Shown piece after piece: positions 1 through 64,000 of a DNA stretch of 64,000 nt (positions are counted from its first letter, which is position 1; the number at the start of each line of letters is the position of its first letter). The DNA is from Nostoc sp. TH1S01 (GTDB lineage: Bacteria; Cyanobacteriota; Cyanobacteriia; Cyanobacteriales; Nostocaceae): assembly GCA_018993265.1 (NCBI GenBank), contig JAGKSW010000011.1, positions 1 to 64,000 of the forward strand, written 5' to 3'. The position numbers and the translations under genes were made by a program. The notes under the pieces were generated by a model. That model did not search any database, had not been told where the DNA came from, and saw nothing but the letters and a program-made list of their open reading frames with translations.

Positions 1-421
1 TTCTAGAAAATCTAGATTTGTCAATTAGACGCTGGCGTTGTCCTTCATGTCGATCCGAAAATGATAGAGACGAGAACGCCAGCTTGAATATTAGAAGAGT
101 CGGGAGTTCGACTCTAGGCGTAGGAGATTTTAGACAGTCCCAGACTGCAATCTCTGTCTGATGCCTGAATCCCCCGTTTTGAAAACGGGGGAGTGGCTCA
201 AAGTCTCAATTTTAGGTATGGAGCCTATTATGATTCTGAATGCTGAATTCTGACTCCTGAATTCTTCTTCAATTATTATTGGTTTATTAATCTGCCATCC
301 AAGCAAAATCTTGATAAGCTGATGTCTAATGTCTACAGCCTTAGGATTGAAAGCAGTACTTCAACAGATCCAGCAACGAGACAGATAATAATCAATCCAG
401 TCAACAAGAAGGATTTATTGA
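1..421. other. Non-coding region upstream of bioB with hairpins
   Basis: No gene is visible here. A 9-bp inverted repeat joins 31-39 (GCTGGCGTT) to 75-83. A nearly gapless palindrome lies at 171-191 (CCCCCGTTTT, one base, then its complement). Around 238-270 there are short reiterated TGAATTCTGACTCCTGAATT-like words. The stretch probably holds the bioB promoter, but no convincing -10/-35 pair was picked out. Confidence 0.5.
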
Positions 422-1417
422 ATGTCGGTGGGAATACGCTACGATTGGCAGGAAGCAGAGATTCATCAGATTTATAACATGCCATTGCTAGAGCTTGTTT
501 ATCAAGCTGCTAGTGTACATCGCCAATATCATGACCCGAAAAAAATACAGGTCTGCAAACTGATCTCCATTAAAACAGGAGGTTGTCCTGAAGATTGTGG
601 CTACTGCGCTCAGTCTTCTCGTTACAAAACAGAAGTCAAACCACAAGCACTTCTAGACAAAGAAACTGTAGTCAATATTGCCCAAACAGCTAAACAAAAA
701 GGTGTCAGTCGCGTCTGTATGGGTGCTGCTTGGCGAGAAGTGCGGGATAACTCTCAGTTTGAAACAGTGTTGGAAATGGTCAAAGAAGTGACCGACATGG
801 GTTTAGAAGTGTGCTGCACTCTGGGGATGTTGACAGCAGACCAAGCCAAGCGATTAGAAGCCGCTGGGTTATATGCTTACAACCATAATTTAGATACTTC
901 CGAGGACTATTACAGCACAATTATTACTACAAGGACTTATAGCGATCGCCTAAATACAATTGATAATGTACGTCAAACTAATGTAACTGTCTGCTCTGGC
1001 GGTATCTTGGGCTTAGGTGAAACTGCGGAAGACCGTGTATCGATGTTATGTACTCTGGCAAATCTCAACCCGCATCCAGAATCAGTCCCAATTAACATTC
1101 TTTCCCAAGTTGAAGGTACACCTTTAGAAAATCAACCAGATGTTCCCATTTGGGATGTGGTGCGGATGATTGCTACAGCACGTATTGTGATGCCAACTTC
1201 CGATGTACGTTTGAGTGCAGGCCGTGCCAGACTATCTCAAGTTGAGCAAGCTTTCTGTTTTATGGCAGGAGCTAATTCTATCTTTTCCAGTGACGATAAC
1301 AAAATGCTCACTGTTACCACACCTTGTCCAGATTATGATGCTGACCAAGAAATGTTGAACTTATTGGGTTTAGAAATGCGTCTACCTGCTCAAAGACCGG
1401 CAGTAACTTTGGCTTAG
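422..1417 (+). CDS. bioB: Biotin synthase BioB
   Basis: Radical-SAM enzyme that inserts sulfur into dethiobiotin, the last step of biotin synthesis in the cytosol. The 331-residue product has the usual family length. The SAM-cluster motif CxxxCxxC is visible as [12 protein letters not shown] near residue 55. Further family blocks follow: YNHNLDTS near residue 153, and VRLSAGR near 263, which carries the arginine that binds the [2Fe-2S] cluster. The ATG lies about ten bases after AAGGA, a plausible ribosome binding site. No other biotin genes are adjacent, as is common in cyanobacteria where bio genes are scattered. Identification is secure. Confidence 0.97.
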
Positions 1418-1494
1418 GTGCTGGGGACTAGGGGCTAGGGAAGAGAGTTTTACTTGTTTGGTTGTCATGGCCAAATCCTCAGTCGAAAATACTA

Positions 1495-1521
1495 ACCTCT
1501 AGCCTCTAGCCTCTAGCCTCT
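1495..1521. repeat. Tandem heptamer repeat (CCTCTAG)n
   Basis: About four consecutive copies of CCTCTAG lie between bioB and petL. A related reverse-oriented run (GGGGACTAGGGGCTAGGG) sits at 1423-1440. These are short tandemly repeated repetitive sequences as known from heterocystous cyanobacteria. Confidence 0.85.
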
Positions 1522-1525
1522 GAAA

Positions 1526-1621
1526 TTAGAGGATTTTAGCAGCACGTAAACCGAACAACAGACCAGATGCGATCGCTGTAAATAAAGCCAAAAAACCGAT
1601 GTAAGCCACTACTGCAAACAT
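1526..1621 (-). CDS. petL: Cytochrome b6f complex subunit PetL
   Basis: A 31-residue, single-helix subunit at the periphery of the thylakoid cytochrome b6f complex, where it helps stabilise the dimer. Translation gives [14 protein letters not shown], then [17 protein letters not shown] and a TAA stop. This fits the known cyanobacterial PetL pattern (short N-terminus, one hydrophobic helix, basic LRxAKIL tail) and its exact usual length. It stands alone, convergent with bioB and divergent from aroB. The heptamer repeats lie just past its stop codon. It is easily missed because of its size. Confidence 0.9.
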
Positions 1622-1710
1622 TTTGATGCGTCTCCACAATACTTCACTAAATCTATTGAACCATTAGTCAAGGGTTAATGGTCAAGGGTCAACATGCTCC
1701 AGCATAAAAT

Positions 1711-1743
1711 TTCAGACTTCATACTTCAGACTTCATACTTCCA
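1711..1743. repeat. 14-bp tandem repeat
   Basis: The word CTTCATACTTCAGA is repeated about twice in tandem in the short petL-aroB intergenic region, just upstream of aroB. TCAAGGGTTAATGG-like heptamer words lie immediately before it. Confidence 0.6.
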
Positions 1744-1794
1744 ACCCAGATTGCGTTAAAATACAAGCCCACGGGCGCTTTTTAGGGTTGGGCA

Positions 1795-2889
1795 ATGACT
1801 TCTACCATTAACGTTAATTTACCGCAGCAGTCTTATGAGATTGCGATCGCACCTGCAAGTTTAGATCAACTTGGTCAAAGTCTGGCAAATCTCAAGCTAG
1901 GGCAGAAAGTAGTTTTAGTTTCTAATCCTGTTATTTTCAAACATTATGGCGAAAAAGCGATCGCTTCTCTCAAATCCGCAGGATTTAACGTAGCGAGTTA
2001 TTGCTTACCCGCCGGGGAACGGTACAAAACCCTCAATTCTATTCAAAAACTCTATGATGTCGCCTTAGAAAACCGCCTGGAACGTTCCTCCACAATGGTA
2101 GCCTTGGGGGGAGGCGTAATTGGTGACATGACTGGTTTTGCTGCTGCAACTTGGCTGCGCGGAATTAACGTTGTCCAAGTGCCTACCACTCTGTTAGCAA
2201 TGGTAGACTCTGCTATTGGGGGCAAAACAGGCGTAAATCATCCCAATGGCAAAAACTTAATTGGTGCATTTCATCAACCGCGTTTAGTCTTAATTGACCC
2301 AGAAGTATTAAAAACTTTACCTGTACGTGAGTTTCGTGCAGGTATGGCAGAAGTTATCAAGTATGGGGTGATTTGGGATGCGGAATTATTTACTCAAATG
2401 CAAGCCAGTAAAAATCTCAACCAACTCCGGTACATGAAGCCGGAATTGTTGAGTGAAATATTAACTCGTTCTTGCCAAGCTAAAGCTGATGTTGTCAGCA
2501 AAGATGAAAAAGAAGGCGGACTCAGGGCAATTCTCAATTATGGACACACTATCGGTCACGCGATCGAAACTTTGACTGGTTATCGACTAGTTAATCATGG
2601 AGAAGCAGTTGCGATCGGTATGGTAGCGGCTGGACAAATTGCTGTCAATTTGGGTATGTGGCAACAAGCCGAAACTGACCGACAAAATGCCATCATTCAA
2701 AAAGCAGGTTTACCAACAAAATTACCTGCGGGTCTAGATATTGCCGCAATTATTGACTCACTGCAACTAGATAAAAAAGTCAAAGCAGGTAAAGTGCGGT
2801 TTGTATTACCGACTCAAATTGGTGTAGTTACAGTTACCGACCAAGTACCAGCAGATGTCATCCAGCAAGTATTACAAGGAATGCAATAG
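1795..2889 (+). CDS. aroB: 3-dehydroquinate synthase AroB
   Basis: Second enzyme of the shikimate pathway; it converts DAHP to 3-dehydroquinate using NAD and a divalent metal. The 364-residue product has the normal length. Visible family blocks are the NAD-binding [16 protein letters not shown] (near residue 105), the [19 protein letters not shown] block (near 130) and the metal-binding [12 protein letters not shown] and HGEAV segments. The ATG at 1795 gives a product starting [16 protein letters not shown], as in cyanobacterial homologues. It is monocistronic here. Identification is secure. Confidence 0.97.
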
Positions 2890-3005
2890 ATAAAGATTTA
2901 GGTGCTTCAGCCCATACCAAGTTGAGGAACAAAAAAAGCTTACCGCGATCGCATACCACAGATCCCTTTTCGCTCCTAATCAATAACATCTCGGTTGAGC
3001 GGTTG

Positions 3006-4061
3006 TCAGTAACCTTTGCCCCAAGACTGAGCACATTTGCCAGTCCCCTGCAACCGGGTTGTTATGCTGTTCGGCTGGACTATGTTTTCCTGTCCATAAC
3101 TTAACATTTTTCGCAAATTCAGGAACTTCCAAGCTGCTGTCTGACCAAGTTTACTGACTACTGATCTAATTCTTGCCTGAACAATATCACCTTCTTTTAT
3201 TCCTTCCTTTTTCAAAAATTGTTTGTCGTCGTCTTCTAAATCTACAATTACTGGTAAACCGCTGCTTGCATCTTCAAGTGTTATTTCAGGCTGCTCAATA
3301 TCTAGATCAACTTCCAACACAGTATAAAGTCCTGAAAACACTACTATTTCTGTATTTGGATGGAAGGCTGTAGGCATTCCTAGAAGAATTGAAGACGCAT
3401 TTCTAAGCTTCATGTTCATATCTGCAAAGTTTTTAACAGACTCGTAATTCTCAGACACAGACTGCTTTGTTGCTTCGTCCATAACTTTCAGAAAATGATC
3501 AAAAACTGCATCTGGTGTTGATGGAAATTCACCGATCAGATTCCTTACTATTTTCTTAAATTCATTCAAGCCTTGTATTGCATCACTCTTTAGCTCTTTA
3601 TTATCCTTTTGTTTAAAGTTTTCATTGTAATGAAGACAATCATTCCTAATTTTTCGTATGATATCAAGACTCTTGTGAGTAGTTTCTGTAATCAGCTCCT
3701 CATTCTTGAGAGTATTAATTCTGTTATATTGAGTTTGATTGACTAGCTTCTCTCGCCCTAATTTCACAGCTAAAAACTTTGTAAAATCCTCAGCAGAAAT
3801 ACCCGTAAGTGCAATACAGCCAGTATAAAAACCAAATTCAAATAAGTTTTCTGCTTCTTTCAGTAACCGAATAAAATCGCTTACAGATGACAAGTAGAAA
3901 ATATCTTCAACCGACCACTTTCTTTCAACAATCTGATCAATATTATTGTTAAGCCATTCTCTAAGAATCTCTTTATATGCCGTTTTATCTCTCTCAATAT
4001 ATGCGCTTATTTGACTTTCATCTATTAAGGAATAGTCATACTTATTGAAGTCAATATACAT
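3006..4061 (-). CDS. Hypothetical protein with a HEPN/DUF4145-like segment
   Basis: A 351-residue soluble protein of unknown function. Residues 60-150 are helical and contain IRKIRNDCLHYN, an R-x4-H arrangement (R139, H144). This resembles the signature of HEPN domains, a fold common in RNases of toxin and defence systems, and DUF4145 proteins carry a related motif. The C-terminal third (from about 230) looks beta-rich and acidic (ITLEDASSGLPVIVDLEDDD). The gene is richer in A+T than its neighbours and sits alone between aroB and an Uma2 gene, which suggests acquisition. No cognate antitoxin is adjacent on the same strand. The HEPN assignment is inferred from the motif only. Confidence 0.6.
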   Translation of the reverse strand: MYIDFNKYDYSLIDESQISAYIERDKTAYKEILREWLNNNIDQIVERKWSVEDIFYLSSVSDFIRLLKEAENLFEFGFYTGCIALTGISAEDFTKFLAVKLGREKLVNQTQYNRINTLKNEELITETTHKSLDIIRKIRNDCLHYNENFKQKDNKELKSDAIQGLNEFKKIVRNLIGEFPSTPDAVFDHFLKVMDEATKQSVSENYESVKNFADMNMKLRNASSILLGMPTAFHPNTEIVVFSGLYTVLEVDLDIEQPEITLEDASSGLPVIVDLEDDDKQFLKKEGIKEGDIVQARIRSVVSKLGQTAAWKFLNLRKMLSYGQENIVQPNSITTRLQGTGKCAQSWGKGY

Positions 4062-4260
4062 GATTCTTAAAGATAGATTTTCTATATTTTGCTTTCCGAT
4101 ACTAACAGATAATCTCTAAGCAACGCCCTCACTAGTAATACAGAACAGCATAAATTATTATACGGAAATTTTCGGTGTAATCTTTTTTTAAGTCCTAAAA
4201 TATCACGCATTACAGCCAACTCTTGTCCGAATATAGAGAAAAATTATTTTTTAACGTCTT

Positions 4261-4355
4261 TATAGCGTTTCTCAATCTAGTGAGGTACGTTTTTAAGGCT
4301 ACTTGTTTTGATATAAAAGGTTCGCGTGTACTTCAGTAGCCTGGAAAACGCTATA
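4261..4355. mobile_element. 95-bp MITE-like element with TA ends
   Basis: The ends TATAGCGTTTCTCAATC and (reverse complement of the right end) TATAGCGTTTTCCAGGC form imperfect terminal inverted repeats of about 29 bp. Both ends begin with TATAGCGTTT, so a TA target duplication is possible, as in IS630/Tc1-type elements. A second inner inverted repeat AGGCTACT/AGTAGCCT is nested inside. No coding capacity. The element class is inferred from the repeat structure. Confidence 0.5.
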
Positions 4356-4517
4356 TTCGGTTACTATACCAAATTTCTCTGTATAACATTTTATGGCTCA
4401 ACGCTCAAAAAAGTTACTAGAACAAGACCAAGATGTTATCTGAACTTAAGCATTATTCTTACCAAAAACGATAAAATTAGGGTTTAAGCTAGTCCCGAAC
4501 TCAGGTTAATTACAATT

Positions 4518-4538
4518 AAACTAGCTAACAGCTAGTTT
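4518..4538 (+). promoter_or_regulatory. Hairpin just upstream of a start codon
   Basis: AAACTAGC-TAACA-GCTAGTTT is an 8-bp perfect stem with a 5-nt loop. It ends five bases before the ATG of the Uma2 gene, and no Shine-Dalgarno sequence is visible between them. In the mRNA it would occupy the ribosome-binding zone; a regulatory role is inference. Confidence 0.35.
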
Positions 4539-4543
4539 GCGCC

Positions 4544-5119
4544 ATGATTCTCCAAGCTAAAAATCAATTAACTTTGCAAGAGTTTTTAGAACTTCCTCCA
4601 GGTGAGGGAGATACTACCTATGAACTTGTGGATGGTCAAGCTATTCCTAAAATGTCACCAAAGTTTTTTCACGCCAAGTTGACTAACGTCTTTTTAGAGT
4701 TAATCGAACAATGGAACAAAGAACAGGGTATCGTCTGTCCAGAATGGTCTGTGATTTTACAACGTCGAGGACGTGATTGGGTACCCACGCCAGATGTTTT
4801 ATACATTTCTTATCAGCGTTTACCAGCTAACTGGAATGAAGATGAAGCTCGTCCAGTTCCCCCAGATTTGGTTATTGAAATAATTTCACCAGGGCAAACC
4901 TTTGGTCAAATGATGGCTAAAGCAAAAGATTATTTAGATGCGAAAGTGCTGCGAGTGTGGGTAGTAGATAGCAAAGCCAGAACTATTACTGTGTTTTTCC
5001 CCGATGCAGCACCACAAACATATATGGGAGATGAAATACTCAAAGATACGCTATTTACAGGGTTAGAATTTACAGTTGAGCAAGTATTTTTACAGGCCAA
5101 AATTCCGTTAAAGTCATAA
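4544..5119 (+). CDS. Uma2 family putative endonuclease
   Basis: A 191-residue member of the Uma2 (DUF820) family, numerous in cyanobacteria and of PD-(D/E)XK nuclease fold; the cellular role is not established. The layout is typical: N-terminal LTLQEFLELPPGEGDTTYEL, then VDGQAIPKMSP, then PDVLYISYQR with the first acidic residue. The core is PPDLVIEIISPGQTF followed by MMAKAKDYLDAKVLRVWVVD, which supplies the E and K positions. The length is normal and the gene appears intact, unlike a second Uma2 gene at 27.8 kb. It stands alone, preceded by a hairpin. Confidence 0.85.
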   Translation: MILQAKNQLTLQEFLELPPGEGDTTYELVDGQAIPKMSPKFFHAKLTNVFLELIEQWNKEQGIVCPEWSVILQRRGRDWVPTPDVLYISYQRLPANWNEDEARPVPPDLVIEIISPGQTFGQMMAKAKDYLDAKVLRVWVVDSKARTITVFFPDAAPQTYMGDEILKDTLFTGLEFTVEQVFLQAKIPLKS

Positions 5120-5320
5120 TTTTGCAGTTATGAATTATTAGTAAAGTGCAATATCCTCGATTTTTCAAATAATTCGGGGATCTGATATATGCAATCTCAG
5201 TAAAATTACTAATACCAATAAAAAGAAATGATTAATCACCTCAAATATGGGGTGATGACTGTTACCCTAGTGTATATATGACATAAAGTGAAAGACAGCA
5301 TAACACTCAGGGATTGCTCC

Positions 5321-5788
5321 ATGAAAATTTTCATTTGCTTACCGATAATATCTTCTTTATTGATGAGTGTGGGATGCCAAGTAGCTCTTTCTCAAAGTTC
5401 CAAGCATGATATTAAACAGGTGTTAGTTAGTTCACAAAAATTATCTGAGTTAAATACAGCTAATATTGTGAAATTTGCTGAAGTTTCCCAACAAATTAAT
5501 GAAGAAACTGCTTTAAATTTAGTCTGGAAGTTACCACAAGTGCAACGTAAAGCTAGAGAAATCGCAAGGCTTTCTAAAGGCACTATTAAATTAGGTGCGG
5601 TGGTTGATGGTTCTCCTACTGCGAATGAACCTTACTATACGATTCGCATATTTGAAAATCAACCAGATTATGATTCAACAATTTATTGGTTTCGGGTTAA
5701 TAATAACACTGGTCTGATAGAAGTTCTCGATTTAATCGAGAATAAATACATTAGCTTAGATGAATGGCGAGAGAAGTTCAAGCGATAA
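5321..5788 (+). CDS. Hypothetical secreted protein, PepSY-like tail
   Basis: An approximately 155-residue exported protein. I chose the ATG at 5321 (MKIFICLPIISSLLMSVGCQ) because it places a hydrophobic signal peptide directly at the N-terminus; an upstream in-frame start adds eleven polar residues. Cleavage may follow the lipoprotein route at SVGC, though the -3 position is not the usual Leu, or occur at an ALS site. The mature part has a helical segment (residues about 50-90), then YYTIRIFENQPDYDSTIYWF and VNNNTGLIEVLDL. This alternation resembles a PepSY-type domain, which is inference. Function unknown. Confidence 0.6.
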   Translation: MKIFICLPIISSLLMSVGCQVALSQSSKHDIKQVLVSSQKLSELNTANIVKFAEVSQQINEETALNLVWKLPQVQRKAREIARLSKGTIKLGAVVDGSPTANEPYYTIRIFENQPDYDSTIYWFRVNNNTGLIEVLDLIENKYISLDEWREKFKR

Positions 5789-6010
5789 AAACTTAATTGT
5801 TTTCAGTCATTTATGGAGTAAGTATAATTTGCTTGCAATCTCTAATAGCAAGGTATACTAACAGTAGTCATTGCCTGACTACTGTTTACAAATGCAATCA
5901 TATTCTATAAAGAAACTATTGGCGTTTACTCAACCTCATTCCCTTGCAACCACATAATCATCATTTAACCAAATCATATATTAATGATAATTAATTAGGA
6001 AATTATACTC

Positions 6011-6922
6011 TTACTTTTTCTTGGCAATTACACTTTGTGCTTTATCTTCCATTTCTAATAGTTCTGGAATAGTAACAAAGCGATATCCCTGCTTACGAAA
6101 TCTATTAATAATCTCTGGTAAAGCTTGCACAGTGCGGGAGCGATTTCCACCACCATCGTGCATTAGTACAATACCACCTGGTTTAGCTAGCCGAAAGACG
6201 TTATCAATCAACTTTGGTACAGGAGGCTGAGAATAGTCTACAGAATCAGACGACCACATCACAATGGCATACTTGGCATTTTTAGCGTATGCAGCTACGC
6301 CATTATGCATGATTCCTCCAGGTGGACGAAACAAATTTGTTTTGACACCTGTAATTTTATAGATCATGTCTGTTGTATGTTCAATTTCATAGGCTGCTGC
6401 CTGTTGATTCATGAAATGATACCAGTGATGCCAAGTGTGGTTGGCAATGACATGACCTTCAGCATTTACCCGTTTAAGCAAGTCTGGATAATTTTTGACG
6501 TTTTGACCAACAACGAAAAATGTGGCTTTGATATTATTTTGTTTGAGAATATCCAGTACTTGAGCAGTACTTTCAGGCCAAGGGCCATCATCAAAGGTAA
6601 GAGCAATGACTTTTTGATCTGGACTAAGTTTAGCCTCTTTAATTATTGCCCCTTGAAAGCGTGTAGCTAAAGCATAACCAAGACCTTTAGCTTGTGCTTC
6701 TTGTTGCCAAGTGGTCAGCATTGTTGCTTTTAATCCATCAATGCGCTTTTGAGTACCCACTTTGGCCACTAAATTATTGTTGATATTTATATTCTGACTG
6801 CTCTGTGCTTCAGAAGCATTTGGCCTAAGAAGCATCATCATACCAATGCTTAATGTAGCACCCAAGGCAAGCAAAGCAATCAATATACCTTGCGGCCAAA
6901 GTAACGATTTATTGTTTTCCAC
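6011..6922 (-). CDS. Membrane-anchored polysaccharide deacetylase (NodB domain)
   Basis: A 303-residue carbohydrate esterase family 4 protein, expected to remove N- or O-acetyl groups from peptidoglycan or an exported polysaccharide. An N-terminal membrane anchor spans residues 11-33. The catalytic domain starts with IALTFDDGPWP (residues 107-116; D111 base and D112 metal ligand) and has the metal-binding H-x3-H in NHTWHH (H162, H166). FRPPGG and the late LMHDGGGNRSRTVQ motif follow, so the active site is complete. It lies upstream of the glycan locus but is separated from it by 830 bp. The substrate cannot be read from the sequence. Confidence 0.9.
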   Translation of the reverse strand: MENNKSLLWPQGILIALLALGATLSIGMMMLLRPNASEAQSSQNININNNLVAKVGTQKRIDGLKATMLTTWQQEAQAKGLGYALATRFQGAIIKEAKLSPDQKVIALTFDDGPWPESTAQVLDILKQNNIKATFFVVGQNVKNYPDLLKRVNAEGHVIANHTWHHWYHFMNQQAAAYEIEHTTDMIYKITGVKTNLFRPPGGIMHNGVAAYAKNAKYAIVMWSSDSVDYSQPPVPKLIDNVFRLAKPGGIVLMHDGGGNRSRTVQALPEIINRFRKQGYRFVTIPELLEMEDKAQSVIAKKK

Positions 6923-7754
6923 TTCATAGCTCCTTCAAGGGTCGAACCATTGTGCATGGTTCTGACGGTAATTTATAGCACATTTTTCTCTAAAAATTAG
7001 ATTCCCAATTACTTTCTGTTAATCCTGACAATTTCATCCAGTTTTACAGAAGTTTATCTTGGATTTTCCTTATACAGGAAAGGTTAGATTATAAGTAATC
7101 TCTCTGAAAGCGATCGCTCGCTACAGTTTTGGATACTTACGTATTTCTACATTTTTTTGTTATATAGCTACTATTAATACTGATAAGTATTAACAGTCTG
7201 CTTGTATTGAGATACAAATCAATTTATCTACCTTCGAGAAGCCTCCTAGAGAATTTCTAGAAATGAAGAAAGATTAATTTTATACAACGTTCTGGTCTAT
7301 AGTTAACGATTTTTTGGAGTGGGTTATTTGCCCAAACTAATTCTCATTAACTATGCCGTTTCTAACTAATATTGTATATTTTACTGCTAAAAAATATTCT
7401 TTTAAGTTGAATACAAAATTAACTTCTTCCTTAAACAATCGCTTTTCTTTGCTTTTCATCGATTTTCATCAAGATCATCAACAAAAGCTAGTTTCTCATT
7501 ACCAAGGAATATCAAGTCGTTAATTTATATACTCTTTAATCATTCATTTAATATGATATGATTAATCCTTGATTTTAATTTTATTTAGTTATATAAATGA
7601 TACTACCAAAGCCTAGATTTAACTAAAATATTAAATAAAATTTAATATTAATGTAGGCGATGAGCATAATTTAGAGAAATTAATCAGGTATCCTGACATT
7701 TAGAATGTAGCAATTTAGTCTATCACCATATAAAAACCAAATCAAATAGAGATT
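6923..7754. other. Long A+T-rich gap
   Basis: No open frame, RNA gene or clear repeat unit is recognisable in these 830 bases. There is an isolated GCGATCGC near 7110 and a short inverted repeat around TCTAGAGAATTTCTAGA near 7250. The stretch separates two minus-strand genes and presumably holds the deacetylase promoter near 6930-7000. Confidence 0.4.
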
Positions 7755-8123
7755 TTATTTTCGCCAAACTACTAAAATTACTCCCACAACAATAAAGCTT
7801 AAACCAACCAAGCGAATTAAAGAGATAGGTTCTTTTAATATCCAATAGCCAAGCAACACTGAGAAAATATACCCTATCGATATAGATGGGCCAGCAACAC
7901 TAAGATTAACTCTCGTGAGCAGCAGGATATAAAACATAGCACCAAAGCCATAGCAAGTTAATCCAATTAAAAGTTCTGGTGTTGTGATAATACTAAGAAT
8001 ATGATTAATCACGTTGCCTAGATGAACCCTGCCTAATTTATTTGCACCTATTTTCAGAAAAAATTGCCCGGCTGTACTGATCAGGACTGATACAATTAAT
8101 AAACTAAATTCTTGCGGGGTCAT
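7755..8123 (-). CDS. EmrE/EamA-like small membrane transporter
   Basis: A 122-residue protein with four predicted transmembrane helices, built like the small multidrug resistance and ArnE/ArnF families. It contains SVLISTAGQFFLKIGA in helix 1 and a C-terminal IGYIFSVLLGYWILKEPIS segment typical of the drug/metabolite transporter superfamily. It follows a DPM/ArnC-type glycosyltransferase on the same strand (gap 144 bp). By analogy with the arn system, a role in flipping a polyprenyl-phosphate-linked sugar across the inner membrane is plausible, but this is inference from context. Confidence 0.75.
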   Translation of the reverse strand: MTPQEFSLLIVSVLISTAGQFFLKIGANKLGRVHLGNVINHILSIITTPELLIGLTCYGFGAMFYILLLTRVNLSVAGPSISIGYIFSVLLGYWILKEPISLIRLVGLSFIVVGVILVVWRK

Positions 8124-8267
8124 ATGCTGTTACACACCTAAATGATACATTCATACCGCATGGTAGCAGGAGAGATAAATTAACGTTTTTTACACCAAAA
8201 AGATGCAAGTTAAAGGTGGAACAGCTTAGCATTATAACTACTGTTTATTAACTTGATGCCAAAGTCA

Positions 8268-9251
8268 CTATTTAGATTGCATTTCTGAGACTTTCATCAA
8301 ACCACCAGTTTCTTTGACCGTATATATAGGGCGGGCTTTTACTTCTTCATAAATCCGACCGATATACTCGCCTAAAATTCCAATACAAATTAACTGTACA
8401 GAACCGAGAAAAAATATAGCAATTGTAATCAAACTATAGCCAATTAAAGGACTAGCATGGTCAAATAAGCGCCAATACAGTACTAGTATGATCATCAAGA
8501 GAGCGATCGCAGCTGCTACCATACCTAAGTATGTTGCCAGCTTTAATGGCACTGTGGAAAAAGAAATAATTCCATCAACTGCCAAAGCCCAAGATTTACC
8601 AAAGGTATATTTAACTTGGCCAGCAAAACGCGGTTCTCGTTCAAACAGTACAGATGTTTGGCGAAAACCTACCCAAGCGCGTAAGCCCCGAATGTAACGG
8701 TTACGTTCAGGCATCGCATTCAGAACATCTACAACCTGTCGGTCTAGTAAACAGAAATCTCCTGTGTCTGTGGGTATATCGACATGAGATAAACGTCGGA
8801 GAATGCGGTAAAAGGCATAAGCTGTAAAGCGTTTTAGCCAACTTTCTTGTTTACGAGCTAAACGTTGCGCGTATACTACTTCATAACCCTGTTGCCATTT
8901 TTCCACCATCTGGAAAATTAGCTCTGGAGGATCTTGCAGATCCGCATCCATGATAACTGCACATTTGCCTTGGACAAAATTTAGCCCAGCGGTAACAGCG
9001 ATTTGATGACCAAAATTTCTGGCAAAACTGAGGTAACGCACTCGACTATCGTGATGGTGGAGTTCCCGAATCATACTTAAAGAGCGATCGCGGCTACCAT
9101 CATCCACTAAAATTAATTCAACCTCACCGTCTAACTGCTCGGTCACATTATGCAGCCGACGGTACATTTCCGTGATATTTTCTTCTTCGTTATAAATAGG
9201 AATTACTAAAGAGTAAATTGGTTGAATCACAGTTTTTATCAGATTATTCAA
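8268..9251 (-). CDS. Polyprenyl-phosphate glycosyltransferase (GT2, ArnC/GtrB-like)
   Basis: A 327-residue family 2 glycosyltransferase. The GT-A domain shows [13 protein letters not shown], the nucleotide-binding DDGSRDRS (D50-S56) and the metal/sugar-binding DADLQDPPE near residue 100. It is followed by [11 protein letters not shown] and two C-terminal transmembrane helices (about 230-255 and 265-295). This architecture is that of enzymes transferring a sugar from a nucleotide donor to undecaprenyl or dolichyl phosphate on the cytoplasmic face. Together with the small carrier downstream and the GT-C enzymes nearby it would supply lipid-linked sugar for periplasmic transfer. Substrate unknown. 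Confidence 0.88.
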
Positions 9252-9413
9252 TCAAGGCAGCAAGAATAAGGAATATTCAAATTAGATATATAGTATAAAA
9301 TTGTTGATATCGTTTCTAGTATAAAAATCATTCTGGCGTGATTGAATCTAAAAATTATATCTATATATCGTAATCAATAAACACTCAATTAAATAATTAA
9401 ACTAAATTTTTTT

Positions 9414-10958
9414 ATGCGCCCATTCCAGGAAAAAGAATGGCTATTTAGCTTGTTACTAGGTTCTTTACTTCTGTGGCTGATATATTTGGGAAATTCACCC
9501 TTACGAGATTGGGATGAAGGTACGATAGCACAAGTTGCCCGTGAAATTTGGCGTGCTTCCTTTGGTTCTCTGCATTGGCTGTATCCAACTTTAGGAGGTG
9601 AGCCTTATCATAATAAGCCGCCCCTGATGCATTTGTTAATTGCTTGGTCTTACTCCCTAGGTGGCGTGAATGAATGGACAACACGCCTACCGGGTGCTGT
9701 GTTAACGGCATTGGGAGTGCCTTTACTGTATTTAGTAGGAATTTTGCTGTTTAACGATAGTTTGCCTGCTTTGTTTGCAGCTTTAGTTTATTTAACAACT
9801 TTGCCTGTGGTGCGTCATGGACGCTTGGCAATGCTAGATGGTGCCAGCATTACTTTTTTCTTACTGTTGTTATTTTGTTTATTAAAATCACGTCAGCAAA
9901 AACCTTGGGCTTTAGGGGTAGGATTTTGTCTAGGACTAATTACGCTGACTAAAGGAATGCTAGTTTTGTTACTGGGAGGTATTGCAGGATTATTTATCTT
10001 GGTATCTTCGCCATTAGCTATATTCAACAACCCCTACTTCTGGGCAGGAATTTTGTTCGGAATTGCACCAGCGATCGCTTGGTATATTGCTCAATTGCAG
10101 TATTATGGTAGTAATTTCTTACAAGTCAATTTACAAGCGCAAACATTTGACCGTATATCCCAACCTGTTGAAGGTAATACAGGCGCTCCTTGGTATTATT
10201 TAATTGAGTTATTGAAATATGCTTTTCCCTGGTTATTATTTTGGCCAGAAGGATTTTATCTAGCTTGGAAAAAACGCTATTCTTCCTGGGGTAATTTAGT
10301 TTTAATTGGTACAACAGTTTACTTTTTAACTGTTTCTTTGATAACTACAAAATTGCCGTGGTATGTTATGCCTCTGTACCCATTTTTAGCACTAGCAATT
10401 GGGGCAAAACTCAGTGAGGTTTGGCGAAACAAAGCATTTAATGCGAAAGTTTGGGCAATATTTATAATTATGATGGCGCTTGCTGGTTTAGGAGGTAACA
10501 TTTACTTTATCATTGCCCAGGAAGAATCTGTATTAATCGCTATGAGTATTATTTTAACTATGAGTATGAGTCTGGTTGCATGGTTAATTTATCGACGCGA
10601 TCGCAGATTTATTCCTGTATTATTTTCTGGGATGTATTTAGTACTATTATTATTGATGAGTTCGCATTCTTGGATTTGGGAATTAAACGAAGCATTCGCA
10701 GTTAAACCAGTTGCAGCCTTAATTCGCAAACATGTCTCCCCAGGAACAAAAATTTATACATCATTTGCTAATGGTCGTCCTAGCTTAAATTTTTATTGTG
10801 ATTGTCAAGTAATCCCAGAAATTGCGCCAATTCTGGAACGGAAGTGGTCAAATAAAGATTATTTACTTTTAGATAATGCTACATTAAAAAACTTAAATTT
10901 ACCTATGAGTAAAGTTTTAGGTAGTGCTGAAGATTTTAGTTTAATTGCACCATTGTAA
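9414..10958 (+). CDS. GT39/ArnT-like integral membrane glycosyltransferase
   Basis: A 514-residue polytopic membrane protein with about eleven hydrophobic helices. The first periplasmic loop contains LRDWDEGTIAQVAREIW, the acidic signature of GT-C enzymes of the ArnT/PMT group that use polyprenyl-phosphate sugars. The conserved HNKPPL segment (EPYHNKPPLMHLLIAW) follows near residue 65. The C-terminal 90 residues form a soluble domain. It is divergent from the GT2 gene, and the acceptor (lipid, protein or polysaccharide) cannot be told. No Shine-Dalgarno sequence is obvious before the ATG. Confidence 0.85.
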   Translation: MRPFQEKEWLFSLLLGSLLLWLIYLGNSPLRDWDEGTIAQVAREIWRASFGSLHWLYPTLGGEPYHNKPPLMHLLIAWSYSLGGVNEWTTRLPGAVLTALGVPLLYLVGILLFNDSLPALFAALVYLTTLPVVRHGRLAMLDGASITFFLLLLFCLLKSRQQKPWALGVGFCLGLITLTKGMLVLLLGGIAGLFILVSSPLAIFNNPYFWAGILFGIAPAIAWYIAQLQYYGSNFLQVNLQAQTFDRISQPVEGNTGAPWYYLIELLKYAFPWLLFWPEGFYLAWKKRYSSWGNLVLIGTTVYFLTVSLITTKLPWYVMPLYPFLALAIGAKLSEVWRNKAFNAKVWAIFIIMMALAGLGGNIYFIIAQEESVLIAMSIILTMSMSLVAWLIYRRDRRFIPVLFSGMYLVLLLLMSSHSWIWELNEAFAVKPVAALIRKHVSPGTKIYTSFANGRPSLNFYCDCQVIPEIAPILERKWSNKDYLLLDNATLKNLNLPMSKVLGSAEDFSLIAPL

Positions 10959-10966
10959 TTTTATCT

Positions 10967-12229
10967 CTATGCCACCCAAAAATTTTGAGCAAATCGTACA
11001 GAAACACTTGCTAACAAGATGGCAAAAAAAACTATAGCACCGTATCCCCAACGCGGATAACGAGATAACAAGATACCTAAAGCTACACTTAATGAAACTA
11101 CCCCATAAGCTATGCGATTAAGCGACAAAGTTCCACCAGAAGCCAAGATTAAGCCTAAAGAACAACAGCCATAAATTAGAGTGATGGGTGTTAATTGACT
11201 ACGGCAATGCCATAACAAATAAGCACCGCCTAAAATTGTGACAGTGTTAACTAAAGGATCACCAGCTAACAGCCACAAAAATAAAATTAAAGCATAAAAA
11301 CAAAAATATAATTTTTTAAAATCTAAATTTTTACGAAAGTACCACAATAAAAAACCACTAATCACAATACTTAGAAATAACAGTGGATGCCAAGGATCTT
11401 TTAGATAGCCTGCTGACCAATTTCTTTGACCAGCGATAATTTGCATCAGCATTTTTAACCAGCCTTGCCAGTAAAAACCTAATGAGGATCGCCATGCTTT
11501 TTGTGCATGAAAAAATGCTAAAGCATCACCAAATTTAATTTGACAATACAGGCTATAGAGAAGTATTCCTCCAGCAGTAGCTAAACTGGCAATGTAACTT
11601 TTTATTCCTCTTTTTTCTTTCCAGGCAGTCAGTAAACAAGCAGTTACTAACGCAGCGCCTGTTGGACGAGTTGCAGTAGCTAACGCGCCAAAAATTGCTG
11701 TCCCAAAGTTTTGTTTTTTATCAAACGCCCTTAAAGCTGCTGTACTGAATAAAAGATATAAGCCCTCTGAGTAAATAACTGTACCAAATAATGACATAGG
11801 AAACCATGCCAATACAGCTATCGTCCATCGTGCTACGTTAATGCCATAAAATTCATTTATCCATAAGTAGGCAACAATCAGAGCAATTAAAAATGCCACA
11901 TTATTAACTATTGTACCTGCTACTTCAAATGGTAAGCCAAGGCTCATAATCGCACGGCTTAACATCGGAAGTAATGGAAAAAATGCAACGTAATATTCCT
12001 TTCTTTCTATTGAAAAATTATAACCATTAGTAGCAATTATCTTATAAAAGTTACTATCCCAAGCAAATAAAACATCCCATCCAAATATTACATTTGTACC
12101 ATGATTGGATGGTATTGGTAGTGAAGGCGCAATGATGAACATAGCAATGGCTACAAGCAATCTACTAAATAGCCACATAGCCAGAACAAATATTATGTGT
12201 TTCTTTTTAATAAATCTATTGTTTTGCAT
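10967..12229 (-). CDS. PIG-V-like membrane mannosyltransferase-type protein
   Basis: A 420-residue polytopic protein with about ten transmembrane helices. The first loop reads WDVLFAWDSNFYKIIATNGY. The W-D-(S)-x-(F/W)-Y pattern followed by a gated aromatic segment is typical of the PIG-V/GPI-mannosyltransferase II branch of GT-C enzymes. YYVAFFPLLPMLSRAI follows, matching the AFFP motif of that family. The gene ends eight bases from the convergent GT39 gene and starts five bases after the stop of the DUF2079 gene, so it is co-transcribed with that and the methyltransferase. Sugar specificity is not known. Confidence 0.75.
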   Translation of the reverse strand: MQNNRFIKKKHIIFVLAMWLFSRLLVAIAMFIIAPSLPIPSNHGTNVIFGWDVLFAWDSNFYKIIATNGYNFSIERKEYYVAFFPLLPMLSRAIMSLGLPFEVAGTIVNNVAFLIALIVAYLWINEFYGINVARWTIAVLAWFPMSLFGTVIYSEGLYLLFSTAALRAFDKKQNFGTAIFGALATATRPTGAALVTACLLTAWKEKRGIKSYIASLATAGGILLYSLYCQIKFGDALAFFHAQKAWRSSLGFYWQGWLKMLMQIIAGQRNWSAGYLKDPWHPLLFLSIVISGFLLWYFRKNLDFKKLYFCFYALILFLWLLAGDPLVNTVTILGGAYLLWHCRSQLTPITLIYGCCSLGLILASGGTLSLNRIAYGVVSLSVALGILLSRYPRWGYGAIVFFAILLASVSVRFAQNFWVA

Positions 12230-12234
12230 TAGTA

Positions 12235-13626
12235 CTATAACTTAATAAATAAATACACGTCATCACGGTGATAGTCTAACTTAAAATTAGAATTATTTTT
12301 GACATGATTTAATACTTTTATATTAAATTCTTGATTACTAGATAAGTCAGAATAACGAGTATTCAGTAATATATAATCAAACATATCTAACTCTTGTAAA
12401 TCTAAATTAGGTTGAATTAACTTAATGATTGAGCGATGGCTTAAATGCGGTGAAATTTTATCTGTTGTTAAAACATTACCTTGAGTTTTCACTAGGGCGA
12501 TCGCTTCTTTGGTAGCTTGCAAAGTATCAAGAGACTGAAGATATCTACCACCAAAATAATTAAACCTAGCTAAAAATACAAAAGTAATCAAAGACCACAA
12601 AATGATTGCTTTTTTTTGCTGCAAAAATCCTTGATATAAACTGAGTGTTTGAATGATAGCTAATATCAAAAATGGTAAAATGGGTAGAGAATATTGATGA
12701 ATTAAATCTTTTTGAGGTTGGTAATCAGCAAGTAAGTTGATTAATAAACCAGGAGCCGCTCCTATTAAAGGTGTGATACCTTGAGGTGAAAATCCCCAAA
12801 TTACAGGCACTAGTAAAAGCAGCAAATATCCGAAATTATCAACGGAAAAAAGCCCAAATAAAATCAGATTTGGATGTAAAAATAAATTTTTAATTATGGT
12901 ATAGAAAGAGTCGCCTAAATAGTCATAACGTGTTAGATGACGGGCTACAGATGCTGCTTCAGTTCCAAAAACAGGAATGATAAATTTAGTAGCAAATAAA
13001 AACCAAGCTATCCCACTAATAATGGAGAGCGCACCAGATAAATACTTTTTTTCAAAAACCAATAACCATAGTCCCATTGCGACAACGGTTAAAGACAAAA
13101 CTGCTTTACATGATAATATTAAGAGCAGGCTGACACATAACCAGCCTATTTTTTTATTTCTAGCAGACAAAACAGCTGTAAAAAATGCTGGTAAGGCAAT
13201 TACTTCTGGATGGAAATCAAATAAGTTGATATTAAATATTAAGGGATATAGCAAATAAGTTGCTGAAATGGCAATTGCTTGGCTTTCTTTTAAACCTGCT
13301 TGACGCGCCAGATACCAAACAGGTAAAGCACCTATCGCCAACGCCACAGCTTGCACTGCTAATAACCAATAGACACTAGGATAAATTTTGTACAGTAAAG
13401 CTAAAGGATAAAAAATTAGAGCAGCATGGTCGCCCAAAATATGAAAACCTAAATAGGAAGAAACAGGTACTTTTCCCTGACTGATTAAGTAAACTACTTG
13501 ATCAAAAATTCCTAAATCCCAAGCTGTTGATTGAAACAATTCGTGACGTACACTGCTGCATATAAATAAAATTAAGGCACTTATACCAGTCATCCAAATG
13601 ACAGTTTTATTTGCTGGCGATCGCAT
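12235..13626 (-). CDS. DUF2079 membrane protein
   Basis: An approximately 463-residue polytopic membrane protein of the DUF2079 family, distantly related to GT-C glycosyltransferases. Early in the protein AWDLGIFDQVVYLISQGK and GFHILGDHAALIFYPLALLY supply the conserved acidic D-x-G-x-F-D and H/D residues of the first loops. The C-terminus is a soluble domain of about 90 residues. I prefer the ATG at 13626; a longer form would start at a TTG 18 bases upstream. It lies between the methyltransferase (gap about 20 bp) and the PIG-V-like gene. Function in glycan assembly is inferred. Confidence 0.8.
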   Translation of the reverse strand: MRSPANKTVIWMTGISALILFICSSVRHELFQSTAWDLGIFDQVVYLISQGKVPVSSYLGFHILGDHAALIFYPLALLYKIYPSVYWLLAVQAVALAIGALPVWYLARQAGLKESQAIAISATYLLYPLIFNINLFDFHPEVIALPAFFTAVLSARNKKIGWLCVSLLLILSCKAVLSLTVVAMGLWLLVFEKKYLSGALSIISGIAWFLFATKFIIPVFGTEAASVARHLTRYDYLGDSFYTIIKNLFLHPNLILFGLFSVDNFGYLLLLLVPVIWGFSPQGITPLIGAAPGLLINLLADYQPQKDLIHQYSLPILPFLILAIIQTLSLYQGFLQQKKAIILWSLITFVFLARFNYFGGRYLQSLDTLQATKEAIALVKTQGNVLTTDKISPHLSHRSIIKLIQPNLDLQELDMFDYILLNTRYSDLSSNQEFNIKVLNHVKNNSNFKLDYHRDDVYLFIKL

Positions 13627-13648
13627 AATATTAAAATCTCTCAAAATT

Positions 13649-14398
13649 TCATAATGTTGAATTAGTTTTTTGTGCCATTAGCACCACAGATACGCCAAAA
13701 GGTAAATTTACCCGATTCATAAAGTAACTTTCACTAGCAAATAAAAAAGTTAAAAATTTATTAATAGGTTTTGCCGGTAAATTTAAATCACTACTGGCAT
13801 CAGGTTTTTGCTCAATTTTGAGGAAATTTTTGAATAAACGTACTCCCGCAACTAGGGGAAACAACCAAGTATTAAAATAGCTACCATATTGGACAGTATA
13901 ACCAGATTGTCTCACAACTCTTTTTAATCTTTTCAATGTATAGCGACGTTTATGATAGTTAATTTCATCATGATAACTCCATAAAAATTGATAAGCTGGC
14001 ACTGTAATTAATAACCAACTATTTGGTTTTAATCTGGCAGACAATGCTTCTAATGCAGCTAAATCATCATCAATATGTTCTATAACATCCAATATTACAA
14101 TTAAGTCATACTGTTCGTTAAAGGGAATTTGATCAGGTAGGCTACCTTGTTTTACTGTCGTGATTCGCCGTTCGTTAGCAAGTTGACAAGCCATTTCATC
14201 TAACTCGATTGCCGCAACTTCACCGTAACGAGCTAACATACTTAAGTTACCCCCAGTACCACAGCCAGCCTCTAGAATTTTGGCATTTTTTGGCAGTTTG
14301 AGTTGACGTATTAATTTCTCTACAATTTGGCGGCGACCGACAAACCACCAATGTTGATCCTCAACGGCAGCATACTGTAGATAAAAATTTTTATCCAT
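13649..14398 (-). CDS. Class I SAM-dependent methyltransferase
   Basis: A 249-residue methyltransferase. The SAM-binding motif I is ILEAGCGTGGNLSML (about 40-54), followed by acidic AAIELDE after strand 2 and DLIVILDVIEHIDDDLAAL (motif IV region). LKPNSWLLITVPAYQFLW follows, typical of type 11/12 methyltransferases. The N-terminal QYAAVEDQHWWFVGRR is a recurrent start for proteins of this type near polysaccharide and membrane glycosyltransferase genes. It is first in a minus-strand operon with the DUF2079 and PIG-V-like genes and may methylate a sugar or lipid intermediate; the substrate is unknown. Confidence 0.85.
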   Translation of the reverse strand: MDKNFYLQYAAVEDQHWWFVGRRQIVEKLIRQLKLPKNAKILEAGCGTGGNLSMLARYGEVAAIELDEMACQLANERRITTVKQGSLPDQIPFNEQYDLIVILDVIEHIDDDLAALEALSARLKPNSWLLITVPAYQFLWSYHDEINYHKRRYTLKRLKRVVRQSGYTVQYGSYFNTWLFPLVAGVRLFKNFLKIEQKPDASSDLNLPAKPINKFLTFLFASESYFMNRVNLPFGVSVVLMAQKTNSTL

Positions 14399-14570
14399 TC
14401 ACAAATTAGTGTCTGAGCAATAATGCCAATATTTTGACACTTTTTAGCACTGCAAATGCAGTTCCATAACTCAGCATTCAGAACTTTTGATGATTGATTG
14501 TGGCGATCGCTGTTATATATGAGTCCCAAGCAATTTATAGTGGGAGTTATCTGTAAATTCTTAAGCAATT

Positions 14571-15767
14571 GTGAAAGCTATTACTCTTCTTGGTTCCACT
14601 GGCTCAATCGGTACTCAGACTTTAGATATTGTCGCTCAGTACCCAGATCAATTTCGGATTGTGGGATTGGCAGCAGGTAATAATGTCGAAATGTTGGCGG
14701 ATCAAATTCGGCAGTTTCGACCGAGTATAGCAGCGATCGCAGCTGAAGATAAATTACCAGCACTGCAAGCAGCCATCCAAGACCTCAATCCCCAACCTAT
14801 TTTAGTGGCTGGCACAGCCGGAGTTATTGAAGTTGCTCGCTATGGCGATGCCGAGACTGTTGTTACTGGGATTGTTGGTTGTGCTGGTTTGTTACCCACC
14901 ATCGCCGCCATTGAAGCCGGTAAAGATATTGCGCTCGCCAACAAAGAAACCTTAATTGCAGGCGGCCCTGTAGTTCTTCCCTTAGTGGAAAAACATGGAG
15001 TAAAACTATTACCTGCTGATTCTGAACATTCAGCTATATTTCAATGCCTACAAGGTGTTCCTCAAGGCGGCTTACGGAAGATTTTGCTGACTGCTTCTGG
15101 TGGTGCTTTCCGTGATTGGCCTGTAGAAAAGTTGTCTGAAGTCACAGTCGCCGATGCTCTGAAACATCCTAACTGGTCAATGGGCAAAAAAATTACGGTA
15201 GACTCGGCCACTTTGATGAATAAAGGGTTGGAAGTAATTGAAGCTCACTTTTTGTTTGGCTTAGATTACGACCATATCGAAATCGTCATCCATCCTCAAA
15301 GCATTATTCACTCGTTAATTGAGTTGCAAGATACCTCTGTATTAGCCCAACTTGGCTGGCCAGATATGCGTTTACCTTTGTTATATGCTTTATCTTGGCC
15401 TAATCGCATTTATACCGATTGGGAACGACTCGATTTAGTCAAAGCTGGCAGTTTCACCTTCCGTGAACCAGATCATCAAAAATACCCTTGTATGCAGTTA
15501 GCTTATGCCGCAGGTCAAGCAGGTGGTTCTATGCCAGCTGTGTTGAATGCTGCTAATGAGCAAGCTGTAGCTTTATTTTTAGCAGAAAAAATTCGCTTTT
15601 TAGATATTCCGCGGTGTATTGAATTGGTATGCGATCGCCATCAAAATGATAACTGTGCAAATCCCTCTTTAGATGACATTTTGGCAGCAGATCAATGGGC
15701 AAGACAAGAAGTTTTAACCGCAACTAAAAATTTAGCAACTTCCCCGCAGATGATTTCTCTGCACTAA
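14571..15767 (+). CDS. dxr: 1-deoxy-D-xylulose 5-phosphate reductoisomerase Dxr
   Basis: NADPH-dependent enzyme that converts DXP to MEP, the committed step of the plastid-type isoprenoid pathway. The 398-residue product is of normal length. It starts with the NADPH-binding [33 protein letters not shown] and [17 protein letters not shown] (metal-binding D and E) follow, then [20 protein letters not shown] and [11 protein letters not shown]. The start is GTG at 14571. A rho-independent terminator follows at about 15.8 kb, so the gene is likely a single transcription unit. Identification is secure. Confidence 0.97.
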
Positions 15768-15813
15768 AAACTTAGATATAGCAATCCTTTAATTTGTAAC
15801 AATTCTACAACTC

Positions 15814-15856
15814 AGATACCCGACTTCTTTGATAAGTCTGGTATCTTGTTTTTTAT
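15814..15856 (+). terminator. Rho-independent terminator after dxr
   Basis: AGATACCCGACTT and AAGTCTGGTATCT pair around a 7-nt loop with one mismatch, and the stem is followed by TTGTTTTTTAT. The stem word GATACCCGACTTCTT is a common cyanobacterial terminator-like repeat; a degenerate copy appears near 61455. Confidence 0.8.
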
Positions 15857-15981
15857 AAATTTTTGCTAAAGAATAGCACTATCACTAAATTTCTATGGTA
15901 ATTTCCGCTATCATTACCAAACAATAGTTTTTTATTTATTTTCTCTACTAATTTATTCTTAATTATTCTTCAAGAATTACC

Positions 15982-16179
15982 ATGATTCCTACTTTAATTA
16001 TTGCTTGGATTGTATTTACAATATTGTGGAAAATTGTCAAAACTACTGTGAGCAATGCCTTAACTATTGCTGCAATTATTGTTTTACTACAAGTAGGTTT
16101 TGGCATTACACCACAGGATATTTGGCATCAGATAATTCAGTTTACTCAAACTCTTTTGCAAATTCGAGTTAGTAAATAA
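15982..16179 (+). CDS. Small hydrophobic protein, function unknown
   Basis: A 65-residue protein with one or two hydrophobic helices (TLIIAWIVFTILWKIV and NALTIAAIIVLLQVGFG), then an amphipathic tail (DIWHQIIQFTQTLLQI). It looks like an ordinary short cyanobacterial membrane protein rather than a gene fragment, since the frame is complete and sits clear of neighbours. No Shine-Dalgarno sequence is evident. I do not recognise a named family. Confidence 0.55.
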   Translation: MIPTLIIAWIVFTILWKIVKTTVSNALTIAAIIVLLQVGFGITPQDIWHQIIQFTQTLLQIRVSK

Positions 16180-16310
16180 TCAAGCAAGAAAAAATTCAAA
16201 ATCTATGATACAGAATTTTTGCTCCTGAATCTTGAACTATTAATTAAATGAGTTCATTAAATTGAAAAATTAAAAAGCAGATCCATCGATCGCTCCTCCT
16301 TGCTATTGTG

Positions 16311-17249
16311 CTAAGAATCTTTGTGTTTAATGATATTCAACAAATAATGTTTATAGGGACGGAGTTTTGCTTTCATAGCATACATAATTTTTTGCATAGG
16401 TGTGACTTTCGTTATTTCCCGATGGTAGCCGATATCTGGAGCGATCACATCAGGATGTATCAGCGGAAATTCCACACTATAAGTTCTTCGGTTAACTATC
16501 CTATTTCGCCTTGATTTGGTATGTGTAGCTTCGGGGCCAAATCCAATGTTGGCTACTAAATTGACAGATGGCACAATAGTCATACCAGAATTGGACAAAA
16601 TTGCAAAGTACCACTGCCAATCCCAAGTATCTACCTCATGAAGATATGCTTTTTGAAATCTCCATGCCATTCCTAAAAACAGAGCATCATCAGCCATAAA
16701 ATCTCGAATTTGCTGCTGAACTTTTGGATTAGCCCAAGCTTTGATATCGTATTTATAGCAACTCCATGCTCTTGACCAAGAAGCCCATCCCCAAACTGGA
16801 CTTGGCCAATAACAAAAGTGATAACTCAGTCTGTCGGATTTCCATTGACTCAATCCATTAGTTCCTAAAATTGTCATAATTCGTTCATCATCTTGATATT
16901 TCTCCAATAACTCCTCACAGAATCTGAAGAAACTAGGATGTGGCAAGCAATCATCCTCTAGAATAATGGCACGTTCCACTATGCTAAAAACCCAGTCTAA
17001 TCCGCTGGAAACCCGCCGACCGCAACCCAAGTTGACATCAGAATAATTCTTGAGAACTTGACAGTCCCAATCAACCTGCGAGATGATCGCACGGGCCGCA
17101 GCACAGTTTTGAACATCATCTGGTCGGTCAGGACGCGGCCCATCTGCGATTACTAAAAGTTGTGGTGGTTTGGCTTGGCGAATGGCCGCAAACACTTTTT
17201 CTGTAGTATCAGGTCGATTGAAGATTAACAAAGCAACAGGCGTTTTCAT
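16311..17249 (-). CDS. GT-A glycosyltransferase (hemolytic protein HlpA-like)
   Basis: A 312-residue putative glycosyltransferase. It opens with PVALLIFNRPDTTEKVFAAI and LLVIADGPRPDRPDD (nucleotide-sugar binding), then AIILEDDCLPHPSFFRFCEE, where the D-D/E-D-D element is the likely metal site. WPSPVWGWASWSRAW lies further on. These are features of the group often annotated as HlpA-like. It starts four bases after the nucleotidyltransferase gene on the same strand, so it is probably the last gene of the RiPP operon. Whether it glycosylates the peptide or belongs to envelope biosynthesis cannot be decided. Confidence 0.75.
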   Translation of the reverse strand: MKTPVALLIFNRPDTTEKVFAAIRQAKPPQLLVIADGPRPDRPDDVQNCAAARAIISQVDWDCQVLKNYSDVNLGCGRRVSSGLDWVFSIVERAIILEDDCLPHPSFFRFCEELLEKYQDDERIMTILGTNGLSQWKSDRLSYHFCYWPSPVWGWASWSRAWSCYKYDIKAWANPKVQQQIRDFMADDALFLGMAWRFQKAYLHEVDTWDWQWYFAILSNSGMTIVPSVNLVANIGFGPEATHTKSRRNRIVNRRTYSVEFPLIHPDVIAPDIGYHREITKVTPMQKIMYAMKAKLRPYKHYLLNIIKHKDS

Positions 17250-17253
17250 CTCA

Positions 17254-18471
17254 TTACTGCCTAAGAAGTAAGCGTTGGAATATGTATTTCACTGGTGCAA
17301 ACCCATACTTTTTTATTAAACGTATTGGTCGCAGGAAATAGTAGAGCCAAGACATAGAACTGGGGATTTTCAAAAACTCTTGATCTTCTGAGTTTGGTGT
17401 CAGCCAATAGAAAATACCATTGTTTTTGTACTCACTAATCAGCAGATTGTAGACGGCTCTTGTCCAGAGATAACTCAGCTCAAGTGAAGCATCAGCAATT
17501 AAACTGTCATTTTTCAACAGACAGTTTTTGCTCAACTGGTTGGCTAACCATTTGCTCACCAGATCAGTTTTAGCCGTTGACCAAATTTCTTCTGGTAAGG
17601 GAACCTCTAACACATCTCTAGCCATTAATAATGGTATGTGGAGGATTCGCTTAATTCTCCATCTTTCAGCTTGTTCTAGGAGTCTTGGCCAATCCATTTT
17701 GGGATAAGAGCAAATCATGGCTGCGATGTTGCAGATATCACTCAATTGTTGCCAGTTGCGTTTATATCCATTTATACATAACAGTAAGAAATGATCTTCC
17801 GGTGAGAGAGTTAGTATAGTTGTGTCCTGAAGTGATGATAGCTGAAGGCGTTGCCAAAACTCCTCTGTATTGATATGCAGTTCTCGCGGCGGGATTCCAT
17901 AGTGAAGATCTACGTTCACTTGGCAATCACTTTTCCACAATTGTGCTTGAAGATATTTTTCTTCATGTTCGCGGTCGTATAGCATGGAATAGCCATCAGC
18001 AATCAGTAGTTCTTTGGCTTTGAGAAAGTCTTGCTTGTGAACCAAAATGTCTAAGTCAGTAAACTGTCGTAGTGCCAAGTTACCGTAAGCTGACGCTGCC
18101 AAAACAGGCCCTTTGAATGGGATAGCTCGGATGTTGTGTCCTTCAAGTAACGCTAAAAGCTTGAGTAGTTCTTGGGTGAGAAAAATATTTTGCAGAGTAT
18201 TAGCGTGAGCGTAAACGCGCAGTTGAGCTAGGATATGCTGAGGTACAGCTTCTGGGTAAATAGTTTTGAGATTTTGATACAAAAGCGGCATCACCGCATT
18301 ACTAGTAGCTGTATCGATTAAGTAATTCCAGTCAATGTCTTGCTGAAGCAGTGTTTTGATTCGCTCTGCTGTTTCGGGACTGATACAAGTTCTGGCACAG
18401 CATAAAAGTAACTCTATTTCTACTCTCGTTGCTGTTGGTTCTTTAGTACGTGTCTGAATTAAGGTTGTCAT
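17254..18471 (-). CDS. Nucleotidyltransferase family protein (PF14907 type)
   Basis: A 405-residue protein of the uncharacterised nucleotidyltransferase group often found beside RiPP and lasso-type clusters. The polymerase-beta-like core is visible as IRAIPFKGPVLAASAYGN followed by LRQFTDLDILVHKQDF, with the D-x-D metal ligands in TDLD. VDLHYGIPPRELHI carries the third acidic residue. The C-terminal half is helical. It follows the membrane protein gene by about 15 bp and precedes the glycosyltransferase by four. Family members in paeninodin-like loci are thought to act in tailoring; the substrate here is unknown. Confidence 0.75.
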   Translation of the reverse strand: MTTLIQTRTKEPTATRVEIELLLCCARTCISPETAERIKTLLQQDIDWNYLIDTATSNAVMPLLYQNLKTIYPEAVPQHILAQLRVYAHANTLQNIFLTQELLKLLALLEGHNIRAIPFKGPVLAASAYGNLALRQFTDLDILVHKQDFLKAKELLIADGYSMLYDREHEEKYLQAQLWKSDCQVNVDLHYGIPPRELHINTEEFWQRLQLSSLQDTTILTLSPEDHFLLLCINGYKRNWQQLSDICNIAAMICSYPKMDWPRLLEQAERWRIKRILHIPLLMARDVLEVPLPEEIWSTAKTDLVSKWLANQLSKNCLLKNDSLIADASLELSYLWTRAVYNLLISEYKNNGIFYWLTPNSEDQEFLKIPSSMSWLYYFLRPIRLIKKYGFAPVKYIFQRLLLRQ

Positions 18472-18486
18472 AGGCTTTTATATTAT

Positions 18487-19119
18487 CTAACTCCAATACA
18501 TCTGTTGCTCAAGTTGATGCTGAATCCGAGTTTTTAGTAGTCCTACTAGTGCAATACCAGTCACGGTTGTAAATGCTAACGAACCTATCATTTCTCCTAT
18601 GAGTGGGTCTACTATTGGTAGAACTAGTGCGATCGCCAATCCTCTAGCAACTCCACCTATAAAATTGGCAAATATCCACCAAACTGCATACTGGATGCGA
18701 TTTCGTAACACCAGCCATTGAGCAATTCCAATTACCGTTGACACGAAAGGCACAATCAATAGTTGGCTCCAAAGCGACTGCATATCGACAGTTACTCCCA
18801 GTATTAACAGAGTTCCTTGAGGAAGTATCTGTACAATGCTTTCCGCAACTTTCAGCACATAAAGAATTAAGTATGTCCCAATCCAAGCATAAGCACTGGC
18901 TAGTATCCACCAACCTAAATGTGAAATGTACCTTCTCAAAACCAGCCATTGTAAAATGCCAAACAGAGGGATAGTCAAGAAAAATAACTGTCCAATCACC
19001 ACGTTCAGCAGATTAGCTATTACCCACCAAAACCATAAACTTAACAGCGAAAAGGCTAGTCGTTTGCTAACATCATAATTGATGTCTATTTTGGAGAAAA
19101 ACTTACGCACCCGTTTCAT
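18487..19119 (-). CDS. Polytopic membrane protein with internal QWLVLR repeat
   Basis: An approximately 210-residue membrane protein with about five hydrophobic helices. The module QWLVLRRYISHLGWWI is repeated later as QWLVLRNRIQYAVWWI, so the protein arose by internal duplication; this pattern occurs in a cyanobacterial family of unknown function. I prefer the ATG at 19119 (MKRVRKFFSK) because GAGGTCAGGT precedes it; an upstream ATG gives five more residues. The DNA around this start closely resembles the start of the B2 gene at 24138. It lies in the RiPP operon, after the broken exporter. Function unknown. Confidence 0.65.
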   Translation of the reverse strand: MKRVRKFFSKIDINYDVSKRLAFSLLSLWFWWVIANLLNVVIGQLFFLTIPLFGILQWLVLRRYISHLGWWILASAYAWIGTYLILYVLKVAESIVQILPQGTLLILGVTVDMQSLWSQLLIVPFVSTVIGIAQWLVLRNRIQYAVWWIFANFIGGVARGLAIALVLPIVDPLIGEMIGSLAFTTVTGIALVGLLKTRIQHQLEQQMYWS

Positions 19120-19424
19120 ACCTGACCTCATCAATGCTAATCACGCTTTATGACTTGAGTTGGAAACTAAGTGGGCATAGCTACCACCTACTGAGCATCA
19201 AGTCCTTATGAGTTCGCTTTCGACAATTCTCCCATGTTCTATGACATAGATGCGGTCAGCCATTGTTACCGTGGAGTAATTATGACTGATGAGTATGGCT
19301 GCTTAAGCTTTGATTAATTGATGAATTATGTACTGTACAAAATAACCATTTTGCAGTAATGGGAAACATAAAGTTTCAGGCTATTGACTACTAGGTTGGG
19401 AGCAAAGTGCGATCGCTGACTAAG

Positions 19425-19789
19425 AGGATGTTTGAAAAGTATTGGGCGAATAGAATGAGACTGTTGGTCAATTAACGATGGGTTAGACCCATCACCCCTA
19501 AAACCTTGATTTAGCGTTGCTTTCCCACCCAGCAATAAATTGTGGGCTAATAGCTCAAGTGCGTTGAAACGCACTGAATTTCAAGAAATTAAGAGGGATT
19601 GAGGCTGAGGGGTTAGACCCCCTATCAATTCGCCAACAGACTCATAGAATTCGCTACTACACAAGCAAAGTCCACCTGCGTGGACTAACACAAAATCAAG
19701 ATTTTCAAACCCACGTAGGTGGGTTTCGTCTGTGTCGCCGCGATTTCCAATCGCCCGGTGAGTAATAATTTAGACTTTTCAAACAACCT
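19425..19789. mobile_element. 365-bp MITE-like element
   Basis: The ends AGGATGTTTGAAAAGT (19425-19440) and, inverted, AGGTTGTTTGAAAAGT (19774-19789) match at 15 of 16 bases and look like IS ends common in Nostoc-type genomes. TAAG occurs close to both ends and may be a remnant of the target duplication. The inside has no transposase frame. It contains self-complementary blocks (ATGGGTTAGACCCAT, GGGGTTAGACCCC) and a known-type dispersed repeat. Class is inferred. Confidence 0.6.
19655..19757. repeat. Dispersed cyanobacterial repeat with paired hairpins
   Basis: AGTCCACCTGCGTGGACT and AAACCCACGTAGGTGGGTTT are two consecutive near-perfect palindromes, followed by TCGTCTGTGTCGCCGCGA. From general knowledge this double-hairpin unit recurs in Nostocales genomes. 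It lies inside the MITE-like element. Confidence 0.65.
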
Positions 19790-19915
19790 GTAAGAGTAAA
19801 AAATCAAATCTCAATACCTGTTTTTGCCTTTGACCAATACTTTGTTCTTCTCCCTAGTCAAATGGCGTAAGCTTTGCTGGATTTATGGTGTTGATGTTTT
19901 CCCAATAAATATTCT

Positions 19916-20827
19916 TCAAACTAGGGCTGATTGTATTTGCTCAGAAACATGATTTTCCACCAACTTGACTAACTCAGGTAGCAAACTTAAATCGCGGGGT
20001 CGCTTCAGACGATAGATAGTGTGTTCTTTAGCAAGAGCGGTACATTGTAGTAAGTGTGACGTACCACCACACTGATATAAGGTTGTAGGACGTGAGTGCT
20101 GCACAAGTTCCATAACTGAGTCTCTAGGATTCAAAGGCTCTATGCCAAACTCTGGATCGTCAGCCAGCACGTAAATCCGGTGGATGGGTAACGGTGTTTG
20201 TGAAAAGTTCTGAGTAAAGCGATAGCCTCTTTTTTCATCTTCTGGGTGCAGCAACACAAGAGATTCATAATCATATCCCAGTGCCGCAGCAGTTTCCCGA
20301 CTCAGTTTCATTTGCGGAAACCCAGGAGTAATTGTAACTGGTTTGGAACTTAATGCGACAGGGGCAACATCATCGGTAACAAAGCCATAGCCTTGCGCTA
20401 GAAACGCAGCTGAGGTTGAAGATTTTCCTTGACCTGATACTCCCAAAAAAGCAACTGCACCGCCATGAATATTGACTACACTGCCATGTAATACCAACAG
20501 TCCTCGCTGATACAGCAAAGTTGCCATCACAGTTCCAACCAAATAGAAGCGAATCAGTAGGTCAGAGGCATTTTGTGCGGGAACCACTACAATCTTGTTT
20601 CCACTCTGCACTAGAAAAACTGCCACTTCTTTGATGTAAACAATCGATTCTTCAAGAGAGATTTTGAGACCCCAAGGGTAGTTGAGTGCTTCTTCTGGCA
20701 AATAATCAATTGCTGTGTGGTCGTTGTCTAGATGAACGGTGACATCACATCCTCTTTGACCTGGAATGAATTCTGGTATAGGTATCTCAGACTGGATGCA
20801 AATACCATAGGCTAAGTAAGAAAACAA
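19916..20827 (-). CDS. HPr kinase-like protein of a lasso-type RiPP locus
   Basis: A 303-residue protein related to the C-terminal domain of HPr kinase. Key features are LVLHGSVVNIHGGAVAF, the Walker A loop GVSGQGKSS (129-137) and YGFVTDDVAPV (D152, D153). In paeninodin-type lasso clusters, homologues phosphorylate the C-terminal serine of the precursor; here the neighbouring precursor also ends in Ser, which supports the same role. It begins with TTG, preceded by AAGGAAATTTAAC. It lies downstream of the precursor gene and directly upstream of the broken exporter. Kinase activity itself is inferred. Confidence 0.8.
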   Translation of the reverse strand: MFSYLAYGICIQSEIPIPEFIPGQRGCDVTVHLDNDHTAIDYLPEEALNYPWGLKISLEESIVYIKEVAVFLVQSGNKIVVVPAQNASDLLIRFYLVGTVMATLLYQRGLLVLHGSVVNIHGGAVAFLGVSGQGKSSTSAAFLAQGYGFVTDDVAPVALSSKPVTITPGFPQMKLSRETAAALGYDYESLVLLHPEDEKRGYRFTQNFSQTPLPIHRIYVLADDPEFGIEPLNPRDSVMELVQHSRPTTLYQCGGTSHLLQCTALAKEHTIYRLKRPRDLSLLPELVKLVENHVSEQIQSALV

Positions 20828-21027
20828 GTTAAATTTCCTTTATTTAATAGTGTGTTTGGTATTCAGAGCAAGAGTAGCTAATTTGCAAAAACAATCAGAT
20901 AGATGGCTGAGAGCTTCAAAATCCTGCATCTCTAAAGAATGTTAATTTGTTGCCAATATTTTTTGAATTACTAATATTAAGTAAGATAATTAGAAAATAG
21001 CCAGTTGTTAATTGGTACTTTTGGTAA

Positions 21028-21099
21028 GAAGAAATATTAACTTTATTAACTTTTATTTAGTTTGAAGAAATATTAACTTTATTAACTTTTATTTAGTTT
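21028..21099. repeat. Perfect 36-bp tandem duplication
   Basis: The unit starting GAAGAAATATTAACTTTA occupies 21028-21063 and is repeated without change at 21064-21099. Perfect identity points to a recent duplication by slippage. Confidence 0.9.
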
Positions 21100-21179
21100 A
21101 TAAAACCTAAAAAATCAAATGCCCAGTCATGCCAATAATTTAGAAATCAGATTTGATTCCTGAAAACATCTAAGTAAAA

Positions 21180-21258
21180 GTAGGGTGTATTCAGCTTGAG
21201 CCATAACGCACTAAAAGCTTTAGTTTAGGTGTGTTAAGCTGACGCTCACACACCCTAC
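21180..21258. repeat. Dispersed inverted repeat (GTAGGGTGT type)
   Basis: GTAGGGTGT and ACACCCTAC form the ends, with inner CAGCTT/AAGCTG and TTAGTTTAGG words. It resembles the GTTAGGCG hairpins at 57375 and 63367. Confidence 0.6.
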
Positions 21259-21410
21259 ATGTATTTCAAAAATCAAATATGATTGCTATGGGTGAATAGC
21301 TCTGAGATAAGTCAAAGTTTTCGCTGTAACTAGTTTATAGAGTCCAGGCTGTAAACCAGTCATAGCAATGTCTGTGTCTTAACTTAGTACTATTCTACAG
21401 ATAGGTAGTT

Positions 21411-21566
21411 TTAGCTACCAACTGGTACAATGCCGCCTCCAATAGGAGTAAGATCCACTTGTACGTTCAGAGCATCGCTTGAGCCGAGTTGTTTTACCCG
21501 TCCCTGAGTCAAGGTTTCAACGGCACCGTATACTGTCAACTCTGGTGTATTCCAAGATTTCTTCAT
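21411..21566 (-). CDS. Lasso-type RiPP precursor peptide (A)
   Basis: A 51-residue precursor. The leader WNTPELTVYGAVETLT (5-20) fits the family recognition pattern Y/W-xx-P-x-L-xxx-G-x4-LT bound by B1 proteins, with Thr20 expected at -2 of the core. The core would then begin Gly22 (GRVKQLGSSD) and its first acidic residue, Asp31, is at +10, not +7 to +9 as in known lasso peptides. The tail is rich in Gly, Val and Pro and ends in Ser51. The start at 21566 is chosen because AGGAG (21576-21580) lies nine bases upstream; an in-frame upstream start would add 13 residues. The family assignment is firm, the final product is not. Confidence 0.85.
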   Translation of the reverse strand: MKKSWNTPELTVYGAVETLTQGRVKQLGSSDALNVQVDLTPIGGGIVPVGS

Positions 21567-21784
21567 TTTTTCATTCTCCTTGTATGGGATTAATTCTTCA
21601 GACAAGCTGAAGGCATTTAACTGTGGTTTAAATGCTTAAATAATAATTCCTATATATTGAGACCCAGGCTAATGCCAAATAAGCTTTAAGTTAAAAAATT
21701 CCAATAAATAAATTCGGCTAGTTGCCAATAACAACTAAAAAGTTAGTTACCATCAAGCGAACTATATTTATCTGCGGTTAGGTT

Positions 21785-23692
21785 TTACCTAGCAGTAAAA
21801 TTCGACTGACTCAACCAAAGAGCTAAAGTAACTCCAGAAAGTATATGCAAAGAATCCTCTTTACTTTGCGGAAATTGAGAATAGTGATCATAGGCAGCAC
21901 GTAAGAATGGTAGATTCACATAAGGTTCAATAGATTGTGGTTGGTTGATCACATGTTCTACAGTTTCTCTCCAGTCCTCCAAAAAACGCCGTTGAAAGTT
22001 AAAACTAAGGTTCCCTTTGCTGACTCGCTGCTGAATCTTTGGGGGAAGAATATCTGTCATCGCATTGCGGAGAATAGCTCTCGAAAAACCATTACTAAAC
22101 TTTTGATTTGAGGGTAGAGACAGGCAAAATTCCATGAGTCGCCGATCGAAAAATGGATAGCGCCCTTCTAGGGAATATTTTGCAGTTGTCTTATCAGTCA
22201 TCTCTAAGATGTAAGGATATTGACCAGTAGTTAGACTTTGCCAGTGTTGTTGCTTGCTAGTCAAAGTTAAAGCTGGCTGGTGACTCAGGAGTTTTTGAGT
22301 ATGTTCTGCTAACTTGATTCGCTGGGCAAAAGCTGGGTTAATCAGCTGACTATTTACATTTGTTTTCCTCCCGTACTTCAGTAATCCTTGCCCTAATTGC
22401 CTAGCAGGTTCTATTAATACAGGACTAACGCAATTTGCCCAAAACAATTGACGACGTGATACTCGAAATCTTCGCCCTGTAGCCGTGATTTCCTGCATCA
22501 GAGTCAGCCAACGGCCTGTATAGAATAGCTCTGTCAAATAAAGCCATCCGTGGCAAACTGTACTGTCACCGTCCACACCGTCCAAGAAAACTCGAACGTT
22601 ATTTTGATGAGCGCATTCATACATTCCCTGATGAATGTACAAATTGGGAGCTAAAATCGGTTCTTCTTCCCGCCAAAGAAGGTCAATTAAAGGAGTCAGC
22701 AGGTCAGCACGCACATCATGAGCCTGAAATCCTCCCAGAGTTTTGACTGCATCCATATAGGGACGCTCATCAATCCAGCGCCGATCCGACTCTGGCAGAG
22801 TCGGAAAAATCGCTGAGAAAGTATGCAGCTGTTGATTCCCCGATTTAGCCAGTAGCTGGCGTGCTGTACAGGCTATTGATGAAGAATCTAATCCTCCACT
22901 TAACGTTGAGCCAATGGGGAAGGCACTCCGCAGACGACAGCGCACTGCTTCTGTGAAAACTTCCCGAAACGCTTCAGTATACTCCTGATCGGAATTCAGG
23001 CGCAGTTCGCGCTTGGGGTCTAGCGCCCAATAAGATTGCATCTGCATCTTTTGGGTGCTCCTAATTGTTAAATAATGCGCCGCAGGTAATCGGAATATTT
23101 CTTGATAGAAAGTAGTCTCCTGATCTTCCAACAACCCTTCTATATAATATGCAACTTGAAGTTCATTCAATTGGCGCGGCACTTCTTTGATGCTGAAAAG
23201 AGCTTTGATTTCTGAGGCGAAAACAAAAACTCGATTTGAGCAATAGTAGTAGAAGGGCTTAACCCCCATGTGGTCTCTGGCACAAAAGAGCTTTTGCTGC
23301 CGTTCATCCCAGATAGCAAAGGCAAAGTCACCTATTAATTTCTCTGGACATCGCTCACCCCACTTTTCGTAAGCAGCTAAAATTAGCTGGCTATCTGTAA
23401 TTTTCTCGGCTGGGTGGTCAGTAAGACTAAGCGCAGAGATGAGTTCATCTCGGTTATCAATTCGAGCATCGGCCGTGATCACCAAATTACCTGTTCGGTC
23501 AACTAGGGGTAGTTTCTCTAGCAAAGATTCTGGTGTAGTCCACAACATTCGATGTCCGAGACCAACAGACCCGCCGTACCAAACATCGGCTCCATCTGGC
23601 CCCCGATGAGCCAGAATGTCCACCATTTGCCGGATACTTTCTGGCTCTACTGGTCTAGCATCAAGGTAGTAAATACCTAAAATACCACTCAT
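21785..23692 (-). CDS. Asparagine synthetase-like lasso cyclase (C)
   Basis: A 635-residue homologue of AsnB. In lasso biosynthesis this protein adenylates an Asp or Glu side chain and closes the macrolactam. The N-terminal glutaminase-like domain keeps LAHRGPDG (28-34) but starts Met-Ser-Gly, without the catalytic Cys2 of true asparagine synthetases, so glutamine hydrolysis is not expected. The synthetase domain has the PP-loop SGGLDSSS (265-272) and the later YPFFDRRLMEF and SKGNLSF segments. Its start overlaps the end of B2 by 4 bp. Absence of Cys2 plus the neighbours argues for cyclase rather than AsnB. Confidence 0.9.
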   Translation of the reverse strand: MSGILGIYYLDARPVEPESIRQMVDILAHRGPDGADVWYGGSVGLGHRMLWTTPESLLEKLPLVDRTGNLVITADARIDNRDELISALSLTDHPAEKITDSQLILAAYEKWGERCPEKLIGDFAFAIWDERQQKLFCARDHMGVKPFYYYCSNRVFVFASEIKALFSIKEVPRQLNELQVAYYIEGLLEDQETTFYQEIFRLPAAHYLTIRSTQKMQMQSYWALDPKRELRLNSDQEYTEAFREVFTEAVRCRLRSAFPIGSTLSGGLDSSSIACTARQLLAKSGNQQLHTFSAIFPTLPESDRRWIDERPYMDAVKTLGGFQAHDVRADLLTPLIDLLWREEEPILAPNLYIHQGMYECAHQNNVRVFLDGVDGDSTVCHGWLYLTELFYTGRWLTLMQEITATGRRFRVSRRQLFWANCVSPVLIEPARQLGQGLLKYGRKTNVNSQLINPAFAQRIKLAEHTQKLLSHQPALTLTSKQQHWQSLTTGQYPYILEMTDKTTAKYSLEGRYPFFDRRLMEFCLSLPSNQKFSNGFSRAILRNAMTDILPPKIQQRVSKGNLSFNFQRRFLEDWRETVEHVINQPQSIEPYVNLPFLRAAYDHYSQFPQSKEDSLHILSGVTLALWLSQSNFTAR

Positions 23693-24138
23693 AGTCTTTC
23701 GGCTCCTTCAACAGGTGGCAATGGAGTAAAGCTGGAAAGGTCTCTGAGATAACCAATTACTACCTTTCCTTGACTTTCGACCCACGCATGAGCTTCTAGC
23801 TCACCTCCCTCTTTCTTAGCAACGCCAATTCTGAGTTCGGGGGAGTAGCCATACCTCTTCATGAGTACTTGTGTTGTGAAAGCACGGGCCAGACACTTGA
23901 CACCACCAGGCATATAACGACTACTCAAATCTACTGCTTTGACAATTTTGTCTAAATCAGTTCGGTCTACTGGTTGAGGCTTTACCCTTACTTGGCTAAT
24001 TGCAGATAATATTTGCCATAAGCGTTTAAAAGGTAACAACCACAAACCTAATCTGACCAATGTGAGCAAAATAAATGTACTGATCAATAGGTGGCGATCG
24101 CTGTGTGTAAGATTAAGAAACTTACGCAACCGCTTCAT
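23689..24138 (-). CDS. Lasso leader peptidase (B2), transglutaminase-like
   Basis: A 149-residue protein of the transglutaminase-core family (PF13471 type) that cleaves the leader from the precursor. A hydrophobic N-terminal stretch (17-37) is followed by the catalytic domain: Cys82 in GGVKCLARAF, His117 in LEAHAWVE and Asp133 in GYLRDLSSF form the expected triad. Its start overlaps the end of B1 by 17 bp and its stop overlaps the start of C by 4 bp, so translation is coupled. The sequence around its start (RBS and MKRLRKFL) is repeated at two other places in the locus. Confidence 0.9.
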   Translation of the reverse strand: MKRLRKFLNLTHSDRHLLISTFILLTLVRLGLWLLPFKRLWQILSAISQVRVKPQPVDRTDLDKIVKAVDLSSRYMPGGVKCLARAFTTQVLMKRYGYSPELRIGVAKKEGGELEAHAWVESQGKVVIGYLRDLSSFTPLPPVEGAERL

Positions 24139-24412
24139 CGCTAACCTCGATTAATCCTTCAGTCTCCAGTTTTTGGAGTATTGCCAACACTTCGCGATCG
24201 CACTGCTCTGGCTCAACTTCATATTCTACTAAAAGAGCATCCTGAATTTCACTGATAGTCCTTGGCTGCTGAATCAGATTCCAGATGCTAGCACCCACAG
24301 TATTTAGTCCGTAATAAGTCCCAGACTTAAGGTTGAGAATAACGGCCTCTCCTGCTAAATCAGACGATGTTTGTTCTTTTACCGCTACTACTCTTGAATG
24401 CCCTGTAACCAT
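24122..24412 (-). CDS. PqqD-like leader recognition protein (B1)
   Basis: A 96-residue PqqD-family protein, the RiPP recognition element that binds the leader and presents it to the peptidase. The winged-helix fold is visible as AVILNLKSGTYYGLNTVGA, then SIWNLIQQPRTISEIQDAL, then the helical end VLAILQKLETEGLIEV. It is the first intact gene of the minus-strand RiPP operon and overlaps B2. Length and order B1-B2 are typical for split lasso B proteins. Confidence 0.9.
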   Translation of the reverse strand: MVTGHSRVVAVKEQTSSDLAGEAVILNLKSGTYYGLNTVGASIWNLIQQPRTISEIQDALLVEYEVEPEQCDREVLAILQKLETEGLIEVSDEAVA

Positions 24413-24438
24413 ACGCTACAAACTCTTGGTAATAAATA

Positions 24439-24561
24439 TTAAAAAATTTCGCTGACACTATTAAGTAAGGCTTTAACTAAAATCCAGCGAACAATAGGAG
24501 TTAAGTTTAAAGACTTACGCAACTGTTGTATGAACTTACCAAACAAAAGACAAATCTGCAT
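24439..24561 (-). pseudogene. Short B2-like N-terminal remnant or micro-ORF
   Basis: A 40-codon frame just upstream of B1 contains IQQLRKSLNLTPIVRWILVK, similar to the B2 start MKRLRKFLNLTHSDRHLLIS. The DNA words TTGCGTAAGT and TTAAACTTA match the B2 start region too. It ends in TAA before B1. It is probably the stump of a duplicated B2 gene; a functional small leader peptide is less likely but not excluded. Confidence 0.4.
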
Positions 24562-25203
24562 TTCAGCTATTTTTGGCTAAATTACAGCTTTAAAACAGCT
24601 TGAAGCTTGTTTTTTTAATTTTTACTTTTGTTAATTTAATCTAAATATTTATTTATCACTATTTCTATTTCAGGCTGATGCCCGACAAATATCTTTATAT
24701 AATCTTCAAAATTTGAATTTAAGTAAAATATAATACGAAGTTAAATTTTACATAAACTAAACTTTAACCTCTACATATAAATATTTATTACACTAATGTA
24801 ATGATGTAATCCTTGATGAAATTTCGTTGCTTTATTAGCAAAAACGCGTTTCTTACTGGCGCTATCAATCATTATGTGATATGGCTTGTTACCCTAAATA
24901 GATAATTAAATTTTATTAGTATAAGCCAACGATATTTTTACGTAAGCAAAAATCAAGTTCATAAAAGCTTAATAAAGTGTTATTAAGCATAACAATAAGG
25001 TAATAATATACATTAACAAAACTTAATCTCATTGCCAACGGAAGTATAAACATTGTCTGTTAATACCTGTATGGACGTGAAAGGGTATAGGGTGTAAGGA
25101 TTTTGAATACCTATAACCATATACCCTTTGTATTTTGTTAATGGAAATCTATGATGATCGTCTTTTGAGCTATGTTAAGTATATTTGCAGAGGAAAGCCC
25201 AGA
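24562..25203. other. Gap upstream of the RiPP operon
   Basis: A+T-rich, no gene visible. AAAGGGTATA (near 25080) and TATACCCTTT (near 25120) form an inverted repeat with a long loop that may terminate the thioesterase transcript. The RiPP operon promoter must lie here or in the adjoining 100 bases, but I could not identify it. Confidence 0.35.
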
Positions 25204-25701
25204 TTAATTACCATGTAATGCAGAAACTTTAGCCAGTGCATCCTTAACATTTGCAGGTAGCTGACGCATAATCTTACCTCTTTCTCGATCTAATGCTACT
25301 AAGGTCACTTTAGCGGTGACATATAATTGCTGTCCATCAACAGAAACAATTGCATAATCCCAGTTAATCCGAACACCAGTCACTTCCGTCATCCGAGTTT
25401 TAACTACAGCTTGCATACCCAATTGAATTGAGCGGTGATAGCGCACTGAAAGTTCCACAACTGGTAAATCACAGCCTAGTGCTACTAAATCAGCGAATTC
25501 AATCCCGATAGAGCGCAAACACTCTACCCGCGCTTCTTCCATCCAAGTCAGATAAGTACCATGCCAGACAATACCTGCATAGTCAGTATGATGGGGTTGC
25601 ACTCTAATCGGATATTCAAACCAACTCTCAAAAGCACGACTATCTGTAACTTCAATAGCATCGGTTGGTGGTAGTGCTGGGTTTGGTTGTGATTCAGACA
25701 T
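25204..25701 (-). CDS. Acyl-CoA thioesterase, 4HBT hotdog family
   Basis: A 165-residue hotdog-fold thioesterase. The signature RVQPHHTDYAGIVWHGTYL, with the D-x-x-G-x-V-x-x-x-x-Y/H pattern, marks the YbgC/4-hydroxybenzoyl-CoA thioesterase group, with the Asp of HTDYAG as the catalytic residue. WMEEARVECLRSIGI and a C-terminal ALDRERGKIMRQLP follow. About 30 polar residues precede the domain. The natural acyl-CoA is not evident, and it differs from the motif I would expect for the naphthoquinone-pathway enzyme. It is a single gene. Confidence 0.85.
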   Translation of the reverse strand: MSESQPNPALPPTDAIEVTDSRAFESWFEYPIRVQPHHTDYAGIVWHGTYLTWMEEARVECLRSIGIEFADLVALGCDLPVVELSVRYHRSIQLGMQAVVKTRMTEVTGVRINWDYAIVSVDGQQLYVTAKVTLVALDRERGKIMRQLPANVKDALAKVSALHGN

Positions 25702-26187
25702 TTTCCAGTGTGTGACTAACTACGGTTTTCCACCTCTGGAATATCACAAAAATGCGACATCTACGCCAAAAGACTGCCAAAATCATCTTGCGATCGCCCA
25801 GCATAATTTGAATCACCATCAGCCACAATATATCTCAGTGGCCTAAGCCCGATATCACAGATGCAGCAGCCAACAATTAAATAATATTAAACTCACCTAG
25901 AACAATGACATCACCAATATTTCTTGCTTGATCAAGTCGCAATCTTGTTCAATCACTATCGCAGATGCACAAAATCTGAAAAATTGTTTCTATCTTAGTT
26001 TATAGACACCAGACATTTCACAACCTAGCCATTCACCAATCTATATAAGGTAATGGTGAATAGGTAATGGGGGATGAATAACCCTACCACAATTACCAAT
26101 TACCAATTACCGATTACCAGTGAGCATTGTTAATGAGCAATTTATTCTCCGAGTTTGTTTGAAAAAAACCATCAGATCCAGGAATCC
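25702..26187. other. Gap with TACCAAT heptamer repeats
   Basis: No gene visible. Heptamer words TACCAAT/TACCGAT repeat in tandem at about 26090-26120, and GGTAATGG-type words precede them near 26045, giving a potential long inverted repeat between the two orientations. Confidence 0.5.
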
Positions 26188-26532
26188 TTAACTCTTTTTG
26201 GCTAAGGCCTTAGCACTTGCATAAGCTGGTGCAGACTGCTTCACAAGATTTGCCAGTTCTTGTAACTGGTTAATTGCTTCTGCTCCTTCTAACTTCATTA
26301 ATTCACGGTCATCCCGCATTTCTGTCCAAGTAATTCCATAATCGGATACTAAAAATCGAATCAGGTGGTTATTTCCCAGGCTCACCATAAACGAAGCACT
26401 ATTCATTTGATCGCCACAGGTATAACAAGACGCAGGATAACCGCGTCGTTCTAGTACAATTGCCAAGGCTTGTAGGTTCATTACCAAGTCTTGAACGAAT
26501 TGTCGATGTTGATGCGCTAGTCTTAGAAACAC
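26188..26532 (-). CDS. DUF1815 family protein
   Basis: A 114-residue protein of the cyanobacteria-specific DUF1815 family; function unknown. It starts with MFLRLAHQHRQFVQDLVMNL and has a Cys pair in SCYTCGDQ (C56, C59). The highly conserved FMVSLGNNHLIRFLVSDYGI block and a charged helical C-terminus (LQELANLVKQSAP) follow. No signal peptide or membrane segment. It is flanked by long gaps on both sides, so it is a single transcription unit. Confidence 0.8.
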   Translation of the reverse strand: MFLRLAHQHRQFVQDLVMNLQALAIVLERRGYPASCYTCGDQMNSASFMVSLGNNHLIRFLVSDYGITWTEMRDDRELMKLEGAEAINQLQELANLVKQSAPAYASAKALAKKS

Positions 26533-27786
26533 GTTATTCCTCCAGACACCACAGTCATTTTAGTTACTTTTATATTTTTTTTAGATTTTCTTACCCACTG
26601 GTATTGTAAACTATTCATTACAATTCCCGGATATATTTGCAGTAGTTAATTAACTACCTAGCTTAGGGTATGAGATAACTGTTAAGTTTGCCGTATCAAA
26701 CTATTCAGTTTGCAAGTTTGATCTTTCAGACAGAACTGCAAAAATTATTATTTCTTCATGTACTTCTGTCATCAAAGATGGTAGCTAACAGCGAACCGCT
26801 TTAAGATTAACCCAAATTTGGTACTAGTCAACCACAGAGAAGCTACGGATATCGTGTTTACCAGCTATGTGTAGCCTAACCCATGAAGGGCAAAAGCTGG
26901 AGTACCCTTTAATGTTCTTTACGGCTTTGATTGCTTGGTAAATTAAGGATATCTCCAATTCTCAGTTTGGTATTACCTCAGTGTTGGGTAATAAATTTTT
27001 ACGCCTCCTAAATAAATCTATGGAGTTTGGTAGAAAAACTTGCAGAGGTTAGATGCTGAGTTGCAGCAACATTAATAGATTTGCAGAAAATTTTGATACA
27101 AAAAGTGTTCTGAGTCACTAAGATAACTTTTTACCCAACTACCTTTAGACTCAACCCAGAGAATAACGAAACTCGGAAATGGTATGTTGCCATTTCGCCA
27201 GGTTTTGATAAACTTCGGAGATTCTCTGAAATCACCTATTGGCACTCAGGTAAAATTTTTATGCAACAGGCGATAACGTTTGCTAAATCTGGAATTACCT
27301 AATCTCGGTCAGAAAACTTATAAATATGGCCTCTAAGTTTAGAACCAAAGATCAAATAAATTATTAACTATACTTATACTCCTTAAACGAGGAGAGATTA
27401 TTTTTACAGAAATTCTGTTAACCCATATTATTTTAGACTTAGGGTTTGTTACTCTAACAATAGTTAGAGATTAATGCAACAAAGCTATGTATAGACAAGG
27501 CAGAAAGCAGGGGGTAAAATTTTTACTATTTTTGGTCTTCAAGCTTTCAAAATGTCCTAATTTATGTGGCTACCACTATATATAGTGAAGTGCTGAGTGC
27601 TGAGTGCTGAGTGCTGAGTAGGAACTAAGTATTTTCATGAGTTTCAGCCACCAACATAGTCCTAACCTATGCTTCGACTGTTATAACTTGAGCAAATCTT
27701 TTTAAGAAAAATTCTATTTTAGAGTGCGATCGCCCGAAATTTTATATTAAAACTTATTTGTATAATTTTATAAACGATTATAAAGT
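26533..27786. other. 1.25-kb gap without a recognisable gene
   Basis: No credible coding frame, tRNA or known RNA was found. A perfect 14-bp palindrome CACTATATATAGTG sits near 27575 and four copies of TGCTGAG at 27589-27620. The middle part (26780-27340) is less A+T-rich than the flanks and could contain an unrecognised RNA or a decayed gene. Confidence 0.35.
27589..27620. repeat. Tandem heptamer repeat (TGCTGAG)4
   Basis: Four perfect consecutive copies of TGCTGAG. The same unit recurs near 49740-49965 and 50955. Confidence 0.9.
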
Positions 27787-28200
27787 TTAACGAGGAAGCA
27801 CGTCATCAAGACGTAGTTGGAGACGGGGTAAAAGCACAGAATTAATTGCTTGACTCAGACGGTACTGTGTTTGAATATAAGTATCTTCAACCAGTTGACA
27901 GACTGTAAAGGTAGGTTGTTTCGGTTTACCAATAAACGCCATACCAACAACATCAGGACGACGAACAGTAGCAGCCTCAGCAAAAGGGTAAATTAGACAG
28001 GTGCGAGGAATAAACCAAGGCAGTTTTTCTGTAACTAAGTGACTGCCTATTTGGGTTGCAAGTTTGCCACTCACCGTTTCGTGTGGGCCAGTGGATTCCA
28101 TATCAATTAGTTCTCCATCTGCCAATTCATAGCGAGGATTATCTCGGTATTGAGAGAGAAAATCTTCAACAGTCAGGGTTTGCGGCGAGATATATGTCAT
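27787..28200 (-). pseudogene. Uma2 family gene with in-frame internal deletion
   Basis: A 137-residue product that keeps both ends of an Uma2 protein: LTVEDFLSQYRDNPRYELAD, TVRRPDVV, and the tail FIGKPKQPTFTVCQLVED. The central block between them is absent. That block in the family carries the E-(V/I)-(L/V)-S-P and Y-W-(I/V)-(V/I)-D segments with the catalytic E and K. RRPDVV at residues 80-85 runs straight into AFIGKPKQ, so roughly 50-65 residues are lost without breaking the frame. The product should lack nuclease activity. Compare the intact copy at 4544. Confidence 0.75.
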
Positions 28201-28246
28201 TGTGCTAATTGATTTTCCTTTTACCCTTGGCTACACAAGTTTTGCA

Positions 28247-28753
28247 CTATCCAGGGAGTTGCTTTTTCAAAGCTTCTAAGCCAGCCCAACGGCTATCAAC
28301 AGGCTTCTCTGACTTCTCATCCACACTGGCCAAAATACCTGGACAATTCAGGTCACACAACTGCCGTTGAGGCATTTCTAAGCACATCTGCTCATACAGC
28401 CATTCACTAGGAGAAAAATATCCATTGGGCGACAAAGTTTCTACCAAGTCTTCCATAGCTACTTCTCGTTCTAGAGGCAAGTCTTGTGGCTGATTAGCTG
28501 CCTCATCCAACCAAATAATTTCTTTAGTATTCACCGCTAGACGGTGATTATACTGCTGCAAACAGCGGTTACACGTACAAGTAATAATTGTTTCTGCCTG
28601 ACTGGATACTTCCAGGTAATTGCCTTGGTGCTGTACACGAATACGACCTCGAACTGGTGTTAACGTTTCTAGTCCAGGCAGAAACTCTTGAACCTGAATT
28701 TCCTCTGTCCGCTCCGGGGCTTTAGTTAGCTGCGGAATAAAAATTGCGTCCAT
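28247..28753 (-). CDS. YceD family protein (DUF177)
   Basis: A 168-residue protein of the YceD/DUF177 family, which in many bacteria is linked to 23S rRNA metabolism and lies beside rpmF. The conserved CTCNRCLQQYNHRL segment (C-x-C-x2-C) is present near residue 64, followed by acidic LDEAANQPQDLPLE and a second Cys pair in QLCDLNCPG near the end. It is the last gene of the rpmH-rnpA-yidC-khpB block, about 110 bp after khpB. An 8-bp palindrome (ATCAGCAA/TTGCTGAT, 28793-28810) lies in that gap. Confidence 0.8.
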   Translation of the reverse strand: MDAIFIPQLTKAPERTEEIQVQEFLPGLETLTPVRGRIRVQHQGNYLEVSSQAETIITCTCNRCLQQYNHRLAVNTKEIIWLDEAANQPQDLPLEREVAMEDLVETLSPNGYFSPSEWLYEQMCLEMPQRQLCDLNCPGILASVDEKSEKPVDSRWAGLEALKKQLPG

Positions 28754-28865
28754 AGGATTTGTGAGATATCCTCACTAAAATTTATGTTACCAATCAGCAA
28801 TTTTGCTGATAATACATCTTTATTTTAGCTCTTAGAACAGTCGCAATTGTTGACTGGGCGAGCTT

Positions 28866-29381
28866 TCATAATTCCACAGCCGGACGCACCACCAAATGAC
28901 GATGTGGTTCTTTGCCACGGCTAAAGGTTTCTAAATCAGAAAATTCCTTCAAAAAGGTGTGGATTTGCCGTCTTTCCGCAGAACTTAAAGACTTAATTTC
29001 CACTTCTCGACCAAAAGTTCGCACTTCATCAGCTGCGGCTTCAGCTAAAGCGCGAATTTCTGCTTGTCTTTTCACCCGATAACCATTCAACTCAATGGTG
29101 TAGGATGCTTGTTCTTCCGGTGGTTGGTTCAAGTTAAGGACAGAATTAGCAAGATACTGAATTGCATCCAGCACTGAACCATCAGCACCGATGAGAACTT
29201 GAATTTGTGTGGGTGTTAATTTAGTTTCGTCAATTGTCAACCAGTAATTATCTGGTTCTGGGGCATCGTCATCTTGAGGCTGGGCTACTTCTATGTCGCC
29301 TCGAATCTCCGCAGAGACCCCAGTGAGTTCCAGCAGTGATTTTAACCACTGCTGACCTCGCTGCATGGAACTGTTAGTCAT
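28866..29381 (-). CDS. khpB: RNA-binding protein KhpB/Jag (KH and R3H)
   Basis: A 171-residue cytosolic RNA-binding protein. It lacks the long N-terminal Jag domain of Firmicutes and consists of a KH part with the GADGSVLDAIQYLAN loop (about 85-99) and a C-terminal R3H domain. The R3H motif is visible in LSSAERRQIHTFLKEF and GKEPHRHLVVRP. The partner is likely RNA or the translation machinery, as known for KhpA/KhpB. It follows yidC by three bases, the classical order, so it is cotranscribed. Confidence 0.9.
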   Translation of the reverse strand: MTNSSMQRGQQWLKSLLELTGVSAEIRGDIEVAQPQDDDAPEPDNYWLTIDETKLTPTQIQVLIGADGSVLDAIQYLANSVLNLNQPPEEQASYTIELNGYRVKRQAEIRALAEAAADEVRTFGREVEIKSLSSAERRQIHTFLKEFSDLETFSRGKEPHRHLVVRPAVEL

Positions 29382-29384
29382 CTA

Positions 29385-30530
29385 TCAACCTGTAGCCTTT
29401 TTCTTAGAACTTTTTGGTTCAAAAGGTAATGATTTTTGTTCTGCCACTGCTGCTTCTTTCTCTTGGATGGCTACAATTTTTTGCAGTTCCTCTGGTAAGG
29501 GTTCACGAGAGAGAATATAAGTTTGCAGAGTTTGGAAAATATTACCAATCACCATATACATCAACACCCCAGCAGGTAAGGGGAAGAATAAAAACATCCC
29601 AGAAAAGATAACTGGGGTGATTTTGTTGACTGTATCCTGTTGTGGGTTGCCACCACTGGAGTTCTGCCCAGAAAGGATTTGGCTAACGTAGAGACTGATC
29701 CCAAAAAAGATCACCATAGCCACAATATCCCAATGGATTGTACCGTCGGGATCAATTGCGCCAACTCTGCCCAAGGCATCAATGAACAAAAACCCTTTGT
29801 CGGCTGCAAGTCCAGGAATTGTGCCTTGCAGTGTCACATCTCCAGGTTGTAAGGCTTCAATGTTGCCTTCAGCATCAATTTTGATTCTTTCTTCGCCTTT
29901 GGTGATTTTCCATTCGGGCGTTAGCTTTGTTTCTGGGTGTTCTGCTAATAAGACATCAAAAGGCTTACCTTCTAAAGTCTGATATTGTATTTTGGTTTTT
30001 TCTCCTACGGCTAGTTTGCTACCAGCAGGGAGGATAGCAGTTACTTTATGATGTTCCCCATCAGCAACGTAAATGTTTTGTGGGGGAGTAGCAAAGGCTT
30101 GTGGTTGAATTCTTTCGATTTGCTCAGATGGCAAGATTTGCAGGTTGACGGAGTAATTTACGCCTGCAAACGGTGATCCCCGTAAAGTGGCAAACAAAGC
30201 TAACAATACCGGCATTTGCAACAGTAATGGTAAACATCCCGCTAAGGGGTTGCCGAACTCCTTTTGGACGTTCATCATTTCTTCTTGTTGCTTTTGCGGA
30301 TCGTCTTTATAGCGTTCTTTGATTTCTTGCATCCGCTTTTGCATGAGAGGCTGCACAATTCGCATCCGCCGCATATTGCGGATTGAGCCAGCACTCAGGG
30401 GATAAAGCGCAAAGCGGACTATCAATGTCAAGGCCACGATCGCCAATCCATAGCTCGGCAAAATGCCGTAGAAAAAGTCTATGATTGGCAACATGACGTT
30501 GTTTGAGAGGAAGCCGATACCAAAATCCAT
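29385..30530 (-). CDS. yidC: Membrane protein insertase YidC/Oxa1
   Basis: A 381-residue insertase of plasma and thylakoid membranes that integrates proteins independently of, or with, SecYEG. The first helix is [20 protein letters not shown], with the arginine conserved in the insertase groove. Then come the coiled cytoplasmic hairpin ([20 protein letters not shown]) and [17 protein letters not shown] loop of about 120 residues is inserted before the last helices, as in cyanobacterial members, and [19 protein letters not shown] follows. No large Proteobacterial periplasmic domain is present. Confidence 0.95.
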
Positions 30531-30734
30531 TATTCTGAATTCAACCTGAGGTACTGTAAATTTAACTGAATCTAATTTATCTAAATCGTGATTCGGCTGC
30601 GACTATCTCTCGCTACGGATAGCCGCACCAGGGCAAAATTTGGGAGTGGGGAGTCGGAAGTTGGGAGTGGTGTGCAGTTTTTAATAAGTGGGAAGTTTTG
30701 AATTTTTTATTTTATACAAAGCAGTTATTACTTT

Positions 30735-30778
30735 TCCCTACTCCCTATTCCCTACTCCCTACTCCCTACTCCCTATCT
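30735..30778. repeat. Tandem heptamer repeat (CCCTACT)n
   Basis: About six near-perfect copies of CCCTACT/CCCTATT lie between yidC and the upstream PH-domain gene. Words in the opposite orientation (GGGAGTGGGGAGT) at 30642-30670 could pair with them in RNA. Confidence 0.85.
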
Positions 30779-30779
30779 C

Positions 30780-31166
30780 TTATTGAGCCGCGCTATAAGT
30801 GGGATTTTTAGCAGCGATTCTTTCATTGATGTAGTCATATACTTCGCGGAAATTGGGAACTGCCCGCATTTCCAAACGACTACCATTTCTGAGGGTGACT
30901 ACCATATCTCCCCAAATGCCAACACCACGGGGAACTTTGACGATTTTGACAATTTCTGAGTAAATAATGTCAGTGCGATCGCGCCCCAACCAACCGCCAG
31001 TTAAAGAAATCCGACGGTCTGTAATTCGATAGCGCAGCCACAATGCTCTGACAATCGCCCCAACTGTTAAGGGAATACCCACAACCGTTAGTCCAATCAG
31101 CAAGTTGAGAATTAAGTCCCCAATGTGAGGCCCGCCTTCATAATAAATTTCTTCACGAATGCCCAT
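30780..31166 (-). CDS. PH domain-containing membrane protein
   Basis: A 128-residue protein with an N-terminal hydrophobic part (LILNLLIGLTVVGIPLTVG, residues about 18-36), then a bacterial PH-like domain (YRITDRRISLTGGWLGRD, and IVKVPRGVGIWGDMVVTLRN). This gene regularly sits between rnpA and yidC in cyanobacteria, here overlapping rnpA by 14 bp. Its role is not established; a link to membrane protein insertion is suggested only by position. Confidence 0.8.
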   Translation of the reverse strand: MGIREEIYYEGGPHIGDLILNLLIGLTVVGIPLTVGAIVRALWLRYRITDRRISLTGGWLGRDRTDIIYSEIVKIVKVPRGVGIWGDMVVTLRNGSRLEMRAVPNFREVYDYINERIAAKNPTYSAAQ

Positions 31167-31575
31167 TTAATACCTCAGCTTGTGCCAACAACTGCTCTAA
31201 TTCTTGCAGAAATTGTTGGCTTCCGCACTTAGATTCTGCTGCTGTTGGTTTTACCACAAACACCAACCGCCATCCTGGAGATAATTTTGGCAACAACTGA
31301 TGCAAAGCTGCTGCCATTTGACGTTTAATGCGATTACGCACAACAGCCTTTTTACTGACTTTCGTGCTGATAGATATCCCAATTTTTGTACTATCAACTT
31401 TTTTTGCATCAGTTGCTAGTTTAGTTGTAGTGGCAGTATCCCCAGAAAATTCTTGGAAAAATCTTGGTCGTAAAGCTCTCAAGGTGAAATGAGAGCTTTG
31501 TCGCCGAATTCCTTCTCGGAAAACTGCCTGAAAATCTTTGCGAGATTTTAGTCGATTCGCCTTGGGCAAAGCCAC
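31153..31575 (-). CDS. rnpA: Ribonuclease P protein component RnpA
   Basis: Protein subunit of RNase P, which matures the 5' end of tRNAs together with the rnpB RNA. The 140-residue product begins ANRLKSRKDFQAVFREG and carries the RNR box as VRNRIKRQMAAALHQL, with the conserved basic residues for RNA contact. An insertion of about 20 residues (SGDTATTTKLATDAKK) precedes IGISISTKVSKKAVVRN, lengthening the loop relative to E. coli. It follows rpmH by 25 bp and overlaps the PH-domain gene. Confidence 0.95.
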   Translation of the reverse strand: MALPKANRLKSRKDFQAVFREGIRRQSSHFTLRALRPRFFQEFSGDTATTTKLATDAKKVDSTKIGISISTKVSKKAVVRNRIKRQMAAALHQLLPKLSPGWRLVFVVKPTAAESKCGSQQFLQELEQLLAQAEVLNGHS

Positions 31576-31600
31576 AGCCCCTCTAGTTGCTGAAAATGCT

Positions 31601-31735
31601 CTAAACGCTCAGACGATAACGTCCTCTTTTTCTCCTAGCTTTGATCACGTTTCTGCCGTCTGGTGTTCTCATTCTGGCACGAAAACCGGAGGTTCTTTTT
31701 CTCTTACGGCAAGTGCCGCCCAAGGTTCTTTTCAT
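31601..31735 (-). CDS. rpmH: 50S ribosomal protein L34
   Basis: A 44-residue basic ribosomal protein, read on the minus strand as [18 protein letters not shown], then [20 protein letters not shown] and RYRLSV. This fits L34, with the nearly universal RT..G..VI.ARR.KGR core. It starts the rpmH-rnpA-PH-yidC-khpB-yceD block, the order seen near many bacterial origins. It has a TAG stop and 25 bases before rnpA. Confidence 0.95.
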
Positions 31736-31894
31736 ACTGTTGTCCTCTAAGGCGATTCTGATAAAAAGTCACAATCTATAATCTTACCATCGTCAATAGT
31801 CAAGAGTCTATAGTCAAAAAAAGCAGAATTTTGGAAAGATGAGGACGTAGATAGGAATAAAAGACTTTTGACCATTGACTTGATCACTTTTGAC

Positions 31895-32449
31895 TTAGGA
31901 GATACTTAGAATCCAAGTTCCTACATAACGTAGTAGTGGCACATCTCCAGGCGAGAGAACCTGACAGTTAAAATAGTAAACACCACCAAATGAAGGGTTC
32001 TGCACGTTAGATAAAACTACATCAACTCTGCTACCCGCTGGTACTGGTTCTTGGGGAAATATTTCGATTGTCCGCCCTTCTTTATCCCATTTCACTTCCG
32101 AAAGAGGTACTTTTTTACCTTTGACTCTTACTTCTATTTTTTTGGGATCAAAACTTCCTTTGTAGTATTTGGGATAAGTAATGGCAAACTGAGCTACCGC
32201 TAGCTTCATTTTTTGTTGGGGAATTTTAAGAATGTATCTATCTATACCATTAGTCTGTCCACCGAAATCTAAACGAAAAGGTAGCTGATTTTCTGCTTTT
32301 ACACCACTGAATAGGGTTAATCCAGGTAAGGTTTGGGCGAATACTTGATTAGTTACTCCAGTCAAAATACAGCTAGTTACAGCCAATGTTGAAATAATTG
32401 CTACTTGTGATTTGCGGAAAATACGATTACCAAAAAGAAAACGTTGCAT
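31895..32449 (-). CDS. DUF2808 family exported protein
   Basis: A 184-residue protein of the DUF2808 family, common in cyanobacteria and of unknown function. A signal peptide covers about residues 15-39 (IISTLAVTSCILTGVTNQVFA, with VFAQ as the probable cleavage site). The domain is all-beta in appearance: RYILKIPQQKMKLAVAQFA, the conserved YPKYYKGSFDPKKIEV and VPAGSRVDVVLSNVQNP. The last residues, GTWILSIS, form a typical C-terminus. It is expected in the periplasm or outer layers. Single gene. Confidence 0.85.
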   Translation of the reverse strand: MQRFLFGNRIFRKSQVAIISTLAVTSCILTGVTNQVFAQTLPGLTLFSGVKAENQLPFRLDFGGQTNGIDRYILKIPQQKMKLAVAQFAITYPKYYKGSFDPKKIEVRVKGKKVPLSEVKWDKEGRTIEIFPQEPVPAGSRVDVVLSNVQNPSFGGVYYFNCQVLSPGDVPLLRYVGTWILSIS

Positions 32450-33158
32450 AGTTAAGCTCCTCTAGCAGACATAACTGGTTTATGTAAACACTCTAGTTTA
32501 GTATTCGTAACTAAACTTTACTACTGAATTCTTGAGAATGGACGATTAGCGAAAATAAAAAGTGCCATAGCTTAAGAGGGAGGAGGTAGTTGTGATAATC
32601 CAAGATGGTCTTGAGGCTAGAAGATAGAGATTAGTATTTTTACTCAGCACTTCAAAAACCTGTGCATGTTGCTAAATATGTATGAGTGTATCTAAACTTT
32701 GAGAGCTTTGTTATAAAAATTGAGCAATAAAATCAGCGATCGCTCTGAAGATTGGGCTAGATTAATAAAAATAAGTCAGCATTGCAGCAAGATTAATCTT
32801 TAAAAATCCATCAAATTATTAAGCTTTAAAACTTTTACGCAGATTTCACTATGTAAGTAAGGCAAAATTTTTCAATCTGGAAAATAATCTAAAGACTAAA
32901 GATGTAAACTTGGGAATCAACCTAGCATTAGCAATATGTAAACCTATGGGTCAAAATCAACAAATTTGACCTAAACCAAAGGTAAAATCGGGCTTGAGCT
33001 TGAGAACTAAAAGTAGGGAAAGATAAAGTTCAAGGTTAATCTACAAATTCAAGCGATCGCTAGCAATAATTGCAGCTTCACTATGAGTACACAATATCCC
33101 GAAACCGGGATAATTGAAGATTTTGCAGAGATGTAAGTATTTATCTCTAGGAGATTTC
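32450..33158. other. Gap upstream of the transhydrogenase operon
   Basis: No gene visible. The 20-base word GTAAGTAAGGCAAAATTTTT at 32853-32872 recurs exactly upstream of the processing protease gene (54286). The pnt promoter should lie in the last 200 bases; AGGAG at 33149 is the ribosome binding site for pntA. Confidence 0.45.
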
Positions 33159-34334
33159 ATGAGAATAGCAGTTGCTAAAGAAATAGAAGTTTGTGAACGT
33201 CGTGTGGCCTTAAACCCTGATACTGTTGCGCGACTCGTTAAACAAGGTTTAGAAGTATGGGTAGAAAAAGGCGCAGGAGAGCGTTCCTTTTTTAGCGATT
33301 CTGACTATGAAGCAGCAGGCGCACAAATTATTAGTGATACTGCTCAATTATGGAAGGAAGCAGATATTTTATTAAAAGTTAGTCCACCGCAAGAGCGAGA
33401 AGATGGACGTTCAGAGATTGATTTATTGCGAGAAGGATCTGTTTTAATTAGTTTTCTCAATCCTTTAGGAAATCCGGTAGTAGCGCAACAGTTAGCTAAG
33501 GGCAAAGTTACAGCTTTGAGCATGGAATTGATCCCCCGCACTACCAGAGCGCAAAGTATGGATGCTTTGTCTTCTCAAGCTTCTTTAGCTGGTTACAAAT
33601 CGGTATTAATCGCCGCCGCCGCCTTACCAAAATATTTCCCGATGCTGACAACAGCAGCAGGTACAATTGCCCCAGCTAAAGTATTTATTATGGGTGCAGG
33701 TGTAGCGGGACTACAAGCGATCGCCACCGCCAGACGTTTGGGTGCTGTTGTGGAAGCCTTTGATATTCGTCCCGCTGTGAAAGAAGAAGTCCAAAGCTTA
33801 GGCGCAAAATTTGTGGAAGTCAAACTCGACGAAGAAACCACAGCCGCAGGCGGTTACGCCAAAGAAATTTCCGAAGCCAGCAAACAACGGACTCAAGAAG
33901 TTTTAGCAGAACATATCAAAAACTCTGATGTCGTGATTACTACCGCCCAAGTACCTGGAAAAAAAGCACCACTGCTAGTCACAGAAGAAATGGTGGCACA
34001 GATGAAACCAGGCTCAGTTATCGTTGATTTAGCCGCAGAACAAGGCGGTAACTGTGCTTGTACCGATCCCGGTAAAGATATTGTCTGGAATGGCGTAACC
34101 ATTATTGGCCCGATTAATCTCCCTTCATCTATGCCAGTTCACGCCAGCCAACTATATTCCAAAAACCTGACATCTTTGTTGCAACTATTAATCAACAAAG
34201 AAAAAGCTTTGCAGATCAACTTTGCCGACGACATCATTGATGCGGCTTGCATTACCCACGCAGGCGAAATCCGCAATCAACGTGTCAAGGATGCGCTGCA
34301 AACTATCAATACTCAACAACCTGCTGTTAATTAG
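33159..34334 (+). CDS. pntA: NAD(P) transhydrogenase subunit alpha part 1 (PntAA)
   Basis: The soluble NAD(H)-binding domain I of the proton-translocating transhydrogenase, which links NADH/NADPH exchange to proton movement. About 391 residues from the ATG at 33159, which follows TAGGAGATTTC; an upstream in-frame TTG is less likely. Features: MRIAVAKEIEVCERRVALNP, RAQSMDALSSQASLAGYK and the Rossmann loop IMGAGVAGLQAIATARRLGA. The alanine dehydrogenase-like segment DVVITTAQVPGKKAPLLV follows. The membrane part is encoded separately, as in other split (three-gene) systems. Confidence 0.93.
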   Translation: MRIAVAKEIEVCERRVALNPDTVARLVKQGLEVWVEKGAGERSFFSDSDYEAAGAQIISDTAQLWKEADILLKVSPPQEREDGRSEIDLLREGSVLISFLNPLGNPVVAQQLAKGKVTALSMELIPRTTRAQSMDALSSQASLAGYKSVLIAAAALPKYFPMLTTAAGTIAPAKVFIMGAGVAGLQAIATARRLGAVVEAFDIRPAVKEEVQSLGAKFVEVKLDEETTAAGGYAKEISEASKQRTQEVLAEHIKNSDVVITTAQVPGKKAPLLVTEEMVAQMKPGSVIVDLAAEQGGNCACTDPGKDIVWNGVTIIGPINLPSSMPVHASQLYSKNLTSLLQLLINKEKALQINFADDIIDAACITHAGEIRNQRVKDALQTINTQQPAVN

Positions 34335-34336
34335 AG

Positions 34337-34408
34337 GCTAGAGACTGGGGACTAGGGACTAGAAACTGGTTTTTCTCATCGACATCTAGCCCCTAGCCCC
34401 TCATATAA
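34337..34408. repeat. Inverted arrays of (ACTAGGG)/(CCCCTAG) heptamers
   Basis: GGGGACTAGGGACTAG-type words are followed about 50 bases later by CTAGCCCCTAGCCCC. The two arrays are complementary and could form a hairpin in the pntA-pntAB intercistronic RNA. Confidence 0.75.
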
Positions 34409-34420
34409 GGAGTTTTAAAC

Positions 34421-34714
34421 ATGACAGATGCGTTACTTGCGGCATTGTTTGTCTTTGTGTTGGCATCATTTATCGGCTTTGAAGTGATTAACAAAGTCCC
34501 GCCAACTCTACACACGCCCTTAATGTCTGGTTCCAATGCGATTTCTGGCATTGCGGTACTGGGGGCGATAGTAGCGTCTGGTGCTAAAGAGACAAGTGTT
34601 TCGGTAATTTTGGGTTTGATTGCAGTGATACTCGCCACAGTCAACGTTGTAGGTGGTTTCCTCGTCACCGACAGAATGTTGCAAATGTTCAAGAAAAAGG
34701 AGATTAAGGCGTGA
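34421..34714 (+). CDS. NAD(P) transhydrogenase subunit alpha part 2 (PntAB)
   Basis: A 97-residue membrane subunit forming the alpha part of the proton channel. Three hydrophobic helices are visible (ALFVFVLASFIGFEVI, ISGIAVLGAIVASGA, ILGLIAVILATVNVVGGF), with VPPTLHTPLMSGSNAISG between the first two. That loop is the conserved start of the membrane domain. AAGGAG precedes the ATG. Its last codons overlap pntB by four bases, so the two are translationally coupled. Confidence 0.93.
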   Translation: MTDALLAALFVFVLASFIGFEVINKVPPTLHTPLMSGSNAISGIAVLGAIVASGAKETSVSVILGLIAVILATVNVVGGFLVTDRMLQMFKKKEIKA

Positions 34715-36114
34715 GTGACTTTTTACCGACTGGAATTCAGCTGACGTATTTAGTCGCTGCATCTTTATTCATCTTTGGTTTGAAAAAGCTGGGATCGCCA
34801 GCAACAGCGCGGAATGGTAATGTGATTGCGGCGGTAGGAATGCTGCTGGCAATTGTGGCGACCATGCTAGATCAGCATGTGTTGAATTATGAAATGATTT
34901 TGTTAGGCTTGGCGATTGGTTCAGGCATTGGTGCGATCGCAGCCTACAAAGTCCAAATGACCGAAATGCCCCAAATGGTGGGTTTACTCAACGGCTTAGG
35001 CGGTGCAGCTTCCGCACTAGTCGCTGTGGCAGAATTTTGGCGTTTACTAGAACACTCCCAACCCATTCCTTTAGATGTCAACATTTCTATGTTGTTGGAT
35101 GTGTTAATTGGTGGTGTTACCTTCACAGGCAGTTTTCTCGCCTTTGCCAAGTTACAAGGTTTAATTAGCGGTTCCCCCATTACCTTTCCCTTCCAGCAAC
35201 CATTTAACTTATTGTTGCTTGGTTTATACATAGCAGGTAGCGCCTATTTAATCGTCACACCAGATAGCCTACCCATATTCTTAGCAGTCACGACTGTTTC
35301 CTTAATCTTAGGTGTGATGTTCGTCATCCCCATTGGTGGCGGCGATATGCCCGTGGTAATTTCGCTGTTGAACTCTCTGTCGGGGATCGCTGCATCAGCG
35401 GCGGGGTTTGTGGTGATGAACAATATGTTAATCATCGCCGGTGCCTTGGTGGGTGCTTCCGGTATCATCCTCACCGAGATTATGTGTAAAGCCATGAACC
35501 GTTCTCTGTTCAGTGTGCTGTTCAGTGCTTTTGGTTCCGGTGGTGGTACTGCTGGTGCGGCGGCGGCTGGTGCAACAGATCAAACTGTCCGCAGCATTGA
35601 TCCCGAAGAAGGTGCGATGATGTTGGGTTATGCCCGGAACGTCGTAATTGTACCTGGTTATGGTATGGCAGTTGCCCAAGCACAACACAGCGTTAGAGAA
35701 TTGGCGGATCAATTAGAACGCATGGGTGTTGATGTGAAGTATGCCATTCACCCTGTAGCCGGGAGAATGCCGGGACACATGAACGTATTGTTAGCTGAGG
35801 CGAATGTGCCTTACACCCAGTTGTACGACATGGAAGATATCAACCCCCAATTTGAACAAGCCGATGTGGCGTTAGTAATTGGGGCGAATGATGTGGTAAA
35901 TCCTGCTGCGCGGAGTGATGCTAATAGCCCAATTTACGGAATGCCAATTTTAGAAGTAGATAAGGCAAAACATACCATCGTAATTAAGCGCGGCATGAGT
36001 GCTGGTTTTGCTGGTGTAGATAATGAGTTGTTCTACAAAGATAAAACCACAATGTTGTTTGGTAGCGCGAAAGATATGGTGGCGAAGTTGGTTTCGGAAG
36101 TGAAGCAGCTTTAA
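34711..36114 (+). CDS. pntB: NAD(P) transhydrogenase subunit beta PntB
   Basis: A 467-residue subunit. The N-terminal half is membrane (about nine helices) and contains GSGIGAIAAYKVQMTEMPQM and MVGLLNGLGGAASALVAVAEF. The C-terminal half is the NADP(H)-binding domain III with IVPGYGMAVAQAQHSV, HPVAGRMPGHMNVLLAEA and VALVIGANDVVNPAAR. It begins with GTG overlapping the previous stop. The hairpin terminator at 36141-36178 closes the operon. Identification is secure. Confidence 0.95.
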   Translation: MSDFLPTGIQLTYLVAASLFIFGLKKLGSPATARNGNVIAAVGMLLAIVATMLDQHVLNYEMILLGLAIGSGIGAIAAYKVQMTEMPQMVGLLNGLGGAASALVAVAEFWRLLEHSQPIPLDVNISMLLDVLIGGVTFTGSFLAFAKLQGLISGSPITFPFQQPFNLLLLGLYIAGSAYLIVTPDSLPIFLAVTTVSLILGVMFVIPIGGGDMPVVISLLNSLSGIAASAAGFVVMNNMLIIAGALVGASGIILTEIMCKAMNRSLFSVLFSAFGSGGGTAGAAAAGATDQTVRSIDPEEGAMMLGYARNVVIVPGYGMAVAQAQHSVRELADQLERMGVDVKYAIHPVAGRMPGHMNVLLAEANVPYTQLYDMEDINPQFEQADVALVIGANDVVNPAARSDANSPIYGMPILEVDKAKHTIVIKRGMSAGFAGVDNELFYKDKTTMLFGSAKDMVAKLVSEVKQL

Positions 36115-36140
36115 ACGAACCAGAAAAGCACGAATAACGT

Positions 36141-36178
36141 AAAACTAGAGACGTGAACTGTCGCGTCTCTAGTTTTTT
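36141..36178. terminator. Bidirectional hairpin terminator
   Basis: AAAACTAGAGACG and CGTCTCTAGTTTT are a perfect 13-bp stem around a 10-nt loop, with T6 on the plus strand and A-rich sequence on the other side. It serves pntB. The stop codon of the convergent radical-SAM gene (36169-36171) lies inside the stem. Confidence 0.9.
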
Positions 36179-37134
36179 AAGGATGTCAAGCTATCCCACT
36201 TTTCCACTGTTGGTTTATACAACCAATAATCCAGCTTGACATCATCAACAAACCCTCTAAGTTCAGGATCAGTCCAAATATGAAGTAGATCCTCACAACC
36301 AACCTCTCTTGCAGCTGTTTCAATGTCATTCCATTGCCTTTTAAAAGATTCTGCCCATGACTTTTTATGCCTTATGGAATCTGTAAAATCCAAACCAGCT
36401 GCTATCATACGTTTTCCATTACTTCCGCGAGCATTAATAGGCTCCCAAAATATAACTTCTGGATTGATACACATTATTTTTTCCAAATGTCTTTTAAAAT
36501 CATCTAAAGTCATATTTGGAGGAGTAGGAGCAACTGCAACATACATCCTACACCCTGCTTTATGCCCTGCCAGCATTGCTTTGTAACGTTCTGAAGGAGG
36601 CGGAGCTTGAGGTTCAATCTTACGGCTGAGTTCATCATTTAAATATGGTAAACTCATACCAACTATCACGTTGTTACTATTAAGAATATCAATATCATTT
36701 ACCCACAATAAACCACGAGTAAGAATCCGGATTTTTTTCTTATATTTCGATAAAGCTTCAACAACAGCCCGTGTAACATTTGCAGTCTGTTTAGTTTGAT
36801 AAGGATCAGTACCAGAACAGACTAATACTACACCTTTTCCTGCTGGTGTTTCACGCCAAGACCTTTTACGACTAAGAATTTTTTCTAGTTGCTCAGGTAT
36901 CTCTTCACGAACAAATAAATACTGTCCCCAATCCATTTGAGGATCGTTTACCCCTTTTGAGTGCAATTGTGTTTGCTTTGTTCTAATTGCAGGTGTAGAA
37001 GGTACGTAACAAAATGTACATCCATGCAAACATCCTGATGCTACATTAACAACATAATCACATAACCCTTTTTTGTTAAGAGCGCTGTGTTGCAGAGGAT
37101 TAACAATTTTTTCAACGCCTTTAACAATAGACAT
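36169..37134 (-). CDS. Radical-SAM protein, three-Cys-motif partner of TcmP
   Basis: A 321-residue protein with CLHGCTFCYVP (C35, C39, C42: CxxxCxxC), the [4Fe-4S]/SAM motif in the form used by the spore-photoproduct-lyase-like group. GVVLVCSGTDPYQTKQTAN, KKIRILTRGL and IVGMSLPYLNDE outline the partial TIM barrel. In known genomes proteins of this three-Cys kind are encoded next to TcmP. The same pairing is seen here: TcmP lies 81 bp upstream on the same strand. Reaction and substrate are unknown; a nucleic acid modification is a guess. Confidence 0.75.
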   Translation of the reverse strand: MSIVKGVEKIVNPLQHSALNKKGLCDYVVNVASGCLHGCTFCYVPSTPAIRTKQTQLHSKGVNDPQMDWGQYLFVREEIPEQLEKILSRKRSWRETPAGKGVVLVCSGTDPYQTKQTANVTRAVVEALSKYKKKIRILTRGLLWVNDIDILNSNNVIVGMSLPYLNDELSRKIEPQAPPPSERYKAMLAGHKAGCRMYVAVAPTPPNMTLDDFKRHLEKIMCINPEVIFWEPINARGSNGKRMIAAGLDFTDSIRHKKSWAESFKRQWNDIETAAREVGCEDLLHIWTDPELRGFVDDVKLDYWLYKPTVEKWDSLTSLKN

Positions 37135-37215
37135 AGCTCACACTTTTATTTATAGAGTTTATTAGTATTACAATCCTCACCAACTTACTTTGATCATTAA
37201 GATATAATACATATT

Positions 37216-38505
37216 TTAAAAAAATGAAAGCTGTTTATATCCAGTTAATTTAATTATATCATTTCTTTGTAAATCGACTTTACTCCCTTTTACTATTTGA
37301 CCGTTTCGCCAAATCTCTATTTCTTTTTCATTCCTAAGCAAGTTGATATAAGTTGTATAATGCTTTTTACTAGCTGGGTTAAGTTCCATAGTTTGATGAC
37401 AAAGCTCATGGAAAATAATTCCGTCTTTATTATTACGGATAATATTGCCCAAATGAATATCTAATTTCTCTAAACAAAAATCTTCGCTGTTTTTGGTAAT
37501 ATCAAATTTCAATTCAAGCTGGTTTTCTTCATAAAAATCTGCTGTTTTAAATCCATGCCCATACAATTCAAAATAATATTGATAATCTAAGTTATTCTTT
37601 TGCCAAAAGCTTTCTTTTATTACTTCTAAAGCAGTAAGCTTTTGTGAAAGATGCATTAAATAATATAAGACGTTTACGTTACCTCTAGGAATCATTGAAA
37701 AAGTAAATACATATTTAGCGTTACCTTTATCTCTAAATAATCTCATAGATTCATTTCTGAGATAACATTGACCTCCAGTCCGCTCAAAAATACTAAAACT
37801 ACTTAATTTATAATAATCTTCTGCTTCTAATATTTTGTCAAATGTCTCTTTATCTTTACCACTCTTACCAAGAAGAAATCTTTTCAGATAATCAATCATA
37901 TATGTATATAGTATTTCTGTTCGTTTCAAACTATTAATTTTCCTAATAGATTGCATAGACACGTCAGTCCATCCATAGGGATCTATAAAAAAGAATGAGT
38001 GTCCCTTGCGAATATCAATTTTGAAGACAACTTCATTTATCAAGTTCTCAAATTCGCCAGATATAAATTCACATTCTTCTACTAACTTTCCAACTTCGCC
38101 TCGAAATTCATTTGGCTGACCATTAACTAACTCGCCTAGTCCTGCCTTTGGCATGGAATAATTTTTAAGACAAGCTAAATGTTCTAGTTTATTATCTATA
38201 AAAATAAATTTAACGTTTAAATCATATTCACGTTTTGATTTTTTGTAGCCTGCCCGAATAGCTTCTATCATTCTAATAGGTGAGCCTTGCCACTCCGTTT
38301 CATTATCCAGGTCATAATACATACCACCTCCACAAAATCCATCAACAAAAGTAAACGTTGTTTCTCCATATCTACCTTTGCCATAAAGTGTGTAAATAAG
38401 ATTTTCAAGATATGTATCAAGAATTTGATGCTTGGCTTTAGTATGAGGCTTTATCTCAGGAATATTGCTTCCATCAGCACTCCAAATTTCTTGGGGATTG
38501 CTCAC
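37216..38505 (-). CDS. tcmP: Three-Cys-motif partner protein TcmP
   Basis: An approximately 430-residue protein of the TcmP family. EIWSADGSNIPEIKPHTKAK is the typical N-terminus. FTFVDGFCGGGMY resembles the SAM-binding loop of class I methyltransferases, and FFFIDPYGW recalls the D-P-P-Y motif IV of adenine or cytosine-N4 methyltransferases. I prefer a GTG start at 38505 because the family begins near there; an ATG at 38619 would add 38 residues that run into the neighbouring Rpn remnant. The C-terminal part is less conserved and may bind nucleic acid. Function is unknown; a modification role with the radical-SAM partner is inferred. Confidence 0.8.
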   Translation of the reverse strand: MSNPQEIWSADGSNIPEIKPHTKAKHQILDTYLENLIYTLYGKGRYGETTFTFVDGFCGGGMYYDLDNETEWQGSPIRMIEAIRAGYKKSKREYDLNVKFIFIDNKLEHLACLKNYSMPKAGLGELVNGQPNEFRGEVGKLVEECEFISGEFENLINEVVFKIDIRKGHSFFFIDPYGWTDVSMQSIRKINSLKRTEILYTYMIDYLKRFLLGKSGKDKETFDKILEAEDYYKLSSFSIFERTGGQCYLRNESMRLFRDKGNAKYVFTFSMIPRGNVNVLYYLMHLSQKLTALEVIKESFWQKNNLDYQYYFELYGHGFKTADFYEENQLELKFDITKNSEDFCLEKLDIHLGNIIRNNKDGIIFHELCHQTMELNPASKKHYTTYINLLRNEKEIEIWRNGQIVKGSKVDLQRNDIIKLTGYKQLSFF

Positions 38506-38600
38506 GTTGATTGTCTCTAAAGTGATATTCCATACTAAATATATAGTACGTAGATTGGAAAGCGCTTGTACTCTAGCTAAACACTTATCAAGATTTAGCT

Positions 38601-38927
38601 GTGAAGCAGCGTTCATCAAGGTTTAGCAATCATTTTCTACGGCTAAATGCCCAAGAAAATCAAATATTCCAGGCGGAAATTGCCCAATTTGAACCAACTC
38701 AACAAGAGGTAGTTATGCAAATCGTCACCAGTTGGATGGAAGAAGGGATACAACAAGGAGAATTGAAAGTAATTCAGCGTCAATTAACAAGACGCATCGG
38801 TACAATTACTCCTGAATTACAAGAACAACTCCGGGGATTATCTTTAACTCAGTTAGAGGATTTAGCAGAAGCTTTACTGGATTTCTCTGATGAAGCTGAT
38901 TTAGTAGCTTGGTTGCAACAGCAATAA
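38601..38927 (+). pseudogene. C-terminal fragment of an Rpn/DUF4351-type protein
   Basis: The 108-residue frame reads FLRLNAQENQIFQAEIAQF, then the EEGIQQGELKVIQRQLTRRI and LTQLEDLAEALLDFSDEADL blocks. These are characteristic of the C-terminal end (DUF4351) of Rpn-type PD-(D/E)XK putative transposase/nuclease proteins. The N-terminal nuclease domain of about 200 residues is missing. The fragment begins exactly where the TcmP gene lies on the other strand, as if that module had replaced the upstream part. Upstream plus-strand sequence (TYQDLA...) keeps faint traces of the lost region. Confidence 0.7.
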
Positions 38928-39005
38928 GATGTTTATTTTAGCAGGCGATCGCTCCTCTTCTTCTGTGTTCTCTGCGCTGGAGCGTTTCGTAAACAAGAGA
39001 AATTT

Positions 39006-39641
39006 TCAACTCAGCACTACTTGTCCCAATCGCTTCATAATCTGCAAGACTTCAGCTAACTCATGTCTTCTAGGAAATAAAGAAAATGTTCGTGATACAT
39101 CATACTGGGGATTTTCGGTGAAAGTGAGCTTAAGAAATACAAACTCATCACCGTTTGTTGCCATTCCAAACACAGGTTTATTGCTTTCAGAGTTAGTCAG
39201 CATATAAGCTAATAACTGTGGTAATGCGGCTGGTACTGGAATGCTAGTTCGTTTCGACTCCACAACCAAAATCCAAAGTCTATCTTGGACAGTTAGGGTA
39301 TCAATAAAGCCGCGAATTGTTTCTTCAGGCTCTTCAAGTTCTAATGCAACTCCATAAGGTGAGCGAATTCGGTATGGAGGATCAAGAAACCCTGCGAGTT
39401 CTAGTAAAGGTGAAACTACTAAAAGATTAATCGTACCTTCTAAAAGTAACCCATCAACCCGGTGATAATCATAGCGTTGCTTAATCCGAGTAATACCCGC
39501 CTGTTCTTGGGGATTGAGTTCTGGTAATTCTTCAAACCATTCAAAGAAAAAGCGATCGCTATCCGCTTGAGTTAAATTACAACGAGTCTGTAAATCACTC
39601 AAGCTTTTAATAGTGTCAGTAATGCCAACGCTAGAAACCAT
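39006..39641 (-). CDS. PD-(D/E)XK-like nuclease, restriction-associated type
   Basis: A 211-residue protein. IRGFIDTLTVQDRLWILVVE and ESKRTSIPVPAALPQLLAYM form a D...E-x-K active-site pattern, as in the N-terminal nuclease domain of type I restriction R subunits and stand-alone relatives common in cyanobacteria. An N-terminal helical part (about 1-60) precedes it. There are no adjacent methyltransferase or specificity subunits, so it is not part of a complete type I system here. It is convergent with the Rpn remnant. Confidence 0.65.
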   Translation of the reverse strand: MVSSVGITDTIKSLSDLQTRCNLTQADSDRFFFEWFEELPELNPQEQAGITRIKQRYDYHRVDGLLLEGTINLLVVSPLLELAGFLDPPYRIRSPYGVALELEEPEETIRGFIDTLTVQDRLWILVVESKRTSIPVPAALPQLLAYMLTNSESNKPVFGMATNGDEFVFLKLTFTENPQYDVSRTFSLFPRRHELAEVLQIMKRLGQVVLS

Positions 39642-39704
39642 CTGTTGTTATCTGTTTATTACTTTATAGTGTAGCAGTGGTAAGCAATTTACTGGGATAA
39701 GCTT

Positions 39705-40598
39705 TTAATTAATAAACTCATTGACACGCAGCCAAACTTTTTCTATCAAATCAACATCATCTGCATTAAACCACTCAATTTGCGGATACGCTCTAAACCA
39801 AGTGCGTTGTCGCTTGGCAAATTGTCTGGTATGTAAAACTGTTAATTCTTTCGCTTCATTTAAAGTAATCTTACCAGCCAAATGTTGCTTGATTTCTTGA
39901 TATCCCAAAGTGTTTAATAAGGATAAATCTTCACCATATTTCTGACACAAATATTCCACTTCAGCTACTAAGCCATCTGCAATCATTTGTGCAGTTCGCT
40001 TGTGAATCCGTGCATCTAATTTCTCCACATCACAATCTAAACCAATCTGCAAAATCGGATAATCTGGTGGGTTTTCACCTTGCTGTTCAGATATGGGAGT
40101 TCCAGTTATGTAAAATACTTCTAATGCGCGTAAAGTCCGCACGGGATCATTGGGATGAATTTTTTGTGCGGCGGTGGGATCAACTTGTTGCAACATACTA
40201 TAAAGTTGATTTTGACCAAGAGATTCTAACTGCGATCGCAATTCATAATCAGGCGCAACTCTGGGAATTTTCATCCCCTGCACAATTGAACGGATATATA
40301 AACCAGTTCCACCCACTAATAAAAGTGGCTCAACAGCAAAAGATGCAATTAAAGCTTGCGCTTGCTGTTGATAATCTGCTACCGTCATTGTCTCTGTTGG
40401 CTCGCAGATATCTATTAAATAATGTGGCACTAATTTTTGTTCTGCTAACGTTGGTTTAGCTGTGCCAATGTTAAACTCACGGTAAACTTGACGGGAGTCT
40501 GCACTGAGAATTACAGAACCCAACCTTTGGGCTAAAGTTAAAGCTAAACCAGATTTACCTGTTGCAGTCGCCCCACAAATAACAATTAATTTAGTCAT
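39705..40598 (-). CDS. miaA: tRNA dimethylallyltransferase MiaA
   Basis: Transfers the dimethylallyl group to A37 of tRNAs reading UNN codons. The 297-residue product has the P-loop ICGATATGKSGLAL (residues 7-20), the conserved ADSRQVYREFNIGTAKP and PHYLID segments, LLVGGTGLYIRSIVQG and DPVRTLRALEVFYITG. The tail contains QFAKRQRTWFR, typical of the family. It is a single gene divergent from gyrB. Identification is secure. Confidence 0.96.
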   Translation of the reverse strand: MTKLIVICGATATGKSGLALTLAQRLGSVILSADSRQVYREFNIGTAKPTLAEQKLVPHYLIDICEPTETMTVADYQQQAQALIASFAVEPLLLVGGTGLYIRSIVQGMKIPRVAPDYELRSQLESLGQNQLYSMLQQVDPTAAQKIHPNDPVRTLRALEVFYITGTPISEQQGENPPDYPILQIGLDCDVEKLDARIHKRTAQMIADGLVAEVEYLCQKYGEDLSLLNTLGYQEIKQHLAGKITLNEAKELTVLHTRQFAKRQRTWFRAYPQIEWFNADDVDLIEKVWLRVNEFIN

Positions 40599-42910
<2,312 letters not shown>

Positions 42911-42951
42911 TATCAAGCTAATATCAATTATCCTGATGTGCAGTAATGGCG

Positions 42952-42990
42952 GGTAATGGGCGATCGCTCATTACCTTTTTTTATTTTTTA
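42952..42990 (+). terminator. gyrB terminator built on a HIP1 palindrome
   Basis: GGTAATGGGCGATCGC plus TCATTACC form a stem (7 bp GGTAATG/CATTACC around the self-complementary GCGATCGC), followed by T7ATTTTTT. This is a clear rho-independent terminator. Confidence 0.9.
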
Positions 42991-44601
42991 GAGTGCCACA
43001 ATTTATAGTAGAAGGCAGGAGCTAAAAGTCTGACGATTCATACATTGAAGCTGGCAAAATCCCCTAACCTATGTGAATACAGCTACAATCTCCCCTGCAT
43101 CCTTAGCTCCCAGCTAGAAACATCAAGCAAATTTTATAATAAGTATTATTGCCTGCATCTGTAAATTGTTTGATAAAATACATAATTATTAATTAATAAG
43201 GTTATTAGTTTTCTTTTTCAAAAGCAGTGCATAAAAACTTTCTTTTGTCAACTAAGTGATAATTTCGGATTTAATGCATGAATGCCGCTGGAGTTAGCAT
43301 TTTCCAAAAGTCAAAAATCCTTCATCAAGAATTTGTGTAGTCCAATTTCATCCAATCTGGAAGAGCATTTGTTATCTTTGAGTTGCAATGCTTCATCTTG
43401 TCTACCAACAAAATTGGTTAAGGTTTGAGGATGTTGAAGATTACACCAAGTCAAAATTTTCTTCATAAACCAGTAGTATATTTAACATATTCGTACGTAC
43501 TCAGAATTAACTAATACATTCTCCACCAACGCTCTAACTTCCTTATGTTCAACTTACTAGTTACTAGCGGCAGAAATTTGTGGAAGATAAACATCCAAAC
43601 ATCTTGATGTTGTCTTAGCTAACATAGCTAATTTGTCTGTATCCAATAAACTTTTGCCCTAAGCAGATAAATATCTAAATTAGCAACTGTCAAATTCTTT
43701 ATAAATTGATTAAAATATCTTTGTATACAATAGGAGCAGTTTGTCAAGATTCATAGGGTTGAAATCTCATCTGTGCGCTAATGTGTGAATAAGACCAAAT
43801 CAGTTAAAACCCCATTGAACGCCATCTGGCAGATTCTGCTGCAACCTCAACTCGTCGGTTAAGGTGGTTGGCATAAACTAAAGTTCAGTGTTGTAAGACC
43901 AGCAGTATCACTCTTACTGCTCTACCTAGCAGGGCTTCCTGCATAACTGTTTGGGAGGAGTCATTTATAAAGGGAATGTAAAAATATGCATCTAAATACT
44001 TCTCGCCTAAGTTAATATAAAGCACAATGTTTCTCGGTAATTAATGTTTTAGTTAATACCTAAAATTGTGTGAAGGTGAGAACAATTTCCTTTGTATGTA
44101 AAGATAAGTCCACTGTAATTCCAAAAAGGTTAAAAAAAAATTTAAGGGAACACCTACCCTTTTTAATATCTTTTTGATAATAGTGGCTTTAACTTACTTA
44201 ATGACTTCATGATTAACACACAAAAAGAGTGCAATTTTTGTGAAACAGGCTACAATCGGAACAGTCTTTGTAAGAAAATATGCCAGCAATCATAATTGTT
44301 TATATGAGTGGTTAATTTTTGCTCAAGACAAAGACAAGCCCTGTTTTAAACAAACAAGTTAAAAGTTGTGTGCGACAGCAACACGCGACTGTTACTAAAG
44401 TGAGTAAGTCAGCAGTCAATGCGACTTTCAACACTTCAATAAAAAACTCCTCCAAAATGGAGTACAACTACCGAAAAACTATCAGGGGAAACAGCCTAAA
44501 AACCCGATTTTCGGTTGTTAACTAGCCCTCATCAAAAGAGTGCTAAATACATCTTGAGTAATTGAAGTAATTGATTCTGCAAGGAGCATGAGGAACGCGG
44601 C
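42991..44601. other. 1.6-kb gap between gyrB and sigA
   Basis: No clear gene. A 51-codon minus-strand frame at 43311-43466 (listed separately) and scattered short coding-like pieces (for example LRLQQNLPDGVQWGFN near 43830 on the minus strand) suggest decayed genes. The last few hundred bases should hold the sigA promoters. GAGGAACGCGGC precedes the sigA ATG. Confidence 0.4.
43311..43466 (-). other. Possible small ORF or gene fragment
   Basis: An ATG-initiated 51-residue frame, beginning MKKILTWCNLQHPQTLTNFV and followed by GRQDEALQLKD. FVGRQDE resembles the entry to NB-ARC/AAA ATPase domains (F-V-G-R-x-x-E). The frame stops after 51 codons, so it is either a relic or chance. Low confidence. 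Confidence 0.2.
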
Positions 44602-45777
44602 ATGAACCAGGCTAACAACGTACTCGAAAGCAATTTTCAGCCTGACCTAGAAATAATAAATCAGCCTGATTTTGAGGAGTTAGAAGACCTCTTGATTGAA
44701 GAAGAGGATGACTTGCTCCTCGTTGATGAGGGCATGGAAGATGAATTTTTAGAGCCTCAGTCTGATGAGGACGACGCAAAGTCTGGAAAAGCCGCTAAAT
44801 CGCGTCGTCGCACACAAAGCAAGAAAAAGCATTACACCGAAGATTCAATTCGTCTTTACTTGCAAGAAATCGGGCGAATTCGCTTGTTGCGGGCTGATGA
44901 AGAAATTGAATTGGCACGGAAAATCGCAGATTTACTGGAATTAGAAAGAGTCAGAGAAAGACTCTCAGAACAGTTAGATCGCGATCCCCGTGATAGTGAA
45001 TGGGCTGAAGCCGTGCAAATACCTTTGCCAGCTTTTCGCTATCGCCTGCACGTTGGTCGCAGGGCAAAAGATAAAATGGTGCAGTCGAACCTACGGCTTG
45101 TGGTTTCCATTGCCAAGAAATACATGAATCGTGGTTTGTCATTCCAAGACTTAATTCAAGAAGGTAGTCTGGGTTTGATTCGTGCTGCTGAGAAGTTCGA
45201 CCACGAAAAAGGTTATAAATTCTCCACCTACGCTACATGGTGGATTCGTCAGGCAATTACACGTGCGATCGCAGATCAGTCTCGTACTATCCGCCTACCA
45301 GTTCACCTTTACGAAACTATTTCCCGCATCAAGAAAACCACCAAGCTACTTTCTCAAGAAATGGGTCGTAAACCTACAGAAGAAGAAATTGCGACTCGGA
45401 TGGAAATGACCATCGAGAAACTGCGGTTTATTGCTAAATCTGCACAACTACCAATTTCCTTAGAAACACCCATTGGTAAAGAAGAAGATTCTCGCTTGGG
45501 CGATTTTATTGAATCTGATGGTGAAACCCCAGAAGATCAAGTTTCTAAGAATCTATTGCGTGAAGATTTAGAAAAAGTTCTTGATAGCCTCAGCCCCCGC
45601 GAACGCGATGTTCTCAGGCTCCGTTACGGCTTGGATGATGGGCGGATGAAAACCCTTGAGGAAATTGGTCAAATTTTTAACGTTACCCGCGAACGTATTC
45701 GTCAAATTGAAGCCAAAGCCCTCCGCAAATTACGCCACCCCAACCGTAATAGTGTCCTGAAAGAATATATTCGGTAG
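44602..45777 (+). CDS. sigA: RNA polymerase principal sigma factor SigA (RpoD)
   Basis: The 391-residue group 1 sigma factor of cyanobacteria, which directs housekeeping transcription. An acidic N-terminus (residues 20-60) and a basic linker ([12 protein letters not shown]) lead to region 1.2 ([16 protein letters not shown]). Region 2 shows [40 protein letters not shown] and the -10 recognition helix [17 protein letters not shown]. Region 3 follows, then region 4.2 with [20 protein letters not shown]. Length and start match known cyanobacterial SigA proteins. It is terminated by a hairpin at 45869. Confidence 0.95.
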
Positions 45778-45868
45778 TCAATGTTTAATGGTCAATAGTT
45801 AATGGTAAAGAAGATGAAGTCTTGTTTCTGTTGACAATTGACTAAGGACAAATAACTAAACAATAAAC

Positions 45869-45900
45869 AACCTGGTAGTTAATTGCTACCAGGTTTTTAT
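45869..45900. terminator. Terminator between sigA and hli
   Basis: AACCTGGTAG and CTACCAGGTT form a perfect 10-bp stem with a 7-nt loop, followed by TTTTTATTTTT on the plus strand. On the minus strand the A-tract side gives fewer U residues, so it chiefly serves sigA. Confidence 0.9.
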
Positions 45901-45936
45901 TTTTCATATTCTCAGAAAATTTAAGTTACTTAAAAC

Positions 45937-46119
45937 TTAAAGAATGCCCCAGAAATGTAAGAAGCCTTGACCAGAAAATAATTCAATCAATGCAGCAGCT
46001 AAAAAGCCAATCATTGCTAAACGACCGTTCCAAATTTCTGCTTGTGGAGTAAAACCCCAACGCCAAGCATTGCGATCTTCCACTACTGGGGTGGTGATTT
46101 TTGTGGTTGTATTAGTCAT
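45937..46119 (-). CDS. High light-inducible protein (Hlip/SCP)
   Basis: A 60-residue, single-helix chlorophyll-binding protein of the Lhc superfamily that protects photosystem assembly under light stress. The signature [20 protein letters not shown] holds the E-x2-N-G-R-x-A-M-x-G chlorophyll-binding motif, preceded by [10 protein letters not shown]. It acts in thylakoid membranes. It is a monocistronic gene convergent with sigA; high-light control is expected from the family but no promoter motif was verified. Confidence 0.9.
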
Positions 46120-46319
46120 TGTTAAAACTCCAAACTGGATTTACTCAAGATTTATTGCCTTATGTAAACTAATATAACAATTTTTTTAATAAACGCAACA
46201 TTTATTGATATTGATGAGAGTGCGATCGCAGCGAACTATTTTCATACCAATAAATTGTGTAGAGACAAACAACTGTTTGCTCTGATAAATAATGAATGTA
46301 TGGGGCAGATTATGTATTT

Positions 46320-46359
46320 GTTAACAAAACAAATAACCGGAAAAATCCCTCTTCCGGTT
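46320..46359 (-). terminator. Terminator after the gyrA/parC-type gene
   Basis: On the minus strand AACCGGAA and TTCCGGTT form an 8-bp stem with a 9-nt loop, followed by ATTTGTTTTGTT. It lies about 100 bases after the gene's stop codon. Confidence 0.7.
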
Positions 46360-46461
46360 GATCATTAATCTGTAAATTTCATAAAAGTTACGCAAAAACA
46401 ATCTGAAAATCTTATTCTTTAGCACCCTACTTTTCAGGAAGCCGCTGACGGAGAATAGAGA

Positions 46462-48978
46462 TTAAATGGTATGAGAGCGCACCTCAACAACAGTGAGAAC
46501 TTTTTCATCTCGACTGAGTTGCACAATGCTTTCACCTGTCGCATCTCTAGTCAAAATGGGTACTGTATCTACAGTTAGTCGGACTACACGCTCTTTATTT
46601 GTGATTAGTGCTACTTCCGGGGTAGTTGCTTTCACCATACTAGCTAAGTTATCAGATTTGCTAGCAAACTTCAGTGCTTGTGTACCTAAATCGCCTCGGT
46701 TAGCGGCCCTTAATTGACTTGCAGCCATCCGCTTGGCGTATCCTTGTTGAGTCACTAGCAGCAATTGGTCATCTTTGCTCACAGTTACACAGCCAACCAT
46801 TTGCTGATTTCGCAACAGACGAAAGGCTTGTAAACCCATCGCGGTTCGACCCATCACTGGTAATTGTTCATCGTTCACCGCAAACCGCAATAAACGTCCA
46901 CCAGAACTAGCTAAAATTAAATGCTCTCCTGTAGTGGTGGACTGAGTAAATAACAATTCATCATCGTCTTTGAGTTTGACAATCGTAATCCCGCGACGAG
47001 TCAGGTTGGTAAATTCTGCCAAAGATAAACGCTTGATTCTGCCTTGTTTGGTCAGGAGAATCATTTGCTGGGAGTCAAAATCTTTCGGTAACAAGAAGCG
47101 ACTGACCACAGGTTCTTGAGTACCTTGAGCAGTAGTGGTGAGTGTGGTAATCAACGGTGTTCCCCGTGGGGAACGGCCTGTGGTTAAGGGAATATCGCCG
47201 ACTCGCACAGGATAAACTTTGCCACCACTGGTCAGGATGAGTAAATCTTGATTTGTATCGGTCAACTCAGTTTGGATCAGGAAATCATTGTCTGGTAGAC
47301 CGTTTTCTACTTTTGATTTCTTTCCAGAAGTAGCAAGGCGGCGGACATAACCCCGTTGAGTAAACTCAATAATCGCTTCTTCCGCAGGCTGTTCAGCGGC
47401 GGGACTTTCTTCAACTTCTTCTGTTTTACGACTTCTAGAACCTTCTGCGGCTTTGCTTTTTGGCAATTCTTCCGCCACGTTGGCTGCTAACTTGGTACGT
47501 CGCGGATCACCATACTTGCGTTTAAGCGATCGCAAATCTTTTTTCAAAGATTTTAACAATTCGCGGCGATCGCTCAGTAAGTTTTGCAACAGGGAAATTT
47601 GTGCAGTTAGTTGCTCAAATTCCTGCTGCAAATTCTGTTGTTCTAAACTCGTTAAACGACGCAAAGGCATAGCTAAAATTGCATCTGCTTGTGTCTCGCT
47701 TAAATTTAACTGGCTACTCAAATTCATTTTGGCTGTGCTACCGTCAGCAGCTTGGCGCAAAATGCTAATTACTTCATCCACCTGAGATAAAGCTTTGAGT
47801 AAACCTTCGACTATGTGCAAGCGATTTTCAGCTTTACCTAATTCGTAACTGTAGCGACGGTTAAGAGTCGCTTCGCGGAAATTGAGAAACTCTTGTAGCA
47901 ATTGACGCAAACTTAATTGTCGGGGTTGCCCTTCGACTATTGCCAGCAGAATTGCCCCAAAATTAGTTTGTAACGCGGTTTGGTGATATAAATGTTGCAA
48001 CACTTCTTGCGGGTTCGTATCGCGTTTAAGTTCAATTACTACCCGCATCCCTTCGCGATCGCTTTCATCACGGATATCCGAAATTCCCTGCAAACGACCT
48101 TGGTTAACTAACTCCGCTACCTTTTCAATCCAGCCAGCCTTATTGACTTGATAAGGCAATTCCGTAATCACAATTGCTGTCCGCCGCTTGGTTCCCTTAC
48201 CGCCAGCAATTTCTTCGATTTGGGCAACTCCCCGCAGCACAATCCCACCTTTACCTGTGGTGTATGCTTCCCTAATCCCTGCATCACCGACAATTTCACC
48301 ACCAGTAGGAAAGTCTGGCCCTGGAATTAACTCTAATAACTTTTCGTCCGATAAATCTGGCTGGTCGATTAAAGCAATTAAGCCATCAACTATTTCCCCC
48401 AAGTTGTGCGGGGGAATATTCGTAGCCATACCCACAGCAATTCCAGCACAACCATTGAGTAACAAAAAGGGTAACTGTGCAGGTAATACCGTTGGTTCTT
48501 GCTGGGAATTATCAAAGTTACCGATAAATTCTACAGTTTCATCACCGATTTCTGTCAGCATCCCCTCATGGCTAATAGGTGCTAAACGAGTTTCGGTATA
48601 ACGCATGGCGGCTGGTGGGTCATTATCCACGCTGCCAAAGTTGCCATGTCCGGCTAGTAAGGGATAGCGACTAGAAAAGTCCTGCACCAACCTGACCAAA
48701 GCATCATAAACAGCTTGATCACCGTGGGGGTGGTATTTACCCAGTACATCCCCCACAACACGCGCACATTTACGATAAGGTCTATCTGGTGTTAAACCTA
48801 GTTCGTGCATCGCATATAAAATGCGACGATGCACTGGCTTTAAGCCATCACGCACATCAGGCAATGCTCGCCCAACAATCACACTCATGGCATATTCTAG
48901 GTAAGACCGTTGCATCTCGGTGTGCAGGGCTGTTGTAATTACCTGTCCCGTTGAGAGAAGGTTTAACTGTTTTGCCAT
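46462..48978 (-). CDS. gyrA: DNA gyrase/topoisomerase IV subunit A
   Basis: An 838-residue breakage-reunion subunit of a type IIA topoisomerase. The N-terminal part shows [40 protein letters not shown] and [10 protein letters not shown], with the catalytic Tyr127. The tower/coiled region (about 340-480) follows, then a C-terminal beta-pinwheel of about six blades. A canonical GyrA box (QRRGGKG) is not visible: the blades carry degenerate forms such as [10 protein letters not shown] and NRGDLGTQ. Whether this is the supercoiling GyrA or a ParC-like decatenase cannot be settled from the sequence; the symbol marks the family. gyrB is 3.5 kb away on the other strand. Confidence 0.88.
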
Positions 48979-49205
48979 GAGTTTTTTCCCTGAAAGTTAA
49001 CTACACAAAAATCTCTATAACTGAACAATGCAGCAAACACAGCATAACGGATGAAAAGACATTCCTAACATAATATTGTTAGTCACAGGATAAACGGCAG
49101 TAGTATTATCCTTGATGACGGGGATATAAATTAGTGATTAAAAAAGAGCTAGACAACTGTGCTGCTCAGTACGTTCTCCCCTTCACCTCTATTAATAAAA
49201 TTCTC

Positions 49206-49604
49206 ATGAAAACAGTTTTAATTGTTGAAGACGATCTAATTAATGCTCGCGTTTTTTCCAAAATTTTGACTAAGCGCGGTGGCTTAGATGTAAAACATAC
49301 CGAAAATGTTGAAGAAGTGATCCAAATTGCTCAATCTGGGAAAGCAGACCTAATTTTAATGGATGTTTCTTTGTCTAGAAGTGTCTATCAAGGTAAGTCT
49401 GTTGATGGCATCAAAATTACTCAAATGTTGAAGTCTGATCCACAAACAGCCGACTTACCGATCATTTTGGTGACTGCACACGCGATGGAAGGCGATCGCG
49501 AGAACTTCCTCAAGCAAAGCGGCGCTGATGGTTACATCTCTAAGCCTGTTGTTGACCACCAACAATTTGTTGACCAAATCATGGCACTGCTTCCCCATTC
49601 ATGA
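49206..49604 (+). CDS. Single-domain response regulator
   Basis: A 132-residue CheY-like receiver. TVLIVEDDLINARVFSKIL holds the acidic pocket (E8, D9, D10), ADLILMDVSLSRS the phosphoacceptor Asp53, PIILVTAHAMEGDRE the conserved Thr, and GADGYISKPV the Lys. There is no output domain. I chose the ATG at 49206 since it starts the domain directly; the longer frame to 49134 lacks a better start signal. No histidine kinase is adjacent, so it probably acts in a phosphorelay or on a separate partner. It is closed by a hairpin at 49634. Confidence 0.88.
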   Translation: MKTVLIVEDDLINARVFSKILTKRGGLDVKHTENVEEVIQIAQSGKADLILMDVSLSRSVYQGKSVDGIKITQMLKSDPQTADLPIILVTAHAMEGDRENFLKQSGADGYISKPVVDHQQFVDQIMALLPHS

Positions 49605-49633
49605 CCGCTAAGAATTGACTAGACTCTGTGAAG

Positions 49634-49680
49634 AATATTCGCCCGAAAATATTTTGATTTTGGGCGAATATTTTACTTAC
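49634..49680 (+). terminator. Hairpin after the response regulator gene
   Basis: AATATTCGCCC and GGGCGAATATT are a perfect 11-bp stem with a 17-nt loop, followed by TTAC. The T-run is short, so it may act as an mRNA-stabilising hairpin or weak terminator. Confidence 0.65.
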
Positions 49681-49737
49681 GTCTAGTATAGACGTACTAT
49701 AAGATGGTGTTTTCCGCAAGTAGTAGTGAGAAAAAAG

Positions 49738-49967
49738 TGCTGAGTGCTGAGGAGCCACTGCGTTGGGCGGGTTCCCCGACTTGAAGCAAGTGGCGTTGCT
49801 GAGTGCTGTTCACTGAGTAACTTGTACCGAGCGAAGTCGAGGTAAGCCGAAGTGTGAGTGCTGAGTAAGAGTCGAGATTAATCATCAGAACCATCATATT
49901 TGGTAAATGCCCTAAACCGCGTAGCGGTCTTTTTACTCAGCACTTTCAACTCAGCACTCAGCACTCT
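49738..49967. repeat. GTGCTGA-rich repeat block
   Basis: Units of TGCTGAG/GTGCTGA occur at both ends of this block and inverted (ACTCAGCACT) at 49935-49965, next to the TPR gene. GAGCGAAGTCGAGGTAAG lies in the middle. No gene. The inverted arrays could pair in RNA. Confidence 0.7.
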
Positions 49968-50825
49968 TTACTGTGTCGGCTGTTGTTGTAGAGCCGCTTG
50001 AATGTGAGGTAATTCCAAAAATTTCTTGGTATCAGCTAGTAGACGTTCACCCCAAAGATTTTCTTTTAGGAAATCTAAATCAGCATAGCGCTGATCGATA
50101 CGTAAAGCATTTTCTCCCAATGTCAGACTTTGTTGACGATCGCCTTTAGTATATAGTGCCACTGCTAAAGCTAATAAAGGTTCAGCCGCTTGCTTATCGA
50201 TAGATACAGCCGTTTGCCATTGCTTAATTGCGGCATCAGCATTACCCTGTTCGTATTGAATTAAACCAATGTTATTAATTGCCGCCCAGAATTTCTTATC
50301 TTGGGCAACTGCCTGATTATACTGTGCGATCGCCTCTGGTAATTTACCCTGCATATAGTAGGCATTACCTAAATCAAACAAGGCTTCTGGGTCATTTGGT
50401 TTCAGTTTTAAACCTGCTTGATAATTAGCAATTGCCGCATCATACTTTTTCTGTTGAAAATTAGCCGAACCCATAGCAAAAAGAACGTCTGCATTTTTGG
50501 GATTGAGCGATTGTGCCTTTTTCAAAGCCGCAAGCGCCGGCTCAAATTCCCGATTTTGTAAATGCAAACCACCCAACAGAAGCCATACTTTATCATTTTT
50601 GGGAGCCAGTTGGCTAGCCAAACGCGCTCTTGGTAAAGCTAAATCAATCTGCTGAAATTGAGCTAGTTGCGCTGCCTCTTGGGCTAGAGTCAGCCCTTGC
50701 TTCTCCAGTTTGGCTGGATCTAGTTGCAGCGTATGGGGAACGAGTGCCTGTGCGTGAGCCACTTGGGGTAAACTCAACAAACTACAGGCAACCAGAAAAG
50801 ACATCAAACCAACGTGTTTAGGCAC
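49968..50825 (-). CDS. Exported tetratricopeptide-repeat protein
   Basis: An approximately 285-residue protein with a signal peptide (LMSFLVACSLLSLPQVAHAQ, cleavage after AHA). At least five TPR units follow, for example LALPRARLASQLAPKNDKVW, ALAALKKAQSLNPKNADVLF, AIANYQAGLKLKPNDPEALF and AIAQYNQAVAQDKKFWAAIN. TPRs bind other proteins, and the location suggests a periplasmic scaffold role; the partner is unknown. I chose the GTG at 50825 because AGAGG lies seven bases upstream. Heptamer repeats lie just after its stop. Confidence 0.85.
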   Translation of the reverse strand: MPKHVGLMSFLVACSLLSLPQVAHAQALVPHTLQLDPAKLEKQGLTLAQEAAQLAQFQQIDLALPRARLASQLAPKNDKVWLLLGGLHLQNREFEPALAALKKAQSLNPKNADVLFAMGSANFQQKKYDAAIANYQAGLKLKPNDPEALFDLGNAYYMQGKLPEAIAQYNQAVAQDKKFWAAINNIGLIQYEQGNADAAIKQWQTAVSIDKQAAEPLLALAVALYTKGDRQQSLTLGENALRIDQRYADLDFLKENLWGERLLADTKKFLELPHIQAALQQQPTQ

Positions 50826-51111
50826 ACTACCGCCTCTTACCACAAATCGAATAATCTGTCAGTTAGCTTAAACGATCTCTACTTTAGCTGACAGGCCAAG
50901 TTTACAGTCGTTAGCAATGGCTGTATTCATCACCTTAGCTTAATTGAGTGGAAAGTGCTGAGTGCTGAGTAGTGGAGATTGGGGAGTTGGAAGTTGTGAG
51001 TAGTGAAGATGGGCAAGTAGTCTGTGATGAATAATTTACTATTCCCTATTATCCCAGTCTTGACATCACCATAAACCAAGAATAAATTCATCAGTGTGTA
51101 GTGACTCATTT

Positions 51112-51741
51112 ATGGCTCGTAAACCTAAAATTACTAATCAGCAAATTTTAGAAGCTGCCCGCCAAGTGTTTCTTCAGCAAGGTTTTGGTGGTTCAACGGT
51201 AGAAATTGCCCAACTAGCTGGTATTTCTGAGGCTTCTATTTTCAAGCGTTTTTCTACCAAAGAAGAATTATTTTTTGCAGCTATGGGACTTCCAGAAAGA
51301 CCTTTGTGGATGAAAGAGCTGGAAAACTTATGCGGTAAAGGTAATCTCAAAGAAAATCTGATTCAAGTGTGCTTTCAGATTTTAGAATTTTACAGTGAAG
51401 TGTTGCCCCGTTTTATGATGCTGCATTCTCGTGGCAGTGCCTTACCAGAAACTTGTGCGAAAAGAGAACAGGGGCCAATGCAAGATGTGAAAGTACTAAC
51501 TTCTTTTCTAGAACGAGAAATCAGCCTCAGTAGATTACGTCCTATTAATGCCACAATAGTTGCTCATATCTTAGTAGGAACCCTGATGAACTACGTTCTC
51601 TCCAAGCCAATACAGTTATCTGAAAGTAATTGTATGACTGAACCTAATGATGACTGTGATTTAGAACATCAACCAAAAGTTGTGTCTTCATTCGTTCAAA
51701 GTCTGATAGAAGTAATTTGGCTGGGTATTGCACCTATTTAG
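51112..51741 (+). CDS. TetR/AcrR family transcriptional regulator
   Basis: A 209-residue one-component regulator. The N-terminal helix-turn-helix is clear: ITNQQILEAARQVFLQQGFG, then TVEIAQLAGISEASIFKRFS, then TKEELFFAAM. The rest is the helical ligand and dimer domain, including RFMMLHSRGSALPETCAKRE. The ATG at 51112 (MARKPKIT) is preferred to an upstream GTG. The neighbours do not form an obvious target operon: it stands apart from the TPR gene (divergent) and the pentapeptide gene 180 bp downstream. Ligand unknown. Confidence 0.9.
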   Translation: MARKPKITNQQILEAARQVFLQQGFGGSTVEIAQLAGISEASIFKRFSTKEELFFAAMGLPERPLWMKELENLCGKGNLKENLIQVCFQILEFYSEVLPRFMMLHSRGSALPETCAKREQGPMQDVKVLTSFLEREISLSRLRPINATIVAHILVGTLMNYVLSKPIQLSESNCMTEPNDDCDLEHQPKVVSSFVQSLIEVIWLGIAPI

Positions 51742-51917
51742 GACGAGGGAATTTTAACTAAAATAACTATTAAAAAATAAATATTAAAAGAACATCTAAA
51801 ACTTTTAACTAAACTTTTTAGTATTGATAAAAGCGATCGCCCGGTGCCGAATTCTACCTATTAGCAGTTAACATAAAACAGCTGTTGAACTGAGTCGACT
51901 GGGGCAAAATAGAAAGC

Positions 51918-53264
51918 ATGGCAATTGAATCTAACTCTCCCAATTCACACACCCCAGAACCTGCACCCGAACAGGAACCAGATGATTTCGATAATGGCTC
52001 TAGCGATAATCATTTAAGCCCAGAAGCACTGACAACACAACAAGCTTTAGCTGCGATTTCATCTTTGCAATCGTCGCAAAATGCCGCAGTAATGCAACAA
52101 GCCCGTTCTCATGCCCAGCAACGCTCTACCCATCAATTCACAGTTAAGCCAAGGGCATTAATAGTCACAGTAGCGGCGATCGCTATGACCTTGCTAGGAG
52201 TCATTATTAATAACTGGATGATCGGAATTTTCGGAACCTTGGTGACTTTGGTATTATCTCTAGCTATGCTGTTACCTTGGTTGCAATATGTTCTCAAAGA
52301 ATGGTTTACACCAGAAGATAGAACCTTGTTTATTGGTTTCTTAGGATTGATAGCAGCACTGGTGGGCTTAATTAAATTTTCGGGTACGGGCGATCGCCTA
52401 CTGATGTTAGGGCGGAAAATCAATTGGGAAGCTTCTGGGACATTAGCAGAATGGTTTGGGGCGTTGGGGCAAATTTTAATCGCCATCATCGCTGTTTATG
52501 TAGCTTGGCGACAGTACGTTATTTCCAAAGACCTGACAATTCAACAAAATTTGCTCACAGTTCAACAAAATATCATTACTCAACAGCAGACCATAGATTC
52601 TTATTTCCAGGGCATATCCGACTTAGTGTTAGATGAAGAAGGCTTATTAGAAGACTGGCCCCAAGAAAGAGCGATCGCGGAAGGTCGCACAGCAGCGATT
52701 TTTAGTAGTGTTGATGGCAGTGGTAAAGCCAAAATTCTCCGCTTTTTGTCCCGTTCCAAATTGCTCACACCCTTAAAACGCGATCGGCGCTTAGGTCGAG
52801 CGATTCTCAACGGTATGGGTGGTTATGCAGAAGACCGCCTAGAAGGTGTTCGCGTGATTGACTTAGGTGTAATGTTAGCCGCCGCCGACCTTTCTGGGAC
52901 AGATTTGCGGTGGACTGACCTGAGTGAAGCGAATCTAGTGCGTGTTAACCTGAGTGGTTGCGACTTGGTAAAAGCCAATCTTTCTCGCACCATCTTGTAT
53001 GATGCCAATCTTAGTGGTGCTGACTTCAATGGAGTGCGTCTATTTTATGGCTCCTTAGAGAAAGCCTCACCCCGTAGCCGCACAGAACCACCCAACTACG
53101 AAACTGGCGAACGCACAGGCGCTGTGATTGAAAATGCCGATTTCACCAACGTTCAAAGAATGTCGGAAACTAACCGTTACTACTGTTGTGCTTGGGGTGG
53201 AGAAGCAACTAGAGCCACCATTCCCGGTAGGTGTGAAGGTATTCCCAATCTGCTAGGGCAATAG
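51918..53264 (+). CDS. Membrane protein with pentapeptide repeats
   Basis: A 448-residue protein. A polar N-terminus (1-75) is followed by hydrophobic segments (ALIVTVAAIAMTLLGVIINN, IFGTLVTLVLSLAMLLPWL and LFIGFLGLIAALVGLIKF), then a further helix at about 180-200. After a coiled, charged part comes a right-handed beta-helix built from A(D/N)LSGxxL units: ADLSGTDLRWTDLSEANLVR and VNLSGCDLVKANLSRTILYD. A Cys-containing tail (YYCCAWGGEATRA) ends the protein. Pentapeptide proteins with membrane anchors are common in cyanobacteria; the role is unknown. Confidence 0.85.
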   Translation: MAIESNSPNSHTPEPAPEQEPDDFDNGSSDNHLSPEALTTQQALAAISSLQSSQNAAVMQQARSHAQQRSTHQFTVKPRALIVTVAAIAMTLLGVIINNWMIGIFGTLVTLVLSLAMLLPWLQYVLKEWFTPEDRTLFIGFLGLIAALVGLIKFSGTGDRLLMLGRKINWEASGTLAEWFGALGQILIAIIAVYVAWRQYVISKDLTIQQNLLTVQQNIITQQQTIDSYFQGISDLVLDEEGLLEDWPQERAIAEGRTAAIFSSVDGSGKAKILRFLSRSKLLTPLKRDRRLGRAILNGMGGYAEDRLEGVRVIDLGVMLAAADLSGTDLRWTDLSEANLVRVNLSGCDLVKANLSRTILYDANLSGADFNGVRLFYGSLEKASPRSRTEPPNYETGERTGAVIENADFTNVQRMSETNRYYCCAWGGEATRATIPGRCEGIPNLLGQ

Positions 53265-53317
53265 TCATTTATCATTTGTCATTTGTCCTTGGTTATTAGT
53301 TCTACATTCCTGCTTCC

Positions 53318-53415
53318 CCTAAGCCCTGACACCCCTACACCCTGCCCGTCTGCACCCCCTACTCCTCTACTCGCCTACCCCCCCTGCTTCCTGCTCCTTG
53401 CCCTCTTCCACCCAA
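53318..53415. repeat. C-rich heptamer repeat block
   Basis: CCCTACTC/CCCTGACACC-type heptamer words run through this stretch (CCCTAAGCCCTGACACCCCT, CCCTGCCCGTCTGCACCCCC). Part of it codes the C-terminus of the YdcF-like protein on the minus strand. Confidence 0.75.
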
Positions 53416-54102
53416 ACCGCCTTGTCGTTCACAAGCAAAACCTTGATGTTGCCAAAACTGCATATCCACATCAGTCAGTTGGGTAATATGAGAGCATTGT
53501 GGTTGAGTAAATTGGCTGATCACAGCCCAGAGTAAACTTCTTGTGATATCAAATGCTGTTTTCCACCAATATTCTTGATTTGCTGGACGACCTTTTTCTT
53601 TGACTACCACTGGTTCTACCCAAATGCCATGCGCTCCTAAAAGAATTTGCGCCATCCATTTGGCTCTAGGGAAATGACTTGGCGAGCTAATTAACTTGAC
53701 TTTATGGACTTTCCAACGTTTGAGAATCGGAATTCCGTAATAGAAATTATCAAAGGTAGAATTGGCGCAGTTTTCTAACCAAACGTTTTGTAAATCTGCT
53801 GCCTCTCTTTGAAAAATCAGCCATATACAGGGGTCTAGAGAACCGCGAGAAATTAAAATAGGAATTTTGGGATTTTGTTTTGCTTGCTGGGCAACATAGA
53901 TTTCACGGCGAATACTACCACCAAGTACAAATAAAGCATCAACCGGCTTGGAAGATGCAAAAACTAAGGTTATAGTTGTGAAAATTAACCAGCAGCCCAA
54001 AACTAAGCAGAAACTACGTAAAATTTTTTGTAACAATTGCAACCAATTGTTTAATTTTCTCTGGGCAAAAATTGATGAACTTCGAGTAAATTTATGTCTC
54101 AT
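53359..54102 (-). CDS. YdcF-like (DUF218) membrane-anchored protein
   Basis: An approximately 247-residue protein. One transmembrane helix (FCLVLGCWLIFTTITLVFA) anchors a DUF218 domain, which begins with VDALFVLGGSIRREIYVAQQ. It continues with PKIPILISRGSLDPC, then CANSTFDNFYYGIPILKRWK and KVKLISSPSHFPRAKWMA; these match the D-A-x-x-V-L-G-G, N-T-x-x-N and H-x-x-R motifs of the family. Members include factors of envelope polysaccharide metabolism. The last 20 residues (ERQGGLGGRGQGAGSRGG) are encoded by heptamer repeats and are probably not ancestral. Start chosen at the ATG 54102; a TTG 60 bases upstream is in frame. Confidence 0.75.
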   Translation of the reverse strand: MRHKFTRSSSIFAQRKLNNWLQLLQKILRSFCLVLGCWLIFTTITLVFASSKPVDALFVLGGSIRREIYVAQQAKQNPKIPILISRGSLDPCIWLIFQREAADLQNVWLENCANSTFDNFYYGIPILKRWKVHKVKLISSPSHFPRAKWMAQILLGAHGIWVEPVVVKEKGRPANQEYWWKTAFDITRSLLWAVISQFTQPQCSHITQLTDVDMQFWQHQGFACERQGGLGGRGQGAGSRGGRRVEE

Positions 54103-54285
54103 GTCATAGCTAAAAAAAGCTGAGTTAAATAATATCCAAAATGCCAGCAGTCCAGCCAACAAAATGCTATCTTATAAAATTAATAAAGGGTGAAAATAGG
54201 ACACGGTTAAAAGTGTCACAATATTTGTATAGGGCGAGATTAGACTGCTAAGTTATTTAGCAGATGTATGACTACATCACTAATG

Positions 54286-54305
54286 GTAAGTAAGGCAAAA
54301 TTTTT
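54286..54305. repeat. 20-bp word shared with the pntA upstream region
   Basis: GTAAGTAAGGCAAAATTTTT occurs here and at 32853-32872, exactly conserved, in each case in a gap upstream of a plus-strand gene. GGAAAATAAT follows in both copies. Confidence 0.7.
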
Positions 54306-54428
54306 ATCATAATTCCAAGGGGAAAATAATGAAGAAAGCTTAACTGAAAATAGATTATAAAAACTTAAAAATCTCTGAAAAGTCTGATTGCTAAACTTTC
54401 AACAAAACAACCATTCCAGCTAATATAC

Positions 54429-55766
54429 ATGAACCAATCTGCGAAACATCACTCGCCGCTCCAACTAGCCATGATTGGGGGAGCGATCGCCACAACAGCC
54501 GCTGTGTCCGTATTTGGCCCTGCTTGGACTCGCTGCGTTAGTGCCGCCCTACAAGATAGTCCTAAAGCCTTAGTTGACCAAGTGTGGCAACTGGTAAATC
54601 GTGAGTATGTTGATGGAACTTTTAATCAACAAGATTGGCAAGCAACTAGGCAGAGTCTATTAAGTAAAGATTATGCTTCTAAACAAGAAGCATACACAGC
54701 CATCCGCGAAGCTCTACAAAAATTGGGCGATCCGTACACAAGATTTATGGATCCCAAACAGTATGAGGCTCTCACTAATCAAACTTCTGGGGAAGTCTCA
54801 GGTATTGGTATTCGGATGGAAGTTAACGAAAAAACTCAAAGGCTGACGGTTGTCGAAGCCATAGAGAATTCTCCGGCGTTGAAAGCAGGCATTAAAGCGG
54901 GAGACGAAATATTAGCAATCGATGGGAAATCCACTTTGAAACTAAAGGTGGATGATGCTTCTAAACTAATTCGTGGTCAAGCCGGGACTCCAATCACATT
55001 ACGTTTGGAAAGAAGTGGACAGGGTGCCTTTGATTTGAAGCTGACACGGGCAACCATTGAAGTACCAACAGTTAGTTATAACCTCAAGCAAGAAGGCAAT
55101 CGCCGTGTTGGTTATATCCGCTTAAGAGAGTTTAGTGGTCACGCAGCTGATCAAATGCGTCGAGCAATTCGAGATTTGAATGGTAAGAACGTTGATGCGT
55201 TCGTATTAGATTTGCGTGGCAACCCTGGTGGTTTGTTGCAAGCTAGTATTGAAATTGCGCGGATGTGGATGGATAATGGTGCGATCGTCCGCACAGTTGA
55301 CCGTCAAGGCAGCAGTGAACAAACCAAAGCTAATCATACTGCTTTAACAAAACTCCCCTTAGCCATATTAGTGGATGGTAATTCTGCTAGTGCCAGCGAA
55401 ATTTTAACAGGGGCGCTCAAAGATAACAAACGCGCAGTGGTTATTGGTAGTCAAACCTTTGGTAAAGCTTTAGTACAGTCGGTGCATGAACTATCGGATG
55501 GTTCTGGTTTAGCCGTGACCATTGCTCATTACTACACTCCACTGGGAACCGATATTAACCATAAGGGTATTGCTCCAGATATCAAGATAGATTTGACAGA
55601 AGCTCAAGAGCGCCAGTTGGCATCTAACCCCAGTTTAATTGGCACTCCCAGCGATCCGCAGTATGCTAGAGCGATCGCAGCTTTATCTAGCAATAGTTTT
55701 GCTCGGTCTTCGATGATTCAAAACATCGCACCCGTGAGTGCTAGTGCTGAAAGCTTGAAGTTCTAG
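54429..55766 (+). CDS. Carboxyl-terminal processing protease (S41 family)
   Basis: A 445-residue serine protease of the Ctp family, whose best-known member matures the D1 protein of photosystem II. An N-terminal membrane or signal segment (LAMIGGAIATTAAVSVFGPA) is followed by the conserved KLGDPYTRFMDPKQY. A PDZ domain (VSGIGIRMEVNEKTQRLTVV through IKAGDEILAIDGKST) comes next, then the catalytic domain. The dyad is Ser321 in DGNSASASEIL and Lys346 in TFGKALVQS. FVLDLRGNPGGLL and HYYTPLG are further family motifs. Which of the several cyanobacterial paralogues (CtpA, B or C) this is cannot be decided here. Confidence 0.92.
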   Translation: MNQSAKHHSPLQLAMIGGAIATTAAVSVFGPAWTRCVSAALQDSPKALVDQVWQLVNREYVDGTFNQQDWQATRQSLLSKDYASKQEAYTAIREALQKLGDPYTRFMDPKQYEALTNQTSGEVSGIGIRMEVNEKTQRLTVVEAIENSPALKAGIKAGDEILAIDGKSTLKLKVDDASKLIRGQAGTPITLRLERSGQGAFDLKLTRATIEVPTVSYNLKQEGNRRVGYIRLREFSGHAADQMRRAIRDLNGKNVDAFVLDLRGNPGGLLQASIEIARMWMDNGAIVRTVDRQGSSEQTKANHTALTKLPLAILVDGNSASASEILTGALKDNKRAVVIGSQTFGKALVQSVHELSDGSGLAVTIAHYYTPLGTDINHKGIAPDIKIDLTEAQERQLASNPSLIGTPSDPQYARAIAALSSNSFARSSMIQNIAPVSASAESLKF

Positions 55767-55866
55767 TTACTTCAGGTTTATGTATGAGGATTTGTTCATC
55801 TAAATTGCTGGAGTGAAAAAAACTGCCTGATTCAACTTTCATAGGATTTTGGGATTGGGAATAATA

Positions 55867-56868
55867 ATGAGTAATCCCATTGCCAAAATCCCTAACTTTA
55901 TGAATCATCAGCCAGTTGACACAACCACCGCCGCCAAATTTTTGCCAATGGTTTCGGTGGTTGTTCCTATTTATAATGCCGAAGCAGATTTACCAGCGTT
56001 GATTGCTTGTTTGTCATCGCAAACCTACCCCAAAGACCGAGTAGAATACCTGTTAGTAGATAACAACAGTAGCGATCGCACCTTGACCTTACTCCAAGAC
56101 GCTGCGGCAAATTCGCCAATTAAAATTAGTGCTTTGAGCGAAAACCAAATTCAAAGTTCCTACGCGGCAAGAAATACAGGAATTCGCGCAGCAATCGGAG
56201 AAATTATTGCTTTTACTGATGCTGATTGCCATCCCCAACCTTATTGGCTAGAATCACTCATCCAACCTTTTGTTAATTCTGAGGTAGTGATTGTAGCTGG
56301 TGAAATTGCAGCACTTCCAGGGAATAGTTTATTAGAACAATACGCCGAAATTCAGGAAATCTTATCGCAAAAGCACACTTTGGCTCATCCCTTTTGCGCC
56401 TATGGGCAAACTGCCAATTTAGCAATTCGCCGCACTGCTTTAGAAAAAGTCGGCTTATTTCGTCCTTATTTAACTACTGGTGGTGATGCAGACATTTGCT
56501 GGCGAATTTTGCAACAAAATCTTGGGCGGTTAGAGTTTGCACCCCAAGCGACTGTACAGCACCGCCATCGTTCTACCCTCAAAGAACTCGCAAGTCAGTG
56601 GCGACGCTATGGACGCTCAAATCGCTATTTGCATGAATTACATGGCATAGAACTCATGCCAGAAATTACACCCCAAGAATGTGGCTATCGATTGATACGT
56701 TGGATATTGAAGGAAGTTCCGAAGAATGCAGTGAAGGCGATCGCAGGTAAAGCCACTCTTGTAGATTTATTGAATACTCCCATTAGTGTCTTTGTTATTC
56801 AAGCTCGTGTCGCTGGGCAGAAAAATGCTAAGTTACCAGAAAATGCCAAGATCATAGCTTGGTTATAA
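55867..56868 (+). CDS. Family 2 glycosyltransferase
   Basis: An approximately 333-residue GT2 enzyme: VSVVVPIYNAEADLPALIAC, VEYLLVDNNSSDRTL (nucleotide binding), SYAARNTGIRAAIGEIIAF, and the metal-binding TDADCHPQPYWLESL. GGDADICWRI, with the catalytic acidic residue, and the basic RHRSTLKELASQWRRYGRSN follow. No strong membrane helix is visible. It starts at the ATG 55867; an in-frame TTG lies 18 bases upstream. No sugar genes are adjacent, so donor and acceptor are unknown. Confidence 0.88.
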   Translation: MSNPIAKIPNFMNHQPVDTTTAAKFLPMVSVVVPIYNAEADLPALIACLSSQTYPKDRVEYLLVDNNSSDRTLTLLQDAAANSPIKISALSENQIQSSYAARNTGIRAAIGEIIAFTDADCHPQPYWLESLIQPFVNSEVVIVAGEIAALPGNSLLEQYAEIQEILSQKHTLAHPFCAYGQTANLAIRRTALEKVGLFRPYLTTGGDADICWRILQQNLGRLEFAPQATVQHRHRSTLKELASQWRRYGRSNRYLHELHGIELMPEITPQECGYRLIRWILKEVPKNAVKAIAGKATLVDLLNTPISVFVIQARVAGQKNAKLPENAKIIAWL

Positions 56869-56979
56869 CTGTGAATTATTAGTTACTTTTTGGCTAGTTA
56901 TCTTAATGCTAGTTTGGGCTGGATGGCGTAAGTCTGCGCCTCAAATCAATATCAAAACAGCAAACTAGCAAAAATTAAT

Positions 56980-57346
56980 ATGTGGATAAGTAGCATAGTT
57001 GAATATTTGCATTATTTAAGCTTGATGTTATGCTTTGGCGCTCTGGTATTAGAAGCATTCACTTTGAAACAAGAGTTGAGTCTGAGCGAAGCTTGGAAAA
57101 TTGTCATTGCCGATGCTGTATATGGCATATCCGCAACTACTATTCTCATCACAGGTATTTTGCGTGTTCTCTACTTTGGTAAAGGCACGGATTACTATTT
57201 GAATAATCCTATTTTCTACGCTAAAGTTGGAATTACGTAAACTAAATCATTTAATTTGGCTAATTAGGATGGAACTTGTTGGCTTTACCTTAATTCCGTT
57301 ATTAGCAACAATCATGGCAACAGGAATAGGTAGAGATTTAGGCTAA
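56980..57346 (+). pseudogene. DUF2214 membrane protein gene, deleted and frameshifted
   Basis: The first 86 codons give MWISSIVEYLHYLSLMLCFG, then LRVLYFGKGTDYYLNNPIFY and AKVGIT before TAA. This is the N-terminal half of a DUF2214 protein, normally about 150 residues. The C-terminal end is still present just downstream in another frame (LIWLIRMELVGFTLIPLLAT, then IMATGIGRD and TAA at 57344). About 45 residues between them are gone. The gene was therefore inactivated by an internal deletion with a frameshift. A fragment coding VTFWLVILMLVWAGWRKS lies directly upstream (about 56885-56967). Confidence 0.75.
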
Positions 57347-57374
57347 ATTAATTGAGAATTAGTATTTTGATCGG

Positions 57375-57434
57375 GTGTTAGGCGATCGCATTATACTTTT
57401 TGGGTAATTTAGCTCAAAATATGCGCCTAACGCA
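57375..57434. repeat. Dispersed hairpin repeat (GTTAGGCG type)
   Basis: GTGTTAGGCG and CGCCTAACGC form the stem ends around a 40-nt loop. Related to the copies at 63367 and 21180. Confidence 0.7.
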
Positions 57435-57542
57435 CTACGTTGTAATTTTATATACTTTATAAAACCAGAGAAGCACAGAGCGATCGCGTGCAGAATAATT
57501 TTAGTAATAGTTATCCTATTGGATAGGTTGTGAGTAAATAAT

Positions 57543-57833
57543 GTGTCTAAAAATCAAAACAAGCAATGCGAACTATGCCAAAGAGAGATGGATAATTTAA
57601 CTGTCCATCACTTAGTTCCGCGACAAAATACTAAACGCAAAAAACAAGCTCCAGGGCCAACAGCAAATATCTGTTCTGCCTGCCATCGTCAAATTCATGC
57701 TTTATTTGATAACAAGGTACTTGCTGTTGAACTTAATACTCTAGAAAAACTCATGAATGACCCTCAAATGCAAAAATTCTTGGCTTGGGTAAGAAAACAA
57801 AACCCTGATAAGCGAATTGCAGTTCATCGCTAA
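57543..57833 (+). CDS. Small HNH endonuclease family protein
   Basis: A 96-residue protein with CELCQREMDNLTVHHLVPRQ (Cys pair C9/C12, His pair H22/H23) and ANICSACHRQIHALFDN (C44/C47 and H48, H52). Together they form the beta-beta-alpha-metal fold with a structural zinc, as in short HNH proteins related to McrA. It starts with GTG at 57543. It is a stand-alone gene and could be a nicking or homing-type nuclease or a defence component; nothing around it decides. The active site looks complete. Confidence 0.75.
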   Translation: MSKNQNKQCELCQREMDNLTVHHLVPRQNTKRKKQAPGPTANICSACHRQIHALFDNKVLAVELNTLEKLMNDPQMQKFLAWVRKQNPDKRIAVHR

Positions 57834-58001
57834 ACAATATAACGAAGTGCTGAGTCTAAACCTAGTCGCCTCAAAGCTTTAAGCAACTAGTAATTTTCTC
57901 ATCTATACTTTGGCTGCTATCAAGCGCGAATTGCAGCATTTGTATTTCAATGTAGATGCACTCTTAAATTTAGAGTAGTAGGTAATAGCTATATCAATAA
58001 T

Positions 58002-58364
58002 ATGGCCAACGTTACTATGACTAACTCTCAACCTCCACTACCACAACCCCAACTAGAAAAAGCGAGAATTACATCTGAGCAGTATCTGGAATTTACTCCC
58101 GAAAAGTTGGAACTGTGGGACGGATATCTAGGCTACGGTGGACAAAACCAACTGGGATTTCATTTGGCTGTTTTAAGAAATATGGGGCTACTTACAGCAA
58201 TTTGCCACACCCAATTGTCACTGTGGATAGAAGCTTTAGACCGTCATTTAAGAGAAAAGTTAAGCACTGTCAGTACTCAACCGGAAGTGGCCGAAGCCAT
58301 GCTAAATCGTCTAGATCGAGCAATGGAAGATTTGGCAGCAGTAACAGAGTATTTGGAGGGATAG
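58002..58364 (+). CDS. Conserved cyanobacterial hypothetical protein
   Basis: A 120-residue soluble protein. An N-terminal Pro/Gln-rich part (1-20) is followed by ITSEQYLEFTPEKLELWDGY. This resembles the entry segment of Uma2 proteins (SxxxYLxLTxExxxWxxG), but no nuclease core follows. The remainder is helical: LAVLRNMGLLTAICHTQLSL and MLNRLDRAMEDLAAVTEYLE. It may be an Uma2-derived stump or a family of its own. Function unknown. Confidence 0.5.
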   Translation: MANVTMTNSQPPLPQPQLEKARITSEQYLEFTPEKLELWDGYLGYGGQNQLGFHLAVLRNMGLLTAICHTQLSLWIEALDRHLREKLSTVSTQPEVAEAMLNRLDRAMEDLAAVTEYLEG

Positions 58365-58414
58365 CAGTAAAAAATTGTGAAAAATCTATCTCAACCTAGA
58401 TACTAAAAAGCAAG

Positions 58415-59119
58415 CTACAAGCGATTTTTACTGGGAATGACAATCATGGCAAAATAAGGTACTTCAGCTGGATCAACTTCATTCAAGGGTACAATTCGCT
58501 GCTGTGACATTGTTGCCCGCTCAATATACAATGCCCGTGATGCTAGTCCTAACTGCTCCAAAATGCCTCGCACTTTGGCAAAATGGCGGCCTAGTTTCAT
58601 AATTGCGGCTGCATCGGTGGTGAGTAGTTGGGTAATGAGTTCTTCGGCTGGTAACGGGGCTGGTAAAACGGTGAGAATATCGTTGTAGTAGGTGAAGGGT
58701 ACACCTAAAGCCACGGGACAAGCCATGAGAGAGGAAACACCAGGAACAACTTCCGTATGGTAATTCTCAGATAAACGTGTGAATACATACATAAACGAGC
58801 CGTAGAAAAACGGGTCACCTTCACACAGCACAACGACATCACGTCCAGCAGCCAGATGTTGAGCAATTGGCTCAACTTCCTGGTCGTAAATAGCTTTGGC
58901 TTTTTCTGGTTCTAAGGCGCGGGGGAGGTGAAAGGCGACTTCGATTTGGTTGCCTGTCAAATATTGGGAAACGATCGCCCGCGCTATACTCTCTTTATCG
59001 GTGGCTGATTGATAGGCAATTACAGGTGCAGCCTGCAATAACCGCAGTGCTTTAATAGTCAGCAGTTCGGGGTCGCCAGGGCCTACGCCAACTCCATACA
59101 AACGGCCTTTGGTTGTCAT
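58415..59119 (-). CDS. cobI: Precorrin-2 C20-methyltransferase CobI/CbiL
   Basis: Cobalamin biosynthesis enzyme that methylates precorrin-2 at C20 using SAM. The 234-residue product shows the tetrapyrrole methylase start GRLYGVGVGPGDPELLTIKA, VVLCEGDPFFYGSFMYVF (substrate loop), VVPGVSSLMACPVALGVPF and AAAIMKLGRHFAKVRGIL. It starts two bases after cobH and ends the cobG-cobH-cobI operon. The distinction from other C-methyltransferases rests on the length and the FYGSFMY block. Confidence 0.9.
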   Translation of the reverse strand: MTTKGRLYGVGVGPGDPELLTIKALRLLQAAPVIAYQSATDKESIARAIVSQYLTGNQIEVAFHLPRALEPEKAKAIYDQEVEPIAQHLAAGRDVVVLCEGDPFFYGSFMYVFTRLSENYHTEVVPGVSSLMACPVALGVPFTYYNDILTVLPAPLPAEELITQLLTTDAAAIMKLGRHFAKVRGILEQLGLASRALYIERATMSQQRIVPLNEVDPAEVPYFAMIVIPSKNRL

Positions 59120-59121
59120 GA

Positions 59122-59754
59122 TTATTCTTCCTCCGTTGCCAAGGCGTTAACTGCGGCGGCGGCGATCGCACTGCCACCCCGCCGACCGTATAATGTCATA
59201 AATGGTACATTCCGGCTATCTGCTGCTAAGGCGGCTTTTGATTCGGCTGCACCGACAAATCCCACAGGGAAACCCAAAATCACCGCAGGTTTAGGCGCTC
59301 CTTCGTCTAGCATTTCGAGTAACCTAAATAGGGCGGTGGGTGCATTGCCAATGGCAACGACTGAGTTTTCTAAATGCGATCGCCATAATTCTAAAGCTGC
59401 GGCTGACCTTGTATTACCAAGTTTTTGAGCGAGTTCTGGGACTTCGGGATAATTCAGCGTGCAGATAACTTCGTTGTTGGCTGGTAGTCGCCGCCTAGTA
59501 ACTCCCTCAGCCACCATCCGACAATCGCATAAAATTGGTGCGCCAGCTTTGAGTGCGGCGCGTGCAGATTGTACTGCTGTGGGTGAATATCCCAAGTCAG
59601 TCACAATATCCGTCATTCCACAGGCATGGATGAGACGTACAGCAACTTTTGCTACATCTGGCGGCAGTGCATCTAAGTTAGCTTCTGACCGAATGATCGA
59701 AAAAGAATTACGGTAGATTTCGTTAGCGTTTCGGATATAGTCGGACATTTTCAA
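59122..59754 (-). CDS. cobH: Precorrin-8X methylmutase CobH/CbiC
   Basis: Shifts the methyl group from C11 to C12 to give hydrogenobyrinic acid (or the cobalt form). The 210-residue product has the conserved RLIHACGMTDIVTDL (catalytic His), GAPILCDCRMVAEGVTRR and ALFRLLEMLDEG. PAVILGFPVGFVGAAESK and LYGRRGGSAIAAAAVNAL end the protein. It lies between cobG (28 bp) and cobI (2 bp) on the same strand. Identification is secure. Confidence 0.95.
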   Translation of the reverse strand: MKMSDYIRNANEIYRNSFSIIRSEANLDALPPDVAKVAVRLIHACGMTDIVTDLGYSPTAVQSARAALKAGAPILCDCRMVAEGVTRRRLPANNEVICTLNYPEVPELAQKLGNTRSAAALELWRSHLENSVVAIGNAPTALFRLLEMLDEGAPKPAVILGFPVGFVGAAESKAALAADSRNVPFMTLYGRRGGSAIAAAAVNALATEEE

Positions 59755-59782
59755 TTAAAAACCGCAGATAAACCCTGATAAA

Positions 59783-61372
59783 TTATGATGGCTGAGAAAA
59801 TGATTCTTGTAGTTGGGCATTTTCATATCGATTGACAAATTTCTCAAAAGGTTCGCCAGAATTAAGACTGTAAATTTTATACACTTTGAGTATTTGTTCA
59901 ATAATTGCAGGCAATTCTGTAAAACTCACGTCTTGATAGATTTTGCGACCGAATTTTTCGTGACTATCACTATCGCCAACATAAATGTGATAACTTTCTA
60001 TATTGCGATCGCTCACACCTAGTAAAGTGATGTCACCTGTGTGATGTTGGGCGCAAGATTTTGCACAGCCGCTAAAGTGAATATTAATCGGGCGATCTAG
60101 CTTAACATGAGTTTCGAGATAATCAGCTAATGCCAACGCATGAGCTTTAGTATCTGTAGCCGAAGCCGCACAACCGCGTTTACCAGAACAAGCGACTAAC
60201 GCACTTTTAATATTAGTGACTGTGAAATCTAAGCCTAAGTCGGCTATTTCCCTTTGAACATCAATCACACACTCCTGGGGAATATCAGTGATGAGCAAAT
60301 TTTGCCAAGGTGTGAGTCTGATGGTTCCATTACTATATTTTTCTGTTAAATCACCCAAACGCCGCAACTGTTGAGTTTCTAAGCGACCAAGCGGTAATAC
60401 TACACCGATATAAAATAAATTTTGCTGTCGTTGGGGATGAATCCCAATATGCCAGAAACCTGCTTCCTTTGTTGCTGGGGAAGGTGGTTGAACTAACTGC
60501 TGACAACGCTGCAAAGAAAAAGTTAAACGCTGTTCAACTTGCTGAAGATAATTTTCCCATCCCAAACTGTTGATAACTTCTTGTAAACGTGGCTTGCGCT
60601 TAAGTTGAGTATCAGTATGTTGTAAATAAACATCTGCTAAAGCTGCCAAAATAGACAAACATTGTTCTGGTAACAATATAATTTCTGTATCGATGGGAGG
60701 TTTTCTTTTGATGAAACCCAGATGTAGGCGGAAGTAAACTTGAGCGTCGATTAACTCAGCCCTCAACAAGATATCATTGAGGCGATCGCTTACCGAAACT
60801 TTCCCACCGCCATCAAAGCAAACACTAAACTTGGCCGAGAGTTCAGATAGTTCCGAATGTTCTGCTAAATAAGCATCCCAGCTTTTAACTAAAGCAAGAG
60901 TATCGATTAATTCTTCTGGGTCGATACCTGCTGTTGGGCTAGTCATAATATTACGGATGTGGTCTATAGCGGAATTGTGAGACCCTATACCCAAATCCTG
61001 TAGCTGTTGTAAAACTTCGCTGCTGATACCCTGGCTAATTTCTCTGATTTGCAGGTTAGCGCGATTTGTGACATCCACATAGCCACCACCGTGCATATCT
61101 GCGATCTCTGCGATCGCCTGACATTGTTTACTATTTAGTATCCCACCAGGTATTCTCAGGCGAGATAAAATTCCATCTTGAGCAGATGTAGCGTAGAATA
61201 ACCCCGGACAGGCTGTAAATCCCGAAAGCAACGTCTCAACTCCTTCTCTGTGCAACGCAGAGAGTAGATCATCATGTCTAATAGACACACCCAAAGTTGG
61301 CATTCTGACTTGGGATTTCCCTCCACAGCTGCGGCACAGTCCCGGAATTTCACCGGAGTTTCCCAACTCCAA
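59783..61372 (-). CDS. cobG: Precorrin-3B synthase CobG
   Basis: Siroheme/[4Fe-4S] enzyme of the aerobic cobalamin route, related to sulfite and nitrite reductases. The 529-residue protein has the cluster ligands C395 and C401 in ACSGKRGCAA and C436 and C440 in FSGCAKSCAQH. DVTNRANLQIREIS, the ferredoxin-reductase half-domain motif, is near residue 100. Cys13 and Cys16 near the start form an extra pair. It is the first gene of the operon with cobH and cobI. No cobalamin riboswitch could be recognised in the 237 bases upstream. Confidence 0.88.
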   Translation of the reverse strand: MELGNSGEIPGLCRSCGGKSQVRMPTLGVSIRHDDLLSALHREGVETLLSGFTACPGLFYATSAQDGILSRLRIPGGILNSKQCQAIAEIADMHGGGYVDVTNRANLQIREISQGISSEVLQQLQDLGIGSHNSAIDHIRNIMTSPTAGIDPEELIDTLALVKSWDAYLAEHSELSELSAKFSVCFDGGGKVSVSDRLNDILLRAELIDAQVYFRLHLGFIKRKPPIDTEIILLPEQCLSILAALADVYLQHTDTQLKRKPRLQEVINSLGWENYLQQVEQRLTFSLQRCQQLVQPPSPATKEAGFWHIGIHPQRQQNLFYIGVVLPLGRLETQQLRRLGDLTEKYSNGTIRLTPWQNLLITDIPQECVIDVQREIADLGLDFTVTNIKSALVACSGKRGCAASATDTKAHALALADYLETHVKLDRPINIHFSGCAKSCAQHHTGDITLLGVSDRNIESYHIYVGDSDSHEKFGRKIYQDVSFTELPAIIEQILKVYKIYSLNSGEPFEKFVNRYENAQLQESFSQPS

Positions 61373-61609
61373 GTCTTAGTAATTTACCATGAGACCGTCT
61401 TCGCAATGCTTCATACTTCACATTTTTCATCAATGATTAGTGAATCAACAGATACTCGGCTTCTTGAGGAAGTCCGGTATTTCAGCTATGCAGTTTTTGT
61501 ACATCAAATATGATTGCATAAACTGTACTGCTATCAAATATTGCTCTTCAAGTTGGGAAAACTAACTTTAGTGAAAGTGTAATCTACTACGCCGCTAAAG
61601 GAGATACGA

Positions 61610-63295
61610 ATGAGTACAGTTACCATTCAGGCTAATCAACTTCCTATTCACAAAGTATTTAGTGATGATTTTGTTTTTACGATTCCTCTATATCAGCGTC
61701 CCTATGCTTGGACAACGGAACAAGCTGGAGAACTTTTTGAAGATTTAATCAGTGCTTTGGGAGATAGTGACGAGAAGATTGATGATATTAATCCATACTT
61801 TTTAGGTAGTATTGTACTCATCAAAGGAGATACAACGGATGCTAAGGTTATTGATGGGCAACAGCGTTTAACTACAATTACTGTACTATTAGCTGCTTTA
61901 AGAGCATCGGTTAGTAAAGAATATAAACATATATTAACTAAATACTTATACCAAGAAGATCATTTTGAACCAGAAAATAATATTTATAGGTTGACTTTAC
62001 GTGAAAAAGATACACCATTTTTTAAAGAATATATTCAATCTGAAAGTGGTCTTGATAAATTAAATGTTTTGATTGATAGTAAACTATCAGATAGTTGTAA
62101 AAATCTAAAGCACAATGCCTTGCTATTTATAGATAAGCTGAAAGTAATCACAGAGTCTCAACTTCTGCGCTTTATTCAGTTTCTCACTAAACGTTGCTTT
62201 ATAGTAGTAGTATCAACTCCAGATATTGAATCTGGTTATCGAATATTTTCAGTGTTAAATAATCGAGGTCTTGATTTATCGCACGCTGATATTTTAAAAG
62301 CAGAGATTATTGGAAAAATTCACTCAGAACATCAGGATAAATATAGCGAAAAATGGGAAAATGTGGAAGAAAGATTGGGACGCGATACATTTAAAAGTCT
62401 TTTTTCTCACATTAGAATGATTCATGGGAAATTAAAACCGCGTGAAAGCATACTCAAAGAGTTCAATAAAGATGTTAAGCCATCGCCTACACAATATCCT
62501 CAGCAGTTTATTGATAAAATTTTACTTCCTTTAGCTGATGCTTTTTATGATATCCAGCATCAAGTTTACGAAGGAAGTTTATGGACAGATGAAATTAATA
62601 TATTGTTCCAATGGTTGCAATTTATTGACAATTCAGATTGGATACCACCAGCTATTTTTTATTTATCGCAAAATTATTATAATCCAGATTTATTATTGCG
62701 ATTCTTTTCAGATTTAAATAGACTTGCTTCTGGTTTAATGATTCAAAGAGCTAATATTAACGAACGCATAGAACGTTATAGCAAGTTGCTACACGCTATT
62801 GATAAACGAGAAGATTTGTATACCCCAGACTCACCATTACAATTGACATTACCAGAAAAAGAAAATATCCTCAAAATTCTGGATGGCGACCTTTATTTAA
62901 TCAAGAAAATCAGAACTTATGTTTTACTGCGCTTAGATTCTGCTCTTGCTGAAGGAAAGCCTGCTTATAATTTTTCTAATATTACAGTTGAACACGTACT
63001 ACCACAAAATCCATCTGCTGATAGTGAGTGGTTGACTTTGTTTCCTACTCAGGAAGATAAGGAAAAATATGTACATCAGTTAGGTAATTTAGTTTTACTA
63101 TCTTCTGCTAAAAATAGGATGGCTCAAAACTTTAATTTTGAGGCTAAAAAGCAGAAATATTTTACAACTAAGAAAGGTATTTGTAATTTTGCACTCACTA
63201 CACAAGTGTTGATGGAAAAAGAATGGACATCTGAAGTAATCGAAAAACGGCAAAAAGTTTTAATTGATAAGTTGAAAGAACTTTGGCGTTTGTAA
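61610..63295 (+). CDS. DUF262/DUF1524 nuclease (GmrSD-like)
   Basis: A 561-residue protein of the GmrSD group of modification-dependent or phage-defence nucleases. The N-terminal DUF262 domain has PLYQRPYAW (26-34) and AKVIDGQQRLTT (78-89), the ParB-like DGQQR nucleotidase loop. A helical middle follows. The C-terminal DUF1524 HNH domain carries EHVLPQN (His462) and HQLGNLVLLSSAKNRMAQNF (Asn502). GGAGATACGA precedes the ATG. No other defence gene is adjacent. The target (glucosylated or otherwise modified DNA) is known only for characterised relatives. Confidence 0.85.
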   Translation: MSTVTIQANQLPIHKVFSDDFVFTIPLYQRPYAWTTEQAGELFEDLISALGDSDEKIDDINPYFLGSIVLIKGDTTDAKVIDGQQRLTTITVLLAALRASVSKEYKHILTKYLYQEDHFEPENNIYRLTLREKDTPFFKEYIQSESGLDKLNVLIDSKLSDSCKNLKHNALLFIDKLKVITESQLLRFIQFLTKRCFIVVVSTPDIESGYRIFSVLNNRGLDLSHADILKAEIIGKIHSEHQDKYSEKWENVEERLGRDTFKSLFSHIRMIHGKLKPRESILKEFNKDVKPSPTQYPQQFIDKILLPLADAFYDIQHQVYEGSLWTDEINILFQWLQFIDNSDWIPPAIFYLSQNYYNPDLLLRFFSDLNRLASGLMIQRANINERIERYSKLLHAIDKREDLYTPDSPLQLTLPEKENILKILDGDLYLIKKIRTYVLLRLDSALAEGKPAYNFSNITVEHVLPQNPSADSEWLTLFPTQEDKEKYVHQLGNLVLLSSAKNRMAQNFNFEAKKQKYFTTKKGICNFALTTQVLMEKEWTSEVIEKRQKVLIDKLKELWRL

Positions 63296-63366
63296 TATTA
63301 GATGATGATGGTGCGATCGCTTCAGTATTGGTGATTATCTGAGTTAAATCATCTCATCATACCGTG

Positions 63367-63433
63367 GTGCGTTAGGCGCTCGGATATAGTTTTTGTGATG
63401 AATTACTCACAACCTGCGCCTAACACACCCTAC
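63367..63433. repeat. Dispersed hairpin repeat (GCGTTAGGCGC)
   Basis: GTGCGTTAGGCGC and GCGCCTAACACAC pair around a 36-nt loop, with CCCTACG following. It lies between the DUF262 gene and the convergent pfkA. Third copy of the family in this window. Confidence 0.7.
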
Positions 63434-63443
63434 GAGAATTTGA

Positions 63444-64000
63444 CTATTCTCCTAAATAAATACCTAAACCACGAGCAGTTTGAACCAAAGTATCTTCTGG
63501 GTTGACAGCTTTGTACTGAGCGATCGCTTCTTCGATTGGTACGGTGATCACTTGGCGATTTTGCCAAGCAACCATGTAATCATATTTACATTCCTCAATT
63601 AGATTAACTGCGGCTACACCAAAAGCCGAGGCGACTAATCGGTCTAGGGGCGAGGCTGTACCACCGCGTTGGATGTGTCCTAAGACTGTGACTCGTGTTT
63701 CTGCACCGATGCGATCGCTAATTTGATCGGCTAGATATTCCCCAATTCCCCCATATCGTGATTGACCCAAACGATTAGTTAAGGTGCGAATTTCCCCTTC
63801 TTGAGTCCGCACTGCTTCAGAGACAATAACTAAACAATAGTTTTTGCCTTCTTCTTGCCTGTTTTTAATGTGATAACAAATATCATCCATACTGTAGAGG
63901 ATTTCGGGAATTAAAATCACATCTGCACCCCCGGCAATTCCCGCAGCTAAGGCGATGTGTCCAGCATCACGACCCATGACTTCTAATATCATGACTCGAC
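63444..64000 (-). CDS. pfkA: ATP-dependent 6-phosphofructokinase, C-terminal part
   Basis: The right window edge cuts this gene; only the last 185 or so codons are present. The visible part starts with RVMILEVMGRDAGHIALAAG (substrate and effector site; family block V-E-V-M-G-R-x-x-G). IAGGADVILIPE, IVSEAV and VTVLGHIQRGGTASPLDRLV follow. These are characteristic of bacterial PfkA-type kinases phosphorylating fructose 6-phosphate in glycolysis. The N-terminal ATP-binding half lies outside the window, so a start cannot be given. Confidence 0.9.
   Translation of the reverse strand, partial: RVMILEVMGRDAGHIALAAGIAGGADVILIPEILYSMDDICYHIKNRQEEGKNYCLVIVSEAVRTQEGEIRTLTNRLGQSRYGGIGEYLADQISDRIGAETRVTVLGHIQRGGTASPLDRLVASAFGVAAVNLIEECKYDYMVAWQNRQVITVPIEEAIAQYKAVNPEDTLVQTARGLGIYLGE

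Follow-up and report, generated by a model that had tools for sequence, protein, structure and literature searches.

Lasso peptide rings are described as closed by the N-terminus of the peptide, an arrangement under which the leader has to be removed before the ring can form and which is associated with 7-9 ring residues. How could a ring be closed in a lasso-type precursor whose first core Asp lies outside that range? This question is raised by a 51-residue precursor encoded in a 64,000-nucleotide stretch of the genome of Nostoc sp. TH1S01 (hereafter the window, to which all positions refer). In the cited sections of two reviews, lasso cyclases usually activate the side chain of an Asp or Glu by adenylation and the freed N-terminus then attacks it; the N-terminus is what both name as the nucleophile (PMC13352647, PMC12427821). 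Based on a comparison of the precursor and its cyclase with their relatives, we consider it probable that the product of this cluster is a lasso-type macrolactam in which a conserved lysine, through its side-chain amine, would close the ring in place of the N-terminal amine.

A lasso gene cluster with an unusual core

The precursor ORF lies on the minus strand at 21411-21566, with a ribosome-binding site (AAGGAG, 21576..21581, minus strand) nine bases before its ATG. Its leader (residues 1-21, MKKSWNTPELTVYGAVETLTQ; 21504..21566, minus strand) is of the WxxPxLxxxGx5T type and follows the pattern W5-x-x-P8-x-L10-x3-G14-x5-T20, with both the W/YxxPxL element and a Thr at position -2 present. The NCBIfam model lasso_cyano (NF033528) matches residues 1-21 with an E-value of 1.3e-7 and 31.4 bits, below its cut-off of 33, and Pfam gave no match to the precursor. 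By the Thr(-2) rule, cleavage would fall after residue 21, one past Thr20, and the core would begin at Gly22; the ORF bears out the leader pattern of the original prediction and agrees with its Gly22 core start. The translated core (residues 22-51, GRVKQLGSSDALNVQVDLTPIGGGIVPVGS; 21411..21503 with the stop codon, minus strand) ends in GS. Its first Asp, counted from Gly22, is at position 10, as had been noted, with no Asp or Glu at positions 7-9 after the Thr-rule site. The same D10 recurs in 'Aff. Roholtiella sp.' LEGE 12411, where a cyclase 85% identical to that of the window is followed by an orthologous precursor. Since the window's precursor lies just downstream of lasso cyclase, B2 and B1 genes and its orthologue has D10 too, it is not a chance ORF, and the D10 orthologue (L050/L022) together with the lasso cluster likewise rules out a misread core. 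Judged from sequence, the system is lasso-like in leader, B1, B2 and cyclase but breaks the classical ring-position rule. Published rings, in the cited portion of the literature, have 7-9 residues (PMC10368454), so the earlier observation of a broken ring rule stands.

Three biosynthesis genes lie upstream of the precursor on the same minus strand, all scoring above curated NCBIfam cut-offs. These encode an AsnB-like lasso cyclase (C) of 635 residues (21785..23692; NF033535, 848.9 bits, cut-off 525), which our trees place in a group that we call the Lys clade; a transglutaminase-like leader peptidase (B2; 23689..24138; NF033537, 121.4 bits, cut-off 33; PF13471, 92.4 bits); and a PqqD-type RiPP recognition element (B1; 24122..24412; NF033536, 85.2 bits, cut-off 80; PF05402, 76.1 bits). 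Downstream of the precursor, also on the minus strand, lies a gene for an HprK-like kinase (19916..20827), probably a peptide (Ser) kinase, which scores 27.2 bits against PF07475 (below the cut-off of 33.3) and 27.1 and 27.6 bits against HprK_rel A and B (cut-offs 200). It is followed by the remnant of a decayed ABC exporter gene (19150..19912), a 215-residue protein with no Pfam family above cut-off, which L050 alone of the other loci compared also has (18487..19134), and an NTP_transf_5 protein that is a PsmN-like tailoring candidate (NTase; 17254..18471; PF14907, 200.2 bits, cut-off 31.2). Last comes a 312-residue protein (16311..17249) with the look, by eye, of a sugar transferase; it has no Pfam or NCBIfam match, is absent from the other clade and sister loci compared, and its link to the cluster is uncertain.

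Across 25 clade loci, the window included, homologues of the HprK-like kinase are found in 23 and of the NTP_transf_5 protein in 15, and tblastn with the window's own proteins finds B2 in 22 (not in L067, L068 or L091) and B1 in all 25. The window's C-terminal Ser51 (21414..21416, minus strand) is a probable phosphorylation site, given the clade Ser counts below and the paeninodin precedent in the part of that report cited here (PMC9266682). Together with the HprK-like gene, it suggests a paeninodin-type phosphorylated tail. The kinase or the C-terminal Ser was rejected as the cause of the odd core: HprK-like genes are about equally common in the two groups (23 of 25 clade loci versus 49 of 53 sister loci), so phosphorylation would be a shared trait.

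The exporter is the damaged part of the cluster. L050, a sister locus, has an intact ABC exporter gene of 605 codons after the kinase, and tblastn with it recognises only end pieces at 19912-19150 of the window, two of them with weak E-values; exporter homologues occur in 18 of 23 clade neighbourhoods, a number to which the window does not contribute. This decay would fit a dying cluster in which the precursor is a degenerate leftover that gives no product, a reading we regard as highly improbable. The precursor, B1, B2, cyclase, kinase and NTase frames are all open, and the leader, KxxGxxD motif (see below) and C-terminal GS are all kept relative to L050. Moreover, a 71%-identical exporter is encoded at C209:119041-120849, near the second lasso cluster of the same genome, which makes export in trans possible. 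That second cluster (L010) contains another lasso cyclase with three precursors, all of the ordinary D9 type; in one of them a Lys happens to stand six residues ahead of the Asp (ISKDVSRRD).

Collection of related loci

We collected relatives through their cyclases. Across the phylum, 16 of 386 genomes matched the cyclase family model (E <= 1e-150); within the family, 81 of 217 genomes matched the window's cyclase (E <= 1e-120), and the best-scoring were fetched; within the order, profile A2 matched 20 of 291 genomes (E <= 1e-200). The phyla of three non-cyanobacterial members gave matches in 2 of 350, 6 of 366 and 3 of 365 genomes (E <= 1e-190), counts that include genomes already known. Contigs of named genomes yielded 77 distinct loci from the best 80 of 207 places, and plasmid records four distant cyclases only. 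Precursors were read from the DNA around the fetched cyclases with a search expression that demanded T or I at the leader end, so the conservation of the leader Thr is partly built in.

The resulting 125 loci contain 103 distinct cyclases (102 once corrected), seven of the 103 with no precursor inside the distance limit. Three assignments need explanation. For L058 and L116, the matched cyclase and precursor were assigned by hand, after which the cyclases of L058 and L026 were identical. The K-type precursor of L083 was counted in the clade as L160 and not among the others, because a cyclase sequence of its own lies beside it. The second precursor of L060, 3.6 kb off and beyond the labelling distance, was later paired with its own cyclase, L146.

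A fixed distance from Lys to Asp

Our clade set comprises 35 distinct cores from 29 loci, and the comparison set 118 distinct cores from 80 loci with other cyclases. All 35 clade cores have a Lys exactly six residues before an Asp (D-6), and 33 have a Gly at D-3, the exceptions being KDFSGGD (L069) and KLGDAWD (L091). In the window, this KxxGxxD motif is Lys25-Asp31, or K4-D10 of the core (21474..21494, minus strand), and would span the proposed ring. When the Asp was picked blind to Lys, as the first Asp from core position 7 on, a Lys was still found at -6 in 32 of the 35 cores; the three without it, L026 and the two L091 cores, all contain another Asp at the right distance. When the residues ahead of the Asp were shuffled (10,000 trials), such cores numbered 5.6 on average and 15 at most, figures that ignore kinship; clade sequences share ancestry, and the core count therefore overstates the independent evidence.

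The position of the motif relative to the leader is free. In clade cores the first Asp from position 7 on falls anywhere in 7-16, and the Lys occupies position 1 (2 cores), 2 (2), 3 (8), 4 (5), 5 (9), 6 (2), 7 (2), 8 (3), 9 (1) or 10 (1), so that 0 to 9 core residues stand ahead of it while its distance to the Asp stays constant. No acid is present at position 7, 8 or 9 in 22 of the 35 cores; the 13 that have one could, taken alone, be compatible with an ordinary ring. Cores of other cyclases have an acid at 8 or 9 in 110 of 118 cases and a Lys at D-6 in 5, one core each in L010, L138, L145, L164 and L166, with the L164 core (KAGGSTD) having the Gly as well. By these counts, the constraint has moved, the Asp being fixed relative to the leader cut in the sister families and relative to the Lys in the clade. 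The two sets also differ in the leader aromatic residue (W in 33/35 clade versus Y in 113/118 other cores) and in having a Ser within the last three residues (29/35 versus 47/118).

The alignment of homologues that had been proposed as a check thus identifies Lys at D-6 and Gly at D-3 as the conserved positions of the clade. Had the core been misplaced, homologues were expected to carry Asp or Glu 7-9 residues after a conserved Gly; the window's cyclase clade, with its first Asp spanning 7-16, shows no such pattern, and the break with the 7-9 rule is genuine. A ring from Ser30 to Asp38, one of three options in the original prediction, is unlikely: the Asp38 column is not conserved, being Asn in the closest relative and Asp in 4 of 31 clade cores. 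A simply larger ring, another of the options, is possible but leaves the fixed Lys-Asp distance, with 0-9 residues ahead of it, unexplained. The third, that B1, B2 and C make a different product, comes closest; the Lys had gone unmentioned.

A fixed Lys-Asp spacing combined with a variable spacing to the leader suggests that the Lys side chain closes the ring, as this Lys is the only residue at constant distance that is able to supply an amine; the fixed spacing also argues against alpha-amine closure from residue 1. Free variation of the stretch ahead of the Lys would, on the other hand, also follow if the true core began at Lys25, by trimming or by a B2 cut before the Lys, and the alpha-amine of Lys1 then formed an ordinary 7-residue ring with Asp7. 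Such a ring would lie inside the 7-9 range given in the cited source (PMC10368454), and in L056 and L057 the Lys already is core residue 1, directly after Thr-Gln. We nonetheless judge this improbable. The residue before the Lys varies among T, P, V, G, N, S, I, Q, D, R, K and Y, and the leader Thr is kept in L165 even though nine core residues precede the Lys. A dedicated trimming peptidase was looked for and rejected as a candidate: the gene families common to at least 4 of 23 clade neighbourhoods are the cyclase, B1, HprK-like, ABC exporter, NTase, B2, glycosyltransferase and Wzz-type families, with no peptidase besides B2, and the L050 exporter has no peptidase domain in Pfam. An alpha-amine ring would also have no need for one fixed starting residue, and an invariant Lys, expected if its side chain reacts, would be unexpected for the alpha-amine reaction of a trimmed core.

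Cyclases with Lys-type precursors form one clade

In a quick tree of the cyclases, 28 rows form one clade with an SH-aLRT support of 99, and 25 of these have KxxGxxD in every precursor counted. The other three are L069 and L091, each with two precursors that have Lys at D-6 in both and lack the Gly at D-3 in one, and L025, whose contig ends before any precursor. A careful tree of 54 of the 72 rows, leaving out a wrong-frame fragment labelled L160 and 17 more, keeps the clade (23 rows) with an ultrafast bootstrap of 100, not fully settled, and an SH-aLRT of 98. Clade members with names belong to Cyanobacteria, Rokubacteria, Chloroflexota, Sumerlaeota, Deltaproteobacteria and Acidobacteria. Our searches of other phyla added seven loci (L161-L167), which are not a random sample, as they were searched for with a profile of clade cyclases. 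The cyclases of L162, L163 and L165, from the Acidobacteriota search, fall inside the clade, and all three have KxxGxxD precursors (GTGKNLGFGD twice and KPKVRGLGD); the other four lie outside, and among these L164 and L166 each have a single core in which a Lys falls at D-6 by chance.

Two genomes allow cyclase and precursor type to be compared side by side. In L083 (Anaerolineae), a K-type precursor lies 1.9 kb upstream of a cyclase that has an ordinary GWGRRWND precursor of its own. Directly upstream of the K-type precursor, at a contig edge, is the C-terminal part of another cyclase, and on another contig of the same genome an N-terminal cyclase half (L159) falls in the Lys clade; we infer that the two parts are one gene. 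The genome of L060 (G739, matched through a stretch of identical cyclase sequence) encodes two cyclases, both in the clade (L060, L146), and after each of them comes a separate KxxGxxD precursor. As a control, we took 20 further cyclase loci from the window's family, the best-scoring ones beyond those in hand. The nearest labelled cyclase is of the non-Lys type for all 20, and 19 have a precursor; all 12 new cores place an acid at 8 or 9, and none of them has a Lys at D-6. An extra pattern match in L177, by look and position no precursor, was left out.

Comparison of the cyclase sequences identified three positions, 297, 299 and 307 in the window's numbering, that set the clade apart: P, L and I occur there in 88-97% of 32 clade sequences, but in the 89 others, where D, V/I and C predominate, the share is 1-11%. 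They sit just ahead of the invariant D308-E309. Loss of a catalytic Lys at position 517, which is Arg in the clade and mostly Lys elsewhere, was rejected: in an alignment with AsnB (chain 1ct9_A), the WRQK lysine, which we take to be the catalytic one, lies opposite K559, invariant in A2.

P297, L299 and I307 could be any kind of substrate-binding change, and would be compatible with a reading that keeps the textbook nucleophile: the amine of core residue 1 would close rings of variable size (7-16 residues, 10 here), and KxxGxxD would be a recognition motif that places the Asp. We find this as doubtful as a core starting at Lys25. Rings of 22-49 atoms would be needed (31 here; 3n+1 arithmetic, computed for n up to 15), versus 25-29 for ordinary rings of 8 or 9 residues, and a recognition Lys would have no need to shift whenever the Asp shifts with respect to the leader. 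In known systems, moreover, a change in ring size of one residue significantly lowers production, according to the section cited (PMC13352647).

Unusual cores outside the clade

Departures from the usual core were also seen among cyclases outside the Lys clade. In the ordinary cyanobacterial family, L003, L007 and L112 have cores whose first acid from position 7 on is at position 10 (MFGNSKTRND, AFGQQPNVAD and FFGNSTTVKD), the L007 core beside D9 siblings in one cluster; by their sequences, these could be true 10-residue rings. L164, from the Acidobacteriota search, has two precursors with unusual leader ends, VVKNT and VVRNT, and cores (RTPGAGD, KAGGSTD) that resemble the motif with Arg or Lys. 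L117, L125 and L161 combine W-type leaders with cores that lack the Lys motif (for example QGSVPNAD), so leader Trp and core Lys are not strictly tied. In L079, from Rubrobacter taiwanensis, a lasso-type precursor beside the cyclase lacks both Asp and Glu over the first 16 residues of the core (QGQGGPPGGFNGVGNP). Core residue 1 outside the clade is often Ile (17), Val (15), Phe (7) or Gln (7) among 99 cores, a set that still contains the L083 K-type core; a 2025 paper gives, in the part cited, Gly, Cys, Ser and Ala as example ring-forming residues, with Asn as new (PMC12670498).

A proposed ring closed by lysine

Closure from the Lys side chain would give a ring of familiar size. By arithmetic, a ring from the Lys epsilon-amine to the Asp six residues on has 26 atoms, equal to one from an alpha-amine to Glu8, and for closure of n residues by an alpha-amine onto Asp the count is 3n+1 atoms, 25 for n = 8 and 28 for n = 9. 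Microcin J25, whose ring is given as Gly1-Glu8 in the passage cited (PMC12427821), has 26 by the same arithmetic. The proposed product would thus keep ordinary lasso ring dimensions, with the N-terminal residues as an exocyclic tail.

In the window, B1 would bind the WxxPxL leader, B2 would cut one residue past Thr20, and the cyclase would adenylate Asp31 (core D10). Attack on Asp31 by the epsilon-amine of Lys25 (core K4) would then close a 7-residue, 26-atom ring, with Gly22-Arg23-Val24 left as an unattached tail at the N-terminus. The ring may be threaded by the hydrophobic C-terminal part, the C-terminal Ser would probably be phosphorylated by the HprK-like kinase, and a sugar may be added by the NTP_transf_5 protein.

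For the family as a whole, we lean slightly towards a general form of this proposal: in several phyla, AsnB-like cyclases would join a Lys side chain to the Asp six residues on, making a two-tailed lasso with a 26-atom ring, an exocyclic N-terminal tail of 0-9 residues and a C-terminal tail that is possibly threaded. Threading is the part most open to another interpretation, in which the product of the Lys clade is cyclised between Lys and Asp but unthreaded, with its tail left flexible, and is no lasso. This is a sub-case of ring closure by Lys, so the two likelihoods overlap and do not sum to one; we consider it possible, if on the whole unlikely. The sequences hold no sign of threading, and the window's tail is long and rich in Gly, Val and Pro. 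Against it, the ring size is lasso-like, and the hydrophobic run after the clade Asp resembles, by eye, that of the sister family (DTFxV, DVLIF); residue D+2 is I, F, L or V in 24 of 31 clade cores.

Relation to known systems

The closest comparison is with cyanobacterial lasso peptides (lasso_cyano, lass_lactam_cya), which share the leader motif, B1, B2, cyclase family and HprK-like gene; all 18 of 18 A2 rows match lass_lactam_cya. The other cyclase groups examined mostly have the acid at core position 8 or 9 and an unconserved Lys, whereas in the Lys clade the Asp is free and the Lys is held at D-6. Graspetides such as microviridins have side-chain to side-chain lactams. Those are made by ATP-grasp ligases, and Pfam found no ATP-grasp family among the nine cluster proteins of the window that were scanned. 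Paeninodin has an ordinary ring closed from its first residue, unlike the window's core, whose residue 1 is too far from the Asp. As described in the cited portions of two reports, paeninodin and pseudomycoidin share with the window a putative HprK-like kinase, an NTP transferase, a C-terminal Ser and a WxxP leader (PMC9266682, PMC13381572).

We found no lasso peptide or cyclase that closes the primary ring through a Lys side chain in the parts of the open-licence literature covered by our search. The nearest report there is that of lariocidin B, a proposed class V lasso that also has an isopeptide bond to a Lys side chain; in the section cited, this bond joins Lys2 to the C-terminal Arg17 as a second ring beside a normal Ser1-Asp8 ring (PMC11451635), whereas the Lys here is the proposed nucleophile of the primary ring. 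One Lys-clade member has probably been published before. 'Lasso P' from Cyanocohniella sp. LLY (PMC9332814) probably corresponds to L067, which is from the same organism and has a core (QTFSKEAGTGD...) of 36 residues, like the product in the published passage. That passage describes an ordinary lasso with an N-terminal Gly, whereas L067 has Gln1, and it makes no mention of the spacing between Lys and Asp (PMC9332814).

Implications

If this reading is right, a clade of cyclases that use an internal Lys breaks the definition of a lasso by its N-terminal closure. Ring closure would be independent of leader removal, and an N-terminal extension of, or fusion to, a lasso would be allowed. It would also suggest that these cyclases hold the number of ring atoms, not the number of residues. 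For genome mining, KxxGxxD after a W-type leader offers a rule for recognising precursors whose ring may have been mispredicted or missed.
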